Shown here: in pieces, positions 1-64,000 of the stretch
Numbering within the stretch: position 1 is the first letter of the stretch
Layout: each line of letters begins with the position of its first letter
Origin: an uncultured Saprospiraceae bacterium
GTDB taxonomy: Bacteria; Bacteroidota; Bacteroidia; Chitinophagales; Saprospiraceae
Assembly (NCBI GenBank): GCA_937980645.1
Contig: CALJPQ010000011.1
Coordinates: forward strand, 124,001 to 188,000
DNA length: 64,000 nucleotides
Reading direction: 5' to 3'
Program-made: the position numbers and the translations under genes
The notes under the pieces: model-generated
The model's database searches: none
Told to the model about the DNA's origin: nothing
Seen by the model: only the letters and a program-made list of their open reading frames with translations

Positions 1-35
1 ACAGATACTTACCGTCTTTCATAGCGCCGACAAAA

Positions 36-1172
36 CTACAAAGCGGCGTCGAGATCGGCGATTAAATCCTCAACGTCTTCCACGCCCACGCTCAGGCGGA
101 TGAGCGAGTCTGTCAGGCCCACCTTCAGGCGCTCTTCGCGCGGGATGCTGGCGTGTGTCATGCTGGCCGGGTGGCCAATGAGCGACTCCACGCCGCCCAA
201 AGACTCGGCCAAGGAGAACAAATGCGTACGGCTCAGCACCCGGCGCGCGGCCTCGAAGGTGTTATCGGCTAGGTCAAACGACACCATGGCGCCGAAGTGG
301 CGCATTTGCCGCCGAGCAATATCGTGGTTGGGATGGTCGGCAAAGCCTGGCCAATACACGCGCGACACTTTGGGGTGCTTTCGCAGGAAGTGGGCGATGG
401 CTTCTGCGTTTTCGCAAGCGCGCTGCACGCGCAGGTGCAGCGTCTTGATGCCACGCAAGATGAGGAAACAATCCATTGGCCCAGGGACAGCACCAGAGGC
501 ATTTTGAATAAAATGAAGCCGTTCGGCCAATGCGGCATCGCGTACCACTAAGCAGCCGTGCACTACATCCGAATGGCCGCCCAGATACTTGGTGGCCGAA
601 TGCAGCACGATGTCGGCCCCCAGGTCGAGCGGGTTTTGCAGGTAGGGCGAGGCAAAAGTGTTGTCCACCACTGTCAGGATGCCGCGCTGGCGCGCAATGG
701 CACATATTGCTTCGATATCCACAATGTTGAGCATCGGGTTGGTGGGTGTCTCTATCCAGAGCATGCGCGTGTCGGGGCCAATGGCATCGGCTACGGTGTG
801 TGCCTGCGTCATGTCTATAAAGCGGCTCTTCAGGCCCCAGGCGCCATAGACGCGCACCATTTGCCGATAAGAGCCGCCATAGAGGTCGTTGACGGACAGA
901 ATTTCATCCCCCGTTTTCAGCAGCTTGATAACGGCATCCTGGGCCGCCAGGCCCGAGCCGAAGCAGATGGCGTCGGTGCCGTTTTCTAAGGCGGCTAAGT
1001 TTTTCTCTAAAGTGTGGCGCGTGGGGTTTTGCGTGCGCGCGTATTCGTAGCCCTTGTGTTCGCCCGGAGCGGCCTGTACGTAGGTGGAGGTCTGGAAGAT
1101 AGGCGTCATAATGGCGCCCGTGCTGGGGTCAGGCTCGATGCCGGCGTGGATGACTTTAGTGGCAAATTTCAT
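36..1172 (-). CDS. metB: Cystathionine gamma-synthase / trans-sulfuration PLP enzyme
   Basis: A PLP-dependent Cys/Met metabolism enzyme of 378 residues, the usual family length. It should join an activated homoserine to cysteine (gamma-synthase) or cleave cystathionine; sequence alone does not separate the two. Visible are the N-terminal block PDPSTGAIMTPIFQTSTYVQ, the active-site loop YEYARTQNPTR and the PLP lysine in HSATKYLGGHSD. The reading frame stays open 66 codons further upstream, but ATG at 1172 begins the conserved sequence MKFATKVIHAG, and a promoter -7 element (1210-1217) lies inside the upstream extension, so the shorter start is preferred. It is divergent from the permease gene. 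The symbol is a family-level label. Confidence 0.9.
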   Translation of the reverse strand: MKFATKVIHAGIEPDPSTGAIMTPIFQTSTYVQAAPGEHKGYEYARTQNPTRHTLEKNLAALENGTDAICFGSGLAAQDAVIKLLKTGDEILSVNDLYGGSYRQMVRVYGAWGLKSRFIDMTQAHTVADAIGPDTRMLWIETPTNPMLNIVDIEAICAIARQRGILTVVDNTFASPYLQNPLDLGADIVLHSATKYLGGHSDVVHGCLVVRDAALAERLHFIQNASGAVPGPMDCFLILRGIKTLHLRVQRACENAEAIAHFLRKHPKVSRVYWPGFADHPNHDIARRQMRHFGAMVSFDLADNTFEAARRVLSRTHLFSLAESLGGVESLIGHPASMTHASIPREERLKVGLTDSLIRLSVGVEDVEDLIADLDAAL

Positions 1173-1209
1173 GGTGTGGCAGAAACGTGTTTTTGCATAA
1201 AAAGGCGGG

Positions 1210-1312
1210 CAAAGGTAGGGGCGTTTGGCCGACGGCAGAGGCGACGCTTCGCCGTGCGCTGAAAAGGCGCGCGAATACGTCACTTTTAGGCGCACGGGAG
1301 CGGCTACCTTTG
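1210..1312. promoter_or_regulatory. Divergent promoter pair, TACCTTTG -7 elements
   Basis: Two copies of TACCTTTG, matching the Bacteroidota -7 consensus TAnnTTTG, face away from each other: 1210-1217 on the minus strand (38 bases before the metB-like start) and 1305-1312 on the plus strand (22 bases before the permease start). The short leaders leave no room for a riboswitch on either side. No strong -33 TTG was found for either. Confidence 0.55.
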
Positions 1313-1334
1313 CCGCCCAATTTTCGACCGAGCC

Positions 1335-2234
1335 ATGAACGACTGCCTGCGCGCTTACCTGTACCTCCACTTTTGCGTGTTTTTGTGGGGGTTTACTGCT
1401 ATCCTGGGCAAGCTTATCAGCCTGTCGGCGTTGCCGTTAGTGTGGTGGCGCGTGGTGTTGTGTTGTGGGGCGCTGTGGTGGTTTTTGCCTAAAGCGCAGC
1501 TGCGCGCCCTGTCGCGGCGCACGTTGGGGCGCATGCTGGGTATAGGAGCTTTGGTCGGGCTGCACTGGTTGTGTTTTTACGGCGCCATCAAGCTGTCGAA
1601 TGCTTCGGTGGCGGTGGCCAGCATGGCGGTAGCCTCGTTTTTCTCGTCGCTGCTGGAGCCGCTGCTGTTGCGTCAGCGCGTGCGCTGGTACGAGGTGGCG
1701 CTGGGGCTGTTCGTGCTGCCGGGCATGGCCCTCATCATCGGACATCTCGATTGGACCATGCGATCTGGTTTTCTCGTGGGGCTACTCGCGGCCTTTCTGG
1801 CTGCTCTGTTTACCGTGCTCAACAAACGCCTGATTGATGCCGAAGCTCCACCGGCCTGGCCCATGAGCTTTATGGAACTGCTCGGCGGGCTGATCATATG
1901 CTCGGCCGCCCTGCCCTTTGTGGCGCTCTCGGGCGCTGAACTGACGCTGCAGCCACAGCCCTGGGACTGGCTCTGGATGCTCCTGCTGGCCTGGGGGTGC
2001 ACTCTGCTGCCCTATTACCTGACCCTGACAGCCATGCGCCACCTGACGGCATTCGCTGCTAACCTGACGGTGAACCTGGAGCCGGTGTACGGGGTCATCC
2101 TCGCCGGGTTGTTCTTTGGCGAGCACCGCGAAATGTCGCCAGGCTTCTATGCGGGCGTGGGCATTATCCTGTTATCGGTGTTCGGCCATCCCTTCTTAGT
2201 GCGCTGGTTTGGAAAGCCCCATACCGCCCCATGA
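1335..2234 (+). CDS. EamA/DMT-family permease
   Basis: An inner-membrane drug/metabolite transporter superfamily protein of 299 residues, the usual length for two tandem EamA units of five helices each. The first unit starts with HFCVFLWGFTAILGKL, a typical EamA entry helix; the second starts near residue 143 with FLVGLLAAFLAALFTVLNKR and ends in LEPVYGVILAGLFFGEH, the characteristic conserved end of EamA unit two. The substrate cannot be read from sequence. It is transcribed away from the metB-like gene, so a metabolite-export role linked to sulfur amino acids is possible but only an inference. The ATG at 1335 follows a TAnnTTTG promoter element closely. Confidence 0.85.
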   Translation: MNDCLRAYLYLHFCVFLWGFTAILGKLISLSALPLVWWRVVLCCGALWWFLPKAQLRALSRRTLGRMLGIGALVGLHWLCFYGAIKLSNASVAVASMAVASFFSSLLEPLLLRQRVRWYEVALGLFVLPGMALIIGHLDWTMRSGFLVGLLAAFLAALFTVLNKRLIDAEAPPAWPMSFMELLGGLIICSAALPFVALSGAELTLQPQPWDWLWMLLLAWGCTLLPYYLTLTAMRHLTAFAANLTVNLEPVYGVILAGLFFGEHREMSPGFYAGVGIILLSVFGHPFLVRWFGKPHTAP

Positions 2235-2307
2235 GTCGGGCAATTACAGGAAATTAAAAGTGCCTGCTATAACCAGAACAGCACCGCCTGAAGGGCGCGG
2301 TCATCTC

Positions 2308-3333
2308 TCACTTCAGAGGGCATTTGCCGCCGACAAGAACATAGTGGGTATCGTCTTTTCTCTCGCGACGAAAACCATAGGTATTGCAGAGAAGATCGAG
2401 GGGTTTATCTACGCTGGCCTCATCTAAGACCATGTGCCCGCCATGAGCGCAATTGCGCATTTCGGGCGATGCAATTTGGATGTCCACGTGGTAATAGTCT
2501 GCCAGCTCCGAAATCACATCCGCCAGTGGCTCTCCGTCAAATGAAAGTTGATGCGTCTGCCAGACCAACTCGTTCAGGTTCGGCACAGAGGCAGTCTCCA
2601 AAGTATGGCTCCGGGTGTTCCAGCGGGCTTTCTCGCGCGCCTGAAGGATGACGTTCTTCTTTCCTAAACCCTTACCCTCCGGCCAGAAGCGCACCAACCC
2701 ATCACACACCAATACGGAGGTGTACTCATTCTCCATGCGCAGGTCGAATTGCGTGCCAATGACCTCTGCCAGGGCGCCGTCAGAGGTTTCTACCCAGAAG
2801 GGCTTTTGCGGATTGTGGGTTACAATAAATACCGCTTCGCCTTCTAACTGGACGCGCCGCTCGCGCTGATGATAGGTGCCGGCGTCGTAACGCAGCTTGG
2901 AGCCTTGGCGGAGGTGAACCAGCGAACCATCGGACAGGTGCACTTCGCGATGCGCTGTAGCGGCGTACTCTTCATGCACATCCGGCACCGACGGACCCGA
3001 AAACCACAGCACAGCGCCGGCAACCATCGCGACGGCAGCCGCAGCGGCCACCTTCCACCACGCAAAGCGACGGCGAAACCTCTGAGATGCCACAGCAGCC
3101 TCCCTGTCGGCGGCTTCGATACGCGCCATCAACTGTTCAAACTCCCGATCCAAATCCACCTCAACAGCCTTAGTCGGCGGTGCTGCCTTTTGCCAGATTT
3201 GCCGATAGGCCTCCGCTTCGGCTGCCCACTGAGGCGACTCGCGCAAGCAAGCCTCCAATCGCTCCAACTCATCGGGAGCAATTTCACCGGTCCACTGCCG
3301 CTGAAGAAGCAAGAGTAGTTCTGCGTGCGTCAT
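2308..3333 (-). CDS. FecR-family anti-sigma factor with DUF4974 domain
   Basis: A 341-residue single-pass inner-membrane anti-sigma factor. Residues 1-90 form the cytoplasmic sigma-binding part, a single transmembrane helix lies near 92-111, and the periplasmic side carries the FecR domain (HREVHLSDGSLVHLRQGSKL) and a C-terminal DUF4974-like module (LSFDGEPLADVISELADYYH). In Bacteroidota such proteins usually receive a signal from the N-terminal domain of a TonB-dependent receptor and release the partner sigma factor. It lies 42 bases downstream of the sigma gene and is probably cotranscribed with it. No receptor gene is adjacent, so its input is unknown. Confidence 0.92.
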   Translation of the reverse strand: MTHAELLLLLQRQWTGEIAPDELERLEACLRESPQWAAEAEAYRQIWQKAAPPTKAVEVDLDREFEQLMARIEAADREAAVASQRFRRRFAWWKVAAAAAVAMVAGAVLWFSGPSVPDVHEEYAATAHREVHLSDGSLVHLRQGSKLRYDAGTYHQRERRVQLEGEAVFIVTHNPQKPFWVETSDGALAEVIGTQFDLRMENEYTSVLVCDGLVRFWPEGKGLGKKNVILQAREKARWNTRSHTLETASVPNLNELVWQTHQLSFDGEPLADVISELADYYHVDIQIASPEMRNCAHGGHMVLDEASVDKPLDLLCNTYGFRRERKDDTHYVLVGGKCPLK

Positions 3334-3375
3334 CTTAGCGTTTTGTTAAAAAGACAACCGGGCAGGGCGCTTCCC

Positions 3376-3984
3376 CTATTCGCCCCACCAGGCTTTTATG
3401 CACAAAAGGACAATAGAAGACAAATAGCGATGTTTCTCTAAAGCTTGGCGTAGCAGGCGCATCGCTCGAAGCAGCTGGTTTTCAATGGTTTTTACCGATA
3501 TGCCGAGTTGTTGAGCGATTTCCCGATGAGGAAGTCGCTCAAAGCGGCTAAGTTGAAAGACAATGCGGCATTTTTCGGGCAGCTGCTCGATGGCTTCCCG
3601 CAGGCGCTCTTCCAGTTCGTCCTGGTGTGCTTTCCAATCCAACTCATGGGTAGAAGGGTCGGGCAGGTCGCGCCATGAGGTATCGTCGTCGTTCAGCTGG
3701 TAGCGCCGTTGCGCCTTAAGGTGGTTGAGCGCGCGATTGACAGCCGAGCGGTGCAGATAGGCGCCTAATCGCGCAGGGTCTATCTCTAGGGTCTGACGGC
3801 GATGCCACAAGTCGGCGAAAACCTCCTGGGCAATGTCTTTGCTGCTCTCCACGTCATTTACATACGAAAAGGCCACCGACACCAGACCAGGATAGTAGCG
3901 GTCGAACAGCCGCCGAAGGGTATCGGAACACCCCTGGCGGAGCATTTCCAGGTCATGAGCATGAGGATCGGAGGTCATTTCCAT
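3376..3984 (-). CDS. ECF RNA polymerase sigma factor, FecI-like
   Basis: A sigma-70 family ECF factor of 202 residues. Region 2 is visible at VAFSYVNDVESSKDIAQEVF, and region 4 at LPHREIAQQLGISVKTIENQ, the helix-turn-helix that reads the -35 element. The insertion-rich linker and the adjacent fecR type gene place it in the FecI group common in Bacteroidota. A second ATG two codons downstream is an alternative start. The neighbouring FecR-like protein is its likely regulator. The targets are not evident, because the genes next to it are neither TonB receptors nor SusD-like proteins. Confidence 0.92.
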   Translation of the reverse strand: MEMTSDPHAHDLEMLRQGCSDTLRRLFDRYYPGLVSVAFSYVNDVESSKDIAQEVFADLWHRRQTLEIDPARLGAYLHRSAVNRALNHLKAQRRYQLNDDDTSWRDLPDPSTHELDWKAHQDELEERLREAIEQLPEKCRIVFQLSRFERLPHREIAQQLGISVKTIENQLLRAMRLLRQALEKHRYLSSIVLLCIKAWWGE

Positions 3985-4005
3985 AGTTGAAAAAGCGCGT
4001 TCCGG

Positions 4006-4015
4006 CCTGATCAGG
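4006..4015. promoter_or_regulatory. Perfect 10-base palindrome upstream of the sigma gene
   Basis: CCTGATCAGG lies 22 bases before the ECF sigma start, in the leader of the fecI/fecR-type pair. It could be an operator half or be chance; nothing else supports it. Confidence 0.25.
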
Positions 4016-4080
4016 TTGATCTACTCTATTGGGTAGGCAAGCCAATGGAGGGTAAGGCTCAAAAAATTTGAAAATAAAAA

Positions 4081-4147
4081 ACACGGCGCAAAATACTGTC
4101 TTTCAGCCGGGTAATCGGCATCTTAGACCGTGTAGCCACTTTTTTTC
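4081..4147 (+). other. Possible stem-loop followed by T tract
   Basis: ACACGG (4081-4086) can pair with CCGTGT (4128-4133), with an inner GCCG/CGGC stem around GGTAAT, and a run of T follows at 4139-4147. It lies between the divergent sigma and Crp/Fnr genes. It may end a short upstream transcript or be part of the regulator's leader. The remaining sequence of this roughly 256-base gap shows no gene. Confidence 0.25.
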
Positions 4148-4240
4148 TCCCTGGGAATAGGGGATTGACATGCTCAGGTTGTCTATTTGGTACAGGTTAT
4201 CACGAAGGAATGTTTCTACAAAAACACCTGTTCGACGAAT

Positions 4241-4930
4241 ATGAATGCACGTAATGCCGTTTTTCAGCTCGATAAGATGCCCCTTTTTGCCGTATTAAAG
4301 CCAGAGGAATTGGCTTTTCTCAAGAAATCCGCTCGCATTTTCCGCTACAAGCGAAATGCTGAGGTGTATATGACCGGGCAGCGTGCTTTGAAGGTTTTCT
4401 ACGTACTAAAAGGCGCAGTGAAAATAGCGGTGCAGAACGACAAGAAGGATGTGGTGAAATACGTAGTGCAGCCGGGCAACCTTTTCGGCGAGTCGTGTTT
4501 GATGGGCGAGTGGTATCGGCGTGACTACGCATATGCCATGCTGAACGATACCGAAGTATTGGAGTTCGACGTCAGCGCGTTGCTCTACCTCATGCGCCAC
4601 AATTTTGCCTTTGCTCAATCGCTTTTGCACCTGCTGGGCGAGCGCCTGCGCCAGACGGAAGCTCAGCTGGAAAACGTGGTACTCAAAGACTCACGCAGCC
4701 GCATCCTGGAATTTCTGCATCAAATGGGCCTGGAGCAAGGACAGGCTGTAGGTGCCGAAACGCTGGTCAAACACAACTTGACGCATCAGGATATTGCCGA
4801 CATCACCGGCACCAGCCGCCAGATGGTAACGGCAGTGCTCAATCAACTTAAACGCTCCAACGTGCTGTATTTCAGCCGGAAAAAGATACTCTTTCGAAAT
4901 CTGGATGCGCTGCCGCTGTGTGCGGGGTAG
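4241..4930 (+). CDS. Crp/Fnr-family transcription regulator
   Basis: A 229-residue regulator with an N-terminal cyclic-nucleotide-binding-like beta barrel (FRYKRNAEVYMTGQ ... YVLKGAVKIAV ... QPGNLFGESCLMGE) and a C-terminal winged helix (LTHQDIADITGTSRQMVTAV). The GESCL loop matches the phosphate-binding cassette position, but the arginine needed for cAMP binding in Crp is not clearly present, and there is no N-terminal FNR-type cysteine cluster. The effector is therefore unknown. An in-frame TTG start 18 codons upstream exists; ATG at 4241 is preferred because the conserved fold begins soon after it. Confidence 0.88.
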   Translation: MNARNAVFQLDKMPLFAVLKPEELAFLKKSARIFRYKRNAEVYMTGQRALKVFYVLKGAVKIAVQNDKKDVVKYVVQPGNLFGESCLMGEWYRRDYAYAMLNDTEVLEFDVSALLYLMRHNFAFAQSLLHLLGERLRQTEAQLENVVLKDSRSRILEFLHQMGLEQGQAVGAETLVKHNLTHQDIADITGTSRQMVTAVLNQLKRSNVLYFSRKKILFRNLDALPLCAG

Positions 4931-4941
4931 TGGTTGTTTGG

Positions 4942-4955
4942 CCAAACAAGTTTGG
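4942..4955 (+). repeat. Dispersed repeat CCAAACAAGTTTGG, copy 1
   Basis: A 14-base near-palindrome, here extended to a longer symmetric GGCC...GGCC form (4940-4957) and followed by CCGTTACG. It lies 11 bases after the Crp/Fnr stop. Five further identical cores occur in the window. Confidence 0.8.
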
Positions 4956-5003
4956 CCGTTACGAGAACAGTTTTGCTTCATACGATAGAATGGGTTTTGT
5001 TCG

Positions 5004-5037
5004 GGCGGTATGCAAAGGCATGCCGCCTATTTTTTTG
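5004..5037 (+). terminator. Intrinsic terminator after the Crp/Fnr gene
   Basis: Ten-base stem GGCGGTATGC / GCATGCCGCC (one G-T pair), loop AAAG, followed by TATTTTTTT. It lies between the convergent Crp/Fnr and nitroreductase genes and is oriented for the plus strand. Confidence 0.8.
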
Positions 5038-5063
5038 CCCGGCCTACCGTTGAGGCATTTGCA

Positions 5064-5630
5064 TTAATGCCAGACGACTTTTTCTTCGATGGGGCGCCGC
5101 TTGCCCGGCAGGTCGGGAGCATTATGCCAGCCTAAGTAGAAGAAGCCTAAGCAGCGTTCGTTGGGCTGCAAGCCGAGAAATTCGCTGGCTTCTAAGGCCG
5201 CTTTTGGGGTGCTCCAGTAGCAGCCGAGGCCCAATTCGGTGCAGGTGAGCCACATGTTTTGCACGGCCATGGCCACCGAGGCGATTTCCTCGAATTCCGG
5301 TACGCTTTCCTGCGGGTCGCGGTGCATTACGATGGCGATGACGGCGCCGGCGCGGAGCGGGTTTTCGGCCATTTTGCGCACTTTTTCCTCTGAAAATGCT
5401 TCGGGTGGCGTATTGCGACGGTAGTGTTCCGTCAGGTAGTTGGCCAATTGCTGGCGGCTTTCGGGGGAGTGAAAGACGTGGAAGCGCCACGGTTCGGTCA
5501 GCCGGTGCGTGGGGGCCCAGTTGGCGTTTTCGAGCAATTGCTCGAGGTACTCGCGCGCTACAGGGCGCTCGGGCAGGTAGGATTTAGGGAAGATGGAACG
5601 GCGGCGGTGAATGAGCTCGGAAACGTTCAT
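5064..5630 (-). CDS. Nitroreductase-family flavoprotein
   Basis: A 188-residue FMN-dependent oxidoreductase of the small nitroreductase group (YdjA-like length). The FMN-binding N-terminal block is MNVSELIHRRRSIFPKSY and the second conserved block is ANWAPTHRLTEPWRF; the motif with WLTCTELGLGCYWSTP is typical. The physiological substrate is unknown. It begins 29 bases after the PBP1A stop and looks like the last gene of the rsfS-ftsH-PBP1A operon. Confidence 0.9.
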   Translation of the reverse strand: MNVSELIHRRRSIFPKSYLPERPVAREYLEQLLENANWAPTHRLTEPWRFHVFHSPESRQQLANYLTEHYRRNTPPEAFSEEKVRKMAENPLRAGAVIAIVMHRDPQESVPEFEEIASVAMAVQNMWLTCTELGLGCYWSTPKAALEASEFLGLQPNERCLGFFYLGWHNAPDLPGKRRPIEEKVVWH

Positions 5631-5659
5631 GGTGAGAGTGTCGGTCAGGCAGATGGATT

Positions 5660-8329
5660 TTATTGAAAACCGTCGTCCACGCGGCGGGTGGAGGGTCTGG
5701 CGCGGGTGGCCTGATTGGGGTCGGAAGGCAGGTCCTGATAGCGATCGGTACCGAAGCCTTCTTCATCGCTGGCCGGGCGGCTTTCCAAGTATTTAGAGCA
5801 ATCAATCTCGATTTCCAGGTCCCCAGCCGGGCGTTTAAAGCGCTTCGTGTAATCGTAGCCCGATTTGGGGTCTTGCTCTAAACGCTTGACGAAGCTGGTG
5901 AAGATAGGCCGCGCCAGGCGTGCGCCTTGCCCATCGGCCAGCGACAGGAAGCGTATCCAGCGGTCTTCGCCGCCCACCCACGTGCCGACAACGATAGAGG
6001 GGGTGAGGCCCATAAACCAGGCATCGCTGTAATTGTTGGTGGTGCCGGTCTTGCCGCCCACTTCGCTCTTGAGCTCGCGCATGCCCGGGGCGCCACTGAC
6101 GTTGTACTTGAGCATGTCGAGCATGACGTAGTTGACGTTAGCAGGCAGGGCCGGGTTTTCCTCCGGGTGAGCGCGGTACAGGACGCGCCCATTGCGGTCT
6201 TCGATTTTCTGAATGACGTAGGGCTGGGCGAACATGCCCTCGTTGGCGAAGGTAGCATAGGCGGCGGTCATTTCCCAGACCGTGAGGTCGGCGGCGCCTA
6301 AGCAGATGGAGGGCTGCTTCGGGATGTAGTACTCACCATCCGGACGGCGTTTGGAGGAGTCAATGCCCATGTGATGCAGCAGGCCGCGCACGGGTTCGGG
6401 GCTGCCCAATTGCTTCATCAGGTAAGCGCTCACGGAGTTGACGGAGCCTTTCAGGGCCTCTTTGAGGGTGAGCAGGCTGCCGGAGTAGCTGCCCGTGGCG
6501 TTTTTGGGCGTCCAGTCCACGATGTTGGTAAAGCCCTGATAATGCGCCGGGATGGTAACCTGTTCGTCGTACACCCGGAAGCAGGGGCTGACGCCCTGCT
6601 GGGCAATGGCGGTGGCGTAAACGAAGGGCTTGAAGGTGGAGCCGACCTGGCGCATCGAGCGCACATGGTCGTATTTGAAGTACTTGAAGTTGATACCTCC
6701 TACCCAGGCGCGGACGGCGCCGGTGGCAGGTTCGAGAGCCAGCATACCCACCTGCAGAAACATGCGGTGATAGCGCAGGCTGTCCATAGGCGACATGAGG
6801 GTATCCTTTTCATAGCGCGGGCTTTTCCAGTCGAACACCTTCATGGGTATCTTTTGGGCGTACTGCTGACTGACGGTTTGCTGCAGGCTCTGCCATTGCT
6901 TTTTCAGCTCTGGCCAGTCGCGGCTGTTCATAATCTGGCGATACTGGGCTGCTTTTTGAGGGGTGAGCCAGCCTTTGGCGATGTAGGTGGCAAAGGTTTT
7001 GCCGTCCTTTTCTTCGGCCAGCATGCGCGTCATATCGGTGTCCTGGAGGTCGAGGCCATATTGCTTCTGGATGTGGTCAGCCATATCGCCCATGTATTTA
7101 GGCCAGAGGAGCTGGTAGCGTTCGCTGGCGCGCACGAGCTTGCGCAGTTCTTCCTGGCGCATTTCAATTTCGGCGGGCGTGGTTTCGCGGCCTTTGTAAG
7201 TCCACGGGTCGCGGCCTTTCCAGACCTGGAAGAAGCGCTGTTGGGCCTGGGCCATGTGTTCGGCCATAGCGGCTTCGGCGTGGCGCTGATAGACGGGGTT
7301 GATGGTGGTGTAAATGCGCAGGCCGTCGCGGTAGATGTTATACACCGTGCCGTCGGGCTTCCGAGCCTCAGGAGTTTCTAAAATGGCCTGCACGTCTTTT
7401 TTCAGCTCGGCGCACAGGTAGGGTGCGGTGTCGTCGGAGAAGGAGACGCGCTTGAAGCGGCTCATGTCCAACGGCAACACTTTGAGGCTGTCGTACTGGC
7501 GTTCGGTGAGGTAGCCGTTTTGCCACATCTGGAAGAGCACTACCATGCGGCGCCGGATACAGCGGTCAGGGTAAGTGTTAGGGTTGTAGCGCGAGGGGTT
7601 TTGCAACATGCCTACCAGAGTGGCCGCCTCTTCTACCTTGAGTTTTTTGGGCGTGGTGCCAAAATAGACCTCTGCGGCGGCGTGAATGCCGTAGGCGTTG
7701 TTGACAAAGTCCACCTGGTTGAGGTACATAGCGATGATTTCCTCTTTGGTGTAGCGCTTTTCCAGTTTGACGGCAGTAATCCACTCGCGCAGTTTTCGGT
7801 AGATGAGGGCGCCCGCTTTTTGCACACTGCTCATACCGGTGAAGTTGCGGTCGGAATACAGGTTTTTGGCCAGTTGCTGGGTAATGGTGGAGCCGCCGCC
7901 GGCGCTCTGGTCGCGCAGCAACACCGTACGCACCAGTACGCGGGCTACGGCGCGTGCGTCAATGCCGCTGTGCTCGCGAAAGCGCTCGTCTTCGGTAGCG
8001 ATGAGCGCCTGCACCAGGTAAGGGCTGAGCTCGTCGTAGGTAACGGGCACACGGTTCTCGACGAAGTATCGGCCAAGTACTTCGCCATTGGCGGCCAGCA
8101 CCTCGCTGGCCAGCGCGGAGCGCGGGTTTTCCAGCTCCTGAAACGACGGGATGGCCGTAAGGCTGATGACCACCAGGAAAAGTATCGCCGCTGCGAAGCC
8201 GCCGAGGGTGAGTATCCAGAGCCAGCGCATGATCTTCCGGTAGATCGGCATGCGCTGCTGCTGAAGGGCCGCTTTGAAAGCAATGAGCCGCTGTGGCTCT
8301 GGGCTTCGGTAAGGCAGGTTGCTATTCAT
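5660..8329 (-). CDS. Class A penicillin-binding protein (PBP1A)
   Basis: A bifunctional peptidoglycan synthase of 889 residues. A short cytoplasmic tail is followed by one transmembrane helix (about 36-58), then the GT51 glycosyltransferase domain with catalytic glutamate in ATEDERFREH (about residue 113) and the GGSTITQQLAKNL block, and then the transpeptidase domain. The active-site serine is in GSTFKPF (Ser564), with SVN following in GSVNSVSA and KTG at about residue 760. It polymerises glycan strands and cross-links them in the periplasm. Its start overlaps the ftsH stop by 8 bases, suggesting translational coupling. All catalytic motifs are intact. Confidence 0.96.
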   Translation of the reverse strand: MNSNLPYRSPEPQRLIAFKAALQQQRMPIYRKIMRWLWILTLGGFAAAILFLVVISLTAIPSFQELENPRSALASEVLAANGEVLGRYFVENRVPVTYDELSPYLVQALIATEDERFREHSGIDARAVARVLVRTVLLRDQSAGGGSTITQQLAKNLYSDRNFTGMSSVQKAGALIYRKLREWITAVKLEKRYTKEEIIAMYLNQVDFVNNAYGIHAAAEVYFGTTPKKLKVEEAATLVGMLQNPSRYNPNTYPDRCIRRRMVVLFQMWQNGYLTERQYDSLKVLPLDMSRFKRVSFSDDTAPYLCAELKKDVQAILETPEARKPDGTVYNIYRDGLRIYTTINPVYQRHAEAAMAEHMAQAQQRFFQVWKGRDPWTYKGRETTPAEIEMRQEELRKLVRASERYQLLWPKYMGDMADHIQKQYGLDLQDTDMTRMLAEEKDGKTFATYIAKGWLTPQKAAQYRQIMNSRDWPELKKQWQSLQQTVSQQYAQKIPMKVFDWKSPRYEKDTLMSPMDSLRYHRMFLQVGMLALEPATGAVRAWVGGINFKYFKYDHVRSMRQVGSTFKPFVYATAIAQQGVSPCFRVYDEQVTIPAHYQGFTNIVDWTPKNATGSYSGSLLTLKEALKGSVNSVSAYLMKQLGSPEPVRGLLHHMGIDSSKRRPDGEYYIPKQPSICLGAADLTVWEMTAAYATFANEGMFAQPYVIQKIEDRNGRVLYRAHPEENPALPANVNYVMLDMLKYNVSGAPGMRELKSEVGGKTGTTNNYSDAWFMGLTPSIVVGTWVGGEDRWIRFLSLADGQGARLARPIFTSFVKRLEQDPKSGYDYTKRFKRPAGDLEIEIDCSKYLESRPASDEEGFGTDRYQDLPSDPNQATRARPSTRRVDDGFQ

Positions 8330-10376
8330 CGTCGTCTCGGCTGAGGGGTGGCGTTTCCAGTATGGGGGCGCTTTCGCCCGGCGTTGGGTCGGCGAAGGGG
8401 CGCTTGCCGATGAGGTTTTCCAAATCTGTGCGATGCAGCACTTCTTTTTCCAGCAAGGCTCGGGCTACCAGGTCGAGCTCGCGGCGTTTTTCGCGCAGCA
8501 GGCTTTTGGCGCGTTCGTATTGTTCGTCAATGGTTCGTTTTACCTCCTGGTCAATCAGGTAGGCCGTCTGGTCGGAGAAGGGGCGCATAAAAGAGTCGTT
8601 GAGCATGGAGGCGTAGGAGACGTTGCCCACGCGCTCGTTCATGCCGTAGTTGATGATCATTTCATACGCCAATCGCGTAACGTAGTCTAAGTCGCTTTGT
8701 GCGCCGGTGCTGATTTTGCCAAATACCACCGCTTCGGCGGCCCGGCCCCCCAGTGTCATGCAGATATCGTCGAGCAGTTTCTCTTTGCGGGTGATGTACT
8801 GCTCTTTAGGCAGGTACTGAGCGTAGCCTAAGGCTGCTAAGCCACGCGGTACGATGGTTACCTTCACCAACGGGTGTGCGTGCTCCAAAAACCACCCGCA
8901 GATGGCATGGCCTGCTTCGTGGTAGGCGATGATTTGCTTCTCTTCAGGGCTGATGATCTTGTTCTTCTTCTCTAAGCCGCCGATGACTTTATCTAAAGCA
9001 TAGTGGAAGTCGTCCATGTCCACGGCGCTCTTGTTGCGGCGGGCGGCGATGAGGGCGGCTTCGTTGCACACGTTAGCGATGTCAGCGCCTACGAAGCCGG
9101 GGGTCATCTCGGCTAAGGCTTCGGGTTTTACCTCGGGGGCGATGCGGATGTTTTTCAGGTGCACGCGGAAGATTTGCTCGCGCCCCTTGATGTCGGGGCG
9201 GCCGATGCCTATCTGGCGGTCGAAGCGGCCCGGGCGCAGCAGGGCCTGGTCGAGAATGTCGGGCCGGTTGGTGGCTGCCATCAGGATGACACCCTTGTCG
9301 GTAGGGAAGCCGTCCATTTCCACGAGCAGCTGGTTGAGTGTGTTCTCGCGCTCATCGTTGCCGCCCTGTATGGCTCCTCGGCCGCGGGCGCGCCCAATGG
9401 CGTCTATTTCATCAATAAAAATGATGCAAGGCGCCTTCTCCCGCGCTTGGCGGAACAGGTCGCGCACCCGAGAGGCGCCCACACCCACGAACATCTCCAC
9501 AAAGTCAGAACCCGAAATGGAGAAGAACGGCACGCCAGCCTCACCCGCTACCGCCTTGGCTAACAGCGTCTTACCCGTGCCCGGAGGCCCCACCAACAGC
9601 ACGCCTTTGGGTATCTTGCCGCCCAGCGCTGTGTATTTCTTCGGATTTTTCAGGAAGTCCACAATCTCCATGACTTCCTCTTTGGCCTCATCTAAGCCCG
9701 CCACATCGGCAAACGTTACGTCCACGCGCGAGTTGTTGTCGAAAAGCGTCGCCTTCGATTTGCCAATGTTGAATATCTGCGCCCCCGGACCGCCAGCGCC
9801 GCCGCTGACGCGCCGCAAGATGAAGATCCACAACATCACCAGTAACAACAGCGGAAGCAAATAGGGCAAGATCGTCCCGACAAAATCGGACTCTTTCTTG
9901 TACTCAATAGAAACACTGGGCTGTTTCTCCTTGAGCAGGGCGGCGTCGAGCTCTTTGACGCGCTCCTTCCAGATCTCCATCGGCCCTACTTCAAACGTCA
10001 TGTACGCACGGGTTGGATCGAAGTTCCAGGCCGTTTTGTCGGGCTGGCAATCGCCGTCCTGGTCTTCGATGCGCAGCTGCTTGAAGTACTTGCACAGGCT
10101 GTCGGGCTTGATGAAAACCCGGGCCGTCGTCTCGTTGACCACCACGACGCGCTCGACGTCTCCATTCAGCACCATTTGCTTGAAGTCTTTGTACGTGATG
10201 GCCGGAGGCGACACGAACATGCGCGACAGCTGAAGCCCCAGTAAGGCTAAGCCAATCAGAATGTAAATCCAGGTAAAACTAAAACGCGGACCCTCGCCTT
10301 CGGGCGAAGTGTCATTGCGTCGGGGGCGCAACTCCTCCTGAGGATCGTCGTTGCGCAAGCGCTTATCGTTGCTCAT
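8322..10376 (-). CDS. ftsH: ATP-dependent zinc metalloprotease FtsH
   Basis: A membrane-bound AAA+ protease of 684 residues. Two N-terminal transmembrane helices (about 30-50 and 165-185) flank a periplasmic region. The AAA domain carries Walker A GPPGTGKT (263-270) and Walker [12 protein letters not shown], with the second region of homology in [20 protein letters not shown]. The zinc site HEAGH is at 486-490. It degrades membrane and short-lived cytoplasmic proteins. It sits between rsfS and PBP1A; rsfS-ftsH adjacency is common in Bacteroidota, but PBP1A directly after it is less usual. Confidence 0.98.
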
Positions 10377-10425
10377 GATTTTTTCCTTGTTTGTGTAATG
10401 GATGGTACCCGTGGGTTGACTCCGC

Positions 10426-10447
10426 TTCAGGCCTCGTATCGCCTGAA
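10426..10447. other. Perfect stem-loop between rsfS and ftsH
   Basis: TTCAGGC and GCCTGAA, seven bases each, are separated by eight bases in the 138-base spacer. There is no T tract on the downstream side for either strand, so it is not a standard terminator; it may shape the ftsH leader. Confidence 0.3.
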
Positions 10448-10514
10448 AAATCTCCGGTGTGTTGGTGTTTTGGCTACTGGAAAGAGGCTACCGGGCGGGT
10501 AAAAAAACGGCAGC

Positions 10515-10910
10515 TCACACATCGGCAAACTCCGTCATGTCGGCATCGCCCCACAACTGCTCCAGATCGTAAAAATGGCGCGTCTCGGGATAGAAGACGT
10601 GCACAATAGTGTTGAAATAATCCATCAGCACCCAGCGCGCATTAAGCGATCCCTCCGTATGCGAGGGCATCGTTTGCAGCGCATCTTTCACCTTTTTATA
10701 GACGCTGTCCGAAATGGCTTTAATGTGCGTGCTCGAGTCGCCTTCGCAGATGATGAAAAAGTCCGCCGGAGCGTCTCCCAGTTTTCGCAGGTCTAATTGG
10801 ACGATATTTTTGCCCTTTTTGTCTCGAATTCCTTCGATGATCAGATCGTTCAGTTGCTCCAGGTACGCTTCGCGCGTAAGTGGCTGACGGATGGCAGTTG
10901 TACTACTCAA
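10515..10910 (-). CDS. rsfS: Ribosomal silencing factor RsfS
   Basis: A 131-residue RsfS/YbeB/Iojap protein that binds ribosomal protein L14 and blocks subunit joining under starvation. The family core is visible as KGKNIVQLDLRKLGDAPADF followed by FIICEGDSSTHIKAISDSV and later WVLMDYFNTIVHVFYPETR. No ATG is available: a stop codon lies two codons before the TTG at 10908-10910, so TTG is the likely start. It heads the operon with ftsH 138 bases downstream and is divergent from birA, a typical arrangement in this phylum. Confidence 0.92.
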   Translation of the reverse strand: MSSTTAIRQPLTREAYLEQLNDLIIEGIRDKKGKNIVQLDLRKLGDAPADFFIICEGDSSTHIKAISDSVYKKVKDALQTMPSHTEGSLNARWVLMDYFNTIVHVFYPETRHFYDLEQLWGDADMTEFADV

Positions 10911-11038
10911 ATCTTAACGCAGTTTGGTGTAGAAAAAAACGGCGGTCAAAAGCCGGCCTAAAGTTATGGCGCTTGTAGATGTCCGCTCCAAAAACCGGCC
11001 ATAAGTTTGAGGCAAAAAAACGACATCGCTCAAAGCGC

Positions 11039-11800
11039 ATGGAAAACAACCTCTTCGTCGGAAAGGTTCGGTACCACTTCGATACCTTGCCCTCTACTAA
11101 CGACTTTTTGGTCGAACTATTGGCAAAAAGCAAGCCACCCGAAGGCACAACCGTCTGGGCTGACAACCAGACAGCCGGACGCGGCCAATATGGCAGCCGA
11201 TGGTACAGCGCTCCGGGCCAAAACCTGCTCGTCAGCGTCCTGCTCTACCCCACCTGGCTAAAGGCCAGCAACCAATGGCCCCTGAGCGAAGCCTTAGCCG
11301 TGGCCATCCGCGACGCCGTGGCCGACCTGACGCAACTGCCCGCCCGCATCAAATGGCCCAACGACGTCTATCTGGGCGAACGCAAAACGGCCGGCCTGCT
11401 CTTACAGTGCGCCCTCAACGGCGCACACGTGCAGCACGCCATCGCTGGTATCGGCCTCAACGTCAACCAGACACAATTCCCGCCCGAAGCCCCCAATGCC
11501 ACCTCCATGGCCCTCGCCTGCGGCCAACCCTTCAAACGCCCCGCAGTGCTGGAACGACTGCTCTGGAGCCTCGAACAGCGATACCTGCAACTGCGCCAGG
11601 GACAAACCGAACGCATCCGACGCGACTACCGAAACCACCTGCTCGGACTGGGCCAACGACGACGCTTCGCAAGACCCGACGGCAACACCTTCGACGGTAT
11701 CCCCCAAGACGTCCTGCCCGACGGGCGACTCATCGTACAGACCGACCAGGGTAGCGCCGCTTTCGACGTCAAAGAACTGACGTGGCTGTTCGCAACGTAG
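11039..11800 (+). CDS. birA: Biotin-acetyl-CoA-carboxylase ligase
   Basis: A 253-residue monofunctional biotin protein ligase without the N-terminal DNA-binding domain of the E. coli protein. It activates biotin with ATP and attaches it to carboxylase carrier lysines. Visible motifs are LPSTNDFLVEL, the ligation loop TAGRGQYGSRWYS (GRG), and KWPNDVYLGERKTAGLLLQ with the catalytic lysine. A longer frame opens 20 codons upstream at 10979, but ATG at 11039 (MENNLFVGKVRYHFDTLPST) matches the family start. A TAAGTTTG element at 11002-11009 could be its -7 promoter. It is divergent from rsfS. Confidence 0.95.
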   Translation: MENNLFVGKVRYHFDTLPSTNDFLVELLAKSKPPEGTTVWADNQTAGRGQYGSRWYSAPGQNLLVSVLLYPTWLKASNQWPLSEALAVAIRDAVADLTQLPARIKWPNDVYLGERKTAGLLLQCALNGAHVQHAIAGIGLNVNQTQFPPEAPNATSMALACGQPFKRPAVLERLLWSLEQRYLQLRQGQTERIRRDYRNHLLGLGQRRRFARPDGNTFDGIPQDVLPDGRLIVQTDQGSAAFDVKELTWLFAT

Positions 11801-11830
11801 GCGCAGCGCGAAACCGCGCAAACAGAGGCT

Positions 11831-11863
11831 TTCGAGGCGGGCCGGCCCGAAGGAATTTTTTTT
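11831..11863 (+). terminator. Probable terminator after birA
   Basis: A GC-rich self-complementary segment (TTCG ... CGAA enclosing GGGCCGGCCC, 11831-11851) is followed within five bases by eight T. It lies 30 bases after the birA stop. Confidence 0.5.
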
Positions 11864-11878
11864 AGAAAAAATAGCCGT

Positions 11879-11892
11879 CCAAACAAGTTTGG
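11879..11892 (+). repeat. Dispersed repeat CCAAACAAGTTTGG, copy 2
   Basis: Identical 14-base core followed by CTGCTACT. It lies 33 bases before the NLR-like gene, in its probable promoter region (TACTTTGC follows at about 11897). Confidence 0.8.
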
Positions 11893-11925
11893 CTGCTACT
11901 TTGCAGCGCAAAACGAAAATGCCTT

Positions 11926-13800
11926 ATGCAGGCTCGAATTACGATACAAGCCAACCAAAAACTCCTGCTCGAAGGCCCCAACGGACAACGCACCGAACTG
12001 ACCCTGAGCGGGCCGCAGGATGAACTAAAAAATCAGCTGAGTCACTTAGACGCCGGGCTGGTGGACGCCCTTTTGCAAATAGCGAACAGGATGGCACTAC
12101 CCGGCGGTGTTCCGTATCCGCTCCAGGAAGCGGCGCGCGAGAAGAACGTCGTGCAAGGCAGCGTGGTGGACGTCAAAGGCGATGTCCGCATTGGCGATAC
12201 CCTTGTCGTGCATTACTACGCCGGAGGCCGGCGCGTGCCTAAGGAACTCACCCAGAGCGTTCCCACCACCAAACCGGAGGAATTGGTGGGCCGGGCGCAG
12301 GATATCGAAGACCTGCACGGGCGTCTGTTTGCACAGCGTCAGGTCGTGCTCGTCAACGGCATGGGCGGTGTGGGCAAGACTTCGCTGGCCCAGGCCTACG
12401 TGCACCGCTATTACGACCAGTATGCCCACGTGGCCTGGGTGTCGCTTATCAGTGGCCACCTGCCGGTGGACGTGGTCATGACCGACGGCCTGTGCGCCGC
12501 CCTGGATGTGCCGACCGAGGGCCGCGAGACGTCCGAGATTTTTCAGGCCATCCTGCTGGCGATGAAGCGCTTAGAAAGCCAGCCCTGCCTGCTGGTGCTC
12601 GACAACGCCGATACGCGCTTAGATGAGTACTTCGACCAACTGCCGCGCCCGCCCCAGTGGCACGTGCTGGTCACAGCGCGCGAGCGGCTGGAGCGCTTCG
12701 ACTGCAAGCCCTTAGCCCTCCTTGGCGAAGATGACGCCGTAGCGCTGTTCCGGCGCCATTACTCCCGCACCGACCTGAGCGAGTCCGACGTCCGCGCGCT
12801 GGTGCGCCAGGTGGAGTGCCACACCCTGACCGTAGAAGTGCTGGCCAAAACGGCCCATCAGCAGCGCCTGACGATGTCCACCCTGCAGGAAGGTCTGCGC
12901 TCTGAACTGCGCACCGACGTGTATGTACCGCACAGGGGCGGGAAGCTCCCGCGCCTGATGGCCTATCTGGAGTCCATCTTCCTCATGGGCCACCTCAACG
13001 AGCACGAGCGCTGGACCATGACCCTGTTCACGGGCCTGCCGGCGGAGTACCACACCTTCGACACCCTGAAGGCCCTGCTGCGCCCAGAGGCATGCGGCCG
13101 CGCGGAGGTCTTTGCCGAAACCCTGCAGGCCTTAGCCGACAAAGGCTGGCTGCTATACGACGACCGGGCCGATGCCTACAAGATGCACCGCATCATCACC
13201 GAAATGGCCGTGCGCCTGCTGCCGCTCGACGTGGAGACCGCCTTACCTGTGGTGGAGGCCGTCGCCGAGCGCCTCTCCATAGACCAGACCAAAGACAACC
13301 CAGTCCACAAATTCCCAGAGATACCCTATGGCCGCGCCCTGCTGGAGCGCATCGAGGCGCTGGACTTCCCGGAAAAGGCGCGCCTGCAAAACAACTTAGC
13401 CTTAGTCCTTCAGGACTTGGGCGATTACGCCGGGGCGCGCGACCTTTTGGAAAAGGCCTTGCGTTCTGATGAGCAAAACTTTGGGCCAGACCATCCCACA
13501 ACGGCGGTCAGTTACTCCAACTTAGCCGCCGTCCTTCACGCCTTGGGCGATTACGCCGGGGCGCGCGACCTTTTGGAAAAGGCCGTGCGTTCTGATGAGC
13601 GCAATTTTGGGCCAGACCATCCCACAACGGCGGTCCGTTACTCCAATCTGGGCACGCTCTACTTCAAGACCGGCCACGCCGAAGAGGGCCTTCACCTGAT
13701 AGAAAAAGCCTACGCCATCTATCGGGCCCGGCTGGGCGAGGGGCATCCGAATACGATGCACATCAAGCGAAATCTGGACTACATCCGAAGCCATTCCTGA
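11926..13800 (+). CDS. NB-ARC/TPR STAND ATPase (bacterial NLR-like)
   Basis: A 624-residue signal-transduction ATPase of the STAND class. Residues 1-70 form a small domain I do not recognise. A motif KNVVQGSVVDVKGDVRIGD lies at 73-91, just before the ATPase. The NB-ARC domain follows with Walker A GMGGVGKT (145-152), Walker B LLVLDN (222-227), sensor LVTARE (248-253), a GLPL-like block HTLTVEVLAK (299-308) and an MHD-like MHR at 420-422. Kinesin-light-chain-type TPRs occupy about 485-620. Such proteins usually sense a ligand with their repeats, oligomerise and activate an effector. The next gene shares the 73-91 motif. A defence or cell-death role is inferred; it sits among small repeats and next to no housekeeping operon. 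Confidence 0.88.
   Translation: MQARITIQANQKLLLEGPNGQRTELTLSGPQDELKNQLSHLDAGLVDALLQIANRMALPGGVPYPLQEAAREKNVVQGSVVDVKGDVRIGDTLVVHYYAGGRRVPKELTQSVPTTKPEELVGRAQDIEDLHGRLFAQRQVVLVNGMGGVGKTSLAQAYVHRYYDQYAHVAWVSLISGHLPVDVVMTDGLCAALDVPTEGRETSEIFQAILLAMKRLESQPCLLVLDNADTRLDEYFDQLPRPPQWHVLVTARERLERFDCKPLALLGEDDAVALFRRHYSRTDLSESDVRALVRQVECHTLTVEVLAKTAHQQRLTMSTLQEGLRSELRTDVYVPHRGGKLPRLMAYLESIFLMGHLNEHERWTMTLFTGLPAEYHTFDTLKALLRPEACGRAEVFAETLQALADKGWLLYDDRADAYKMHRIITEMAVRLLPLDVETALPVVEAVAERLSIDQTKDNPVHKFPEIPYGRALLERIEALDFPEKARLQNNLALVLQDLGDYAGARDLLEKALRSDEQNFGPDHPTTAVSYSNLAAVLHALGDYAGARDLLEKAVRSDERNFGPDHPTTAVRYSNLGTLYFKTGHAEEGLHLIEKAYAIYRARLGEGHPNTMHIKRNLDYIRSHS
13417..13668 (+). repeat. Two tandem 126-base TPR units
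   Basis: Two 42-codon units lie head to tail (13417-13542 and 13543-13668). Their first 100 bases differ at about five positions only; the last 26 bases diverge. They encode the TPRs containing GDYAGARDLLEKA. The nucleotide similarity points to a recent duplication or ongoing homogenisation. Confidence 0.85.
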
Positions 13801-13823
13801 AGCGTTAGTCCTGGGTAGGATTT

Positions 13824-13845
13824 AGGAACGAGAAGGCGACACCTC
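13824..13845 (+). repeat. Half copy of the 37-base hairpin repeat
   Basis: The right 22 bases (ending GGCGACACCTC) match the two full copies at 17480 and 17635; the left arm is missing. It lies between the NLR-like gene and its small partner. Confidence 0.7.
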
Positions 13846-13900
13846 AGTTTTTGTGTCTTTGTGGTAAAGAACCATTCGTGGCAACTAACTGGACATTTCT

Positions 13901-14338
13901 ATGGAACCCATCAGTGCAGTGCTGGCCGCGGCGGTCGGCTACGTATTAAAAGGTGCGGCGGAGAGCAAGCCGCTGCAAGAGGCCAGAGACGAGTTGGTCG
14001 GCGCCTTTTGGCGCTGGGTGCGGCCTCTTTTTCTGGAAGACGAGGCAAAGGCCGTCGAGCAGGCGCCCGAGTCGCCCGCGTCGGTGCAGGTGGTGGAGGC
14101 GCGGGTGCTGGAGCGCATGGGTCAGGATGCGGTTTTTTTTGAGGAGTTGGCCCGTTGGGTGGAGGAATTGCGCCGCGCTGGCGTGCGCGGAAAGAACGTC
14201 GTGGGCGGCAGTCTGGAGCGCGTCCAGCGCATCCACATCGGCGACCGCGAATACCGGCTCGACGAGGTGTATGTCCGCAAGAACATCGTCGGGGGCGACG
14301 TGCGCGACGTGGGCGAGTTTCGGCTGGGTGATGGGTAG
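13901..14338 (+). CDS. Small NLR partner with duplicated amyloid-like motif
   Basis: A 145-residue protein of no certain family. Residues 1-95 are helical, starting with a hydrophobic Ala/Gly-rich segment (MEPISAVLAAAVGYVLKGAA) that resembles the start of bacterial Bell or HeLo-like effector domains. The C-terminus holds two copies of an 18-residue motif: KNVVGGSLERVQRIHIGD (98-115) and KNIVGGDVRDVGEFRLGD (127-144). The same motif occurs once in the upstream NLR-like protein at its residues 73-91. The layout, effector-like N-terminus and tandem C-terminal motif, is like HET-S and bacterial amyloid-signalling effectors. It could instead be a non-toxic adaptor. It starts 100 bases after the NLR gene. 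Confidence 0.7.
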   Translation: MEPISAVLAAAVGYVLKGAAESKPLQEARDELVGAFWRWVRPLFLEDEAKAVEQAPESPASVQVVEARVLERMGQDAVFFEELARWVEELRRAGVRGKNVVGGSLERVQRIHIGDREYRLDEVYVRKNIVGGDVRDVGEFRLGDG

Positions 14339-14356
14339 GGGGGCACCGCAGGCGGA

Positions 14357-14371
14357 GCCTAAGGGATAGGC
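14357..14371. other. Small hairpin in the 173-base gap before the sigma gene
   Basis: GCCTA/TAGGC around AGGGA, followed by a GC-rich CCCC...GGGG segment. There is no T tract. The rest of 14339-14511 shows no gene or convincing promoter. Confidence 0.25.
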
Positions 14372-14511
14372 CCCTTCGAGGCGAGGCCGCTCGGGGGTAC
14401 ATTAAAGTCTGCGGCGATAAAAAAGAGCAGTCTTGGATGCAACCCTTTGGCGGCGAGGCAACCCTACTTGTTCAGTGAAATCACTCGGGTGGTTAAGACT
14501 GCAGCAGTCGT

Positions 14512-15045
14512 ATGAGTTCTGCTGAAATAGAGGCTTGTTTGCGCGGCGAGCGCAGCGCGCAGCGTGCGCTTTATGAGCGCTACAAAGGGCGGATGTTTGC
14601 CGTGTGCCTGCGCTATGCCGGCTCGCGCGCGGAGGCTGAAGACATCTGCCAGGAGGGTTTTGTGCGCGTCTTTCGCGACCTGGGCCAATACGACGGACGC
14701 GGTCCTTTCGAGGGCTGGATGCGCAAGGTGTTCGTCAACACGGCGCTGCAACACTTGGAAAAACAACGCCGCCGCATCCAGACCGACAGCTTAGACGGCT
14801 TAGACGTGGCCGATGACGCAGAAGCGTCGCCGTTTGAGGATGCGCCGCCTGCCGAGCAGCTCATTCAGCTGCTACAACAACTCCCGCCCGGCTTTCGCAC
14901 TGTTTTTAACCTATACGTACTGGAAGGCTATACTCATTCGGAGATTGCCGACATTTTGGGCATTTCCGTCGGCACGTCGAAATCGCAATTGCTTCGGGCA
15001 AAGGTGCATTTGCGCCGCTTACTCGAGAAAAGCCTTGTCGAATAG
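14512..15045 (+). CDS. ECF RNA polymerase sigma factor
   Basis: A 177-residue ECF sigma factor. Region 2 is seen in RYAGSRAEAEDICQEGFVRV and in the DLGQYDGRGPFEGWMRKVFV block; region 4 in LEGYTHSEIADILGISVGTS, followed by KSQLLRAKVHLRRLL. This WMRKVFVNTALQHLEK type is a Bacteroidota ECF group distinct from FecI. It is separated by only six bases from the next gene, whose N-terminus looks like an anti-sigma domain, so the two are likely a regulatory pair in one operon. Confidence 0.93.
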   Translation: MSSAEIEACLRGERSAQRALYERYKGRMFAVCLRYAGSRAEAEDICQEGFVRVFRDLGQYDGRGPFEGWMRKVFVNTALQHLEKQRRRIQTDSLDGLDVADDAEASPFEDAPPAEQLIQLLQQLPPGFRTVFNLYVLEGYTHSEIADILGISVGTSKSQLLRAKVHLRRLLEKSLVE

Positions 15046-15051
15046 AACGCC

Positions 15052-16608
15052 ATGGAAAGAAAAGATATACGAGACCCTTTAGAGGATTACTTCCGCCGAA
15101 CACTCGACGACCACGAGGCCGCGCCGCCTGCTGACCTGTGGGGTCGGGTAGAGGCTGACTTACCGCCGCCGGCAGCATCGCCGCGGTCGTGGTGGGCGGT
15201 TCATCGCTTCGCCTTTGTGGCCGGAGCAATAGCCACGCTGCTCCTGCTGGCCCTGCTCGATGCAGCTGGCCGCCTGTATCGCCAGCGCGCGACCGAACGC
15301 ACTGACGCGGCCAAAACGCCAGAGCAACCTGCTACTCTTACAGAAAAATTGGCTGCCCCCCTGCCGCCAGTGCCGCTCCCTCGCTCGGGCGTACAGCAGC
15401 CGGCCGCCAAAGCCCTCAACCACGGATCTTCACCGGTCAACGCTGGCACATACGACCGGCAGCAGCATGCTTTACCAGCGGAATACCCCGCGGCTTCGCG
15501 CTCCAAAGCTGCGCCAATACCTCCGCTGCCCTGGCATGAGCATGCCGCTGTTCTACCGCCGGTGCATGCCCTCCAGGAAACTCCTGCTCCGGCCGAGAAG
15601 GCTCGAAACCAAGCGGCGCCTCCCGCGCCGCAACGGCCGTCTTCCGAAGCGTCTGCCGATGTACTCCTTGCTGAGGAGGCACCTCTGGCGGGCGCCCTCG
15701 CTGCGAGTGGCGAGCCGGCATTGCCTGTGCGGGCTATTCCGTCGTTCGTCGCAATGGTTGACGTCCGGCCTGCCCTGGGTACCCTGCTGGCCCCAGCGCC
15801 CATACGACCGGCGCGCCTGCCAAGCGGCTGGAGCATCGGGCTGTATGCCTCTTGCATACAAGCGCCATCTGCGACTGCGCCAGTGGCTCAGTCCAGATTT
15901 GCGCAGCGCATGCTTTTTGTCAGCATACCGCAGCCTGCTCGCCCGGCCTGGGAGGGGGGCCTCCGCGTCCGTAAACGCATCGGCTTGCGCTGGGGCCTGG
16001 AGGCTGGGCTTTCGTACTCCGAACACGTGCGTAGCACAGCGTATATCAGCCGCTTCCACTTCGGCGACGGCCGCCCGACGCCAGGCGGGGGCCATGCTCC
16101 ACGTCGTGAATATGCTCATTATCTGAACACACCGGGCGGAACGGCCACGGTGGACTTCCGCATGGAACCTGCCAAGGACTCCGACCCAATACCCCAAGGG
16201 GAAATCATTCGCGTGCGGGCCACCTTCACCGAACATACCTCTCTGCTCCGGATCCCGATACTGGCCTCCTGTTCCGTTGGCTCTGGGCACCTCCTCGGTA
16301 TGGCACGGGTCGGCGTAGTGGCCGATATTTTCCTGAAGAACGACCTGCAACTCTCCTCGCTCATCTCCGAAAATGCCCGCGTGCGTCTGGCCACAGGCAT
16401 GCGACCTGCCGTCCAGTGGACGCCGGCCCGCGACATGTCTTTCGGCTACTGGCTCTCCGCCGGCGCTGTGTATCGTCTGAACCGCCACATCGCCTTGTCC
16501 GTAGAGCCTGTGCTGACGGGGCGCTTTTTGCACCGCGATGCCCAGGGGCAGCCCTTGCCCACCCCAGCCGCCTTCGGAGGGCAGGTAGGGGTGTGGTATG
16601 GGTGGTGA
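15052..16608 (+). CDS. Membrane-anchored anti-sigma-like / outer-membrane barrel fusion
   Basis: A 518-residue protein with an unusual layout. Residues 1-45 are polar and acidic (DPLEDYFRRTLDDHEAAPPADL), like the sigma-binding part of small anti-sigma proteins. A single transmembrane helix follows (about 47-65). Residues 70-255 are Pro/Ala-rich and low in complexity, enough to cross the periplasm. The last 260 residues look like an outer-membrane beta-barrel with alternating strands, for example LRWGLEAGLSYSEHV, and end in the aromatic GGQVGVWYGW. I infer a trans-envelope sensor controlling the sigma factor encoded immediately upstream. The family name is not known to me beyond outer-membrane beta-barrel protein. 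Confidence 0.75.
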   Translation: MERKDIRDPLEDYFRRTLDDHEAAPPADLWGRVEADLPPPAASPRSWWAVHRFAFVAGAIATLLLLALLDAAGRLYRQRATERTDAAKTPEQPATLTEKLAAPLPPVPLPRSGVQQPAAKALNHGSSPVNAGTYDRQQHALPAEYPAASRSKAAPIPPLPWHEHAAVLPPVHALQETPAPAEKARNQAAPPAPQRPSSEASADVLLAEEAPLAGALAASGEPALPVRAIPSFVAMVDVRPALGTLLAPAPIRPARLPSGWSIGLYASCIQAPSATAPVAQSRFAQRMLFVSIPQPARPAWEGGLRVRKRIGLRWGLEAGLSYSEHVRSTAYISRFHFGDGRPTPGGGHAPRREYAHYLNTPGGTATVDFRMEPAKDSDPIPQGEIIRVRATFTEHTSLLRIPILASCSVGSGHLLGMARVGVVADIFLKNDLQLSSLISENARVRLATGMRPAVQWTPARDMSFGYWLSAGAVYRLNRHIALSVEPVLTGRFLHRDAQGQPLPTPAAFGGQVGVWYGW

Positions 16609-16776
16609 GGCGCCCGACGGAGGAGTATCTGCAGTTGCACCGTGCCTCATTTCAAGCGGTCGGGACAGACGCCTGCATGAGCATCTGCTCAAAAAAATAA
16701 CCGACACTTGACCCCCACACCCACCATTGAGCCGGTCCAAAGTCGCACCTTTGCCCAGAAGAGACAAAAAAGCGAC

Positions 16777-17475
16777 TTGCCTTTGAAACTCATCATCGCC
16801 ATTGACGGACACGCCTCTTGCGGCAAGAGCACGCTGGCCAAGGCCTTAGCCAAAGCGCTGCACTACGTGTACTTAGACACCGGTGCCATGTATCGCGCCG
16901 CCACGCTTTATTTTCTGGAAAACGGGATTGACTACAACGACCCTACTGCCGTCGAGGCGGCCCTGAAGCAGATGGAGATGCACTTCGAGCGCGTCGAGGG
17001 ACAGAACCACATCTTCCTCAACGGGCGCGATGTGGAGCGTGAAATCCGCGAGTTGCGCGTCAGCGAGCACGTCAGCCAGGTGGCCGCTATCCCGGCCGTG
17101 CGGCGCGCCATGGTGGCCCTCCAGCAGGCCATGGGCAGCCGCCGGGGCATTGTGGCCGATGGGCGCGACATCGGCACCGTAGTGTTCCCCGACGCTGAGG
17201 TAAAAATCTTTCTCACCGCCGACTTAGACGTGCGCACCAGCCGGCGCCATCTGGAACTGGCCGCCAAAGGCATTGACGCCGACTGGGACGACATCCGCCG
17301 AAACCTGCAGGCACGCGACCACTTGGACTCCACGCGCGAAGACAGCCCTCTGCAAGTAGCACCCGATGCCGTGGTCATAGACAACACCCTCCTCTCGGAA
17401 GAAGAACAGCTCGAAAAAGCCCTCGCCTTAGTGCGGGACGCCCAGGAACGCCTCGCCCAGAGCAATCGCACCTGA
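16777..17475 (+). CDS. cmk: Cytidylate kinase
   Basis: CMP/dCMP kinase, transferring phosphate from ATP in pyrimidine nucleotide recycling. The P-loop is GHASCGKST, followed by YLDTGAMYRA and the central GIVADGRDIGTVVFPDAEVK block, all typical of bacterial Cmk. The frame is open to 16708, but it lacks ATG there. A near-consensus -7 element CACCTTTG at 16746-16753 lies inside the extension, so a start at TTG 16777 (232 residues, normal length) or TTG 16783 is more likely. The gene stands alone; a hairpin repeat follows its stop at once. Confidence 0.93.
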   Translation: MPLKLIIAIDGHASCGKSTLAKALAKALHYVYLDTGAMYRAATLYFLENGIDYNDPTAVEAALKQMEMHFERVEGQNHIFLNGRDVEREIRELRVSEHVSQVAAIPAVRRAMVALQQAMGSRRGIVADGRDIGTVVFPDAEVKIFLTADLDVRTSRRHLELAAKGIDADWDDIRRNLQARDHLDSTREDSPLQVAPDAVVIDNTLLSEEEQLEKALALVRDAQERLAQSNRT

Positions 17476-17479
17476 AACA

Positions 17480-17516
17480 GAGGTGTCGTCTTTGAGGAAT
17501 GAGAAGGCGACACCTC
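17480..17516 (+). repeat. 37-base hairpin repeat, full copy A
   Basis: Ends are inverted: GAGGTGTCG at the left and CGACACCTC at the right, with a stem of about 12 bases and a short purine-rich loop. It lies four bases after the cmk stop and may also act as its transcription end. Confidence 0.8.
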
Positions 17517-17599
17517 TGGGAATATCAGGTTACGCCCCGATAGATTTCGATTACCCGAAGCCCCACCCGGCAAAGGCCTTTTTGATGGAAAACTTACCG

Positions 17600-17607
17600 T
17601 ATTTTTG
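17600..17607 (+). promoter_or_regulatory. Possible -7 element TATTTTTG for the radical SAM gene
   Basis: Matches TAnnTTTG, with TTG at 17582-17584 only 15 bases upstream. It lies between the two hairpin repeats, about 113 bases before the radical SAM start. Confidence 0.35.
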
Positions 17608-17634
17608 AGCCGAAAACACAGCAGCAGGGCTATC

Positions 17635-17671
17635 GAGGTGTCGTCTTCGAGGAACGAGAAGGCGACATCTC
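17635..17671 (+). repeat. 37-base hairpin repeat, full copy B
   Basis: Same orientation as copy A, differing at a few positions (CTTCGAGGAACG against CTTTGAGGAATG, and one arm mismatch ACATCTC). The two copies bracket 118 bases without a gene. Confidence 0.8.
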
Positions 17672-17693
17672 AAAATAAAAAGATACGGGCCAA

Positions 17694-17707
17694 CCAAACA
17701 AGTTTGG
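17694..17707 (+). repeat. Dispersed repeat CCAAACAAGTTTGG, copy 3
   Basis: Identical core followed by TGGCCACA; it ends 13 bases before the radical SAM start, so it would lie in that gene's leader. Confidence 0.8.
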
Positions 17708-17720
17708 TGGCCACAAGCGT

Positions 17721-18791
17721 ATGAAAAAAACGCCCTACCTGCGCGGACGCGGTGCGCAAATCAACCCATCCTCTCCGTACGAAAAGGTCGTGCGCGACGA
17801 GCAGCCGCTCGATTGGGCGCTGCGCGAAGCCGAATGGGAAACCGATGACCTGCGCACCGAGTACCTAGAGACGCACCCCAAAACCATCCTCAACCGCGTG
17901 GAAAGCCCCGACATTCCTTCGGAGTGGAGCCTCAACCCCTACCAGGGCTGCGAGCACGGCTGCGTCTATTGCTACGCGCGCAACACGCACCCTTACTGGG
18001 GCTTCAGCGCCGGGCTGGACTTTGAGCGCAAAATCCTGGTGAAACGCAATGCCGCCGAGCTGCTCGAAGCCGCCCTCAAGAAGAAGACCTGGAAAGCCTC
18101 GCCCGTCATGTTTGCCGGCAACACCGACATTTACCAGCCGGCCGAGCGGCGCTTTCGCATCACGCGCGCCTGTCTGGAAGTGTTCTGGCGCTATCGGCAT
18201 CCGGTGGGCATCATTACCAAAAACAGCCTCATCCTGCGCGACCTCGACCTGCTGCAAGCGCTGGCCGCCGAGCGATTGGTGCACGTGGCCATCAGCCTGA
18301 CCACCCTGCAGGAAGAACTGCGGCAATTCCTCGAGCCGCGTACGGCCACGGTGGCGCAGCGCCTGCGCACCATCGAAACCCTCTCAGCCCATGGCGTACC
18401 GGTCTTCGCCATGCTGGCGCCCATCATCCCGGGCCTCAACGACGCCGAAATCCTGTCCATGGCCCAGGCCGCCGCTGAACGCGGTGCTCTGGGCTTGGGC
18501 TACACCCTCGTACGCCTCAACGGCGATGTGGCCGCCATCTTTGAAGACTGGCTGCGCAAAAACCTGCCCGATCGCGCCGACAGGGTGCTCAACAACATCC
18601 GCCAGACGCACAGCGGAAACTTGCACGACCACCGAAGCGGCACCCGCATGCGCGGCGAAGGCCCCGTGGCCGACATCATTCGCGAGCAGTTCCGACTGGC
18701 ACGGCATCGCTTTTTTGCCTCCCGGCAAATGCCGCCCTACAACTTAGACCTGCACGAACAGTATAAAAATCCGCAACTGCGGCTATTCTAA
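17721..18791 (+). CDS. PA0069-type radical SAM protein
   Basis: A 356-residue radical SAM enzyme of the SPL-like PA0069 family. The cluster-binding motif is C-EHG-C-VY-C within NPYQGCEHGCVYCYARNTH, the CX3CX2C spacing of radical SAM enzymes. The following HPYWGFSAGLDFERKILVK and the C-terminal RTHSGNLHDHRSGTRMRGEG-like block (here RQTHSGNLHDHRSGTRMRGE) are family hallmarks. The substrate is unknown; spore photoproduct lyase itself is not expected in this phylum. A dispersed repeat lies directly before its start. The stop overlaps the end of the leftward candidate RNA terminator. Confidence 0.9.
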   Translation: MKKTPYLRGRGAQINPSSPYEKVVRDEQPLDWALREAEWETDDLRTEYLETHPKTILNRVESPDIPSEWSLNPYQGCEHGCVYCYARNTHPYWGFSAGLDFERKILVKRNAAELLEAALKKKTWKASPVMFAGNTDIYQPAERRFRITRACLEVFWRYRHPVGIITKNSLILRDLDLLQALAAERLVHVAISLTTLQEELRQFLEPRTATVAQRLRTIETLSAHGVPVFAMLAPIIPGLNDAEILSMAQAAAERGALGLGYTLVRLNGDVAAIFEDWLRKNLPDRADRVLNNIRQTHSGNLHDHRSGTRMRGEGPVADIIREQFRLARHRFFASRQMPPYNLDLHEQYKNPQLRLF

Positions 18792-19041
18792 AAGAAAAAG
18801 CCCCACACCGCGAGCCTGACCGGAGGGGGCTGACCATGAGATTATAACGGCGCACCGCCGCCTTGACGCAGGAACTCCACTTGGGGCATAACCTCGGAGT
18901 GGCGAATGCGACCTGGTACGGGTCGTAAGAGCGGATTAAAGGTGTAAGAAAATGTACTTTGGAATCGGAAAACGGCGGTTGGGAAAGAGGGAGGGCAAAA
19001 CCAAAAAAATGAAGGATTAGGAAGAATAGGGCTCGAAAGCA
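18790..19041 (-). ncRNA. Candidate non-coding RNA of about 250 nt
   Basis: A leftward transcription unit is suggested by a near-perfect Bacteroidota promoter (19047-19076) and an intrinsic terminator at its far end. The terminator is AGCCCC/GGGGCT (18799-18831) followed on the minus strand by TTTTTCTTTT. Inside are hairpins CGACC/GGUCG, ACUCC/GGAGU and CGGCG/CGCCG. A 66-codon GTG-initiated frame spans it, and a 15-codon ATG frame (MPQVEFLRQGGGAPL) lies near its 3' part; neither resembles a known protein. I compared it with what I know of RNase P RNA, tmRNA and SRP RNA and saw no diagnostic core; 6S RNA cannot be excluded. This accounts for the 390-base gap between the radical SAM and carbonic anhydrase genes. 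Confidence 0.42.
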
Positions 19042-19046
19042 CGGCA

Positions 19047-19076
19047 CAAAGGTACGCGGCAATTGGAAAGAAACAA
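19047..19076 (-). promoter_or_regulatory. Promoter TTG-N19-TACCTTTG of the candidate RNA
   Basis: On the minus strand TTG (19074-19076) is separated by exactly 19 bases from TACCTTTG (19047-19054). This is the best consensus promoter I found in the window, and no convincing gene lies downstream of it. Confidence 0.65.
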
Positions 19077-19164
19077 CGTTTCGGCGAAAAAAACTAAGGG
19101 TAGCCGGTGTGTGGAAGATCAAACCACGAAGGCTTTGGGGCAGCAAGCGCCTCGTGCCATTCGC

Positions 19165-19178
19165 CCAAACAAGTTTGG
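19165..19178 (+). repeat. Dispersed repeat CCAAACAAGTTTGG, copy 4
   Basis: Identical core within a longer GCCC...GGGC symmetry, followed by GCGCTATT. It ends four bases before the carbonic anhydrase stop codon. Confidence 0.8.
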
Positions 19179-19181
19179 GCG

Positions 19182-19694
19182 CTATTGGAACCAGCTGGCG
19201 TAGAACACGTAGTTGTTGGCGATGCGCTGGATCTGGCCCTGGAAGAGTTCGGGCGTGAGGTCTTTGACGCGCCGGGCGGGCACGCCGGCATAGACGCCAT
19301 TGGCCTGGCAGACGGTGTTTTCCAATACGACGGCGCCGGCGGCGATGAGGCAGTTTTCTTCTACCACAGCCTGGTCCATGATGATGGCGCCCATGCCTAC
19401 AAGGACGTTGTCGTGCAGGGTACAGCCGTGCACGATGGCGCGGTGGCCGATACTGACGTTGTTGCCTATGGTGGTGCCGCACTTCTGGTAAGTACCGTGC
19501 AGGATGGCGCCGTCCTGGATGTTGACCTTGTTGCCCATGCGGATGAAGTTGACGTCGCCGCGCACGACGGCCTGAAACCACACGGAGCAGTCGTCGCCCA
19601 TGACCACATCGCCGATGATGGTAGCGTTTTCGGCCAGGAAGCAGTTCTGGCCAAATTGGGGCTGGATGCCGCGACAGGGAAGGATGAGGGCCAT
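19182..19694 (-). CDS. Gamma-carbonic-anhydrase-family hexapeptide protein
   Basis: A 170-residue left-handed beta-helix protein of the gamma-CA/YrdA family. Hexapeptide turns run through most of the chain (ATIIGDVVMGDDCSVWF, VNIQDGAILHGT). The zinc-ligand histidines are in ILHGT and in SIGHRAIVHGC, and the conserved PARRVKDLTPE block is near the C-terminus. It may hydrate CO2, though many members have no measured activity. It lies alone on the minus strand with AT-rich sequence upstream holding TACCTTTT-like elements. Confidence 0.92.
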   Translation of the reverse strand: MALILPCRGIQPQFGQNCFLAENATIIGDVVMGDDCSVWFQAVVRGDVNFIRMGNKVNIQDGAILHGTYQKCGTTIGNNVSIGHRAIVHGCTLHDNVLVGMGAIIMDQAVVEENCLIAAGAVVLENTVCQANGVYAGVPARRVKDLTPELFQGQIQRIANNYVFYASWFQ

Positions 19695-19816
19695 AGTGCT
19701 GTGTGGGTAGTGAAGTGTGAAAAGTAGGGGGCTTTCCCTGTTTCGTAAAAAAGGTATTTGCCGAGCCTTTTCGGTTTTCTTACAGAAAAAGCCCGGCGTG
19801 CCTGAAAGGTACGGGT

Positions 19817-20995
19817 TTATACGCGCTCGATGACGATGGCGGTAGCGCCGCCGCCGCCGTTGCAGATGGCGGCCAAGCCCAAGGTGGCGTCTTTTTGGCG
19901 CAAGACATTGTTGAGTGTCGTTACGATGCGCGCCCCAGAGGCTCCGAGCGGGTGGCCCAGCGATACGGCGCCGCCGAAGACGTTGATTTGAGCATGAGGG
20001 ACGCCCAGCAGCCGCTCGAAGGCTAAGGCTACGACGGCAAAGGCTTCGTTGACCTCAAAAAAGTCAATGTCCGATTTTTCGACGCCGGCCATTTGCATCG
20101 CTTTAGGCGCGGCTAAGGTGGGGGTGGTGGTAAACCACTCTGGCTCTTGTTCGGCATCGGCGAAGCCGCGGATTTTAGCCAGTGGCGTCAGTCCGTACTC
20201 ATCCACGGCTTTAGCGCTGGCCAGGATGAGTGCGGCAGCGCCGTCGTTGATGGTGCTGGCGTTGGCGGCCGTTACGGTGCCATCGGGCGTAAAGGCGGGG
20301 CGCAGAGACGGGATTTTATCGAAGCTGACCTTTTTGTACTCTTCATCTTCGGTAACGAGCATCGGGTCGCCTTTGCGCTGAGGTACAGCCACAGGTACGA
20401 TTTCTTCTTTAAAAAAGCCGGCCTCAGCGGCGGCAGCGGCGCGTTTGTAGGAGTCAATGGCGAAGGCGTCCTGGTCTTCGCGGCTGATGCCGTATTTGGC
20501 TGCGGTGGCGTCGCCGCATACGCCCATGGCTTTTTGGTTATAGACGTCGGTCAGGCCGTCTTTGGCTAAGCCGTCAATGATTTCGCCATGGCCGTACTTG
20601 TAGCCCCAACGGGCATTGGGGATGTAGTAGGGTATCTGGGACATGTTTTCCATGCCGCCGGCTACGACGATGTCGTTGTGGCCCAGCATGATACTTTGGG
20701 CGCCGAGGGTGATGGCTTTCATGCCGGAAGCGCACACCTTGTTTATGGTGGTGCAAGGCACATTGGCCGGCAGGCCGGCAAAGACGGCCGCCTGGCGGGC
20801 CGGGGCCTGGCCGAGGTTGGCACTGACGACGTTGCCCATGAGCACTTCGCTGACCCATTCGGGGCGTACGCCCGCCTTTTCTAAGGCGCCTTTGATGGCG
20901 GCGGCGCCCAATTGTGTGGCGCTGACGCCGGCTAACGAGCCGCCAAAACTGCCTATCGGCGTGCGTACGGCGGCAACGATGAAGACTTCTTTCAT
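19817..20995 (-). CDS. Acetyl-CoA C-acyltransferase (thiolase)
   Basis: A 392-residue thiolase. The nucleophile is Cys88 in NKVCASGMKAI; HPLGASGAR and CNGGGGATA give the catalytic histidine and second cysteine. It condenses two acetyl-CoA to acetoacetyl-CoA or runs the last step of beta-oxidation; direction is not decided by sequence. The frame extends 39 codons upstream to 21112, but ATG at 20995 opens the conserved MKEVFIVAAVRTPIGSFGG. A TACCTTCG element about 40 bases before that start supports it. It stands alone, divergent from the cbb3 oxidase cluster. Confidence 0.95.
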   Translation of the reverse strand: MKEVFIVAAVRTPIGSFGGSLAGVSATQLGAAAIKGALEKAGVRPEWVSEVLMGNVVSANLGQAPARQAAVFAGLPANVPCTTINKVCASGMKAITLGAQSIMLGHNDIVVAGGMENMSQIPYYIPNARWGYKYGHGEIIDGLAKDGLTDVYNQKAMGVCGDATAAKYGISREDQDAFAIDSYKRAAAAAEAGFFKEEIVPVAVPQRKGDPMLVTEDEEYKKVSFDKIPSLRPAFTPDGTVTAANASTINDGAAALILASAKAVDEYGLTPLAKIRGFADAEQEPEWFTTTPTLAAPKAMQMAGVEKSDIDFFEVNEAFAVVALAFERLLGVPHAQINVFGGAVSLGHPLGASGARIVTTLNNVLRQKDATLGLAAICNGGGGATAIVIERV

Positions 20996-21190
20996 GCTGA
21001 AACGGAGATTTGAATGCAGGTTGGAAACGGCGGCGAAGGTACGGCTTGACCCGAACATCAGGGGTTTGCGCATCCTGCAAAAGCCCGGAAGTACGGCTTT
21101 GAGTAATGTCATTCACAGCTTTGACGGCAGTCATCCGACCGCCACGGCGTCCAGGCCGACCTTGCACCCGATTTCGAGAGTCAGATCGCT

Positions 21191-21439
21191 ATGGAAGTCA
21201 TTTTCGTCCTCATTCTCATCAGCTTAGCCGTGGCTGCAGGCTTTTTAATGGCCTATTTCTGGGCTATGCGCGCCGGTCAATACGACGACGATTACACCCC
21301 GGCAGTGCGCATGCTTTTCGACGATGAGCTGATTGAAAAAAGAGGCGAGGCGAGCAGCGATAGCGCCTCTGCGCCCGAAGGCGAGAGGGAGAAAACTGCC
21401 ACAGTATCCGTAAACGAACATCCGCAACGAATATCCTGA
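21191..21439 (+). CDS. ccoS: cbb3 oxidase maturation protein CcoS
   Basis: An 82-residue small membrane protein with one N-terminal helix (VIFVLILISLAVAAGFLMAYF) and the family hallmark FWAMRAGQYDDDYTPAVRML. CcoS is needed for cofactor insertion into the cbb3 oxidase. It is the first gene of the cluster and ends six bases before ccoNO. The copper ATPase gene ccoI, which often precedes ccoS, is not present here. Confidence 0.93.
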   Translation: MEVIFVLILISLAVAAGFLMAYFWAMRAGQYDDDYTPAVRMLFDDELIEKRGEASSDSASAPEGEREKTATVSVNEHPQRIS

Positions 21440-21444
21440 AGGTT

Positions 21445-23583
21445 ATGAGCCGCATTGAACAATTTCATTACGACAACCGCATTGTGCGAGCCTTTGGCAT
21501 CGCATCGTTTGTCTTCGCGCTAGTCGGTATGCTGGTAGGGCTGATTCTGGCCTTTCAGCTCATTTTTCCCGACTTGAACCTGAGCCAGTACGGTATTCCG
21601 TACACGTCCTTCGGACGCCTGCGCCCACTGCACACCAATGCGGTGATTTTTGCCTTTATCGGCAATGGCATTTTTATGGGCGTCTATTACTCGCTGCAGC
21701 GCCTGCTGAAGACTCGAATGTTTAGCGACACACTGTCGTGGATCCATTTCTGGGGCTGGCAGGTGGTCATCTTGCTGGCGGCTGTGTCGCTGCCAGCGGG
21801 TCTGACGACGAGCAGTGAGTACGCTGAGTTGATCTGGCCGATTGACATCCTCATCACGCTGGTGTGGGTGGTGTTCGGTATCAACATGTTCGGCACCATC
21901 CTGAAGCGCCGCGAAAACCACCTGTACGTCGCTATCTGGTTCTATATTGCGACGTGGGTAACGGTAGCGGTGCTGCACATTGTGCGCAGCTTCGAGCTAC
22001 CATATTCGCTGTTTGGCAGTTATCCGCTGTTTGTGGGGGTACAAGATGCACTGGTGCAGTGGTGGTACGGCCACAATGCCGTGGCATTTTTCCTGACGAC
22101 GCCCTATTTGGGCATCATGTACTACTTCCTGCCGAAGGCGGCCAATCGCCCGGTATATTCGTATCGGCTCTCGATTATTCACTTTTGGGCGCTGATTTTC
22201 ATTTATATCTGGGCCGGACCGCACCACCTGCTGTACTCGGCGATGCCGGACTGGGTGCAGTCGCTGGGTACGGTGTTTTCCGTGATGCTGATTGCGCCGT
22301 CGTGGGGTGGTATGCTCAACGGCCTGCTGACGCTGCGCGGCGCCTGGGACCGCGTGCGTCAGGATCCGGTGCTGAAGTTTTTTGTTGTGGCCGTTACGGC
22401 TTATGGTATGGCTACGTTTGAAGGTCCGATGTTATCGGTCAAGACGGTGAATGCCATCAGCCACTTTACGGACTGGACGATTGCACACGTACACGTGGGC
22501 GCGCTGGGCTGGAACGGCTTCCTGACCTTCGGCGTGCTGTACTGGCTGTGGCCGCGCATGTACAAGACGCAACTGTACTCGGTTAAGCTGGCCAACGTCC
22601 ATTTCTGGATGGGTACGCTGGGTATCCTGTTCTACGCCATACCGATGTACTGGTCGGGCTGGACGCAAAGCCTGATGTGGAAAGAGTTCACGCCGTTTGG
22701 CACGCTGGCCTGGGGCAACTTCTTAGATACCGTGTTCCAGATCATGCCGATGTACGCCATTCGCGCCTTTGGCGGCACGTTGTTCTTTGTGAGCGTGTGC
22801 ATTGGAGTGTACAACCTCTATAAGACGGCTGCACAGGGTTCCTTTGTGGCTAACGAAGCGGCAGAAGCACCCGCACGTCAGCCCTTAGTAGAGCCGGCCG
22901 GTCAGTACTGGCACAAATGGATTGAGGGCCGTCCGATGCAGATGTTGCTGTGGAGCACGATCCTGATTTCTATCGGCGGTATTGTTCAAATTGTTCCGAT
23001 GGTCTTTGTCGAAAGCCAGGTGCCGAAGATTTCGACGGTTAAGCCTTACACGCCGTTGGAGTTGGAGGGCCGCGACATCTACATTCGCGAGGGTTGCGTA
23101 GGCTGCCATTCGCAGATGATCCGCCCCTTCCGCAGCGAAACGGAGCGCTACGGCGAATACTCCAAGTCGGGTGAATACATCTACGATCGTCCGTTCTTGT
23201 GGGGCAGCAAGCGCACGGGTCCGGACCTGCACCGCGAGGGCGGCAAGTATCCCGACCGCTGGCACTACGACCACATGATTGACCCGCGCACCATGTCGCC
23301 AGGCTCCATCATGCCGCAGTATCCGTTCCTGGCCGACAACGAATTAGACCTGAGCCAGCTGCCGGCGAAAATCGCCACTTTGCGCGCACTGGGCACACCC
23401 TATCCGAAGGGCTTTGAAAAACGCGCCATCGCCGACGCCGAAGCGCAAGCCCGGCAAATTGCCGCCAAATTGCGCTCGGAGGGCGTCAAGGAGGAGGGCT
23501 TGGAAAAGAAAGAAATCGTCGCACTCATTGCGTACTTGCAGCGCTTAGGCACCGACATCAAAGTGAAGAGCGAGGAGCAGTAA
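21445..23583 (+). CDS. ccoNO: cbb3-type cytochrome c oxidase, fused subunits I and II
   Basis: A 712-residue fusion of CcoN (catalytic heme-copper subunit) and CcoO (monoheme cytochrome c). The first 480 residues hold about 12 helices with heme and copper histidines, for example RPLHTNAVIFAF, WWYGHNAVAFFL, GPHHLLYSA and HFTDWTIAHVHVG. The C-terminal part has one helix followed by a c-type heme site CVGCH (551-555) and MPQYPFL with a likely axial methionine. It reduces oxygen to water and conserves energy at low oxygen. The N-O fusion is usual in Bacteroidota. It is followed by ccoQ. Confidence 0.97.
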   Translation: MSRIEQFHYDNRIVRAFGIASFVFALVGMLVGLILAFQLIFPDLNLSQYGIPYTSFGRLRPLHTNAVIFAFIGNGIFMGVYYSLQRLLKTRMFSDTLSWIHFWGWQVVILLAAVSLPAGLTTSSEYAELIWPIDILITLVWVVFGINMFGTILKRRENHLYVAIWFYIATWVTVAVLHIVRSFELPYSLFGSYPLFVGVQDALVQWWYGHNAVAFFLTTPYLGIMYYFLPKAANRPVYSYRLSIIHFWALIFIYIWAGPHHLLYSAMPDWVQSLGTVFSVMLIAPSWGGMLNGLLTLRGAWDRVRQDPVLKFFVVAVTAYGMATFEGPMLSVKTVNAISHFTDWTIAHVHVGALGWNGFLTFGVLYWLWPRMYKTQLYSVKLANVHFWMGTLGILFYAIPMYWSGWTQSLMWKEFTPFGTLAWGNFLDTVFQIMPMYAIRAFGGTLFFVSVCIGVYNLYKTAAQGSFVANEAAEAPARQPLVEPAGQYWHKWIEGRPMQMLLWSTILISIGGIVQIVPMVFVESQVPKISTVKPYTPLELEGRDIYIREGCVGCHSQMIRPFRSETERYGEYSKSGEYIYDRPFLWGSKRTGPDLHREGGKYPDRWHYDHMIDPRTMSPGSIMPQYPFLADNELDLSQLPAKIATLRALGTPYPKGFEKRAIADAEAQARQIAAKLRSEGVKEEGLEKKEIVALIAYLQRLGTDIKVKSEEQ

Positions 23584-23661
23584 CCATAAATGCCTGCCGG
23601 GTGCGGCTTGGCCGCGCCCGGCTCGGCCCATTTGTCCACATTTTTCTTCCACATTGTTGCC

Positions 23662-23820
23662 ATGTACAAATACCTGCTTCAATCGGTCGAGGATGTCAAC
23701 TGGTTTGGCATCACCGCTTTGCTGATTTTCTTCGGCGTTTTTTGCGCCGTCTTGGTCCGCGTATTTTTCACGAAGAAGAGCACGTGGGAGGCCAAAGCCC
23801 GCATTCCGCTGGAGGACTGA
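23662..23820 (+). CDS. ccoQ: cbb3 oxidase subunit CcoQ
   Basis: A 52-residue single-helix protein (MYKYLLQSVEDVNWFGITAL ... VRVFFTKKSTWEAKARIPLED). The short C-terminal tail ending in IPLED and its place between ccoNO and ccoP identify it. It probably stabilises the oxidase complex. The frame is open from 23590, but ATG at 23662 gives the family-like length. Confidence 0.85.
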   Translation: MYKYLLQSVEDVNWFGITALLIFFGVFCAVLVRVFFTKKSTWEAKARIPLED

Positions 23821-23855
23821 TTTTTTTCAAAAACGATTGCTGACTTTATCATAAA

Positions 23856-24821
23856 ATGTACATCAACATGAAACCCGTTCGCAATATCCTGCTCTTGATA
23901 TTGATGGCCCTTGCCGAGCACGGCTGGAGTCAGGCTGTAGAAAGCGCCGCCGCTACGCCCGGTCAAGCGCTGTTTCCCAACATCATGACGATGGTGCTGG
24001 TGGCTACGGCAGCAATACTTTTTATTGTGGCCATGATTTACGTGGTGCGCGTGAACCAGTTTCTGTACAAGCGCGTGCTGGAATTGGAGGCTGCCAAAGC
24101 GGGCATTACTCTGCCGAAAGAGGCTGCCGAGGCAGTAGCGGCTAAGGTTCAGGAGAGTTTCTGGACGCGCATGCGCAAGAAGTACTGGGAAGACCCTGTA
24201 CCCATTGAGCGCGAGGCCGAGATTATGTTCCACCACGACTTTGACGGCATTCGCGAGTTGGACAACCGCTTGCCACCGTGGTGGGTCAACCTGTTTATCA
24301 TCACTGTGGTGTGGTCGGCCATTTACATGTTCTATTACCACTGGGGCGGTGGCGGCCCGTCGTCCATAGATGAGTACAACCAGGAGGTGGAGCGGGCGAA
24401 GAAAGAAATCGCTATTGCCATGGCAGGTGCGGCGAATGCCGTAGACGAGAGCAGTGTGCAAGCCCTTACCGAAAGCGCTGCTTTAGCCGAAGGTGAGCTG
24501 ATTTTCAAAAACCTCTGTGCTGCCTGCCATGGCCAGCTGGGCGAAGGCGGTGTAGGTCCTAACCTCACAGACGACTACTGGCTGCACGGTGGCGGTATCA
24601 AGAACATTTTCAAAGTAGTCAAATACGGTGTGCCCGAAAAAGGCATGATCTCGTGGCAAAGCCAGCTGACGCCGTCCGACATACAAAAAGTGGCTTCCTA
24701 TATTCTGACGCTGCACGGCACCAACCCGCCCAACGGCAAGGAGCCGCAAGGTGAAGTGTGGAAAGAAGAGCCTCAGGAGGCTACAAGTGAAACCGGCCCA
24801 AGCACAGGAAGTATCAACTAA
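23856..24821 (+). CDS. ccoP: cbb3 oxidase subunit CcoP (monoheme c-type cytochrome)
   Basis: A 321-residue membrane-bound cytochrome c. An N-terminal signal-like segment, a helix near 45-65, the CcoP N-terminal element IREYDNxLP-like (here GIRELDNRLPPWWVNLF) with a further helix, and then a c-type heme site CAACH (221-225). Proteobacterial CcoP usually carries two hemes; a single site is visible here, as in many Bacteroidota. It passes electrons to CcoO/CcoN. An ATG four codons downstream is an alternative start. Confidence 0.95.
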   Translation: MYINMKPVRNILLLILMALAEHGWSQAVESAAATPGQALFPNIMTMVLVATAAILFIVAMIYVVRVNQFLYKRVLELEAAKAGITLPKEAAEAVAAKVQESFWTRMRKKYWEDPVPIEREAEIMFHHDFDGIRELDNRLPPWWVNLFIITVVWSAIYMFYYHWGGGGPSSIDEYNQEVERAKKEIAIAMAGAANAVDESSVQALTESAALAEGELIFKNLCAACHGQLGEGGVGPNLTDDYWLHGGGIKNIFKVVKYGVPEKGMISWQSQLTPSDIQKVASYILTLHGTNPPNGKEPQGEVWKEEPQEATSETGPSTGSIN

Positions 24822-24909
24822 TGCCTGACGGCCTGGCCGGGTGGCCGATGCGTCTTCTCGGCCAGACACCAGCATTTGGTCGCCATTCTACATAAAACAG
24901 GCTTAAGCC

Positions 24910-26400
24910 ATGACCGACACTAAAAACCTCCAGCCAGATACCCTTGCAGAGGATACGGAAAGTTTCCGCGACGCGATTGCCACAGTGGATGCGCAGGGCA
25001 AGCGGATATGGATTTACCCCAAGCAGCCGCAAGGGCGATACTACAACGCCCGAAAATGGGTAACGGCAGTTTTTGTGGCCCTCTTCTTGGTGATGCCATT
25101 CATCAAGGTGGGCGGCGAGCAGTTTCTGTTACTCAATGTATTGGAGCGCAAGTTTGTGCTCTTCGGCATGGTGTTCAGCCCGCAGGATTTTCACCTTTTT
25201 GTGCTGGTGATGCTCACCTTTTTGGTGTTCATCATCCTGTTCACGGTGGTCTATGGGCGCCTGTTCTGCGGCTGGGTATGCCCGCAGACGGTGTTCATGG
25301 AAATGATTTTCCGCCGCATCGAGTACTGGATAGAAGGGGATGCCGGCGAGCAGCGCCGTTTAGACAAGGCTCCCTGGACATCGGAAAAAATCCGAAAGAA
25401 GGCCCTCAAGCACGGCATCTTCTTCGCCATAGCGGTGGTGGTGTCCAATTACTTCCTGGCCTACATCATTGGTATAGACCAAGTGCTGCGTATCATTAGC
25501 GAGCCTATCTCCAAAAACTGGGGGGGCTTTTTGGGCATGCTGGTCTTCTCAGGGGTGTTTTACTTCGTTTTTGCGCGTTTACGCGAGCAGGTGTGCACCA
25601 CCATTTGCCCTTACGGACGCCTGCAGGGGGTGCTGCTGGTCAAAGACACCATCGTCGTTGCTTACGACTATGTGCGCGGTGAGCCACGCACCAAGTTGCG
25701 CAAAAACAAAGACGCTACCCAACAAAACCCGGTGCAGCAAATTCAGACCGTCGTCAACGGCGGCACGGCGCCCGCGCGCACGGCCGGCGATTGCATTGAC
25801 TGCAACCTGTGCGTAGCCGTGTGCCCTACCGGCATTGACATCCGAAACGGCACCCAGCTGGAATGCACCAACTGCACGGCCTGCATTGACGCCTGCGATC
25901 AGGTCATGGACAAAATCGGACGTCCGCGCGGCCTCATCCGCTACGACTCTATGACGGGCATCGAAACCTCGCACCGTCGCATTTTCACTCCGCGCGTTAT
26001 CGGCTACACTGCCGTGCTCATCGCGCTTATCGCCTTAGACGTCGCCCTGCTGACCGGACGCGGCTTGGTGGAAGCCATCATCCTGCGCTCGCCCGGCCAA
26101 ACGTATCAGGAAAAAGACGCCAACCACCTGACCAATCTCTACACCTTCACCCTCATCAACAAAGCCAACCGAGACCTGCCCGTCGAACTCCGATTAGCAT
26201 CGCCCGAAGGCAACATCCAGATGGTCGGCCAGCCTGTCGGGCAATTGCTCAAAGGCCAGACATACAAGGGGGCCTTCTTTGTCGAATTGGAAAAAACGCA
26301 GCTCGAGGGCCGCAAAACACCCATTGTCATCGAAGTGTGGTCGGAAGGCAAAAAAATTGACCAGGTGAAAACCGCCTTTATGGGGCCGGGGCGGAATTAA
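24910..26400 (+). CDS. ccoG: cbb3 oxidase accessory protein CcoG (FixG/RdxA)
   Basis: A 496-residue membrane ferredoxin-like protein. The first half has several helices with the CGWVCPQTVFMEM motif and a second cysteine pair in REQVCTTICPYGRLQG. The ferredoxin domain carries CIDCNLCVAVCPTGIDIRNG and CTNCTACIDACD, two 4Fe-4S ligand sets. The C-terminal domain is periplasmic and immunoglobulin-like. It is thought to reduce copper for the oxidase active site. It lies 88 bases after ccoP in the same direction. Confidence 0.95.
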   Translation: MTDTKNLQPDTLAEDTESFRDAIATVDAQGKRIWIYPKQPQGRYYNARKWVTAVFVALFLVMPFIKVGGEQFLLLNVLERKFVLFGMVFSPQDFHLFVLVMLTFLVFIILFTVVYGRLFCGWVCPQTVFMEMIFRRIEYWIEGDAGEQRRLDKAPWTSEKIRKKALKHGIFFAIAVVVSNYFLAYIIGIDQVLRIISEPISKNWGGFLGMLVFSGVFYFVFARLREQVCTTICPYGRLQGVLLVKDTIVVAYDYVRGEPRTKLRKNKDATQQNPVQQIQTVVNGGTAPARTAGDCIDCNLCVAVCPTGIDIRNGTQLECTNCTACIDACDQVMDKIGRPRGLIRYDSMTGIETSHRRIFTPRVIGYTAVLIALIALDVALLTGRGLVEAIILRSPGQTYQEKDANHLTNLYTFTLINKANRDLPVELRLASPEGNIQMVGQPVGQLLKGQTYKGAFFVELEKTQLEGRKTPIVIEVWSEGKKIDQVKTAFMGPGRN

Positions 26401-26462
26401 AGCTGTCCAAGGCGGCTCCGCCTTCTCTCTGTCCAATTGTCCATTTAAAAAAGCGCAGTCCT

Positions 26463-26906
26463 ATGAAGTTTCACTGGGGTACCGGCATTGCGTTGTTTTA
26501 CAGCGCTTTTGTGCTCACGATGCTCATCATGGTTTTTCGCTCGCGCGCACATGACCCTGGGCTGGTGAGCAAGAACTACTACGAGCTCGACCTGAACTAC
26601 CAGGCGCATTTGGAAAAGAAGCAAAATGCAGCAGCATTGCGCACGCCTGTTGTGGCGCGCTACGACAGCTCTAAAGGCGCTTTTGTGCTGTTGTTTCCCG
26701 CCCCGGCGGGCAAGCCTACGGGCAAGATAAAGTGTTTCCGCGCCGCCACGACGCGCGACGATCGCTGGCTCGACATCGAGACCGACGAGCAGGGCATCAT
26801 GGAAATCCCGGCAGCAGACTTCGCGCCCGGGCGGTGGCATCTGGAGGCCGACTGGCAGGGAGCCGACGGCACGCCTTACTTCCATGAACTCGTCGTCGTG
26901 CGATGA
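26463..26906 (+). CDS. ccoH: FixH-family protein CcoH
   Basis: A 147-residue protein with one N-terminal helix (GTGIALFYSAFVLTMLIMVF) and the family motif SKNYYELDLNYQAHLEKKQNA. The rest is a periplasmic beta domain. CcoH assists assembly or stability of cbb3 oxidase. Its stop overlaps the next gene's start by four bases (ATGA). A small GC hairpin without T tract (26409-26424) lies between ccoG and this gene. Confidence 0.88.
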   Translation: MKFHWGTGIALFYSAFVLTMLIMVFRSRAHDPGLVSKNYYELDLNYQAHLEKKQNAAALRTPVVARYDSSKGAFVLLFPAPAGKPTGKIKCFRAATTRDDRWLDIETDEQGIMEIPAADFAPGRWHLEADWQGADGTPYFHELVVVR

Positions 26907-27601
26907 GTGTACTGGTGTGGACGGCCTTTGTGTTGGGGCTGGCCGGCAGTGTCCATTGTGCCGGGATGTGTGGCCCTCTGATGCTTGCCCTGCCGTTGGC
27001 ACGCGGCAGCCGGCAGGCTGATTGGCTCAGTGCCGCGGCCTATCAGCTGGGGCGTGTCGCCGTTTATGCGGTCTTAGGGCTGTTTTTCGGTTTGTTGGGC
27101 AAGGGCATCAGCGTTGCCGGCTTTCAGCAGGCGCTGGCCGTCGGGGGTGGTGCGCTCCTGGTAGCGGGTGCGCTCTTTCCGGTAGTGCTCGAGCGCGGCG
27201 CCTTGCGTTTGCCATTGCTCAGCCACCTGACGCACTGGGTGCAGCAGCGCATCGGCGCTTTGCTCCAGGTGAACTCCTTTTCGGCGACAGCAGCCTTGGG
27301 TGCGCTCAATGGCCTTTTGCCCTGCGGTCTGGTGTATGCCGCGCTGGCCGGCGCCATCAGCACGGCGGAGGGCTGGCAGGGCGCGCTGTTCATGGCCGCT
27401 TTCGGCGCAGGCACGACACCACTCCTATTCCTCCTCATGGGCAGCCGCAGCGCCCTGTCGGTCGCCTGGCGCCAACGCTTGCGGCGCTTGCAGCCTATTG
27501 CCTTGGCTGCCGTAGGGCTGTGGCTCATCTGGCGCGGGCTGCATTTGGACCTCTCCCTGTTTGAGTCTGCCGTGCCCAAGGCGCGCTTAGATTGCCATTG
27601 A
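26903..27601 (+). CDS. TauE/SafE-like membrane protein of the cco cluster
   Basis: A 232-residue membrane protein with about six helices, of the COG2836 type often annotated as sulfite exporter TauE/SafE. The motif GSVHCAGMCGPLMLALPL near the N-terminus, with histidine and two cysteines, suggests a metal-handling role, and GALNGLLPCGLVYAALAGA is a second conserved block. Proteins of this group regularly follow ccoG/ccoH and may help copper delivery; that is inferred from context. Translationally coupled to ccoH. Confidence 0.85.
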   Translation: MSVLVWTAFVLGLAGSVHCAGMCGPLMLALPLARGSRQADWLSAAAYQLGRVAVYAVLGLFFGLLGKGISVAGFQQALAVGGGALLVAGALFPVVLERGALRLPLLSHLTHWVQQRIGALLQVNSFSATAALGALNGLLPCGLVYAALAGAISTAEGWQGALFMAAFGAGTTPLLFLLMGSRSALSVAWRQRLRRLQPIALAAVGLWLIWRGLHLDLSLFESAVPKARLDCH

Positions 27602-27603
27602 GA

Positions 27604-27702
27604 AGCCCTTCATAAAATTAGAACTTCTGAAAAAGCATCTGCATAAGGAGGATTAAAGGGCTGGCGTTGCAGGGCAAAGAACCGCCCTTTGCCAGCAGAT
27701 GC
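27604..27702 (+). other. Nested inverted repeats upstream of hutH
   Basis: Three perfect pairings occur: AGCCCTT (27604-27610) with AAGGGCT (27656-27662), GGCAAAG (27673-27679) with CTTTGCC (27687-27693), and GCATCTGC (27635-27642) with GCAGATGC (27695-27702). The last pair crosses the first, a pseudoknot-like arrangement. It lies between the TauE-like stop and the hutH promoter element. Confidence 0.35.
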
Positions 27703-27726
27703 TCCGGGTAGCGGGTTGCAGGGGCG

Positions 27727-27765
27727 TACCTTTGCTCCAGCCTTTAACCCATTAAAAATAGGAGG
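27727..27765 (+). promoter_or_regulatory. hutH -7 element and Shine-Dalgarno sequence
   Basis: TACCTTTG at 27727-27734 matches the -7 consensus. TAGGAGG at 27759-27765 is a strong Shine-Dalgarno sequence six bases before the ATG, notable because most genes in this window lack one. Confidence 0.55.
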
Positions 27766-27771
27766 CCCGCT

Positions 27772-29250
27772 ATGTATCTGATTGGTCCAGAGCCTTTAGA
27801 CCTGAACACCTTGGAAGACCTCGTCCGACATCGTCGCCCTTTGACGCTTTCAGAGGAAGGGCGGCATCGCCTTCGAGCCAGCTACGAGCATCTGAAGCGC
27901 AAATTAGCCAACAGCGACGCCCGCTATTACGGGGTCAACACGGGCTTTGGAGCGCTGTGCGATGTGCGCATTTCGGACGAAGACATTGCCCGCTTACAGA
28001 TGAACCTCCTGCTTTCGCATGCGGCAGGCATGGGCAATGTCGTACCGCCCGACATCGTGCGGCTGATGCTGCTGCTCAAGGTGAAGAGCCTCAGCTACGG
28101 CCATTCGGCTGTTCGTCCGGAGGTGACGGAGCGGCTGTTGGACTTTTTCAACTGCGATATTTTGCCTGTGGTGCCCGAGCAAGGTTCGCTGGGTGCATCG
28201 GGGGACCTGGCGCCGCTGGCGCATTTGAGCTTGCCGCTGGCTGGTCTGGGTGAGGTGTGGTGGCAGGGCGTGCGCCAACCCGCCAGCGCTGTGCTGGCGC
28301 AGCAGGGTTGGGCGCCGCTTCGCTTTGAGGCTAAGGAAGCGCTGGCCCTGCTCAACGGCACGCAGTTTTCGACGGCCTACGCGGTGTGGTGTCTGCTCGA
28401 AGGCCGTCGCCTGCTGGAGTTGGCCGACCTGAATGCCGCGCTGGGCTACGAAGCGTTTATGTGCCAGCATGCGCCGTTAGACGAGCGCCTGCATCGCATC
28501 CGTCCGCATGCCGGGCAGAGGATTGTTGCCGACAACATCCGCCGCTGGTTGGAGGGCAGCCCTCTGGCTGCCATCCCTCGCGAGCACGTGCAAGACCCCT
28601 ACTCTTTCCGCTGTGTGCCGCAGGTGCACGGGGCCAGCCGCGATGCGCTTCAGTACGTGGGGCAAGTCGTCCTCACGGAAATCAACAGCGTTACCGATAA
28701 CCCCAACGTGTTCCCCGACAGCGATGCCATTCTCTCCGGCGGCAACTTCCACGCGCAACCCGTTGCTCTGGCCTTAGATTTCCTGGCGCTGTCGCTGGCG
28801 GAAATCGGCAGCATCGCCGAGCGCCGTATCTTCCAACTCCTGAGCGGCCAGCGCGGGCTGCCGCTCTTCTTAACAGCCCAACCGGGCCTGCACTCGGGGC
28901 TGATGATTGCCCAGTACACCGCTGCCGCCATCGCCAGCCAAAACAAAACGCTCTGCATGCCCGCCTCGGCCGATAGCATCGTCAGCAGCAACGGCCAGGA
29001 AGACCACGTCAGCATGGCCGCCAACGCTGGCGTGAAGGCCATGCAGGTTGTTCAGAACACGGAGCGGCTGCTGGCCATAGAATTTATGGTGGCCCTTCAG
29101 GCGCTCGACTTCCGGCGACCCGCACGCTCCTCGGAGCGCATCGAGGTGCTACGCACGCGCTACCGGGCCATCGTGCCGCACTTAGACGAAGACCGCATTT
29201 TGAGCACCGACATGGCCCAGACGGTGGATTTCCTGAAGACCGCGCTGTGA
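27772..29250 (+). CDS. hutH: Histidine ammonia-lyase
   Basis: A 492-residue aromatic amino acid lyase, forming urocanate and ammonia from histidine. The MIO cofactor tripeptide Ala-Ser-Gly is at 142-144 in GSLGASGDLAPLAHLSLPLA. The SHAAG motif in NLLLSHAAGMGN is the histidine-selective version, and SSNGQEDHVSMAANAG is the conserved C-terminal block. No hutU, hutI or formiminoglutamate gene lies nearby, so the rest of the pathway must be elsewhere or the product is used differently. Its start is fixed by the Shine-Dalgarno sequence. Confidence 0.93.
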   Translation: MYLIGPEPLDLNTLEDLVRHRRPLTLSEEGRHRLRASYEHLKRKLANSDARYYGVNTGFGALCDVRISDEDIARLQMNLLLSHAAGMGNVVPPDIVRLMLLLKVKSLSYGHSAVRPEVTERLLDFFNCDILPVVPEQGSLGASGDLAPLAHLSLPLAGLGEVWWQGVRQPASAVLAQQGWAPLRFEAKEALALLNGTQFSTAYAVWCLLEGRRLLELADLNAALGYEAFMCQHAPLDERLHRIRPHAGQRIVADNIRRWLEGSPLAAIPREHVQDPYSFRCVPQVHGASRDALQYVGQVVLTEINSVTDNPNVFPDSDAILSGGNFHAQPVALALDFLALSLAEIGSIAERRIFQLLSGQRGLPLFLTAQPGLHSGLMIAQYTAAAIASQNKTLCMPASADSIVSSNGQEDHVSMAANAGVKAMQVVQNTERLLAIEFMVALQALDFRRPARSSERIEVLRTRYRAIVPHLDEDRILSTDMAQTVDFLKTAL

Positions 29251-29385
29251 TGTACAGCGGTGCTTGCACGGCTCAACAAGACAACTGCAACCGCGATTGT
29301 CTTGGGGCAGGGCAATACTCTGCCCGTGCTGTGGGTGTCTCGCCCTACCTTTACGGCCTCGGGCGGCGAATGCCGTTTTGGCGAT

Positions 29386-30414
29386 ATGCAGCTCTTCGGT
29401 TGGGTTTTTGCTACGGCGCTAGGCATCACGGTGGTGGCTATTCTTGCCTTTCTTCCCCTGGCAAGGCGCCTGCGTTTTTACGATGTGCCTAACGAGCGCA
29501 GCGCGCATCTGGAGCCGGCGCCGTTGGTGGGCGGGCTTGCCTTTGCCGTGGGCACACTGGCCAGCCTCCTGCTCTGGAGCGTGGAGAGCGTGCGCCTTCT
29601 GGCGCTGGTGTTGGCATCGTTGGTGCTCATCGCTGCGGTGGGCTGGTTAGACGACTGGCTGCGCCTGTCGCCCAGCCGCAAGCTGTTAGGGCAGTTGGTA
29701 GTGGCTGCTCTGCTGGTGGGTTGGGCCGGCGTGCGCATTAAGCACCTGGAAGGCATTGCCGGCATCGGCGCTTTGCCGGAGCCGGTAGCAGTAGTGGTTT
29801 CGCTCATTGGCGTGGTGGGCATTGTGAACGCTTTTAATCTTTCGGACGGCATCAACGGCCTGGCAGGCGGGTTGGGGCTGTGGACATGTGCAGCCTTTGG
29901 CGTGTGGATGTACGGAGCGGGACAGACAGATTATGCCCTTCTGGCTACGGCACTGGCTGGGGCGCTGTGTGCTTTTTTGTATTTCAATACCCTACCATCC
30001 GGGCGGGTGTTTATGGGGGATGCGGGTTCTATGTTCCTCGGAGCTGCGGCGGCGGTGCTGGCTCTGAAGTTTCTGGCTTTCAATCGGGCTTTGCCCGAGG
30101 GCCATGCCTGGCGGATGTCGGCAGGGCCTGCCCTGGCCATAGCTGTCCTGTTTGTGCCGCTTTTTGATGAGGTGCGGGTGTTTGCCGTTCGGCTGTTGCA
30201 AGGGCACTCGCCTTTGCGCGCCGACAGGAGGCATGCGCACCACTGGCTGTTGAGACGAGGTTTTTCCCATGGGCAGGCGTCGGCCCTGCTGGTGGGGTGT
30301 TGCGTAGTCGTTACACTTGCCGTGTGGAGTCTTCGAGAGGCAAACATCCACATGCTGGTACTCTCTGAAGCCGCCTTAGCACTGGCGGCATCACTACTGC
30401 TGGCGCGGCATTAG
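29386..30414 (+). CDS. WecA/MraY-family glycosyl-1-phosphate transferase
   Basis: A 342-residue integral membrane protein with about ten helices. It would transfer a sugar-1-phosphate to undecaprenyl phosphate, starting a surface polysaccharide. Motifs are DVPNERSAHLEPAPLVGGLA, the AVGWLDDWLRLSP aspartates, NAFNLSDGINGLAGGL, GRVFMGDAGSMFLG and the HAHHWLLRRGFS histidine motif (HXHH-like) near the C-terminus. The frame is open 42 codons upstream, but ATG at 29386 begins the first helix, and a TACCTTTA element at 29346-29353 supports this start. Wzz and O-antigen ligase genes further along are likely partners. Confidence 0.9.
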   Translation: MQLFGWVFATALGITVVAILAFLPLARRLRFYDVPNERSAHLEPAPLVGGLAFAVGTLASLLLWSVESVRLLALVLASLVLIAAVGWLDDWLRLSPSRKLLGQLVVAALLVGWAGVRIKHLEGIAGIGALPEPVAVVVSLIGVVGIVNAFNLSDGINGLAGGLGLWTCAAFGVWMYGAGQTDYALLATALAGALCAFLYFNTLPSGRVFMGDAGSMFLGAAAAVLALKFLAFNRALPEGHAWRMSAGPALAIAVLFVPLFDEVRVFAVRLLQGHSPLRADRRHAHHWLLRRGFSHGQASALLVGCCVVVTLAVWSLREANIHMLVLSEAALALAASLLLARH

Positions 30415-30465
30415 CGCGCGTTCAAGAGGCGCATCTTCTCTGCGCCCTCAAAAGAGCAGATGGAA

Positions 30466-30473
30466 TACCTTTG
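30466..30473 (+). promoter_or_regulatory. TACCTTTG -7 element of the PPK2 gene
   Basis: Exact match to TAnnTTTG, 58 bases before the ATG; no TTG at the expected upstream spacing. Confidence 0.45.
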
Positions 30474-30531
30474 TCGGTGCCTGTCGGCAACACAAGAGGA
30501 ATAAAATCAGCATCACACAACGCAAACGGCC

Positions 30532-31314
30532 ATGAGCAAACCCTACATCCGTCTTTCCGAGATACCCACCACCGCGCCCAAAGGCTTAGACAAGGACGAC
30601 ATCGAACACCACACGCGCAAGCTGGTCAAACGCTTGGGCGACCTACAGCAATGCCTTTACGCCGAGGGCAAGTATGCCGTCCTGGTGGTGCTACAAGGCA
30701 TGGACGGCAGCGGCAAGGATGGAGCTGTGCACCGCGTATTCGATGCTTGCCGGATTACAGGCATGACGCTGACGGCATTCAAAAAGCCAACGGAAGAGGA
30801 ATTTGCCCACGACTTCCTATGGCGCGTGCACAAAGTGGCGCCGCGTCGGGGCTCCATAGCCATTTTCAACCGCAGCCATTATGAAGACATTCTCGTTCAG
30901 CGCGTACACGGCTGGATTGACCACAAGCGCGTTGAGCAACGCATGCGAGCCATCAATGCCTTCGAGGAGCTGCTGGCCTTCGACAACGATACGCTTATTT
31001 TCAAATTCTACCTTCACATCTCGAAGGAAGAGCAAAAAAAGCAGCTCTTAGAGCGCGTAGAAGATCCTGAAAAGTACTGGAAGCATAACCCCAACGATTG
31101 GAAAGACCGCGAACACTGGGATGCTTTTATGGAGGCTTACGAATACGCCATCAACCACAGCACCATACCCTGGCACATCTGTCCGGTGGACGACCGCTGG
31201 TATCGAGACTATTTCATCGCCAAAACACTAGTAGAGGCGTTGGAGAAGCTCCCTATGCAGCCGCCGCGCCCTGAGGCCGACTTCTCTATCGAATACTACA
31301 GAAAGTTAAGCTGA
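30532..31314 (+). CDS. Polyphosphate kinase 2 family protein
   Basis: A 260-residue single-domain PPK2 that phosphorylates nucleotides from polyphosphate. Walker A is LQGMDGSGKDGAVHRVF and the Walker B / lid region is IFNRSHYEDILVQRVHG. The YWKHNPNDWKDREHWDAFMEAYE block is the usual PPK2 lid. The class (AMP, ADP or both) is not certain from motifs alone. Its last 19 bases overlap the 3' end of crtB on the other strand. Confidence 0.92.
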   Translation: MSKPYIRLSEIPTTAPKGLDKDDIEHHTRKLVKRLGDLQQCLYAEGKYAVLVVLQGMDGSGKDGAVHRVFDACRITGMTLTAFKKPTEEEFAHDFLWRVHKVAPRRGSIAIFNRSHYEDILVQRVHGWIDHKRVEQRMRAINAFEELLAFDNDTLIFKFYLHISKEEQKKQLLERVEDPEKYWKHNPNDWKDREHWDAFMEAYEYAINHSTIPWHICPVDDRWYRDYFIAKTLVEALEKLPMQPPRPEADFSIEYYRKLS

Positions 31315-32138
31315 TGCCGCAGCGTTGAGCTGAACAGCAGCAGCATTTTGCGGCGGTCGGACACCCGGAAGCGCTCCTGAGCAATGCGCTGTGCAGGGGC
31401 ACGCTCGATTTTGGCGAACAGCTGCGTGTAGTATTTATAGGCCACATAGACGCCCAGCCGCGCGCCCTTGGGCAGTCGGCGAATGCCCCCTAAAGCGGCG
31501 TCAAAGTCGGCCCGGATGTCGGCTTCGATACGGCGTTTAGCTTCGTTGTCGAAGCGCTGGAAGTCCACACCTGGGAAGTAAACACGCCCACGTTCGTCGT
31601 GGTCGCTGCGGATATCGCGCAGGAAATTGATCTTCTGGAAGGCAGCGCCTAAGCGTCGGGCGGGTTCCTTGAGCGCCTGATAGCGGGCGTCGTCGCCTTC
31701 ACAAAAGACGCGCAGGCACATGAGGCCCACCACTTCGGCCGAGCCGTAGATGTACTCCTGGTAGCCGTCGGCGTCATAGACATTTTTATACAGGTCCATT
31801 TCCATGCTTTTTAGGAAGGCGTCAATGAGTTCGCGTTCGATGCCGTAGCGGTGCACGACTTCCTGGAACGCATGCAGCACAGGGTTGAGGCTGATGCGCT
31901 CGTCAATGGCGCGGTAGGTGTCTTCCCGGAAGCGCGCCAGAAGTGTTGCTTTGTCGCAGTGGTGGAAGGTATCCACGATTTCGTCGGCGAAGCGCACGAA
32001 GCCATAGATGCCGTAAATAGGCCCCCGAAAGCGCGGGTGGAAGAGCCGTATGCCCAACGAGAACGAGGTCGAGTAGCGGCGCGTGATGAGGCTGCTGCAC
32101 GCCGAGCAAGTCGTGTTGTAAAGTTCGATGTGATTCAT
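31296..32138 (-). CDS. crtB: Phytoene/squalene synthase
   Basis: A 280-residue head-to-head prenyl synthase. The two Asp-rich motifs are DEIVD (in VRFADEIVDTFHH) and DIRSD (in NFLRDIRSDHDERGRVYFP). It joins two geranylgeranyl diphosphates to phytoene, the first step of carotenoid synthesis. It overlaps crtI by four bases and is therefore cotranscribed. The SARS-like N-terminal YSTSFSLGIRLF is the usual family start. The polyprenyl synthetase at 50.7 kb could supply substrate. Confidence 0.94.
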   Translation of the reverse strand: MNHIELYNTTCSACSSLITRRYSTSFSLGIRLFHPRFRGPIYGIYGFVRFADEIVDTFHHCDKATLLARFREDTYRAIDERISLNPVLHAFQEVVHRYGIERELIDAFLKSMEMDLYKNVYDADGYQEYIYGSAEVVGLMCLRVFCEGDDARYQALKEPARRLGAAFQKINFLRDIRSDHDERGRVYFPGVDFQRFDNEAKRRIEADIRADFDAALGGIRRLPKGARLGVYVAYKYYTQLFAKIERAPAQRIAQERFRVSDRRKMLLLFSSTLRHQLNFL

Positions 32139-33610
32139 ACGAGCGCTTTTTTGATTTCTAGTGCGGCTACCTGTCCGCTGATGAGCGAAGGGGGAACACC
32201 TGGGCCAGGCACCGTAAGTTGGCCGGCATAAAAGAGATTTTTCACTTTAGCACTGCGCATTTTAGGCTTGAGGAAAGCCGTCTGCAACAGCGTGTTGGCC
32301 AAGCCATAGGCGTTGCCCTTGAACGAGTGGTATTCGCTGACGAAGTCGGAGTAAGCGAACGAGCGGCAATATACGACGGCGTCGCGAATGGATTGGCCGG
32401 TGTGGCGTTCCAGCCGCTCCATGACGATGTCGTAGTAGCGCTGCCGGATTTCAGGCGTATCCCGCAGGCCGGGTGCTACGGGGATGAGCAGGAAGAGGTT
32501 TTCAGAGCCTGGAGGCGCCACCGAAGGGTCGGTGATGGAAGGCACGCTGGCGTAAAAGAGGGGCCGTTCGGGCCAGGTGGGTGTTTCGTAAATCTCGCGG
32601 GCGTGGCGTCCGAAGTCTTCATCGAAGAACAAATTGTGGTGCAGCAGGTTTTTCAAGCGTTTGCTGACGCCCACGTAATAGAGCAGACTGGAGGGCGCCA
32701 TGGTGCGCGTTTGCCAGTAGCGTTCGTCGTACTGGCGCAGTTCGGGCGCGAGCAGCTGGCTTTCGATATGGTGGTAATCGGCGGCGCCCACGATGGCGTC
32801 GGCATGGAGGGTTTCGCCATCGGCGGTCAGGACGCCGGTGGCGCGCCCGTTGGGCACGATAATCTGGCGCACCGGGCAATTCAGGCGGAAGGTAACGCCG
32901 AGTTCCCGCGCCAGAGCAACCATGCCCTCTACGATTTTGTGCATGCCGCCCATAGGATACCAGGTGCCCAGCGCCAGGTCGGCGTAGTTCATCAGGCTGT
33001 ACAGGGCAGGCGTCTTTTCGGGAGTGGCGCCAAGGAAGAGCACCGGAAATTCAAGCAGTTGGCGCAGGCGTTCGTTGCGGAAGCGCTTGCGCACGTGATG
33101 CGCCAGCGAGCTAAACATGTGCAGGCGCACTAAGCTGGTCAGGATGCGCACATCGGCAAACTCCCAGATGTTGTGGCTGGGCTTATGGACAAATTCGCTC
33201 ATGCCGACACGGTACTTGTAAGCGGCCTCCTTCAAGAACTCGCGCAACTGCTGGGCGCTGCCAGGCTCTATTTGCTCGAAGAGGGCTTCCAACTGCTCCA
33301 TGCGCGCCGGCACATCCATGCGGTCGTTGGGGCCGAAGTAAATGGTATAAGAAGGGTCGAGCCGCACCAACTCGTAGTAGTCCGATACTTTTTTACCGAA
33401 ATGGCCAAAAAACTGCTCAAAGACATCGGGCATCCAGTACCACGACGGGCCCATGTCGAAGATGAACCCCTGCGCTTCAAACTGGCGTGCACGCCCGCCC
33501 GGGGTCTCGTTTTTTTCGACAACAGTTACATCGTAACCCTCCGCAGCCAGATGGCATGCTGCCGATAGCCCGGCAAAGCCCGCTCCGATGACGACGACCT
33601 TTTTTTTCAT
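32135..33610 (-). CDS. crtI: Phytoene desaturase
   Basis: A 491-residue FAD-dependent desaturase with the dinucleotide motif VVVIGAGFAGLSAACHLA at the N-terminus, PGGRARQFEAQGFIFDMGPS next, and the C-terminal NLFYAGQLTVPGPGVPPSLI block. It introduces double bonds into phytoene to give lycopene-type products. ATG at 33610 begins the MKKKVVVIGAG fold; an upstream in-frame start seven codons earlier is less likely. crtI-crtB is a short leftward operon; no cyclase or hydroxylase gene is adjacent. Confidence 0.94.
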   Translation of the reverse strand: MKKKVVVIGAGFAGLSAACHLAAEGYDVTVVEKNETPGGRARQFEAQGFIFDMGPSWYWMPDVFEQFFGHFGKKVSDYYELVRLDPSYTIYFGPNDRMDVPARMEQLEALFEQIEPGSAQQLREFLKEAAYKYRVGMSEFVHKPSHNIWEFADVRILTSLVRLHMFSSLAHHVRKRFRNERLRQLLEFPVLFLGATPEKTPALYSLMNYADLALGTWYPMGGMHKIVEGMVALARELGVTFRLNCPVRQIIVPNGRATGVLTADGETLHADAIVGAADYHHIESQLLAPELRQYDERYWQTRTMAPSSLLYYVGVSKRLKNLLHHNLFFDEDFGRHAREIYETPTWPERPLFYASVPSITDPSVAPPGSENLFLLIPVAPGLRDTPEIRQRYYDIVMERLERHTGQSIRDAVVYCRSFAYSDFVSEYHSFKGNAYGLANTLLQTAFLKPKMRSAKVKNLFYAGQLTVPGPGVPPSLISGQVAALEIKKALV

Positions 33611-33732
33611 AACGTGGGTTTTAGCCTGCAATACACACGGATTAACCCCCTGCGCAGGTGTTTTGTTCAGACATTAGAGCCGCTGCGCCATAAAAAGTTA
33701 GAAAAAGAGAAGTGCGATTCGGGCCAAATGCC

Positions 33733-34308
33733 TCAAAACGGCCATTTTCCCTGGGTCTTGAGTACCTTTTCTACAAGGTCGCGCACGCAGCCGGCGCCGC
33801 CCGTCAGGGGCGAAATGTAGTCGGCTATGGCGCGCACTTCCGGCACGGCATCGGCGGGGCAGGCGGCTAAGCCTACCTTGCGCATCACCTCTAAGTCGAG
33901 CACGTCGTCGCCCATGTAGCAGACATCGGCGGGCTTGAGCTGGCAAATTTGCAGGAACTGCTCGAAGACGGGCAGCTTGTTGGAAATGCCCGAGTAGATG
34001 TGCTCAATGCCCAGCAGGCTGAGCCGTTTAGTAACTCCCAGCGAGCGGCCGCCGGTAATGACGCAAAAGGAAAAGCCGCTCTCGATGGCGAAGCGGATGC
34101 CCATACCGTCGCGGATATTCATCACGCGGAGTTGCTCGCCGCTCTCCGTCAGGTGCACGCGGTTGTCGGTCAGCACGCCGTCCACGTCGAGCGCGAAGGC
34201 GCGTACGGCGCGAAATTTATCGAACAGATGGGCCAGTTCGATAGCGGCATTGGCAGTGGTGGGCTGCAGTGCCGGTTCCGTAAACGTTACAAGTTGTTGT
34301 CCCTCCAT
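33733..34308 (-). CDS. kdsC: KdsC-like HAD phosphatase
   Basis: A 191-residue HAD-superfamily phosphatase of the KDO-8-phosphate phosphatase type, acting in lipopolysaccharide core synthesis. Motif I is FALDVDGVLTDNRVHL, motif II lies in FCVITGGRS, and motif III/IV in VCYMGDDVLDLEVM. The 35-residue N-terminal extension before motif I is longer than usual. Its first 22 bases overlap the end of iscX, so the two are translationally linked. No other KDO gene is nearby. Confidence 0.9.
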   Translation of the reverse strand: MEGQQLVTFTEPALQPTTANAAIELAHLFDKFRAVRAFALDVDGVLTDNRVHLTESGEQLRVMNIRDGMGIRFAIESGFSFCVITGGRSLGVTKRLSLLGIEHIYSGISNKLPVFEQFLQICQLKPADVCYMGDDVLDLEVMRKVGLAACPADAVPEVRAIADYISPLTGGAGCVRDLVEKVLKTQGKWPF

Positions 34309-34535
34309 TCATATACCCATTTAGCCTGGATTTGCTCCAGATGACTTTCGTTGCATTCTTCGCGTTTACCTACAAAATTGGGAATTTCCAGGATCCACTC
34401 CAGCAGGTCGGTGAAGCGGATGCGGTAGATTTTGCTTTCGTCGAAGTCATCGCCAAAGCGTTCGTAGAGTTTCATGGCGATGTCTTCGTGGTCGTCCCAG
34501 GTGATAGGCAGGTTATCAATTTCATCGAAAGGCAT
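34287..34535 (-). CDS. iscX: IscX-like Fe-S assembly accessory protein
   Basis: An 82-residue acidic protein. LPITWDDHEDIAMKLYERFG, RIRFTDLLEWILEIPNFVG and the C-terminal ESHLEQIQAKWVYEW correspond to the IscX fold, which binds IscS and iron. No isc or suf genes are nearby. It is sandwiched between an aldo/keto reductase (21 bases upstream) and kdsC (22-base overlap), probably one transcript. Confidence 0.88.
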   Translation of the reverse strand: MPFDEIDNLPITWDDHEDIAMKLYERFGDDFDESKIYRIRFTDLLEWILEIPNFVGKREECNESHLEQIQAKWVYEWRDNNL

Positions 34536-34556
34536 AATCGTGTGAACGTGTTGGGT

Positions 34557-35576
34557 TTAGCGGATGATGTTATGGTATTGGTTTCCGAAAACGACGTCTT
34601 TGATGTTGTCAGAGGCCAGGAAGTCGTGCGGGAAGCCCAGTTCGATGGCGCTGACGTTGTCTAAGGCGTTCAGGGCCTCGGAGGGCAGCTGGAAGTGGAG
34701 GCATTCGAGCGATTGGCGCAGTTGTTCGGCGTTGCGCGCGCCAATGATGGGGATGATGTTGAGGCTTGGGTCGCGTTGGCGCGTCCAGTTGATGGCTACC
34801 TGGGTGGGCGATACGCCGAGTTGTTCGGCTACACGCACGACTTCGGCGGCGATGCGGTTGGCACGTTCGCTTCGGCGGGTGCTGGTTTCAGAAACGCGGC
34901 CGCTGTCGCCTCGGAGGTATTTACCCGTAAGGGCGCCGCCGCCGATGACGCCCCAAGGTGTGATGGCCATGCCGAAGTGGCGGGCCATAGGCAGCAGGTC
35001 GCGCTCGGGGGCGCGCTGGAGCAGCGAGTATTCGATTTGCAGGCCTACGTAGGCCGTCCAGCCGCGCAGTTCGGCTAAGGTATTAGCATGGCTGACCACC
35101 CAGGCGGGCGTGTCGGAGATGCCGATATAGTGCACTTTACCACTGCGCACTAAGTCGTCTAATCCGCGCATGACCTCTTCAGTGGGCGTGATGCCGTCCC
35201 AGGCATGTACCCACAAGACATCCACGAATTCGGTGTTGAGACGGCGCAGGCTTTCCTCCACCGAGCGCATCATGTTTTTGCGGTGATTGCCGCAGAAGTT
35301 GGGGTCGCCCGGGCGGTCGCGCAGGGTGTACTTGGTGGCCACGACGAAGTGATGGCGGTCGCTGCGGATGAATTCGCCCAGCCAGCGCTCGCTGGTGCCT
35401 TCAGTGTAGCGGTTAGCGGTATCTAAGAAATTGCCGCCAGCTTCGGCATACGTGTCGAACATGCGCTTGCTTTCTTCATAATCAGCGCCCCAGCCCCATT
35501 CGGTGCCAAAGGTCATGACGCCAAAGCACAGCTCCGAAACGCGCAGGCCGGATTTTCCGAAAAGTCGATATTTCAT
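34557..35576 (-). CDS. Aldo/keto reductase
   Basis: A 339-residue NADPH-dependent oxidoreductase with the catalytic tetrad visible: Asp and Tyr in FLDTANRYTEGTSE, Lys in FVVATKYTLRD and His in DVLWVHAWDG. The C-terminal IPIIGARNAEQLRQSLECL is the cofactor-binding block. The substrate is unknown. The frame begins three codons earlier at a TTG, but ATG 35576 (MKYRLFGKSGLRVSEL) is the family start. Probably the first gene of the run with iscX and kdsC. Confidence 0.93.
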   Translation of the reverse strand: MKYRLFGKSGLRVSELCFGVMTFGTEWGWGADYEESKRMFDTYAEAGGNFLDTANRYTEGTSERWLGEFIRSDRHHFVVATKYTLRDRPGDPNFCGNHRKNMMRSVEESLRRLNTEFVDVLWVHAWDGITPTEEVMRGLDDLVRSGKVHYIGISDTPAWVVSHANTLAELRGWTAYVGLQIEYSLLQRAPERDLLPMARHFGMAITPWGVIGGGALTGKYLRGDSGRVSETSTRRSERANRIAAEVVRVAEQLGVSPTQVAINWTRQRDPSLNIIPIIGARNAEQLRQSLECLHFQLPSEALNALDNVSAIELGFPHDFLASDNIKDVVFGNQYHNIIR

Positions 35577-35725
35577 AAAAAACAAGGATGGAGTGTGAGC
35601 AGGATAATGCTTTGCAGATGAATAGGTCAGAAATGCTGTACTGACGCGCAGTCCCTTGTAGTCAGGCGCTCATAACACGCCAGGGCGTTGCGGGTTTGCG
35701 CAGCAAATGTAGTTTTCCAAAAAAA

Positions 35726-35770
35726 CAGCGCCTGCGCGGGCCGCACAAATATGGGCGGGCGCAGGCGCTG
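35726..35770 (-). terminator. Terminator after the lamin-tail protein gene
   Basis: CAGCGCCTGCGC (35726-35737) and GCGCAGGCGCTG (35759-35770) form a perfect 12-base stem, followed on the minus strand by a T run (A run at 35719-35725). It lies 18 bases past the stop of the gene at 35789. Confidence 0.88.
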
Positions 35771-35788
35771 TAGCGAAGCCACACCGGT

Positions 35789-37486
35789 TTACTGCTTAAT
35801 GAAGCGTGTGGTCCAGTGGTGCTGGTCTTTTTCAAAATGCAGAAAGTACGTTCCGGGGGCTAGGGTCTGAACGGGCAGTGTTACTTCGCCAAAAGGCCGG
35901 AACAGGACCGTCAGCAGGCGACCATTGGCGGCCAGGAGGCGTATCTGGTCAAATGTCTCGGTCAGCTGTAGGCGCAGCACATCCGTAGCTGGGTTGGGCA
36001 TGATGCGTACCCAGGAGCTGAAATCGACTTCGCGGCTGCTTACCAGCGTGCTGACGTCCGGGATGTAGCGCGGCAAGATCTGGTACCCGGATACATAGGG
36101 CGTATCGGGGTCGAATTGGGAGCCAATGCCGGTGAGGTCAAAAGGCACAGGTGGCGGGGCCTGGTTGTACAGGTCCACGTCGTTGTCAATGCGCACTAAG
36201 ACGGTGTCGTTAGGGTGATCGTCGGAGACCATAAAGACGTTGAAGCCCGGGCCGACACCGGGCGACCACTGGTTGATGTCCACATAGCGCAGCTTCCGAA
36301 TGCGGATGAGTTTGTTTTCGGTGTTTTCGCTGGGTTTAATCACTTCGATGGGCTGCAGTAATGGGTTGTTGATGGAAAGCCGGATGATGGTATCCGGGAA
36401 AATTTGCAGTAGTCCATTAAACTGGCCGATAGCGCCGCGGACGGCGATGCGGTCGCCTTCTTTGACGGTGTATCCGAAATTGCGCGTGGCACTAAAGACG
36501 GTGATGCCGTCGTGGTCGTCATCAATCATGGCGAACTGCAGGCCGGTGGTCCCGCGCAGGTTGACACCATAGACGGTAGCCGTCAGCTGGCAATAGACGC
36601 CGATAGAGTCGGCGATGCCGCTAGCATTGACCTTGTTGATTTGCTTAATGGCGTAGGGCGGGTAGCAGCGCACTGTGATGCGCACTTTGGCTTGGGCGCA
36701 ATCATTACCCTGACAGACGCGGTAGGTCAGGCTATCGGGGCCGCAATATCCAGTATTAGAGGTGTAGGTCAGGGTTCCGTTCGGATTGACTACAGCCGAT
36801 CCGTTAGGTGGCGATGCCACAATCGTTACGGTGAAGCCGCCTTGCCCCGGCAGGATGTCGTTTTGCAGGATGTTAATCACGGTGGGTTCGCCGGAAGACG
36901 CTACGGCGGTATCGTCGTTGGCTGCCACGCCAGTGGGGCATTGCGAGGGTGCACCCGGATTGGCGAAGATGGTGCGGCCGTTGATGACAACGCCCGTGGA
37001 GGTAGTAGCCGCTCTCCAGCTAGAAGGCAGACTGGGGTTTGAATTTGGGTCACATAAGACGAGTGAGGCGCCATTTCCCGCCGCTTCCGTGGGCCAGGGC
37101 GCCATATTACTGTATTGCACACGACAGATCGTGTCGGCTGCCGGGTTGAGCAAAAGAAGGAGCTCACCGGTGTTGCTCAGAGCACTATTGGGGCCCCACT
37201 GCAGCGACGTAACGCCCAGCTGATTGAAGAGCGCTGTGGCGTTGACGGACGTAACGATGTACTGTCCCGGGTTGAGCACAACATTGGGAAACGTGAAGTT
37301 GACGCCGTAGAGATACCAACCCTCCAGATTGACGGGCGAGGAGCTGTTGTTGTAAAATTCCAGGAACTCCAACGAGTCCACGCCGGCTTCGGGCGGGTTG
37401 TACATGATCTCGGTCAGGACGATCTGGGCATGGGCTGCCCACGACAAACACCAGGCGCTCAGCAGGGTGAGGATGTGTTTTTTCAT
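35789..37486 (-). CDS. Secreted lamin-tail-domain protein with T9SS sorting domain
   Basis: A 565-residue exported protein. Residues 1-20 are a signal peptide (ILTLLSAWCLSWAAHAQ). A lamin-tail domain follows (VLTEIMYNPPEAGVDSLEFL ... LEGWYLYG), then a Big/cadherin-like module (VANDDTAVASSGEPTVINIL), an OB-fold-like region with the DDDHDGITVFSA block, and a C-terminal T9SS type A sorting domain (IMPNPATDVLRLQLTE ... LAPGTYFLHFEKD). It is expected on the cell surface or outside. Its function is unknown; lamin-tail domains often accompany extracellular nucleases, but no nuclease motif is visible here. Confidence 0.88.
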   Translation of the reverse strand: MKKHILTLLSAWCLSWAAHAQIVLTEIMYNPPEAGVDSLEFLEFYNNSSSPVNLEGWYLYGVNFTFPNVVLNPGQYIVTSVNATALFNQLGVTSLQWGPNSALSNTGELLLLLNPAADTICRVQYSNMAPWPTEAAGNGASLVLCDPNSNPSLPSSWRAATTSTGVVINGRTIFANPGAPSQCPTGVAANDDTAVASSGEPTVINILQNDILPGQGGFTVTIVASPPNGSAVVNPNGTLTYTSNTGYCGPDSLTYRVCQGNDCAQAKVRITVRCYPPYAIKQINKVNASGIADSIGVYCQLTATVYGVNLRGTTGLQFAMIDDDHDGITVFSATRNFGYTVKEGDRIAVRGAIGQFNGLLQIFPDTIIRLSINNPLLQPIEVIKPSENTENKLIRIRKLRYVDINQWSPGVGPGFNVFMVSDDHPNDTVLVRIDNDVDLYNQAPPPVPFDLTGIGSQFDPDTPYVSGYQILPRYIPDVSTLVSSREVDFSSWVRIMPNPATDVLRLQLTETFDQIRLLAANGRLLTVLFRPFGEVTLPVQTLAPGTYFLHFEKDQHHWTTRFIKQ

Positions 37487-37525
37487 GTCTTGGGAAAGAT
37501 TTAGTGAATGTTATTAAACGCGGCT

Positions 37526-37669
37526 CAAAAGTAGGCAAAACCCTATTCAGGTTACAAATGCCCGGGTGAATACCGCTGATTGTATCGGCGCTGAGCCAAA
37601 TGGCTCTGAAATTTAATTTGGCAAACCCGCCTTCTTTCGTCGTCATTTGGAATATTTGAAGAAGACGGG
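37526..37669. promoter_or_regulatory. Intergenic control region with inverted repeats
   Basis: TACTTTTG on the minus strand (37526-37533) is a likely -7 element for the lamin-tail gene. A perfect hairpin GAGCC/GGCTC lies at 37593-37606. A larger inverted repeat (11-base arms with one mismatch, 37626-37636 and 37659-37669) sits about 100 bases before the TonB receptor. A weak TATTTTCG element at 37718-37725 could be that receptor's -7 site. Confidence 0.4.
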
Positions 37670-37766
37670 CACTCCAGGCGCACAATTAAACTTAATCGCA
37701 ATTTAACATGCCTGCCATATTTTCGCCCTCAGTTTTCAACAACTGTTCACAAAACTTTTTCATCGT

Positions 37767-40700
37767 ATGAACTTCGCTACACTCACCTATTCAATGGTTG
37801 TGCGAATGCGTAAGGGCCTGGCACTGGCAGCGTTGTTGCTGGGTGGTCTGACGGCTTTTGCACAAGTAACTACTTCTACCATTACGGGTACGGTTACGGA
37901 TACCCGTGGAGAAGCACTTATTGGGGTTACGGTAGTGGCTACGCACGTACCTTCTGGCACGCGCTATGGTACAACTACGAATGCCTCTGGTCGTTACACA
38001 CTTCCAGCAGTGCGTGTTGGTGGCCCATTTTCGGTCACTGCTACGTATACCGGCTTTGAGCCTGAGACGAAGGAGAACATTTACACCAATTTAGGTGTGG
38101 CTTCCAATGTGAACTTTCAGCTGAAAGACGCTGGCGTTACGCTGGAGGAGGTAACGGTTCGCGCAGAGCGTGCTGACCTGTTCTCTTCACAGCGCACGGG
38201 CGCTGCTTCGACGTTTTCGGAGCGCGTGGTTACGTCGGTGCCGGCGATTGGCAGCCGCGCCATCAGCTCGGTAACGAAGTACAACCCTAACGGCGATGGT
38301 CGTTCGTTTGGCGCTCAGGATGCGCGTCTGAACAATTTCACTATTGACGGTTCGGTATTTAACAACGGTTTTGGTCTGGGCAGCGAAGCGCAGGCGGGTG
38401 GTCGTACGGGTTCGACGGCCATCTCGCTCGATGCCATTGAAGAAGTTCAGGTCAACGTAGCGCCCTACGACGTGCGTCAGACGGGCTTTGTGGGTGCAGG
38501 CATCAACGCCGTTACGCGCTCGGGCACCAATGACTTTCAGGGCTCCGTGTATGGCTTCCGCCGTACGGCTAACATGTACGGCAACAAGGCGCGCGATGTA
38601 AATGTCGTTTCGACGCAGTTTTCGGAGAACATTTATGGCGCTCGCATTGGTGGACCGATCATTAAAAACAAAGTCTTCTTCTTCCTCAGCGGCGAGGTCG
38701 TGGGCAAATCGGAACCGGCTACGCCATGGGTAGCTAACGGCAGCACCAACCCCGGCCAGGTAACGCGTGTTTTGAAAAATGACCTTGATTCGGTGAGCTT
38801 AGTGCTCTTCAATCGCTTTGGCTACGTAACAGGGCCCTACGAGGCCTACAATAACCTCACCGACTCGCGCAAGTTCCTGGCTCGCTTAGACTTCAACCTC
38901 AGCGACCGCCACAAACTGATGCTGCGCTACACGCACCACGACTCGGATGCCGAAATCAACATCAGCAACAGCGCCTCGCTGGGCTTTGGCAGTCGTACCA
39001 CGAACATCAACTCGATGTCGTACAAGAACTCGGGCTATATCATCCAGGACAACACCCGCTCGATTGTTGCCGAGTTGAACTCGATGTTCGGAGACCGCAT
39101 GTCGAACCTCTTTAGCATCGGTTATGATTATCAAAACGAAGACCGCGCCTACATCGGTGAGATTTTCCCCACGGTAGATATTCTGAGAGACAACCAAACG
39201 TACATTTCGGCAGGCTTCGACCCTTTCACGCCGAAGAACCAGTTGAACTACGGTACCTTCCACGTTACGAACAATCTCTCGATCTATGCCGGTAAGCACG
39301 CCTTCACCGTAGGTGCCAACTACGAGCGCTTCAAGTCGAACAACCTCTTCTTCCCAGGCTCGCACGGGGTGTATATCTTCAACTCCTTGCAGGACTTCTA
39401 TGGCGCTGTGCGCGGCGACAGCGTGCCATTGCGTCGCTTCCAGTTCCGCTACTCGGCGTTGCCGGGTGGTGCCGACCCGCTCCAGGTGCTCGAGGCCAAC
39501 AAGATTGACCTGTACGCTCAAGACCAGATTTCCCTTGGCAACCTCACCCTGACGGCGGGCATACGCGGCAGCTACATTGCGCTGAGCAGTCCACAAGCCC
39601 TGACCAACGAAGTTATTAAAGACTCCACCTTCTTCGACTTAAACGGCAACCCGCTCCAGGTGAATACGGGCCAGCTGCCCAAGCCTCAGTTCCTCTGGGA
39701 GCCGCGCTTAGGCTTCAACTACGACGTAGCCGGCCGCAAGACGACGCAAATCCGCGGTGGTGTGGGCATCTTCACCGGCCGCCCGCCCTACGTATGGTTG
39801 TCGAACCAGATTGGCAACAACGGTATCCTGACGGGCTTCATTGACGTATCGAATACTAATACGCGTGCCTACCCTCTTCTCCCTACGGAGGAGGTCATCC
39901 GCCGCTTTACGCCGGAAACGCCAACCCTGCCCAGTACTTTTGAGATTGCTTACACGGACGAGAACTATCGCTTCCCGCAGGTGCTCAAGGCCAACTTCGC
40001 CGTTGACCAGAAACTGCCGCTCAACTTAGTAGCCACGGCAGAGCTTATCTACACGAAGAACATCAACGCCGTTCTGTACTACAACGCCAACTCGAGACCT
40101 GCCATCGGCAACTTCGCCGGCCCTGACCAGCGCCCACGCTATCCCGGTCCGGTAGGCGGTACTGCGCAATTCCCTGCCGCTACGCGGGTAGCGAGTAATG
40201 TATCGAGCTTAGCCGTACTGACGACAACCAACGAGGGCGACTACATTGGTGCTACCTTCAAGCTGGAATATCCGGAACGCAAAGGCCTCTACGGCATGTT
40301 TGCTTACACGTACAGCCGCGCCCGCGACCTGATGAGCGCCGGCTCCATCGCTATTGGCTCCTGGACGAGCGCCCGCTCCGTGAATGGTAACAACCGCTTA
40401 GATCTGTCTTTTGCCGACCGCGATGTACCCCACCGCCTTATCGGCCTGCTCAGCTACCGCGCCAACTTTGGTGAGAAGCGCGGCGGCTCCACACAGTTCA
40501 CCATCGGCTATGAGGGCATCCAGACCAACCGCTTTTCCTACACCTACGCCGGCGATATGAACGGCGATGGCGTTGTGGGTAACGACCTGCTCTTCGTGCC
40601 GGAAAAAGCCTCTGACCTGCGCTTCGAGCAGTTTACGAGCAACAACGTAACCTACACGCCCGAGCAGCAGGCGGCCTTCTTTGAGGAATATATCAATAAC

Positions 40701-41069
40701 GACAAGTATCTGAGCAGCCGCCGCGGCCAGTACACCGAGCGCAACGGCGGCCTGCGCCCGATGCTGCACCGCTTCGACCTGGCCGTTTCGCGCGACTTCT
40801 TCATCACCGTCGGCGGCAAGCGCAACGCGCTGCAGTTCCGCGTGGACATCTTCAACGTGGGCAACCTGCTCAACTCCAACTGGGGTGTTGGCCAGCGCCT
40901 AGTAGCAAACGTGCCGCTCGTCAGCCGCAGCGCAGGCCAGGACGGTGTGCCGGTTTACCGCGTTGCCAGCCAGCTGCTCAACCCCACCACACGCCGCACC
41001 ACTGACTGGAGCGCCACTATCAACGACGTGTGGAACCTCCAGGTGGGCATCCGCTACACGTTCAACTAA
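37767..41069 (+). CDS. Oar-like TonB-dependent receptor
   Basis: A 1100-residue outer-membrane receptor. After a signal peptide (about 14-33) comes a carboxypeptidase-regulatory-like domain (TITGTVTDTRGEALIGVTVV) and a plug (about 130-270, with IEEVQVNVAPYDVRQTGFVG and GAGINAVTRSGTNDFQGSVY, the Oar-type plug end). The remainder is barrel, ending in LQVGIRYTFN. It differs from SusC proteins by lacking the SusC signature and by having no SusD gene beside it. Ligand unknown. A methionine at codon 14 is an alternative start. A strong terminator follows. Confidence 0.93.
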   Translation: MNFATLTYSMVVRMRKGLALAALLLGGLTAFAQVTTSTITGTVTDTRGEALIGVTVVATHVPSGTRYGTTTNASGRYTLPAVRVGGPFSVTATYTGFEPETKENIYTNLGVASNVNFQLKDAGVTLEEVTVRAERADLFSSQRTGAASTFSERVVTSVPAIGSRAISSVTKYNPNGDGRSFGAQDARLNNFTIDGSVFNNGFGLGSEAQAGGRTGSTAISLDAIEEVQVNVAPYDVRQTGFVGAGINAVTRSGTNDFQGSVYGFRRTANMYGNKARDVNVVSTQFSENIYGARIGGPIIKNKVFFFLSGEVVGKSEPATPWVANGSTNPGQVTRVLKNDLDSVSLVLFNRFGYVTGPYEAYNNLTDSRKFLARLDFNLSDRHKLMLRYTHHDSDAEINISNSASLGFGSRTTNINSMSYKNSGYIIQDNTRSIVAELNSMFGDRMSNLFSIGYDYQNEDRAYIGEIFPTVDILRDNQTYISAGFDPFTPKNQLNYGTFHVTNNLSIYAGKHAFTVGANYERFKSNNLFFPGSHGVYIFNSLQDFYGAVRGDSVPLRRFQFRYSALPGGADPLQVLEANKIDLYAQDQISLGNLTLTAGIRGSYIALSSPQALTNEVIKDSTFFDLNGNPLQVNTGQLPKPQFLWEPRLGFNYDVAGRKTTQIRGGVGIFTGRPPYVWLSNQIGNNGILTGFIDVSNTNTRAYPLLPTEEVIRRFTPETPTLPSTFEIAYTDENYRFPQVLKANFAVDQKLPLNLVATAELIYTKNINAVLYYNANSRPAIGNFAGPDQRPRYPGPVGGTAQFPAATRVASNVSSLAVLTTTNEGDYIGATFKLEYPERKGLYGMFAYTYSRARDLMSAGSIAIGSWTSARSVNGNNRLDLSFADRDVPHRLIGLLSYRANFGEKRGGSTQFTIGYEGIQTNRFSYTYAGDMNGDGVVGNDLLFVPEKASDLRFEQFTSNNVTYTPEQQAAFFEEYINNDKYLSSRRGQYTERNGGLRPMLHRFDLAVSRDFFITVGGKRNALQFRVDIFNVGNLLNSNWGVGQRLVANVPLVSRSAGQDGVPVYRVASQLLNPTTRRTTDWSATINDVWNLQVGIRYTFN

Positions 41070-41117
41070 AAACAAGTCAGGGCCGCCCCTCTCGGCGCCC
41101 CGTACTTTTTCGCGCCA

Positions 41118-41153
41118 CGCTGCTCCGGCATTTGGCCGGAGCAGCGTTTTTTT
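41118..41153 (+). terminator. Strong intrinsic terminator after the TonB receptor
   Basis: Perfect 12-base stem CGCTGCTCCGGC / GCCGGAGCAGCG, loop ATTTG, followed by seven T. Confidence 0.95.
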
Positions 41154-41187
41154 GTGCAGCAGCGCACCCTGCTGCGCATCCAAAACT

Positions 41188-41466
41188 ATGTACCGCATCC
41201 TCATCATCGAAGATGACCCGCGCATGTCTGCCCTGCTCCGGCGTGGGCTGGGGGAGGAAATCTTCTCCGTAGCACAGGCATACGATGGCCTCGCAGGCAA
41301 GGAAATGGCCTTGCAGGAAGACTTTGCCCAGCTTATCGTGGACGTCATGCTGCCCACCCTCGACGGGCTGGGCCTCCGCCGGCAAATCCGAAAGGCCCGC
41401 TTCCACCTGCCCATTCTAAGGTCGGCAAGATATCAGGCGGCACCAATGAAAAGAGTAGTAGATTAA
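41188..41466 (+). pseudogene. Truncated OmpR-type response regulator receiver
   Basis: Starts as a normal receiver domain: MYRILIIEDDPRMSALLRRG gives the acidic pair, and LIVDVMLPTLDGLGLRRQIR holds the phospho-acceptor aspartate. Homology stops within the sequence HLPIL, where MLTA should follow; the frame then reads RSARYQAAPMKRVVD and stops at residue 92. The last third of the receiver, the whole DNA-binding domain and any histidine kinase are missing. The break coincides with a switch to AT-rich sequence at about 41416, so this looks like the 5' remnant of a deleted two-component operon. Confidence 0.8.
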
Positions 41467-41758
41467 GAGGCTAATCCGATAAGCACTCGAAAGTCCCAGT
41501 TTATCTCAAAAAAGCTGAAAACTTACTCAAAGCGTAGGGGTTAGCATTTGTTATCGCAGAAATTACCAATAACTCGGGGGGGAGATCTTTACCCTTTCTC
41601 GATGCTACTCAATGAGAAAAATGCCTGGCTCGCGGAAGAAAATATAAAAATACAGTTCAGTTATCAGCAATTCATTCTCGGATATGGGGTAAGCTTTTTG
41701 CAGATGTGGATTGTTAGCAGGAGCGAGTACCCGGTCCACTCATTTTACGCTAACAGAC
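41416..41758. other. AT-rich junction region between regulator remnant and mgtE
   Basis: About 340 bases clearly richer in A+T than the flanks. A frame from 41548 gives MLLNEKNAWLAEENIKIQFS and similar residues, but it runs into mgtE in another frame and matches nothing I know. No inverted ends, target-site duplication or transposase is visible. The mgtE promoter must lie here, but I cannot assign it. Confidence 0.5.
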
Positions 41759-43138
41759 ATGAAGAGCGCAGAAGTCCTGACAAAGCCCATCGGCCCGCTG
41801 ACGGCGGAAGAAGTGGTCGAGCTGGTACCCACCCTGAAGCAAATGCCGGTAGTGGAGGTGGGCGAGCTGCTCATGCGGCTGGACGACCTGGAACTGCCCG
41901 GCATTTTAGACCTCTTCGAGCCGGAGCAGCAAGGCTTTATCGTGGCGGAGTTTCCCATCGAGCGCCAGCTGCTGCTCTTGCAATCGCTGAGCAAGAAGCG
42001 TTTTGCACTCATTTTTGAGCAGATGCCTTCGGATAGCCGCGCCGACCTTTTTCAGCACCTGACACAACAAGAGCAGGCGGCTCTTCTGCCTTACCTGTCA
42101 AAGGCGGTGCGCGAGGATGTGATTGCTCTGAGCGCCTACCCCCCCGATACGGCGGGCGGTATCATGAGCACGGACTTTGCTACCGTGCAGGAAAGCATGA
42201 CCTGCACTGAAGCCATTACCAAGGTGCGCCAGGACTCGCCCTCGAAGCGGACGATTTACTACGTTTACGTAACCGACAGCAACCAGGTGATGCAGGGGTT
42301 CGTCACGCTTAAAGATCTCATCATCAACGACCCGCAGACACTTGTCAGCCAGGCTATGCACCGGCAATTTGCCTTCGCCTACGTGGACGAAGACCGCGAA
42401 GAAGTAGCACGCAAGATTGAAAAGTACGACCTGGTGGCCCTACCCATTCTCAACCGCAACGACCAGCTGGTGGGTATCGTTACGCATGACGAGGCCCTCG
42501 ACGTCATGCGCGCCGAATACACCGAAGACATGGAGAAATTCATGGGCATCACCCAGGCGGCTGCCGAGTTTGACTACCTGAACACCAGCGCCTGGCAACA
42601 CTTCAAAAAACGCTCTTTCTGGGTGGTGTCGCTGGCGGCGTTAGGCATCATCTCGGGCATTATCATTCACAGCTACGAAAATGCTCTGACACAGTTGCTC
42701 ATCCTGGCGCTGTATATGCCTATGGTGGCCGATACCGGTGGTAACACGGGTAGCCAGGCCGCCACGGTGGTCATTCGCGCCATGGCGCTGGGCCAGATCA
42801 GCGTGCGCAACTGGCTGACGGTGGTGTGGAAAGAGGCTCAGGTCGCCCTCCTGCTGGCGCTGGTGCTGGGGCTGTTGGCCTATGGCAAAGTACTCTTCCT
42901 GAGCTGGGAAACGGAAATACCGGCTACGTACAGCCTGAGCAAAATTGCTTTCGTCATTGCCTTGGCTCTATCCCTGCAAGTCATCTCGGCTACCCTCATC
43001 GGTGCGCTATTACCACTGGTTGCGCGCCGTTTGGGCGGCGACCCGGCCGTAGTGGCCAGCCCGGCCATTACCACGATTGTGGACGTAACGGGCCTGCTCA
43101 TCTACTTCAGCGTAGCCTCCGCATTCTTTCATCTCTAA
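41759..43138 (+). CDS. mgtE: Magnesium transporter MgtE
   Basis: A 459-residue Mg2+ channel/transporter. The N-terminal superhelical domain covers residues 15-135, followed by two CBS domains (PPDTAGGIMSTDFATVQESM ... VARKIEKYDLVALPILNRND) and five transmembrane helices. The pore-region motif MVADTGGNTGSQAATVVIRA is conserved with its aspartate. ATG 41759 is chosen over the open frame to 41711 because the family start fits. It lies directly downstream of the AT-rich junction. Confidence 0.94.
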   Translation: MKSAEVLTKPIGPLTAEEVVELVPTLKQMPVVEVGELLMRLDDLELPGILDLFEPEQQGFIVAEFPIERQLLLLQSLSKKRFALIFEQMPSDSRADLFQHLTQQEQAALLPYLSKAVREDVIALSAYPPDTAGGIMSTDFATVQESMTCTEAITKVRQDSPSKRTIYYVYVTDSNQVMQGFVTLKDLIINDPQTLVSQAMHRQFAFAYVDEDREEVARKIEKYDLVALPILNRNDQLVGIVTHDEALDVMRAEYTEDMEKFMGITQAAAEFDYLNTSAWQHFKKRSFWVVSLAALGIISGIIIHSYENALTQLLILALYMPMVADTGGNTGSQAATVVIRAMALGQISVRNWLTVVWKEAQVALLLALVLGLLAYGKVLFLSWETEIPATYSLSKIAFVIALALSLQVISATLIGALLPLVARRLGGDPAVVASPAITTIVDVTGLLIYFSVASAFFHL

Positions 43139-43153
43139 ATAGTGCCTTTTGCC

Positions 43154-44611
43154 ATGAAAAAAGTCCTTCTCCTCGCCTGGGGGAGCGTCCTCCCCTTGTG
43201 CATTCAAGCACAAAATGCCGACAGCACTGCCATGCGCGCGCTCCCTTTCCACATTGACCCTTCGAAGCGAATGCCTGAAGAAGAGATTGCTGAAAAGAAG
43301 GAGGGGGTCTTCGTTACCGGCGTGCCGCGCTTCGAGTTTGACCCTATTCGCGGCTTTGGCGTTGGAGGCAATGTCAACCTGTTCATCAACAACAAAAGGG
43401 ACGACCCTTTCTTTGAGTACACGCCCTACCGCCACCGGCTGAATGCCGAGTTTTTCATCTTTCAAAACGGTCGTTTCCGCTATGCGCTCAACTACGATGC
43501 ACCCTATATCTTTAATTCCAAATGGCGCTTGAGAGCAGACTTAGTGCATTGGGAAGACCCTCAGGCCCAGTACTGGGGCATCGGGCGCTCGATGAACCGC
43601 CCACTGCGCTTTCGCGACAAACGCACCGGCGTAGAGCGCGACTTCGCCAAACTGGCCGACTACGAAGAAAATCTCGCCCTGGCGGAACAAGGCTCCGACG
43701 GCCAACACTACACGGACTTCCACTACAACCACATGGAGCAGCGCGAGCGGTTGTACAACATCCTGGGCGAACGCACTTTCTTGGGCGGGCGCCTGCGCTT
43801 GATGTTCGGGTATGAGGCGCTGTTCACCTCGTTTTCCTCTTACAACGGGCGCCCGGCCGAGCAGGCGTTCACCCTCGAAGGGCAGGCCGTGGAGGCCATC
43901 AACAACCCCACGCTGGTGGACAAGCAACGGGCCGACGGCACCTGGCAGCGCTTCAACCTGTCGGGCTTCACCAACAGCGAAGACTACAAGTTCACCAGCA
44001 TGCTGGCCAGCGCACTCATTTACGACACGCGCGACTTCGAGCCTGACCCCTCGCGCGGCGTGTTCCTACAGTACTCCCATGAGTATTCGGCCCCCTGGTT
44101 TGGCTCCGATTTTCATTTCCACAAATTCATGGTGCAGGCGCAGTACATCCACACTTTGGCTCAATGGCGCGACAGGCGCAGCCGCCTGACCTTTGCCGGC
44201 ATGGCTGCCGTGGGGCACATCTTCGGCTCTAACATTAACTTCATCGAGATGTGGGACCTTTCCAGCCAGGCCGAAGCGGGTGGCATCCTCGTGTTGGGCG
44301 GAGCACGCTCATTGCGCGGCTACCGCGAGGCGCGCTTCCTGGCGCCCACCATTGCCTTGGTGAACTTAGAGCTGCGCGCCCGCTTTTACGACTTTCGCGT
44401 TTTGCGTCAGCACATCTCGTTGAGCCTCATGCCTTTTTACGACTTTGGCAGCGTCTGGGATAACCCCCGCGACATGAACTTCCGCCAGTGGCGCGGTGCT
44501 CCGGGCGTGGGCGCGCGCATCGGCTGGAACCTGTCCACCGTTCTGCGCTTAGACTATGGCCACAGCCGCGAAGGCGGGCAGTTCTTCTTCGGCTTTGGGC
44601 ACATTTTCTAA
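43154..44611 (+). CDS. BamA/TamA-like outer-membrane protein (DUF5982 type)
   Basis: A 485-residue outer-membrane barrel protein. A signal peptide (KKVLLLAWGSVLPLCIQAQ) is followed by an N-terminal block MPEEEIAEKKEGVFVTGVPR characteristic of DUF5982-type surface-antigen proteins, without POTRA domains. The barrel contains the L6-type motif GGARSLRGYREARF and ends in GGQFFFGFGHIF. It is a D15/Omp85-related barrel of unknown role, possibly export or lipid transport. The gene begins 15 bases after mgtE and may be cotranscribed. ATG 43154 fits the signal peptide better than the frame start at 43142. Confidence 0.85.
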   Translation: MKKVLLLAWGSVLPLCIQAQNADSTAMRALPFHIDPSKRMPEEEIAEKKEGVFVTGVPRFEFDPIRGFGVGGNVNLFINNKRDDPFFEYTPYRHRLNAEFFIFQNGRFRYALNYDAPYIFNSKWRLRADLVHWEDPQAQYWGIGRSMNRPLRFRDKRTGVERDFAKLADYEENLALAEQGSDGQHYTDFHYNHMEQRERLYNILGERTFLGGRLRLMFGYEALFTSFSSYNGRPAEQAFTLEGQAVEAINNPTLVDKQRADGTWQRFNLSGFTNSEDYKFTSMLASALIYDTRDFEPDPSRGVFLQYSHEYSAPWFGSDFHFHKFMVQAQYIHTLAQWRDRRSRLTFAGMAAVGHIFGSNINFIEMWDLSSQAEAGGILVLGGARSLRGYREARFLAPTIALVNLELRARFYDFRVLRQHISLSLMPFYDFGSVWDNPRDMNFRQWRGAPGVGARIGWNLSTVLRLDYGHSREGGQFFFGFGHIF

Positions 44612-44664
44612 AAGAAATGGCCCCTATTCGGAGCCTGTACACCCCCCACAGGTGCCTTTGTTGG

Positions 44665-46128
44665 TCAGGCAGAGGTTTTAGGCGTTTGGTGCGTCGGCAA
44701 GGCTCCATTCACCACAAGGGCTGCACAAATGAAGAAAAGCGAGCCAATTTTATCGGTTTCTACGAAATCGTTCATCAGCATGAGCAAGCCAGCGACGGTG
44801 AAGCTGAGCAGCGCGGCCATGACGATATAGCGCTGGCCGGCGTCGCGCAGGCGGTGGTAGGCGTGCTGGCCCCACAGGAGGACGAGTACAAAAAAGAGCA
44901 GAAAGAACGCCAGGCCGGGCAGCCCTTGCTCTACGGCCACCATGAGGTAGTAGTTATGGATCCCGGAGCGCTCGGGGTTGTGGCTGACGTAGGTACGGAA
45001 GCGGTTGACCGTGTAACTCTGATAGTTGAAATAGAACGTACCCGGCCCAAAGCCTAATAGGGGGCGCTCTTGAATCATGTAAGCGGCAGCCACCCACCGA
45101 TAGACGCGCTCCATGACCGAGATGTCTTCTAGGCGGGTGGTCGCCTCCAGTAGGTTGTCGAAGCGCTTATGCGTTACGGTGCGTTCGTAGTTGGGGGCAA
45201 AAAGTAGCCAATTGTCTCGATAGGTAACTAAGGCGATAAGGACCGTCAGGCTGATGGCCGCGGTGAATAGGGCCACCTGTACTAACCGCAGACGTACTAA
45301 TGCGTACAGCCCGACTGCTGCTACCAGGGCCACATAGGCGGCGCGCGTGTAGGCGAAGTTGATGCCCACCAACAATAGAAGCAGGCCCATTGCCAGAATC
45401 CACCATGGACGCGAATAGCGCCGATAGCGCTGCAAGCCCAACCAGACAAACGGTAGGAAAACGGCCTGAATGCAGGCGTAGGCCACGTGATTGCGGTAAA
45501 ATGGCCCCATCACGTAATTGACTTCCTCAAACGAGAATCTTTTGCCGGCGTGGCGCGTCAGGATGACAACCACCGTGAGCGCCAGCGGCACGAAAAACCA
45601 CCACATCAGCTGGCGAACGTCGTGCTCTTTTTGAAAAATATGGCCGGCCAGGAAGAAAAAGACAATAACATACCAGCCTTTAGCCAGCCAGTATTTGAGC
45701 GACACCACCGGGTAAGTGGTGGTCAGGCAGGTAAGCGTCATCCAGGCCAGATGCGCCAACAGTGCCAGGGTAATGGGATGTAACAGGAAGCGGCGATCTA
45801 CCGTGCGCCAATGGCGTGCCAGCCATACGACGGCTACCAGCGTCAGCATCCACATGAGCGGCTCCGATGGCAGGTCAGTGCCCAATCCACCGGGCAGATC
45901 TATTTCCGTAGAGATGGGAATAGCCGCCAGCATCAGGTAGTACAGTCGGCGAAAATCTGTGATTGCCAGCCAGGCCAGGAGTAATACTGCAGGCGCTGCC
46001 AATAACCACCATACCTCCAACAGGGCTGCAGCGGCGGCGCTGGCCAACGATGCTGCCCCCGTGGCCCATACGAACCAATGATGCGGGTGAGCCGCTAACG
46101 GCGAGCGCGGGTGAGCAGAAGCCTTCAT
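44665..46128 (-). CDS. O-antigen ligase / Wzy-like membrane protein
   Basis: A 487-residue membrane protein with about 11 helices. The O-antigen ligase/polymerase (Wzy_C) region is visible at GINFAYTRAAYVALVAAVGL, and the large loop contains RPLLGFGPGTFYFNYQSYTV followed by HNPERSGIHNYYLMVAVEQG, whose histidine is the family's catalytic candidate. It ligates or polymerises surface polysaccharide. It starts three bases after the Wzz stop, so the two form an operon. The exact role, ligase or polymerase, cannot be separated by sequence. Confidence 0.88.
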   Translation of the reverse strand: MKASAHPRSPLAAHPHHWFVWATGAASLASAAAAALLEVWWLLAAPAVLLLAWLAITDFRRLYYLMLAAIPISTEIDLPGGLGTDLPSEPLMWMLTLVAVVWLARHWRTVDRRFLLHPITLALLAHLAWMTLTCLTTTYPVVSLKYWLAKGWYVIVFFFLAGHIFQKEHDVRQLMWWFFVPLALTVVVILTRHAGKRFSFEEVNYVMGPFYRNHVAYACIQAVFLPFVWLGLQRYRRYSRPWWILAMGLLLLLVGINFAYTRAAYVALVAAVGLYALVRLRLVQVALFTAAISLTVLIALVTYRDNWLLFAPNYERTVTHKRFDNLLEATTRLEDISVMERVYRWVAAAYMIQERPLLGFGPGTFYFNYQSYTVNRFRTYVSHNPERSGIHNYYLMVAVEQGLPGLAFFLLFFVLVLLWGQHAYHRLRDAGQRYIVMAALLSFTVAGLLMLMNDFVETDKIGSLFFICAALVVNGALPTHQTPKTSA

Positions 46129-46131
46129 CGG

Positions 46132-47259
46132 TTAAACGTCTGCCAGTACCTCCTGCCAGCGCACATCGCGATAAGCATCCGCTACCAACGCGGCCAATAC
46201 CGTAAAAAAGAAAGCACCCAGCACGCTGGCCAACACAATCAGGCTGCGCTTGGGGCGGCTTTTGACCGGCGGTGGTTCGGCTGCCTCAACGACCAGCAAA
46301 GCCGGAATATCGGTCGAATAGGTGGACAGTATCTGGTTGTAGCGCTCGATGTCGTAGGTCAGCTGCTTACGCGCCTGGTAGTGCATGTCCTGCAGCGTTG
46401 CAATGCGCGGAACGGCTTCGTTGAGGCGGTCCACCGTTAGCACTTCGGTGTTGCCTTCGCGAGAGCGCAGCTGTTGGCGCTGCTGCTCGAAGGCCCTGAG
46501 GTTGGCGCGGATATAGGCGAGAGTATCGCGCGGCACACTGGGGTCTTTTTCCAGCACTTCGAGCCGGGCGCGGTAGCGAATGACTTCGATTTCTGCCGCC
46601 GAAAGTTGTCCGGCTATCTGGGCGCTTTGCGTACCTACGTCGTAGATACCATAATACTCCTGGATGCGGCGCAGGCTATCGGCTAAGCGCTCCAGTTCCT
46701 CTTGTTTGCGCTTCATGTTGTTTTCGTAAGCGGCCAACAGCTGGCGCTGGCTTTCCTTGCTGAGGCGCTGGCCGATTTCATTGATCTTATCGCGCGCGGC
46801 ATTCGCCATTTCGGCGGCTAAGTGCGGGTCTTTATCCTCGACGGTGAGCTCTAAAGCGTCGTTTTTGTTTTTCTGCACCTGGTAATGCTTTCGCAAGCGT
46901 TTGCGCACCTTATATTCGCCATTGCGGGATGCAGAGTCAATGCCGTAGTGTTCATAGAGCCGAAAATGTCTGATCATGAAGTCTTCTACCTCACGGCTGC
47001 GCGCAATTTCGGCTAAGCGGTCTAAGTCGTGGTCAGATCCGAAGTAGTCGGTTACCTGGCCGGTGTATCCAAAGAGTAGTTCAGGGTTGGCTAAGCGCGG
47101 GCTGGTGGGATAGAAGACGGTCTTGGCCTCGTAGTAATTGTCCAACAATAGCGAGACTCCTATGCTGACAAGGAGAGCAGCCAGACAGATGTTTCGGATG
47201 ATTTTGCGCCAGCGGTATAGCGTCCGGACGACCTCTATCAGGCTATCGCGTTGTTCCAT
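46132..47259 (-). CDS. Wzz-like polysaccharide chain-length protein
   Basis: A 375-residue inner-membrane protein with two helices, near residues 22-40 and close to the C-terminus (SLIVLASVLGAFFFTVLAAL), flanking a long periplasmic coiled-coil-rich region (MKRKQEELERLADSLRRIQE). A PP motif (EPPPVKSRPKR) precedes the second helix, as usual in Wzz. It sets polysaccharide chain length. The frame extends to 47298, but that extension contains the promoter element at 47296-47303, so ATG 47259 is chosen. It lies in an operon with the ligase. Confidence 0.88.
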   Translation of the reverse strand: MEQRDSLIEVVRTLYRWRKIIRNICLAALLVSIGVSLLLDNYYEAKTVFYPTSPRLANPELLFGYTGQVTDYFGSDHDLDRLAEIARSREVEDFMIRHFRLYEHYGIDSASRNGEYKVRKRLRKHYQVQKNKNDALELTVEDKDPHLAAEMANAARDKINEIGQRLSKESQRQLLAAYENNMKRKQEELERLADSLRRIQEYYGIYDVGTQSAQIAGQLSAAEIEVIRYRARLEVLEKDPSVPRDTLAYIRANLRAFEQQRQQLRSREGNTEVLTVDRLNEAVPRIATLQDMHYQARKQLTYDIERYNQILSTYSTDIPALLVVEAAEPPPVKSRPKRSLIVLASVLGAFFFTVLAALVADAYRDVRWQEVLADV

Positions 47260-47295
47260 AGCGTTGTAAGCGTGTGTGTCTGAATGAGTATCGGG

Positions 47296-47303
47296 CAAAG
47301 ATA
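47296..47303 (-). promoter_or_regulatory. TATCTTTG -7 element of the wzz gene
   Basis: Exact TAnnTTTG match on the minus strand, 37 bases before the ATG, supporting the shorter Wzz start. Confidence 0.5.
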
Positions 47304-47357
47304 GGCAGCCCTTCCGGCATGGCTGCCCCCGAAGTGGGCATCTATCGGAACGGAGCG

Positions 47358-47387
47358 CCTGACGCCAGAACGCGCGGGGGCGTCAGG
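47358..47387 (-). terminator. Hairpin after the TPR gene
   Basis: CCTGACGCC / GGCGTCAGG form a perfect nine-base stem seven bases past the TPR stop. There is no T run, so termination is uncertain. Confidence 0.45.
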
Positions 47388-47393
47388 ATGCTG

Positions 47394-48431
47394 CTATGCC
47401 TGCCATGTATCGAGCAAACGGGCGGCTTCTACCGAGCCCATCTGAGCGGCAGCGCGCAGGTCAAGCGTATATTCGGGGCGGCCTATCTGGTGCTTAGCAA
47501 TGGCGCGATGCAGCAGGCACTCCATGCGGGAGCGCTGATCTTCGCCCGAGGGCATCGAGAGGGCGCGGTCAAAGGCCTCAATGGCGCCGGAGGGGTCGTT
47601 CAGGCCCAGCAAGGCTTTGCCCAGCAAATAGGATGCGCGCGGAAGGCGGTAAAAATTGGGGTCTGACTCGCTGAAGTTGCGCTTCAGGAACAGGTTCAAC
47701 TCCTTGCAGGCCTCGGCGTACTTTTTCAAATGCACTAAGCATTCGGCCTTGCGCAGCCGGGCCAGCCAGTGAATGGGCTGAAGGGCTAGGGAGTTCTGGG
47801 TCGTCAGGCTGAAGTCCTCCGCTGCACCGGCCCAGTCGTTTTTGCGCATGCGCAGCTTGCCCCGCCCGTAGTAAGCATCAGGGTGGTGGGGATTGAACGA
47901 AATGCTGCGCTCAAAATCGTGCTGCGCATCGTCGTAATTGCCCAACTTATAGTTCACATAGCCGCGGCGCTCATAGGCTAAGGCGTGCTTTTCATACTTC
48001 TCTATCGCGCGGCTGAGGGCCTGAGCCGCTTCCATTTCTTTGCCCGACACACCAATCAGCTGTCGCCCGCGCAGATATTCTTGCACGGCAACCTTGTCGG
48101 AGACTGGCTCGATGAAGGTCTGCTCCTGCACTCCATCGTCGCCTACGCACCAGGCCGCTATGTAGCCCACCGTGGCATACTGCGCCAACTCGCGGAACAG
48201 CTCCACCGTCATACGCCAGGACTTCTCCGGTCCAACTAGCTTTTGCTGGGGAACCACCAGAGAAAAGGTCTCTGCCTTCAGCACATCCTCCATTTTGAAC
48301 AGGAGGTTGGTCTTGAAATAATTCTCCATGCGCCCCTGCCAGTGGAGCTGCACTTTCTCAAAGGTGCGTTCGTTGCCAAAATCCAGACGCCCTTTGAAAA
48401 TAAGCCGAAGAGATGCCTGCTGCGTATTCAT
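47394..48431 (-). CDS. TPR-repeat protein
   Basis: A 345-residue cytoplasmic protein. Residues 1-120 are a non-repeat domain (LRLIFKGRLDFGNERTFEKV) that I do not recognise. From about 125 there are TPRs, for example AAQALSRAIEKYEKHALAYE followed by RRGYVNYKLGNYDDAQHDFE and PDAYYGRGKLRMRKNDWAGA. It probably mediates protein contacts; no catalytic motif is visible. ATG 48431 (MNTQQASLRLIF) is preferred over an upstream frame start at 48464. It has its own unit, separated from wzz by 134 bases. Confidence 0.8.
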   Translation of the reverse strand: MNTQQASLRLIFKGRLDFGNERTFEKVQLHWQGRMENYFKTNLLFKMEDVLKAETFSLVVPQQKLVGPEKSWRMTVELFRELAQYATVGYIAAWCVGDDGVQEQTFIEPVSDKVAVQEYLRGRQLIGVSGKEMEAAQALSRAIEKYEKHALAYERRGYVNYKLGNYDDAQHDFERSISFNPHHPDAYYGRGKLRMRKNDWAGAAEDFSLTTQNSLALQPIHWLARLRKAECLVHLKKYAEACKELNLFLKRNFSESDPNFYRLPRASYLLGKALLGLNDPSGAIEAFDRALSMPSGEDQRSRMECLLHRAIAKHQIGRPEYTLDLRAAAQMGSVEAARLLDTWQA

Positions 48432-48884
48432 AATTGCCTGCTGTTTTCCCACAAGGGTGCGCACCGCCCAATGATGAAGAGGCGGCCACTCATTTCATCT
48501 GGTGGGCGCGCAGCGGTCGCCCATCCGTTGATGGAAAACGCCGCGAGATGATATTGGGGCTACTCCAGACTACTTTCCTGTATCGCCCGAGGAGGGGGGG
48601 ATTAAGCATCTTCCGCCCTGAAAAGGCAGAGTTCGGGCATGCTTTTAGAATGGGCTACAAATGTCCGATAAATTACACATCCGACCAAGCCGCGGTTAAT
48701 TTTTTTTTAAAAAAATTTCGGTGGATGGGCCTTCCGTCCAAACAGAACCACTTTTAGATGACGAAAAATGGGCTTATTTCCAAATAAAAAAAAGGCGACT
48801 ATAATTTTGTGGAAATAGTGTTGGCGAGTTTTGGCCGCCACTCGATATTCGCCCCGTTTTCCGTCATGTTATTCAAATCCGACC
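48432..48884. other. 450-base intergenic region with AT-rich core
   Basis: The gap between the divergent TPR and acyl-CoA synthetase genes. It has a strong A/T block around 48700-48720 (runs of T then A) and an AT-rich tract up to 48810. TAATTTTG at 48802-48809 is a likely -7 element for the synthetase, 76 bases before its ATG. No gene or stable RNA was recognised. Confidence 0.5.
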
Positions 48885-50720
48885 ATGGGCAAAAGGCTTT
48901 TTGAGTATCTCTACGAGCAGTTGGAGCAGCACCCCTTAGAACGCGCTTTTGGACACAAGTGCAACGGCGAATGGCGCTACTACTCTACGGCCGAGATGGT
49001 ACGGATGGTCAATGAGGCCAGCCGCGGGCTATTGGAGTTGGGCCTCAAGCCCGGCGATAAAGTGGCCACAGTGGTGTACCAGACGTCGCCGGCCTGGGTC
49101 GTGCTGGAGTTTGCGCTGTTGCAGACAGGCATTTTGAACGTGCCCATGTACCCGACCATTAGTGCGCGCGAGTATGAGTACATCCTGCGCGAGTCCGAAA
49201 GCCAGTACTGCTTTGTGGGCGATGGCGATCTGTACGACAAAGTGCATGCCGCTCAGCAGCGGTTAGGCGGCAGCCTGAAAGAAATTTTTGCCTTTGCCGA
49301 TGTGCATCCGAGCGCCCGTAGTTGGCAGGCGCTGCTGCTACTGGGGCGTCAGGCGCCGCATCGCCAGGAGGAGGTCGAACGCATCAAAGCCAGCATCCGT
49401 CCCGACGACGTCATGACGCTGGTCTACACCTCCGGCACCACAGGTAACCCCAAGGGCGTCATGCTCACGCACGCCAATGTGGTGTTCAATATCGAGAGCA
49501 TCCGACGCCTACTGCCCTTCCAGCCGGGCGACCGCGTGCTCAGCTTCCTGCCCGTCAGCCACATCTTCGAGCGCGCCGCCGTCTATGCCTATACTGCCAT
49601 GTGCGGCAGCGTAACCTTCACAGGTACCGACAACCTCGGCGGCGAACAGGGTGACCTTCGCGCCGTACGGCCCCACTTCTTCACCACCGTGCCGCGCCTG
49701 CTGGAGAAGGTCTATGATAAAATCGTGGACAAAGGCCGCGAACTTCGGGGCCTCAAACGCGCCCTCTTCTTCTGGTCGCTGCGCCTGACCGACGAATGGC
49801 ACTTCGACTACCGGCCCCGAGGCCTCAAAGCCTTCGCTTGGAAAGTAGCCGACACCTTGGTTTTTTCCAAATGGCGCCAGGCCTTAGGCGGCGAAGTGAA
49901 GGCCATCATCACCGGTGCCAGCGCCTGCCCGGTACGTGTTATGCGCACGTTCAACGCCGCCGGTATCCCCGTGCGCGAAGGCTACGGCATGACGGAAGCC
50001 GCCCCAGCCATCAGCTTCAGCCGCATGGAACCCGGCGGCGCCCTCCTGGGCACAGTAGGCCCCCTGCTCGACGGCGTGGAGGTCATCATTGAGCCGGGCG
50101 AAGGCTTTGGCCCTGGCGAGGGCGAAATCCTGGCCAAAAGCCCCGGCGTCATGGTGGGCTACTACAAACAGCCCGAAAAAACAGCCGAAGTCATCCGCTA
50201 CATCAACGGCGAACGCTGGCTGGCTACCGGTGATGTGGGCACCTGCGTGGAGGGCCCAGGAGGGCGTAAGTTCCTGAAAATCACCGACCGGAAAAAGGAA
50301 CTGTTCAAGACCAGCCAGGGTAAATACGTCGCTCCAGCCCCGCTGGAGGCTGCCCTCAAGGAACACTTCTTGGTTGAACAGGCCATGGTCGTAGGCGACG
50401 ATCTGCGCTACGTTACGGCCCTAATCGTGCCTTCGGTTGAAGGGCTGCGCAGCTGGTGCGAACGCCACAGTATCCCCTGGACGGAACTGTCCGACATGCT
50501 TCACCTGCCCGAAGTGCAGCGCCGCTATGAAATGCTTCTGGAACGCATCAATGCCCATTTTGCGCGGCACGAGCAAATCAAGCGGTTCACCCTGTTGCCC
50601 CAGCTGTGGGAACCTGTTAAAGCCGACGGCTCAGAAGCCGAACTAACGCCCACACTCAAGCTGAAGCGGCGCGTCATCCTGGAAAAGTTTCGCCGCGAGA
50701 TAGAAGCGATGTATCGCTGA
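48885..50720 (+). CDS. Long-chain acyl-CoA synthetase
   Basis: A 611-residue AMP-forming acyl-CoA ligase of the FadD/FAA type. The AMP-binding motif is LVYTSGTTGNPKGVMLTH, followed by FLPVSHIFERAAVYAY, REGYGMTEAAPAISFSRM and the hinge region KITDRKKELFKTSQGKYVAP. It activates fatty acids with ATP and CoA. The long-chain group assignment comes from the IFERA and GKYVAP motifs. ATG 48885 is preferred over 48831. The gene ends five bases from the convergent polyprenyl synthetase stop. Confidence 0.95.
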   Translation: MGKRLFEYLYEQLEQHPLERAFGHKCNGEWRYYSTAEMVRMVNEASRGLLELGLKPGDKVATVVYQTSPAWVVLEFALLQTGILNVPMYPTISAREYEYILRESESQYCFVGDGDLYDKVHAAQQRLGGSLKEIFAFADVHPSARSWQALLLLGRQAPHRQEEVERIKASIRPDDVMTLVYTSGTTGNPKGVMLTHANVVFNIESIRRLLPFQPGDRVLSFLPVSHIFERAAVYAYTAMCGSVTFTGTDNLGGEQGDLRAVRPHFFTTVPRLLEKVYDKIVDKGRELRGLKRALFFWSLRLTDEWHFDYRPRGLKAFAWKVADTLVFSKWRQALGGEVKAIITGASACPVRVMRTFNAAGIPVREGYGMTEAAPAISFSRMEPGGALLGTVGPLLDGVEVIIEPGEGFGPGEGEILAKSPGVMVGYYKQPEKTAEVIRYINGERWLATGDVGTCVEGPGGRKFLKITDRKKELFKTSQGKYVAPAPLEAALKEHFLVEQAMVVGDDLRYVTALIVPSVEGLRSWCERHSIPWTELSDMLHLPEVQRRYEMLLERINAHFARHEQIKRFTLLPQLWEPVKADGSEAELTPTLKLKRRVILEKFRREIEAMYR

Positions 50721-50725
50721 GGACG

Positions 50726-51700
50726 TTAGTGGTCGCGATCCAGTAGCTGTGCTACCGTCTGGCGCAGCAGCGTCTGGCGAGAAAGAGGTGTTTTGACGGC
50801 ATCCAGATGCTTGAAGGCCTCTTGCTGCAATTGGGCTTTGGCCGTAGTGGCTTGCAATGAGACGTCGTAGCGGTCAAAGATGGCGCGCACGGCCTTTACC
50901 TTGCCCGGTGTGTCGGCGGGTGTGCGCAGCCACTGGCGAAGTGTGGCGCGGTCGGCCTCATTGGCCAGCTCGAGGGCTTTAAGTACCAGGAAGGTCTTTT
51001 TGTTTTGCAGGATATCGCCGCCGACCTGCTTGCCCACACGAACCGGGTCGCCGTAGGTGTCCAGCCAATCGTCCTGGATCTGGAAAGCCGTGCCCGCTAT
51101 TCGACCAAAATGATAAAGGTGCGTTCGGTCGGTAAGCGATGCACCGGCACAACAGGCGCCCATTTCTAAGGCTCCACCTAGCAGCACAGCCGTTTTTTGC
51201 TCGATCATGTACAAATATTCAGAAAGTTGTACCTCATCGCGTTGCTCAAAGTCCATATCGCGCTGTTGTCCTTCGCACACTTCGACGGCTACGCGGTTGA
51301 AAATGCGAACCAGTTCAGCGGCCGTGTGGTCGTTGCGAGCCTTCAGCAGGTGTTGGTATGCAAAGATGAGCATCACGTCGCCGCTGAGGATGCCCGTGTC
51401 GGTGTTCCAGCGCGTATGGACGGTGGGCTTTCCGCGCCGCAGCGGGGCAGCGTCCATGATGTCGTCGTGGATGAGGGTGAAGTTATGGAACAATTCGACG
51501 GCCCAGGCGGCGGGCAGCGCCGCTTCTACCTCGTCTGTGAACAGTTCGCAGGCCATTAGCGCAAGTAGCGGTCGCAGGCGTTTCCCTCCCAGCGAGAGCA
51601 TGTAGGTGCAAGGGGCGTACAACATGGGCGGTTCTTCCGGGAAAGGGTGCTTTTGGGCATAGCGCTCCAGCATAGCCTGTAAGTCGTTTAGCGAGTGCAT
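50726..51700 (-). CDS. Polyprenyl (geranylgeranyl/farnesyl) diphosphate synthase
   Basis: A 324-residue trans-prenyltransferase. The first Asp-rich motif is LIHDDIMDAAPLRRG and the second GTAFQIQDDWLDTYGD. Conserved GGKRLRPLLALMA lies near the N-terminus. Product length is not certain: two bulky residues upstream of DDIMD (LFHNFTLIHDD) suggest a farnesyl or geranylgeranyl range. It can feed crtB or quinone side chains. It is tail to tail with the acyl-CoA synthetase. Confidence 0.93.
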   Translation of the reverse strand: MHSLNDLQAMLERYAQKHPFPEEPPMLYAPCTYMLSLGGKRLRPLLALMACELFTDEVEAALPAAWAVELFHNFTLIHDDIMDAAPLRRGKPTVHTRWNTDTGILSGDVMLIFAYQHLLKARNDHTAAELVRIFNRVAVEVCEGQQRDMDFEQRDEVQLSEYLYMIEQKTAVLLGGALEMGACCAGASLTDRTHLYHFGRIAGTAFQIQDDWLDTYGDPVRVGKQVGGDILQNKKTFLVLKALELANEADRATLRQWLRTPADTPGKVKAVRAIFDRYDVSLQATTAKAQLQQEAFKHLDAVKTPLSRQTLLRQTVAQLLDRDH

Positions 51701-51739
51701 GACAGGGTCAGGGACGGTTTTTATGAATAAGAAAGCCCA

Positions 51740-52342
51740 TCAAGCGTGGTTTCGCATTCGATAGGCCAGCCAGTCAGCTTCGGTATCAATATCGGAAAGG
51801 GTTGGAAATATACCATAGTCGAGTCGCAGCCGGTCAAAGACCTCGAATGTTTGATCCAATACGGCAGGTGTGCTCCAGGTGATGCCCTGGAAGAGTTCAG
51901 GGATGAAGCGGCTCATGCCCAACATGTAATAGCCACCGTCGCTGGCAGGGCCGATGATAGCGTCGCAAGTGTCTAAGGTGTCGAAAGCCTCATTTAAAAT
52001 TTCTGCTGTCAGCTCTGGGCAATCGCTGCCGATGATGATCACGTGTTTGCCGCCGGCGGCGAAGGCGCGTTGGAAGGCATCGGCCATGCGCTCGCCCAAA
52101 TCGCCCGGGCATTGGGCATATTTTTCAAACAGATCCGTTGGCCAACCGTCGTCTTCGTCTGGTACGCCATCGGCGTAAAAAAGCCATCGGCGATCCATGG
52201 GGGTATCCAAGGCCACCTGTCGGGTTTTTTCCAGTAGAAACCGATAGATGTCCGTCGCCCTTTCGTTGCCCATTGTGCGCGCCAGGCGGGTTTTGACCTG
52301 ACCTGGAACGGGTTTCTTCGCAAAAATGAGCAGGATGTCCAT
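51740..52342 (-). CDS. TIGR04282/DUF2064-type glycosyltransferase-like protein
   Basis: A 200-residue nucleotide-sugar-transferase-like protein. MDILLIFAKKPVPGQVKTRL with its lysine/arginine motif, HVIIIGSDCPELTAEIL with SDCP, and IIGPASDGGYYMLGMSRF are the family hallmarks. Some members are linked to arsenosugar synthesis; no arsenic gene is here, so the role is open. The frame runs upstream to 52477, but ATG 52342 matches the family start and a TACCTTTG promoter element (52402-52409) lies within the extension. Confidence 0.9.
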   Translation of the reverse strand: MDILLIFAKKPVPGQVKTRLARTMGNERATDIYRFLLEKTRQVALDTPMDRRWLFYADGVPDEDDGWPTDLFEKYAQCPGDLGERMADAFQRAFAAGGKHVIIIGSDCPELTAEILNEAFDTLDTCDAIIGPASDGGYYMLGMSRFIPELFQGITWSTPAVLDQTFEVFDRLRLDYGIFPTLSDIDTEADWLAYRMRNHA

Positions 52343-52401
52343 AGGCGGAAATAACGGTGAAAGGGTCAGCCTGCCCTCGAGGCACGGGCTTTTTCCGCCG
52401 A

Positions 52402-52409
52402 CAAAGGTA
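52402..52409 (-). promoter_or_regulatory. TACCTTTG -7 element, minus strand
   Basis: Exact match, 59 bases before the start of the glycosyltransferase-like gene; a TTG lies 17 bases further upstream (52427-52429). Confidence 0.55.
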
Positions 52410-52580
52410 AGCGTGTGCCCGTACGGCAAAATGCCAGTACCGGAATTGCGCAAACTGGCAGGTGGCTCTTTTATCAAAAGCAGGATATTTGGCCGAATGA
52501 CCTTTTGATTGGCAAAACCAAGAGGATAGTTTTAGAAAAAATCAAAATTCAAAACTTATTGCCGTTTTTGGAAATTCAGG

Positions 52581-52609
52581 TTGTATGTTTTGGGTTTGCA
52601 TTAGGTTTG
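52581..52609 (+). promoter_or_regulatory. Promoter TTG-N18-TAGGTTTG of susC
   Basis: TTG at 52581-52583 and TAGGTTTG at 52602-52609 match the Bacteroidota promoter with near-ideal spacing; the susC ATG is about 40 bases downstream in AT-rich leader. Confidence 0.6.
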
Positions 52610-52649
52610 CCCTCGATTTTTAATCCGATTATCGGTTCACACTAAACAA

Positions 52650-55640
52650 ATGCTCCATGTTATGAAGTACAGACTACTCTTTCGCGCAGCGCTTGTGTCA
52701 GCGCTGTTCCTTGCAGGCACATCATTTGCCTTTGCGCAGTTTACGATCACGGGCCGCATTGCGGATGCTAAAGGCGAAGGCCTTGTAGGCGCCACGGTAG
52801 CCGTTGTAGGCACTAACCGCGGCACGACGACCGACCTGAACGGTAACTTCCGCATTGATGCACCCGGCTCGGCAGCTACGCTGAACATCACCTACACGGG
52901 CTACAAATCGGCTCGTGTACAGGTGTCGGCTTCCAGCCCTCAAGTGGAAATTACTCTGGAAGAAGACTTTGCGGGTCTGGATGAGGTCATCATTTCGGGC
53001 TTGGCCACCAGCGTCAAGCGTGCTAACCTGGCCAACTCAGTGGCCACCATCAGCGCACGCGAGCTGACGGGCGTAACCAACCAGAGCACTATGGATGGTG
53101 CCCTGTACGGCAAGTTCCGCGGGGCCGAAATTCGGGCCAACTCCGGTGCGCCAGGCGGCGGCTTCTCGGTACGCCTGCGCGGCGTAACGTCCATCTTTGG
53201 CAACCAGCAGCCGCTGTACATCGTGGACGGTGTTTTCGTCAACAACGACGCCATTTCGCTGGGCACCAACATCGTATCGGCAGCAGCCGGTGGCGGCAAC
53301 CCCTCCACCAACCAGGACGACGCCTCCAACCGCATCGCCGATATTGACCCGGAAGACATCGAGACCATCGAAATCCTCAAGGGCGCCTCGGCAGCTGCTA
53401 TCTACGGCTCGCGAGCAGCAGGTGGGGTGGTTATCATCACCACTAAGCGCGGCAAAGCGGGTCAAACGCGCGTTACGCTCAACCAGTCCGTGGGCTTTAG
53501 CCAGCCTATCCGCCTACTGGGCATGCGCAACTGGACAGCTGCCCTGGTAGAACAAGAATTCGGCCCTGCCGACCGCCAGCTCTTCGAGCAAAACGGCCTG
53601 ACCGACTACGAAAAAGAACTCTACGACAACCGCCCACTACTGACCGCCACACGCCTCGACGTATCGGGCGGCAACGACAAAACGGCCTTCTTCATCGGCG
53701 GCACCTATCGCGACGAGGGCGGCTTGGTAGACAACACCGGCTACCAAAAAATCTCGGGTCGCGTCAATATCAGCCACCGCTTCAACGACTGGATTGATGT
53801 GCAGATCACTAATAATTACATCAACTCGCGGGCTGACCGGGGTTTCTTCAATAACTCGAACACTAACACGACCATTGGCTATGCGCATGCTTTCACCAAG
53901 CCGTGGCTCAATCTGAAACCCGCTACGCCCGGCGGCGACTACCCGGCTGTGCCCTCTGTCGGCTCCAACATCTTAGAGACGGTGGCACTGGTAACTAACC
54001 GCGAGCAGGTGAACCGCTACATCGGGGGCGCCAACCTGAATATACGCCTTTGGCACAACGACAACAACGAACTGAAAGCCGTTGTGCGCGCCGGCTTGGA
54101 CCAGTTTACCCTGCATACCACCTCTATCTTCCCGCAAAACCTGTCGTATTTCCGCGAACCAGGCACGCTGGGAGGTGTCTCCATCGCCGGTCGTACACTT
54201 AACACGAACACGAACTTATGGGGTTTCTTAGTGTACACGCACGTAACCAACGGCGGCACAACCTTCCGCACTCAGGGCGGCTTGACAGCCGAAAACTTCG
54301 ATCAGAACGTCATCATCAACACCGCCTCGCGCCTCAACGGCTCGCAGACGAACCTCGACCAGTCCGGCATTGTGTCGGTGTTCCATCGCCGATATCCGCA
54401 AAAAGACCGCGGCTTCTTCCTCCAACAGGACATCAACTGGAAAGACCGCATTATGGTCTCTGTAGGCATCCGCGGCGACAAGTCCACCAATAATGGTGAT
54501 GCTGACAAGCTCTACTATTATCCGAAGGCCAACGCTGCCATTAACCTGCACGAATTCGGCGACTTCCTCAGAAGTACCCCAATTAGTCAGGCCAAACTGC
54601 GTGCTGCTTACGGTCAGGCTGGCCGCTTCTCCAACTTCGATGACCGCTTCAACCCCATGGTCGCCACCTTCATCGGCAGTAATAACGGCCTATACACGGC
54701 TACTCTACGAGGCAATACAAGCGTGAGCCCCGAGCGCCAGAGCGAACTGGAATTCGGAACCGACCTGGGCTTTTTCAAAAACCGCGTTGTGGTGGACATT
54801 ACCTATTACATCAAACGCATTGACGACTTGCTGCTCCGCGCGCAAATCCCGCAATCTACTGGCTTCACGACCCAGGTCATCAACGCCGGCGGCTTGGAAA
54901 ACCGCGGCATTGAAATTGGCCTCGACCTCGTACCCATCCGTACGGCCAACTTCAACTGGACAAGTAATATCAGCTTTTGGAAAAACCGCTCTGAGGTTAC
55001 ACGCTTAGACGTGCCGGCTTTCAACATCGGCGGCTTCGCTCTCAGTCTGGGGCAGTATCGCATTGAAAAAGGCTTGCCCGCTACCACCATTGTCGGCACG
55101 GTGCCGCGCGACGACCCGGAATTCGGCAAGGCTTCTTATAAAATTTACGGCGATGCCGAACCGGACTTCAATATGGCCTTCAATAATGCTTTTAGCCTGG
55201 GCCGCTTTGAACTGAATTTCCTCATCCACTGGCGTCAGGGCGGCGATGCCATCAACCTCAGCACCCTGCTGTGGGACTTAGGCCAGCTGACGTGGGACTA
55301 CGACGACAAAACCCTCGACCCATCGGGCCAGCTCGGCAATGGGCCCTATCGCGTCCAGCAGTGGAATGCTAACCGCAACACCCAGCCCTGGATAGAAGAC
55401 GCCGGCTTCGTGCGGTTGCGCGAAATAGGCCTCTATTACAACATCCCGCGCCGCGTCTTTAGCGATAAACTCAGCCTGCGCCTCGGTGTCAGCGGGCGCA
55501 ACGTGTTTAACCGCTTCAAGTACAACAGCTACGACCCAGAGGTCTCCAACTTCGGCAATAATGTGCTGGCCAATACGGTAGAGGTTACGCCCTTCCCCAG
55601 CTCCAAACGCTGGGTATTCCACCTAACAGCCAACTTCTAA
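52650..55640 (+). CDS. SusC/RagA-type TonB-linked outer-membrane protein
   Basis: A 996-residue SusC-family porin. Signal peptide (about 5-29), carboxypeptidase-regulatory-like domain (FTITGRIADAKGEGLVGATV), a plug with SVRLRGVTSIFGNQQPLYIV and DPEDIETIEILKGASAAAIY, then GSRAAGGVVIITTKRG, the SusC plug hallmark. The barrel follows to the C-terminal WVFHLTANF. It imports a glycan or peptide with its SusD partner under TonB power. No ECF or hydrolase gene is adjacent, so the substrate is unknown. ATG at 52662 is an equally good start. Confidence 0.95.
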   Translation: MLHVMKYRLLFRAALVSALFLAGTSFAFAQFTITGRIADAKGEGLVGATVAVVGTNRGTTTDLNGNFRIDAPGSAATLNITYTGYKSARVQVSASSPQVEITLEEDFAGLDEVIISGLATSVKRANLANSVATISARELTGVTNQSTMDGALYGKFRGAEIRANSGAPGGGFSVRLRGVTSIFGNQQPLYIVDGVFVNNDAISLGTNIVSAAAGGGNPSTNQDDASNRIADIDPEDIETIEILKGASAAAIYGSRAAGGVVIITTKRGKAGQTRVTLNQSVGFSQPIRLLGMRNWTAALVEQEFGPADRQLFEQNGLTDYEKELYDNRPLLTATRLDVSGGNDKTAFFIGGTYRDEGGLVDNTGYQKISGRVNISHRFNDWIDVQITNNYINSRADRGFFNNSNTNTTIGYAHAFTKPWLNLKPATPGGDYPAVPSVGSNILETVALVTNREQVNRYIGGANLNIRLWHNDNNELKAVVRAGLDQFTLHTTSIFPQNLSYFREPGTLGGVSIAGRTLNTNTNLWGFLVYTHVTNGGTTFRTQGGLTAENFDQNVIINTASRLNGSQTNLDQSGIVSVFHRRYPQKDRGFFLQQDINWKDRIMVSVGIRGDKSTNNGDADKLYYYPKANAAINLHEFGDFLRSTPISQAKLRAAYGQAGRFSNFDDRFNPMVATFIGSNNGLYTATLRGNTSVSPERQSELEFGTDLGFFKNRVVVDITYYIKRIDDLLLRAQIPQSTGFTTQVINAGGLENRGIEIGLDLVPIRTANFNWTSNISFWKNRSEVTRLDVPAFNIGGFALSLGQYRIEKGLPATTIVGTVPRDDPEFGKASYKIYGDAEPDFNMAFNNAFSLGRFELNFLIHWRQGGDAINLSTLLWDLGQLTWDYDDKTLDPSGQLGNGPYRVQQWNANRNTQPWIEDAGFVRLREIGLYYNIPRRVFSDKLSLRLGVSGRNVFNRFKYNSYDPEVSNFGNNVLANTVEVTPFPSSKRWVFHLTANF

Positions 55641-55694
55641 TGGGCAGATAATGAAGGGCTTAAACTTTTTTCTAACAAAAAAATTCAGTAAAAA

Positions 55695-56990
55695 ATGAAA
55701 CAGGCATCTATAAAAATCGGCATTGCCGTGCTGGCGCTACTCACTTTCCTGAGCGCTTGCAAATTGGAAAACATACCTAACCCGAACGCGCCAGACCAGA
55801 TTAATCTGGAAAATGGCGGTGCTACTCTCAATGACCTGCGCCTATTGGCCGCCGGCTGCGAATCGGTTCTCCGTGTGGACATGGAATTTTATTATTGGAC
55901 GGTTAACATCGTGGGCCGTGAATACTGGGATTTGCGCAACACTGACCCACGCTATACGGGCGAACTGCTCGGCAAAGGCGGCGGTGGCCTGGACGATAAC
56001 GGCTTCCTGACCACCCGTTCCTATTCGGCGCGTTATCGCGCCGTGCGTACTGCCTGGGTGCAAATACATGCCGCGCAAACCAGCCCGGCTACGCTAACAC
56101 CAGCTCAGCGCAACGGCTTCATCGGACATGCCCGCACGCTCATTGCCTACTCGCTGCTGCTCGAACTCAACCGTCAGTACACCAACGGCATCCGCACCGA
56201 CGTGGAAAACCCAGACCGACTGGGGCCCTTCCGACCTTATGCCGATGCCCTGCGCGACATCCGGCAAATCCTCGACCAGGCGTACAACGAACTGAACGGT
56301 GCTGAGTTCCTTTTCACCTCTACTCTGGGCAATGTCGAGCGCGTACGCCAGTTCAACCGCGCCATAGCTGCCCGCGTGGCTATGTATCAGAACGATAAGG
56401 GCGCTATGCGCACTGCTTTACAGCAAACATGGCTCGACTTAGACGGCTCCATGGATGAAGGCGTCTACTACGTCTTCGGCGCCGGCGGCAACAACCTCTT
56501 TAATCCGCTTTTCACGGTGCCGTTCCAGACGGCCTATGTAGCCCATCCGCAGTTCGTAGCCAATGCAGAGCCGGGAGACCAGCGCTTTGCGAAAAAAACG
56601 ACGAAACTGGCCATGCCCTTTGCTACCGATGGCCTTTCGGGCGACGTGCAGGTAACCTTAGTGAGCTCTAACACTTCGCCCTTCCCCATCATTCGCAATG
56701 AGGAACTTATCCTCATGTGGGCCGAAGCGAATATCGGCAGTAACAATGCCGAAGCCGTCAACGCCATCAACAAAGTACGCAATGCCGCCGGCTTAGGTAA
56801 TTATACCGGCCCAACCGACGATGCTTCCCTCGTCAACCAACTGCTGCACGAACGCCGCTACTCGCTCTTCGGCGAAGGGCACCGCTGGATTGACATGCGC
56901 CGCTACAACCGGCTCAATCAAATACCCATTGACCGGCCCGGGGATGTGGTGCACGAGAAGTTTCCACGGCCCATTTTTGACCAGCCGTAG
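55695..56990 (+). CDS. SusD/RagB-type surface lipoprotein
   Basis: A 431-residue lipoprotein with lipobox FLSAC (cysteine near residue 22). TPR-like helices support the ligand-binding site; ARTLIAYSLLLELNRQY, RNEELILMWAEANI and the C-terminal LLHERRYSLFGEGHRWIDMR block are SusD hallmarks. It caps the SusC transporter on the outside. It is shorter than many SusD proteins (about 500) but the conserved parts are complete. It begins 54 bases after susC. Confidence 0.94.
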   Translation: MKQASIKIGIAVLALLTFLSACKLENIPNPNAPDQINLENGGATLNDLRLLAAGCESVLRVDMEFYYWTVNIVGREYWDLRNTDPRYTGELLGKGGGGLDDNGFLTTRSYSARYRAVRTAWVQIHAAQTSPATLTPAQRNGFIGHARTLIAYSLLLELNRQYTNGIRTDVENPDRLGPFRPYADALRDIRQILDQAYNELNGAEFLFTSTLGNVERVRQFNRAIAARVAMYQNDKGAMRTALQQTWLDLDGSMDEGVYYVFGAGGNNLFNPLFTVPFQTAYVAHPQFVANAEPGDQRFAKKTTKLAMPFATDGLSGDVQVTLVSSNTSPFPIIRNEELILMWAEANIGSNNAEAVNAINKVRNAAGLGNYTGPTDDASLVNQLLHERRYSLFGEGHRWIDMRRYNRLNQIPIDRPGDVVHEKFPRPIFDQP

Positions 56991-56996
56991 TTGTCG

Positions 56997-57010
56997 CCAA
57001 ACAAGTTTGG
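56997..57010 (+). repeat. Dispersed repeat CCAAACAAGTTTGG, copy 5
   Basis: Core followed by TAGTTACTGG. It lies seven bases after the susD stop and 11 bases before copy 6. Confidence 0.8.
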
Positions 57011-57021
57011 TAGTTACTGGG

Positions 57022-57035
57022 CCAAACAAGTTTGG
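57022..57035 (+). repeat. Dispersed repeat CCAAACAAGTTTGG, copy 6
   Basis: Core followed by CGGTTACTGG. Tandem with copy 5 at a 25-base spacing; the flanking GTTACTGGG is shared. Confidence 0.8.
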
Positions 57036-57046
57036 CGGTTACTGGG

Positions 57047-57081
57047 CAGCCGCTCCGATTTTCGGGGCGGCTGTTTTTTTT
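57047..57081 (+). terminator. Terminator after susD
   Basis: CAGCCGC / GCGGCTG stem with inner CCGA/TCGG pairing, followed by a run of eight T or more; closes the susC-susD operon. Confidence 0.9.
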
Positions 57082-57182
57082 AGGGGGGCTATTTCGGGCT
57101 ATCCACTCAATTTCGGTCAAAGCTTTACCTTACGCCGGCTTTTCATTCCCTACACCGTTCACGCTCAAATTTTAGTCCTACT

Positions 57183-60100
57183 ATGCACAAACGCCTGTTA
57201 CTCACCCTCGCCTGGGCGGTTGCGGCCTGCGCTTTAATGGCGCAAACAGCGGCAGATGTGGTGGTGCCTATTGCCATCACGACCAATGCCAACCCGCCTG
57301 CTATTACCCTGACATTCCCTGCCCGACCGACGGACACCTTGACCATCATCGGGCGCAAGTTGATCAACCAGACCCAGTGGCAGGCCATCGGTCTGCCCGG
57401 CAATGCCACGACTTTCACCGACGTAAACGTAAGCGCCGGCGTTGGCTACGAGTACATCGTGGTCAAACGCGGCACGACAGTACCCAACGAGCGCATAGGC
57501 CTGACGTACGCCGGCATTCAGGTGCTGACCCCTCTCTACCGCGGTAAGATGATCCTGATCGTGGACAATACGCTCTCCGGCCCATTAGCCTTCGAACTCG
57601 ACCGCCTTGTGCAAGACCTGCGCGGCGACGGCTGGCAGGTCATCCGACACGACATCAACGTCGCTACCAGCACAGTGCCTTCCGTAAAGGCCATTCTGCG
57701 CAATGAGTACAACAAAGACCCGGACAACGTTACGGCAGCCCTGCTGTTTGGGAATATCCCAGTGCCCTATTCGGGCAATATCGCTCCCGATGGGCACGCC
57801 GACCACCAGGGCGCGTGGCCTACCGATTACTATTACGGCGACATGGACGAAACTGCCTGGACGGATAACACCGTCAACAACACTACTGCCGCCCGACCGG
57901 CCAACCGCAACGTGCCCGGCGACGGTAAATTCGACCAGAGCCAGACGCCCACGCTGGCCGAAATCGTAGTGAGCCGCGTGGACTTCTCCAACCTCACCAC
58001 CGGCTGGGATGTGTCGCAAACCGAACTCTACCGCCGCTACCTGAACAAGAACCACGCCTTCCGAAGCGGTGCCTACAAGCCCGATAACCAGACGCTGGTA
58101 GACGACAACTTCGGCTTCTTCGGCGGCGGAGCCTTCGCCCAAAACGGCTTCCGAAATGGCTACACCCTCACGGGCACGACTTCGGTGCAAACCAACCTGG
58201 ACTTTTTCAACGACACCAAAAACCGCAGCTTCCTTCTCGGCTATGGCTGTGGCGCCGGCACTTACACGAGCGCCGCAGGCGTGGGCACTTCGGCCAACTT
58301 CCAGACCGATAGCGTCAACATCGTGTTTTCCATGCTCTTTGGCAGCTACTTTGGCGACTGGGATTTTGAAAACAACCCCTTTATGCCCAGTGCGCTGGCT
58401 TCAAAGGGCGGCATCCTCACCTGCTCGTGGGCGGGACGGCCCAACTGGCACCTCCACCACATGGCACTGGGTGAGCCTATCCTGACCAGCACGTACTGGG
58501 TGTGGCTCAATAGCTTCTTGCAGTTTCCCGTCTATCCGCCCAACTTCGGTGGCGACCTCATCCACGTCGGTCTGCTGGGCGACCCAACCCTGCGCGCTCA
58601 CGCCGTTCGGCCCGCGCAAAACCTCGTAGCTACGCCCCAATGCGGCACCATCCACCTCAGCTGGGACGCCTCGCCCGATGCCGCCTTAGGCTACCTCGTC
58701 TATTGGGCCGAACACCCCGACAGCATCTATCAGCCCATCAGCAACGTGGTAGCGGGCACGTCGTTCGTAGACTCCTTCCCGGTGAACGGCGACAACTACT
58801 ACATGGTGCGCGCTCTGCGCTTAGAGCAGGTACCCACCGGCTCATACTTTAATCAGAGCACCGGCGTGTTCACCTCCGCCTCTTATGAAGATGTGCCGCT
58901 GGAATTAGCGATTGAATACACCAACGTATCCTGTTACGGCGAGGCCGACGGCTCGGCTACTGTAGTGGCCACAGGCGGCGCCTCGTTTGAATACGAATGG
59001 TCGAACGGCGCCACGTCGGAAACGATTACCGGCCTGACGTCGGATATTTACACCGTCACGGTAACCAATAACTACGGCTGTACCGCCGAGGCCGAGGTGT
59101 TCATCGAAGAGCCTAATCTGATGGAAGTGGAAGTCATCGCCAACAACCCTAGCTGCGCCGGCGACGCTGACGGCAGCATCTTCCTCCTCGTCAATGGCGG
59201 AGTGCCACCCTACGAATACGCCTGGTCATCGGGCGCAACGACGGCCGAGCTCCTTGAGCTGCCCGCAGGTGTTGTGCAAGGTACCGTAACCGATGCCAAC
59301 GGCTGCACCGCAGAGGTGGTGATCACCCTCACCGAACCCGACCCACTTGATCTCCTGCTGACGCCCTTCGACATCCTGTGCGGAGGCGAGGCTACCGGTC
59401 GCATCGAAACTGTTCTGAGCGGCGGCACACCGCCTTACACGTACCTGTGGTCAGACAACAGCACTGGCGCCAATTTGGAAAACGTACCTGCCGGCACGTA
59501 CACGGTAACGGCAACCGACGCTAACGGCTGTACCATCGAAGCCGAAGCCACGCTCAACGATGGCGACTATATCGTCGTCTCCGGTGAAGTCAACGACGCT
59601 GGCTGCGCTGGTGCCACCAACGGCAGTGTACTCCTGACCGTCAGCGGCGGCAGCGCCCCATACACCTTTGCTTGGTCGAATAACGCCTCGACGCAAAACC
59701 TCCAAGACGTAGCGGCCGGCACCTACACCGTTACTGTAACGGACACCAACGGCTGTACGCGCGCCGAAACCTTCGTCGTTGGGCAGGGCACTGACCTGGA
59801 AGTGATCACCACGGCCGAGCCAGCGCGCTGCTTCGGCGAAGCCACTGGCAGCGCCACGGCCAATGTCAGCGGTGGCACGCTTGACTACGGCTATCTATGG
59901 TCGAACAATGCCACCACACCCACTGCTGATAACCTGGCTGCCGGCACCTACACGGTAACCGTAACTGACGCTGCTGGCTGCTCGCAAACGGCCACAGCCG
60001 TAGTAACACAACCTACCGCCATCAGCGGCGCCGCACAATGGACGGCCCTGCCCTGTCGTCAGGACGCAGGCAACGTAACCCTGACCGTCAGCGGCGGCAC

Positions 60101-61451
60101 AGCGCCCTATACCTTCTTGTGGTCAAACGGAGCCACCACGCAAGACTTGAACGATGTAGCACCCAACATTTACACGGTGGAAATAACCGACTCCAACGGT
60201 TGCACACAAGAGGTAACAGCCACCGTCGTACAACCGGCGCCGCCACTGCAGTCGCAAATCACTTTCGTGCAAACTTCCTGCCCGGGCGCAACGCCCGTAA
60301 CCGGTACACTTACGGTGCAAGTAAACGGCGGTACACCGGGTTATACCTATTTGTGGTCTAATGGCGCTACCTCCTCTACCCAAACAAACGTTGTTTCCGG
60401 CCTATATACCATAACCATTACCGACGCTGCCGGTTGTCAGCTGGTAGACGACGGCATCGCCTCCTTGTTCATTCCCGACTGGGAAGTATCGGCCGCGGCC
60501 AGCGCCGTTGCTTGCTTTGGCGGCAACGATGGAGCTGTGTTAGTTGAGGTCAGTGGTGGTACACCGGGCGGCTATACCTATGCGTGGTCTAATGGCGCTA
60601 CTTCGAAAAACCTGACCAACGTACCGGCAGGCACTTACACGCTGACCATCACAGACGCAGCAGGCTGTACGACTACCGTTTCTGTTGAGGTAATGCAGCC
60701 AGAGGCTCTCAACATCAGCACTACCGTACAACACCTCAGCTGTCCGGATGCTGCCGATGGCTCGATTTCCATCCTCCTCACAGGAGGCGTTGCACCATAC
60801 AGCTTTGCTTGCAGCAACGGAAATAATACGGGTATTCTGACTAACCTGACGGCAGGTAACTACGCCTGTACCATAACCGACGCCAACGGCTGTACTGCCC
60901 TCATGCAGGCCACCGTGCTATCGCCCGCAGAACCTGTGGTTGACCTCGTGGGCGCCGACACAGCCTGCGTGGATACGGGTCTTTGGGTATATCGCCTGCC
61001 GACTACAACAGGGCTAAGCGGCTTCAACTGGTCAGTAACCGGTGGAACTATTGTCAGTGGGCAAGGCACTAGCACCATCACGGTAGACTGGACAGCTACC
61101 GGTTCAGGGCTTGTTCAGCTGACTTACATCTGGGGGCAAAACTGTCTCGATACCGCCTCAGTGCCTGTGGAAGTCAAGCAGTGCCTCATCAGCACGCAGG
61201 AACCGCGCCTGGCAGGTGTCTGGGTGGCGCCCAACCCCTTCCGCGAGTCCGTCAGCATCCGCTTCGAGCGACCCGTGCAACCCGACGCTATGCTGCGCCT
61301 GATGTCGGCCAGCGGGCAAATCATCGCAGAACAGAAGCTCACCGACGCTAATACCTACCTCAACACAGCCCACCTGCCCGCAGGCATGTACCTGTTGCAA
61401 CTGACCGAAAACGGCCAGACGGGCACGTGGCGATTGGTGAAAGTGGAGTAA
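57183..61451 (+). CDS. SprB-repeat surface protein with gingipain-like domain and T9SS sorting signal
   Basis: A 1422-residue exported protein. A signal peptide (1-20) is followed by an N-terminal beta domain, then a region (about 122-470) that resembles peptidase C25/gingipain: KMILIVDNTLSGPLAFELDR, AALLFGNIPVPYSG and WPTDYYYGDMDETAW. Where gingipains have the catalytic GHG and CxNG motifs, this protein has GYGCGAG (about 352) and GSYFGDWD (about 387), so the catalytic His and Cys appear to be Tyr and Ser. An FN3-like domain follows (about 475-565), then nine SprB repeats (about 575-1255), an Ig-like module and a T9SS type A sorting domain (VAPNPFRESVSIRFERPVQP to the end). A surface adhesin role is inferred. 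Confidence 0.82.
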   Translation: MHKRLLLTLAWAVAACALMAQTAADVVVPIAITTNANPPAITLTFPARPTDTLTIIGRKLINQTQWQAIGLPGNATTFTDVNVSAGVGYEYIVVKRGTTVPNERIGLTYAGIQVLTPLYRGKMILIVDNTLSGPLAFELDRLVQDLRGDGWQVIRHDINVATSTVPSVKAILRNEYNKDPDNVTAALLFGNIPVPYSGNIAPDGHADHQGAWPTDYYYGDMDETAWTDNTVNNTTAARPANRNVPGDGKFDQSQTPTLAEIVVSRVDFSNLTTGWDVSQTELYRRYLNKNHAFRSGAYKPDNQTLVDDNFGFFGGGAFAQNGFRNGYTLTGTTSVQTNLDFFNDTKNRSFLLGYGCGAGTYTSAAGVGTSANFQTDSVNIVFSMLFGSYFGDWDFENNPFMPSALASKGGILTCSWAGRPNWHLHHMALGEPILTSTYWVWLNSFLQFPVYPPNFGGDLIHVGLLGDPTLRAHAVRPAQNLVATPQCGTIHLSWDASPDAALGYLVYWAEHPDSIYQPISNVVAGTSFVDSFPVNGDNYYMVRALRLEQVPTGSYFNQSTGVFTSASYEDVPLELAIEYTNVSCYGEADGSATVVATGGASFEYEWSNGATSETITGLTSDIYTVTVTNNYGCTAEAEVFIEEPNLMEVEVIANNPSCAGDADGSIFLLVNGGVPPYEYAWSSGATTAELLELPAGVVQGTVTDANGCTAEVVITLTEPDPLDLLLTPFDILCGGEATGRIETVLSGGTPPYTYLWSDNSTGANLENVPAGTYTVTATDANGCTIEAEATLNDGDYIVVSGEVNDAGCAGATNGSVLLTVSGGSAPYTFAWSNNASTQNLQDVAAGTYTVTVTDTNGCTRAETFVVGQGTDLEVITTAEPARCFGEATGSATANVSGGTLDYGYLWSNNATTPTADNLAAGTYTVTVTDAAGCSQTATAVVTQPTAISGAAQWTALPCRQDAGNVTLTVSGGTAPYTFLWSNGATTQDLNDVAPNIYTVEITDSNGCTQEVTATVVQPAPPLQSQITFVQTSCPGATPVTGTLTVQVNGGTPGYTYLWSNGATSSTQTNVVSGLYTITITDAAGCQLVDDGIASLFIPDWEVSAAASAVACFGGNDGAVLVEVSGGTPGGYTYAWSNGATSKNLTNVPAGTYTLTITDAAGCTTTVSVEVMQPEALNISTTVQHLSCPDAADGSISILLTGGVAPYSFACSNGNNTGILTNLTAGNYACTITDANGCTALMQATVLSPAEPVVDLVGADTACVDTGLWVYRLPTTTGLSGFNWSVTGGTIVSGQGTSTITVDWTATGSGLVQLTYIWGQNCLDTASVPVEVKQCLISTQEPRLAGVWVAPNPFRESVSIRFERPVQPDAMLRLMSASGQIIAEQKLTDANTYLNTAHLPAGMYLLQLTENGQTGTWRLVKVE
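58921..60930 (+). repeat. Nine tandem SprB repeats
   Basis: Units of about 74 codons, each with a pattern C-x-G-x-x-x-G, a GGTxPYxYxWSNGAT-like strand, an AGTYTVTVTDAxGC segment and a linker. Nine cysteine-led starts are visible (for example NVSCYGEADG, NPSCAGDADG, AVACFGGNDG). The units are diverged from each other, unlike the TPR pair at 13.4 kb. Confidence 0.8.
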
Positions 61452-61489
61452 AAAAGCAGGGCTTTCGCAGCCCTCCGGGCCATCCGACG

Positions 61490-61522
61490 GGGCAGCTGCT
61501 TTTGGGCGGCTGCCCCGTTTTT
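61490..61522 (+). terminator. Terminator after the SprB-repeat gene
   Basis: GGGGCAGC / GCTGCCCC stem with a 11-base loop, followed by G and five T. Confidence 0.9.
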
Positions 61523-61581
61523 AATGCAGAGTTTCCACCCACTTGCACGCTGATAGCGTACTTTGCCGCCAAAAAGCGCAC

Positions 61582-62433
61582 ATGGAAGAGAAGGTATCGT
61601 TGGCGCATTACAGCGCCCTGCTGAGCGCCGGAGAGGAAATGGAAGCTCTCCAAAAGTCGGTCAAAGACCGTATCGTCAAAGACTGGCTGCCGCGCTACAC
61701 CGGCATGCCGTTGGAAAAATTCGGCGAGTACATCCTGCTGGTCAACTTCAGCAACTACGTGCGCATGTTTGCCGACAGGCACGATGTGCCCGTTTATGGC
61801 GCAGACAAGCCCATGCAAGCCGCCACGGCCGACAACATCACCATCATCAACTTTGGTATCGGCAGCCCCAACGCGGGCCTGATTATTGACCTGCTGGAAG
61901 CCATCCAACCCAAAGCCGTGCTCTTCTTGGGCAAATGCGGCGGCCTGCGCAACAACAAAAACCACGTGGGCGACCTCATCCTGCCCATCGCTGCCATTCG
62001 AGGCGAAGGTACCAGCAACGACTACCTGCCGCCCGAAGTGCCCGCTCTGCCCGCTTTTGCCTTGCAAAAAGCCATCTCCACCACCATCCGGGACTACGAG
62101 CAAGACTACTGGACAGGGGTAGTTTACACCACGAACAAGCGCGTGTGGGAGCACCGCGAAGACTTCAAAAAGCGCCTGCGCGACCTGCGCTGCTACGCCA
62201 TTGACATGGAAACGGCCACCATCTTCGTGGCGGCATTCAAAAACCGCATGCCCGCCGGCGCTCTCCTCTTAGTCAGCGATATGCCCTTGCAGGAAGACGG
62301 CATCAAAACCGAAGCCAGCGACCGCGTCGTAACGGCCAAATTCGCCGAAATGCACCTCAACATCGGCGTGGACTCGCTCAAACAACTCATCAACAAGGGC
62401 CTGACCGTCAAGCACCTGCGCTTCGAGGATTAA
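61582..62433 (+). CDS. amn: AMP nucleosidase
   Basis: A 283-residue enzyme of the purine nucleoside phosphorylase fold, hydrolysing AMP to adenine and ribose 5-phosphate. NFGIGSPNAGLIIDLLEAIQ is the phosphate/ribose loop, FLGKCGGLRNNKNHVGDLIL is the core motif, and DMETATIFVAAFKNRMPAGA holds the catalytic base region. It is the short Bacteroidota form lacking the N-terminal regulatory domain of the E. coli enzyme. ATG 61582 fits the family start; a TACTTTGC element at about 61559 lies just upstream. Confidence 0.92.
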   Translation: MEEKVSLAHYSALLSAGEEMEALQKSVKDRIVKDWLPRYTGMPLEKFGEYILLVNFSNYVRMFADRHDVPVYGADKPMQAATADNITIINFGIGSPNAGLIIDLLEAIQPKAVLFLGKCGGLRNNKNHVGDLILPIAAIRGEGTSNDYLPPEVPALPAFALQKAISTTIRDYEQDYWTGVVYTTNKRVWEHREDFKKRLRDLRCYAIDMETATIFVAAFKNRMPAGALLLVSDMPLQEDGIKTEASDRVVTAKFAEMHLNIGVDSLKQLINKGLTVKHLRFED

Positions 62434-62567
62434 ACCTGCTAGGCACCCTGCCACTTTTCTGAAGCCTTATTTTCGACAAACTTCGGCTTCTTTGTGGCCT
62501 GACGCTGACCTTTGCCGCAGCACTCGTACCCGTAAGCGAGAGCAGCCCCCTTGTAAGTATCTCCTCT

Positions 62568-63149
62568 GTGCGTATGAAATATGCCTTCCCACCCGGAACA
62601 AAAATCGCCATCACCGGCGACTTAGGCAGCGGCAAAAGTGCTGTGGCGCGCCGGCTGTGTGAACTAACGGGCTTTGAATACTTCTCCACCGGGCGCATTC
62701 AGCGCCAATTGGCCGAAGAGCTGGGCGTAGATACCCTGACGCTCAACCGCATGGCCGAGGTGGACCCTACCATTGACCACCGCATTGACAATGCCATCCG
62801 CGCCTTGCGGCAGAGTACTGGCCAATACGTAGTGGACAGCCGATTGGCCTGGTTTTTCATTCCAGAGGCCTACAAAGTCTATCTTACGGTGGACGTGCGC
62901 GTGGCCGCTGAGCGCATCCTGAGCGATCCCACGCGCCGCAGCGAGCAGTACCAGAGCGTTGAGGAGGCTATTGAGAAAATAACTGCTCGCAAGGCCAGCG
63001 AAAACGCGCGCTATTTGCGCCTGTATGGCGCCGACTGCTCCAACATGGACAATTTCGACTTGGTGCTCGACACTACGCGCCGCACCATTGACGAGGTGTG
63101 CGACGTCATCTTGCTTTCGCTGACGGCAGCGCTGCATCGGCAGCCCTGA
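62568..63149 (+). CDS. Cytidylate-kinase-like P-loop nucleotide kinase
   Basis: A 193-residue P-loop kinase. Walker A is ITGDLGSGKSAVARRLCELT, followed by FEYFSTGRIQRQLAEELGVD, and the central QYVVDSRLAWFF-like block corresponds to the NMP-binding region of archaeal-type cytidylate kinase. It is shorter than, and distinct from, the bacterial Cmk at 16.8 kb. Substrate unknown; it may be a nucleoside or dephospho-CoA-like kinase. A GACCTTTG element lies about 60 bases upstream. A second ATG at codon 3 is an alternative start. Confidence 0.78.
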   Translation: MRMKYAFPPGTKIAITGDLGSGKSAVARRLCELTGFEYFSTGRIQRQLAEELGVDTLTLNRMAEVDPTIDHRIDNAIRALRQSTGQYVVDSRLAWFFIPEAYKVYLTVDVRVAAERILSDPTRRSEQYQSVEEAIEKITARKASENARYLRLYGADCSNMDNFDLVLDTTRRTIDEVCDVILLSLTAALHRQP

Positions 63150-63161
63150 AGCTATCGCCGC

Positions 63162-63839
63162 TCAGTTGAGCCGCTCATCGCGCCAGATGCGCCCGCCACG
63201 GAGGTAGAGGATGCGGCCCGTTCGACGCGCCAGCTCGAGGTCGTGCGTTACCAGCACGAGCATGGTGCCGACATCACGGTTGAGAGCGAATAGCAGGTCC
63301 GCCACACCGCCCGCATTTTCGGCGTCTAAGTTGCCCGTGGGTTCGTCGGCAAAAAGGATTCGAGGCCGGCTAGCAAAGGCGCGTGCAATGCTGACGCGCT
63401 GTTGCTCGCCACCCGATAATTGGGCTGGGTAGTGGTGCAGGCGTTGCCCCAGGCCCACACGCTCCAGCCATTCGGAAGCGATGGCCTCTGCCTGGCGCTC
63501 GCCACGCAATTCCAGAGGCGTCATCACGTTTTCCAACGCCGTCAGCGTAGGCAGGAGTTGAAAATTTTGAAAAATGAAACCTACCCACCGGTTGCGCAGC
63601 GCGGCGCGCTCGTCTTCTGAAAGCAGATCTAACGAAATACCGTTGAGCACTACAGTGCCTCGCGTAGCTCGGTCTAAGCCAGCACAAAGACCCAGAAGCG
63701 TGGTTTTACCGCTGCCTGAAGGGCCCACAATGGCCATCGTTTCTCCGGGCGCCAACTCAAAGTTGACATTTTCCAGCACCGTCAGCAACTGACCCGATGC
63801 CAGCGTATAGGTCTGAGTGAGATCTCTAACTTGAAGCAT
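63162..63839 (-). CDS. ABC transporter ATP-binding protein, LolD/YbbA-like
   Basis: A 225-residue ABC ATPase. Walker A is GPSGSGKTTLLGLCAGL, the Q-loop FIFQNFQLLPTLTALENV, the signature LSGGEQQRVSIARAF, Walker B ILFADEPTGNLD and the switch histidine in VLVTHDLELARRT. The LolD/MacB/YbbA group is indicated by NFQLLPTLTALENVMTPLEL. No permease gene is beside it in the window (the next gene upstream is beyond the edge), so its partner is unknown. It is convergent with the small kinase. Confidence 0.92.
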   Translation of the reverse strand: MLQVRDLTQTYTLASGQLLTVLENVNFELAPGETMAIVGPSGSGKTTLLGLCAGLDRATRGTVVLNGISLDLLSEDERAALRNRWVGFIFQNFQLLPTLTALENVMTPLELRGERQAEAIASEWLERVGLGQRLHHYPAQLSGGEQQRVSIARAFASRPRILFADEPTGNLDAENAGGVADLLFALNRDVGTMLVLVTHDLELARRTGRILYLRGGRIWRDERLN

Positions 63840-63968
63840 ATCGAAGAATCGCCTATGTTAACGCCTAACTGCCGGTCAGAGTTTACAAGTATCTCGTGTT
63901 GCTTACAAAGCACACAGAATAAAAAAAATAAAAAAAAATCCTTTTCAGGAAAAATCTCTTTTGTCCGT

Positions 63969-63976
63969 TAGTTTTG
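63969..63976 (+). promoter_or_regulatory. TAGTTTTG -7 element near the window edge
   Basis: Match to TAnnTTTG in an AT-rich stretch after the ABC gene, pointing right toward a gene beyond the window. The rest of 63840-64000 shows no gene. Confidence 0.35.
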
Positions 63977-64000
63977 CAGCTCAAAATTAGCCTTTTTTAA

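Follow-up and report, generated by a model that had tools for sequence, protein, structure and literature searches.

The minus strand of the analysed DNA almost certainly carries a real and conserved RNA gene of the Saprospiraceae, here called RNA-1. Close to its 3' end RNA-1 contains 12 nt, UAUAAUCUCAUG, which are the exact reverse complement of CAUGAGAUUAUA in a second, multi-copy small RNA (RNA-2). The two RNAs in all likelihood pair. With rather less assurance we lean towards the view that RNA-1 is a target-mimic sponge for RNA-2. In the following, the window is the whole 64-kb stretch of DNA that was analysed; genomes are labeled G and loci L.

The initial annotation had described a discrete structured RNA of about 250 nt with its own promoter and terminator. 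Both elements are present (Table 1). A TTG-N19-TACCTTTG promoter points leftward on the minus strand, and the unit is closed by a hairpin followed by a U-rich sequence. PMC7366714 gives TAnnTTTG / TTTG as the consensus of sigma-ABfr promoters. RNA-1 would be transcribed from the window's promoter, with a 5' end probably about 5 nt past the -7 box and a 3' end within the U run. The promoter pattern by itself is within chance; it has a single exact match in the window, where 0.40 are expected, and at least one match occurs in 32 of 100 shuffles. The same holds for the single-sequence fold of RNA-1, which has a z of +1.28, with 183 of 200 shuffles equally or more stable. Because promoter and fold are each within chance, the claim for RNA-1 needed conservation, which exists. 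The "several perfect hairpins" noted earlier in this region are weak alone, since the fold is no better than that of shuffles; the helices covary among the copies, and the description of a discrete structured RNA with its own promoter and terminator is supported.

Table 1. Features of the RNA-1 locus and its neighbours in window coordinates.
Feature	Position	Strand	Basis
Promoter: TTG (-33), 19-base spacer, TACCTTTG (-7 box)	19047..19076	-	Pattern scan; promoter kept in 28 of 36 copies
RNA-1 transcript (predicted ends)	18790..19042	-	Promoter and terminator positions; 3' element in 36 of 42 genus genomes
5' pyrimidine-rich motif UUCUUCCUAAUCC (UUUUAAUCC in other lineages)	19014..19026	-	Alignments
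Conserved block UUUCCCAACCGCC (CUCCCAACCG in other lineages)	18974..18986	-	Alignments
Helix 2, 5' arm, CCGAUUCCAAAG	18957..18968	-	5 of 6 helix 2 pairs changed on both sides
Helix 2, 3' arm, CUUUAAUC	18934..18941	-	Covariation count
Small hairpin GACC-CGUACCA-GGUC of the window's own lineage	18910..18924	-	Lineage consensus fold
Pairing site UAUAAUCUCAUG, putative start-codon mimic, exact complement of RNA-2 seed CAUGAGAUUAUA	18835..18846	-	Sequence comparison
Intrinsic terminator hairpin, arms AGCCCC...GGGGCU, loop strongly conserved (CCGG-NNN-GGCUCGCGG)	18799..18831	-	Alignment, covariation count
Terminator U run, T5CT4	18790..18799	-	Sequence
Radical SAM protein gene, convergent neighbour, ends at RNA-1 terminator, outside the system	17721..18791	+	ORF list
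Hexapeptide-repeat protein gene, upstream, neighbour only	19182..19694	-	ORF list

Conservation in close relatives, on which the initial annotation had made its proposal depend, was found with two queries. By BLAST, a 451-base region gave matches in 22 of 40 genomes (own genome included), all of them from one genus. A query of 96 bases from the 3' part matched 36 of the 42 genomes of this genus, again including the window's own, and 27 of the 29 genomes of good quality, with one main match per genome. Among 33 contigs the named records are metagenome-assembled genomes of Saprospiraceae, Saprospirales, Chitinophagales or Bacteroidota. The promoter is also retained: TTG-N18-20-TAnnTTTG is present in 28 of the 36 distinct copies, where the distance from the -7 box down to the 3' motif is 147-269 nt. 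Of the remaining eight copies, four have TAnnTTTG without TTG, two lack it (L018, L026) and two are cut at an edge (L028, L035). In G020, G021, G022 and G024 the match to the radical SAM gene lies on contigs other than that of the RNA-1 element; hence, RNA-1 is not bound to the genes that flank it in the window. The 96-base query gave no match in six of the 42 genus genomes (G001, G004, G018, G045, G049 and G051), two of which are of good quality; all six contain RNA-2. The reverse is true for G010, in which RNA-1 is present and RNA-2 was not found by BLAST, in the fetched locus or in a 12-mer search. Altogether RNA-1 occurs in 36, RNA-2 in 41 and both together in 35 of the 42 genus genomes.

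Compensatory changes, the other mark of a structured RNA to be expected among relatives, were counted with a covariance model (R1) built, together with alignment A2, from 12 RNA-1 copies. From 48 sources R1 matched 36 copies (alignment A3); the remaining 12, in which the motif belongs to different RNAs, were unmatched. The motif alignment of RNA-1 took 32 of the 36 copies, with L018, L026, L028 and L035 left out. In the R1-matched alignment 93.4% of the cells pair. Changes on both sides were seen in 11 of 23 pairs (shuffles 4.4 ± 1.3, slid controls 2-9) and in 37 cells (shuffles 8.5, slid controls 4-17); the covariation score is 0.134, versus 0.059 in shuffles and at most 0.037 in slid controls, all of these figures leaning towards structure because the alignment was fitted to it. 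The covarying helices are 1, 2 and 4. In the terminator helix (helix 6) six of seven pairs are invariant, and the strong conservation of the terminator loop exceeds the need of an ordinary terminator. In the window's own lineage (L001-L004) the 3' end is kept while the 5' half has diverged. The 12-nt site UAUAAUCUCAUG, which lies directly before the terminator, is among the most constant parts of RNA-1. A CCAU/AUGG hairpin around the site fits several lineages and fails in others; it was omitted from the model.

Two rival explanations for such an element are a short protein gene and a known housekeeping RNA. A frame of 66 codons is open at 18842-19042, and frames to the same stop extend over 79 codons in L002 and 63 codons in L004, as they might in a short coding gene; a peptide could also start from the AUG of the pairing site. 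However, the N-terminal halves of these frames are altered by frame shifts, so that L002 and L004 each have a different one. The third of the nearest copies, L003, has 23 codons, and five copies from other lineages have only 4-18 codons before the same stop. The conserved coding frame that the initial annotation had counted as evidence against an RNA was thus looked for in relatives and is not there. Downstream of the site AUG, indels of 1-2 bases shift the frame and the terminator follows. We give a coding function, in either form, scarcely any credence. The lack of conserved frames agrees with what is expected of a bacterial RNA sponge, which is non-coding.

A known type of housekeeping RNA (6S, tmRNA, RNase P or SRP RNA) that has diverged beyond the reach of Rfam would account for the one main match in 36 of 42 genus genomes. 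It would also fit the single-sequence fold of the window copy, which joins the 5' and 3' ends, and the fact that no 6S RNA was found in the window's own genome: RF00013 gave only a place with 13.3 bits (E 4.2), away from RNA-1. Like 6S RNA (RF00013) and 6S-Flavo (RF01685), RNA-1 is a stand-alone RNA of roughly similar size, but it matches neither of the two, nor Flavo-1. Rfam gave no match inside RNA-1 or in the RNA-1 copies of 17 relatives, and the consensus folds of seven lineages have no long 6S-like hairpin. The 6S-Flavo model matched 0 of 24 genomes; the controls were equally silent, so that this result does not establish an absence of 6S RNA. No tmRNA was detected by ARAGORN or Rfam, and the RNA-1 stretch had no Rfam match to RNase P RNA or SRP RNA, in keeping with the missing diagnostic cores reported before. 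The suggestion of a housekeeping RNA, possibly 6S, is not supported, and we consider it very improbable. Two Rfam matches at E 5-8 lie upstream of RNA-1 on the opposite strand. Weak Rfam matches below the gathering scores, in the window to AgvB and PreQ1 and in the relatives to microRNA and further families, were taken as chance on their scores. In G025, a genome of the same order, Flavo-1 (RF01705) has 124 matches at E ≤ 1 (L055) and behaves as a dispersed repeat.

The alternative offered by the initial annotation, a regulatory RNA, gains support from the match between RNA-1 and the seed of RNA-2. The pattern TATAATCTCATG occurs 168 times in the 42 genus genomes, versus 7 times for a reversed control pattern. 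In the window's own genome the 12-mer is found exactly twice, where we estimate about 0.5 by chance; one occurrence is in RNA-1 and the other, in complementary orientation, in RNA-2 (C15:37718). The 12-mer is kept in 19 of 20 RNA-1 loci fetched by BLAST, a count that is not independent of the site because most of the matches span it. The exception, L017, has UGUAAUCUCAUG; this A-to-G change still allows pairing by G.U with the two unchanged RNA-2 copies of that genome. The 12-bp duplex has a computed energy of -13.3 kcal/mol, and after opening of the RNA-1 site -5.4 to -12.1 kcal/mol remain in the 31 copies with an exact site; these net values assume a perfect duplex, and that of L017 was not used. 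Opening the seed takes 0.57 kcal/mol in the own-genome RNA-2, less than for any other sampled window. Over 91 RNA-2 copies the median cost is 2.2 kcal/mol, and only six have the seed as their most open sampled window, which makes the accessibility of the seed moderate and not exceptional. Together with the co-occurrence in 35 of 42 genus genomes, the exact complementarity to an sRNA seed gives RNA-1 two properties of a sponge, and it suggests that the duplex would form in the cell. A comparison of both full-length RNAs by RNAduplex, in which 3 of 1000 shuffles were as good or better, ignores internal folding and was set aside. By eye, UUUCCCG in RNA-1 and CGGGAAA in RNA-2, as well as the two terminator loops, are candidates for further pairing.

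RNA-2 was found by searching with the 12-mer motif of RNA-1, so that selection is built in. Its expected size is ~125 nt. Judged by eye, it consists of a TTTG-N19-CACTTTTG promoter with a TCAACAAA box upstream, a 5' stem, the seed CUUUUCAUGAGAUUAUA and a terminator. The seed appears single-stranded by eye and is opposite in orientation to the RNA-1 site. The invariance of 96 RNA-2 fragments that were chosen by motif proves nothing; a fairer count comes from places fetched by BLAST. Of 32 further places obtained in this way, 30 have the core; it occurs there in 39 copies, of which 38 show CAUGAGAUUAUA exactly and one differs by a single change. The 3' part of RNA-2 was detected by BLAST in 41 of the 42 genus genomes and in all 29 of good quality, commonly in multiple and often tandem copies. 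Only matches beyond query position 130 were counted and matches to flanking genes were excluded; G010 was discarded because its 25-base match lies in DNA without the core. Rfam gave no match in the three RNA-2 loci tested; the FopS model is perhaps absent from the copy of Rfam used. The loci L110 / L273 (own genome, C15 about 37700), L112, L119 and L113, among others, have a conserved seed UUUUCAUGAGAUUAUA, and the TCAACAAA box recurs upstream of the RNA-2 promoter. G005 (L113) has four RNA-2 3' units with a repeat of ~129 bases. The Saprospiraceae genera g38, g17 and g24 also have RNA-2-like RNAs, in which the seed is the same and is soon followed by a terminator.

The seed has a further set of complementary sequences at the starts of protein genes. 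Three kinds of g38 gene have the complement of the seed across the start codon: three genomes show it for an HYR-domain protein, two for a di-haem cytochrome c peroxidase and one for a third protein that looks secreted by eye; the Pfam search covered one HYR-domain member and one peroxidase member. Pairing within the same genome extends over 12-21 contiguous bases, and seven pairs give duplexes of -21 to -28 kcal/mol, values that stand without a shuffled control. In the window's genus, 19 genomes were searched for near-matches (up to 2 mismatches in 17). At the motif ATG, 13 of the 36 near-matches outside RNA-2, a set that includes L190, begin a frame with 59 or more codons; among other ATGs of this DNA, 5 of 85 do so (p 7e-5). 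The threshold of 59 codons was set after seeing the data; thresholds of 50, 60 and 70 give p 2e-4, 2e-4 and 8e-5, and all of these p-values are generous because some of the places are orthologues (L243 and L256). Three of the 13 frames encode proteins related by BLASTP to the g38 HYR protein (E 3e-4 to 1e-7); its homologues thus have near-matches over the start codon in three genomes of the window's genus as well. In the genome of the window itself no mRNA target with an exact match was seen. Signal peptides, as well as the promoters of RNA-2 and of other carriers, were judged by eye. From the start-codon complementarity in g38 and the near-matches in the genus it appears most likely that the seed base-pairs at translation start sites, among them several that belong to secreted proteins.

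The simplest account of these data is that RNA-2 is a base-pairing regulator and that RNA-1 and other carriers of the site titrate it. A primary-sigma promoter would drive RNA-1 and a terminator of its own would stop it; immediately ahead of this terminator RNA-1 would display a 12-nt mimic of an mRNA translation start (UAUAAUCUCAUG). RNA-2 would pair through its seed CUUUUCAUGAGAUUAUA with the start-codon regions of mRNAs for secreted or surface proteins and, most likely, block their translation. By binding the same seed RNA-1 would titrate RNA-2 and act as an RNA sponge. A start-like sequence that has no conserved frame and lies directly before a terminator suggests that RNA-1 is a target mimic; the match of this site to the seed of a multi-copy RNA suggests that RNA-1 probably soaks up RNA-2. 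The translational block, and the direction in which RNA-1 titrates RNA-2 rather than the reverse, are both predicted from the sequences. Against the sponge account stand the six genomes with RNA-2 and no RNA-1, the reverse situation in G010 and the genera g17 and g24, in which no other exact carrier was found. Furthermore, this best explanation covers only 12-13 nt of the 250-nt RNA-1 and leaves its conserved 5' motifs and terminator loop without a role.

The same pair of RNAs could work with RNA-1 as the regulated partner; RNA-2 would then control the stability or activity of RNA-1, and the conserved 5' domain would do the work. Such a role is suited to an RNA that is long, has one main match per genome and keeps conserved blocks and covarying helices outside the site, and the multi-copy RNA-2 with its recurrent TCAACAAA box (by eye) looks like a conditional regulator. 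Yet the site copies mRNA start regions that resemble RNA-2 targets, and several unrelated RNAs carry it, as decoys would; we regard RNA-1 as a target of RNA-2 as unlikely. It is still less probable that the 12-nt block is a binding site for a shared RNA- or DNA-binding protein and that the opposite orientations are incidental. Strict conservation and the presence of the block in several unrelated transcripts are what a protein site would produce. However, RNA-1 and RNA-2 carry the block on opposite strands, the L017 variant retains pairing by G.U, and in g38 the complementarity to mRNA starts extends past the 12-mer.

The sponge reading can be widened to the other RNAs that carry the motif. 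A short RNA with the motif follows a sigma-54-like TGGCAC-N-GGC box in G005, G007, G009, G022, G052 and G054. In G006, G016, G043 and G048 the motif occurs in an RNA that may have a closing stem, and a further non-coding carrier is found in G042 and G049. A tentative and somewhat doubtful extension would be a hub in Saprospiraceae, in which a multi-copy sRNA that blocks the start codons of secreted surface proteins is held in check by several unrelated mimic RNAs; RNA-1, the RNAs with sigma-54-like promoters and others would be these mimics, on the same tentative footing. In g17 (two genomes) and g24 (one genome), the RNA-2-like RNA is present and no other exact carrier of the site was found.

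Individual carriers have features of their own. The short RNA candidates at L073, L086, L087, L092, L093, L094 and L177 (perhaps also L185) combine the sigma-54-like box with UUUAUAAUCUCAUG near the 5' end and a terminator. The non-coding carriers L175, L180, L186 and L189 (and L172) have UUUUAAUC and UAUAAUCUCAUGACUGCUUUGG; in the first four a distant CCAAAGAAGUCAU could pair with the motif region. In L173 and L183 the motif occurs with UUUUUAAUCC or UUUUAAUCC, and with UAUAAUCUCAUGUGUAAAAG, after a TATTTTTG promoter-like box. The window's own genome has AGTAATCTCATGAAAAG after TTTTTTAATCC at C14:87558 (L271), a possible motif carrier with a similar site in G002 (L270). At L188, found in one genome, the motif covers the beginning of an HTH-like frame; at L199 it covers that of a secreted-looking frame, and this genome has no RNA-2-like match. 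No recognisable RNA or start codon was seen at L171, L176, L178 and L187, and L191-L194, matches to the motif from other families of the order, appear to be chance.

RNA-1 and RNA-2 add two RNA families, neither of which had a match in the Rfam searches made; functionally they would be new families of a kind already described, on an unusual scaffold and in an unusual network. A conserved sponge candidate, together with a seed common to sRNAs, decoys and mRNA starts over several genera, would provide a concrete entry point, and the pairing network suggests that secreted surface proteins of a widespread environmental family are under such control. To our knowledge, little is known about how the sRNAs of Bacteroidota are switched off, and a sponge layer of this kind would be the first proposed for this phylum. 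In the open-access literature searched, which was covered in part, no Bacteroidota sponge and no Saprospiraceae sRNA is named.

The closest known systems in function are QrrX, CrfA and the FopS sRNAs. QrrX of Vibrio cholerae is a sponge that pairs with the conserved domain of Qrr1-4 and destabilises these sRNAs (PMC9732341). RNA-1 is likewise non-coding and matches, as a complement, the conserved pairing region of an sRNA family with several copies; the corresponding effect of RNA-1 on RNA-2 is a prediction. The two have no known sequence relation, and RNA-1 belongs to Bacteroidota and has covarying helices. CrfA of Caulobacter, a sponge of SisA-D induced by carbon starvation (PMC12559287), resembles RNA-1 in that one RNA opposes a family of sibling sRNAs, as we propose for RNA-1. 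It differs in phylum and in its induction, where RNA-1 has a plain primary-sigma promoter. Bacteroides lacks classical sRNA chaperones, and the FopS sRNAs of Bacteroides thetaiotaomicron are multi-copy and bind near the start codons of SusC mRNAs (PMC11697453). They are countered by the protein RbpB, and the word "sponge" does not appear in the main text of that paper (PMC11697453). Judged from its sequence, RNA-2 is of the same type: like FopS / GibS it is multi-copy and short, has a seed predicted to pair at the start codons of surface-protein mRNAs and has its terminator directly behind the seed region. It differs from them by its 5' stem, its tandem copies and the lack of an Rfam match in three loci. 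In its anatomy RNA-1 thus appears similar to QrrX and CrfA, and RNA-2 to FopS, a similarity that we understand as likeness rather than as homology.
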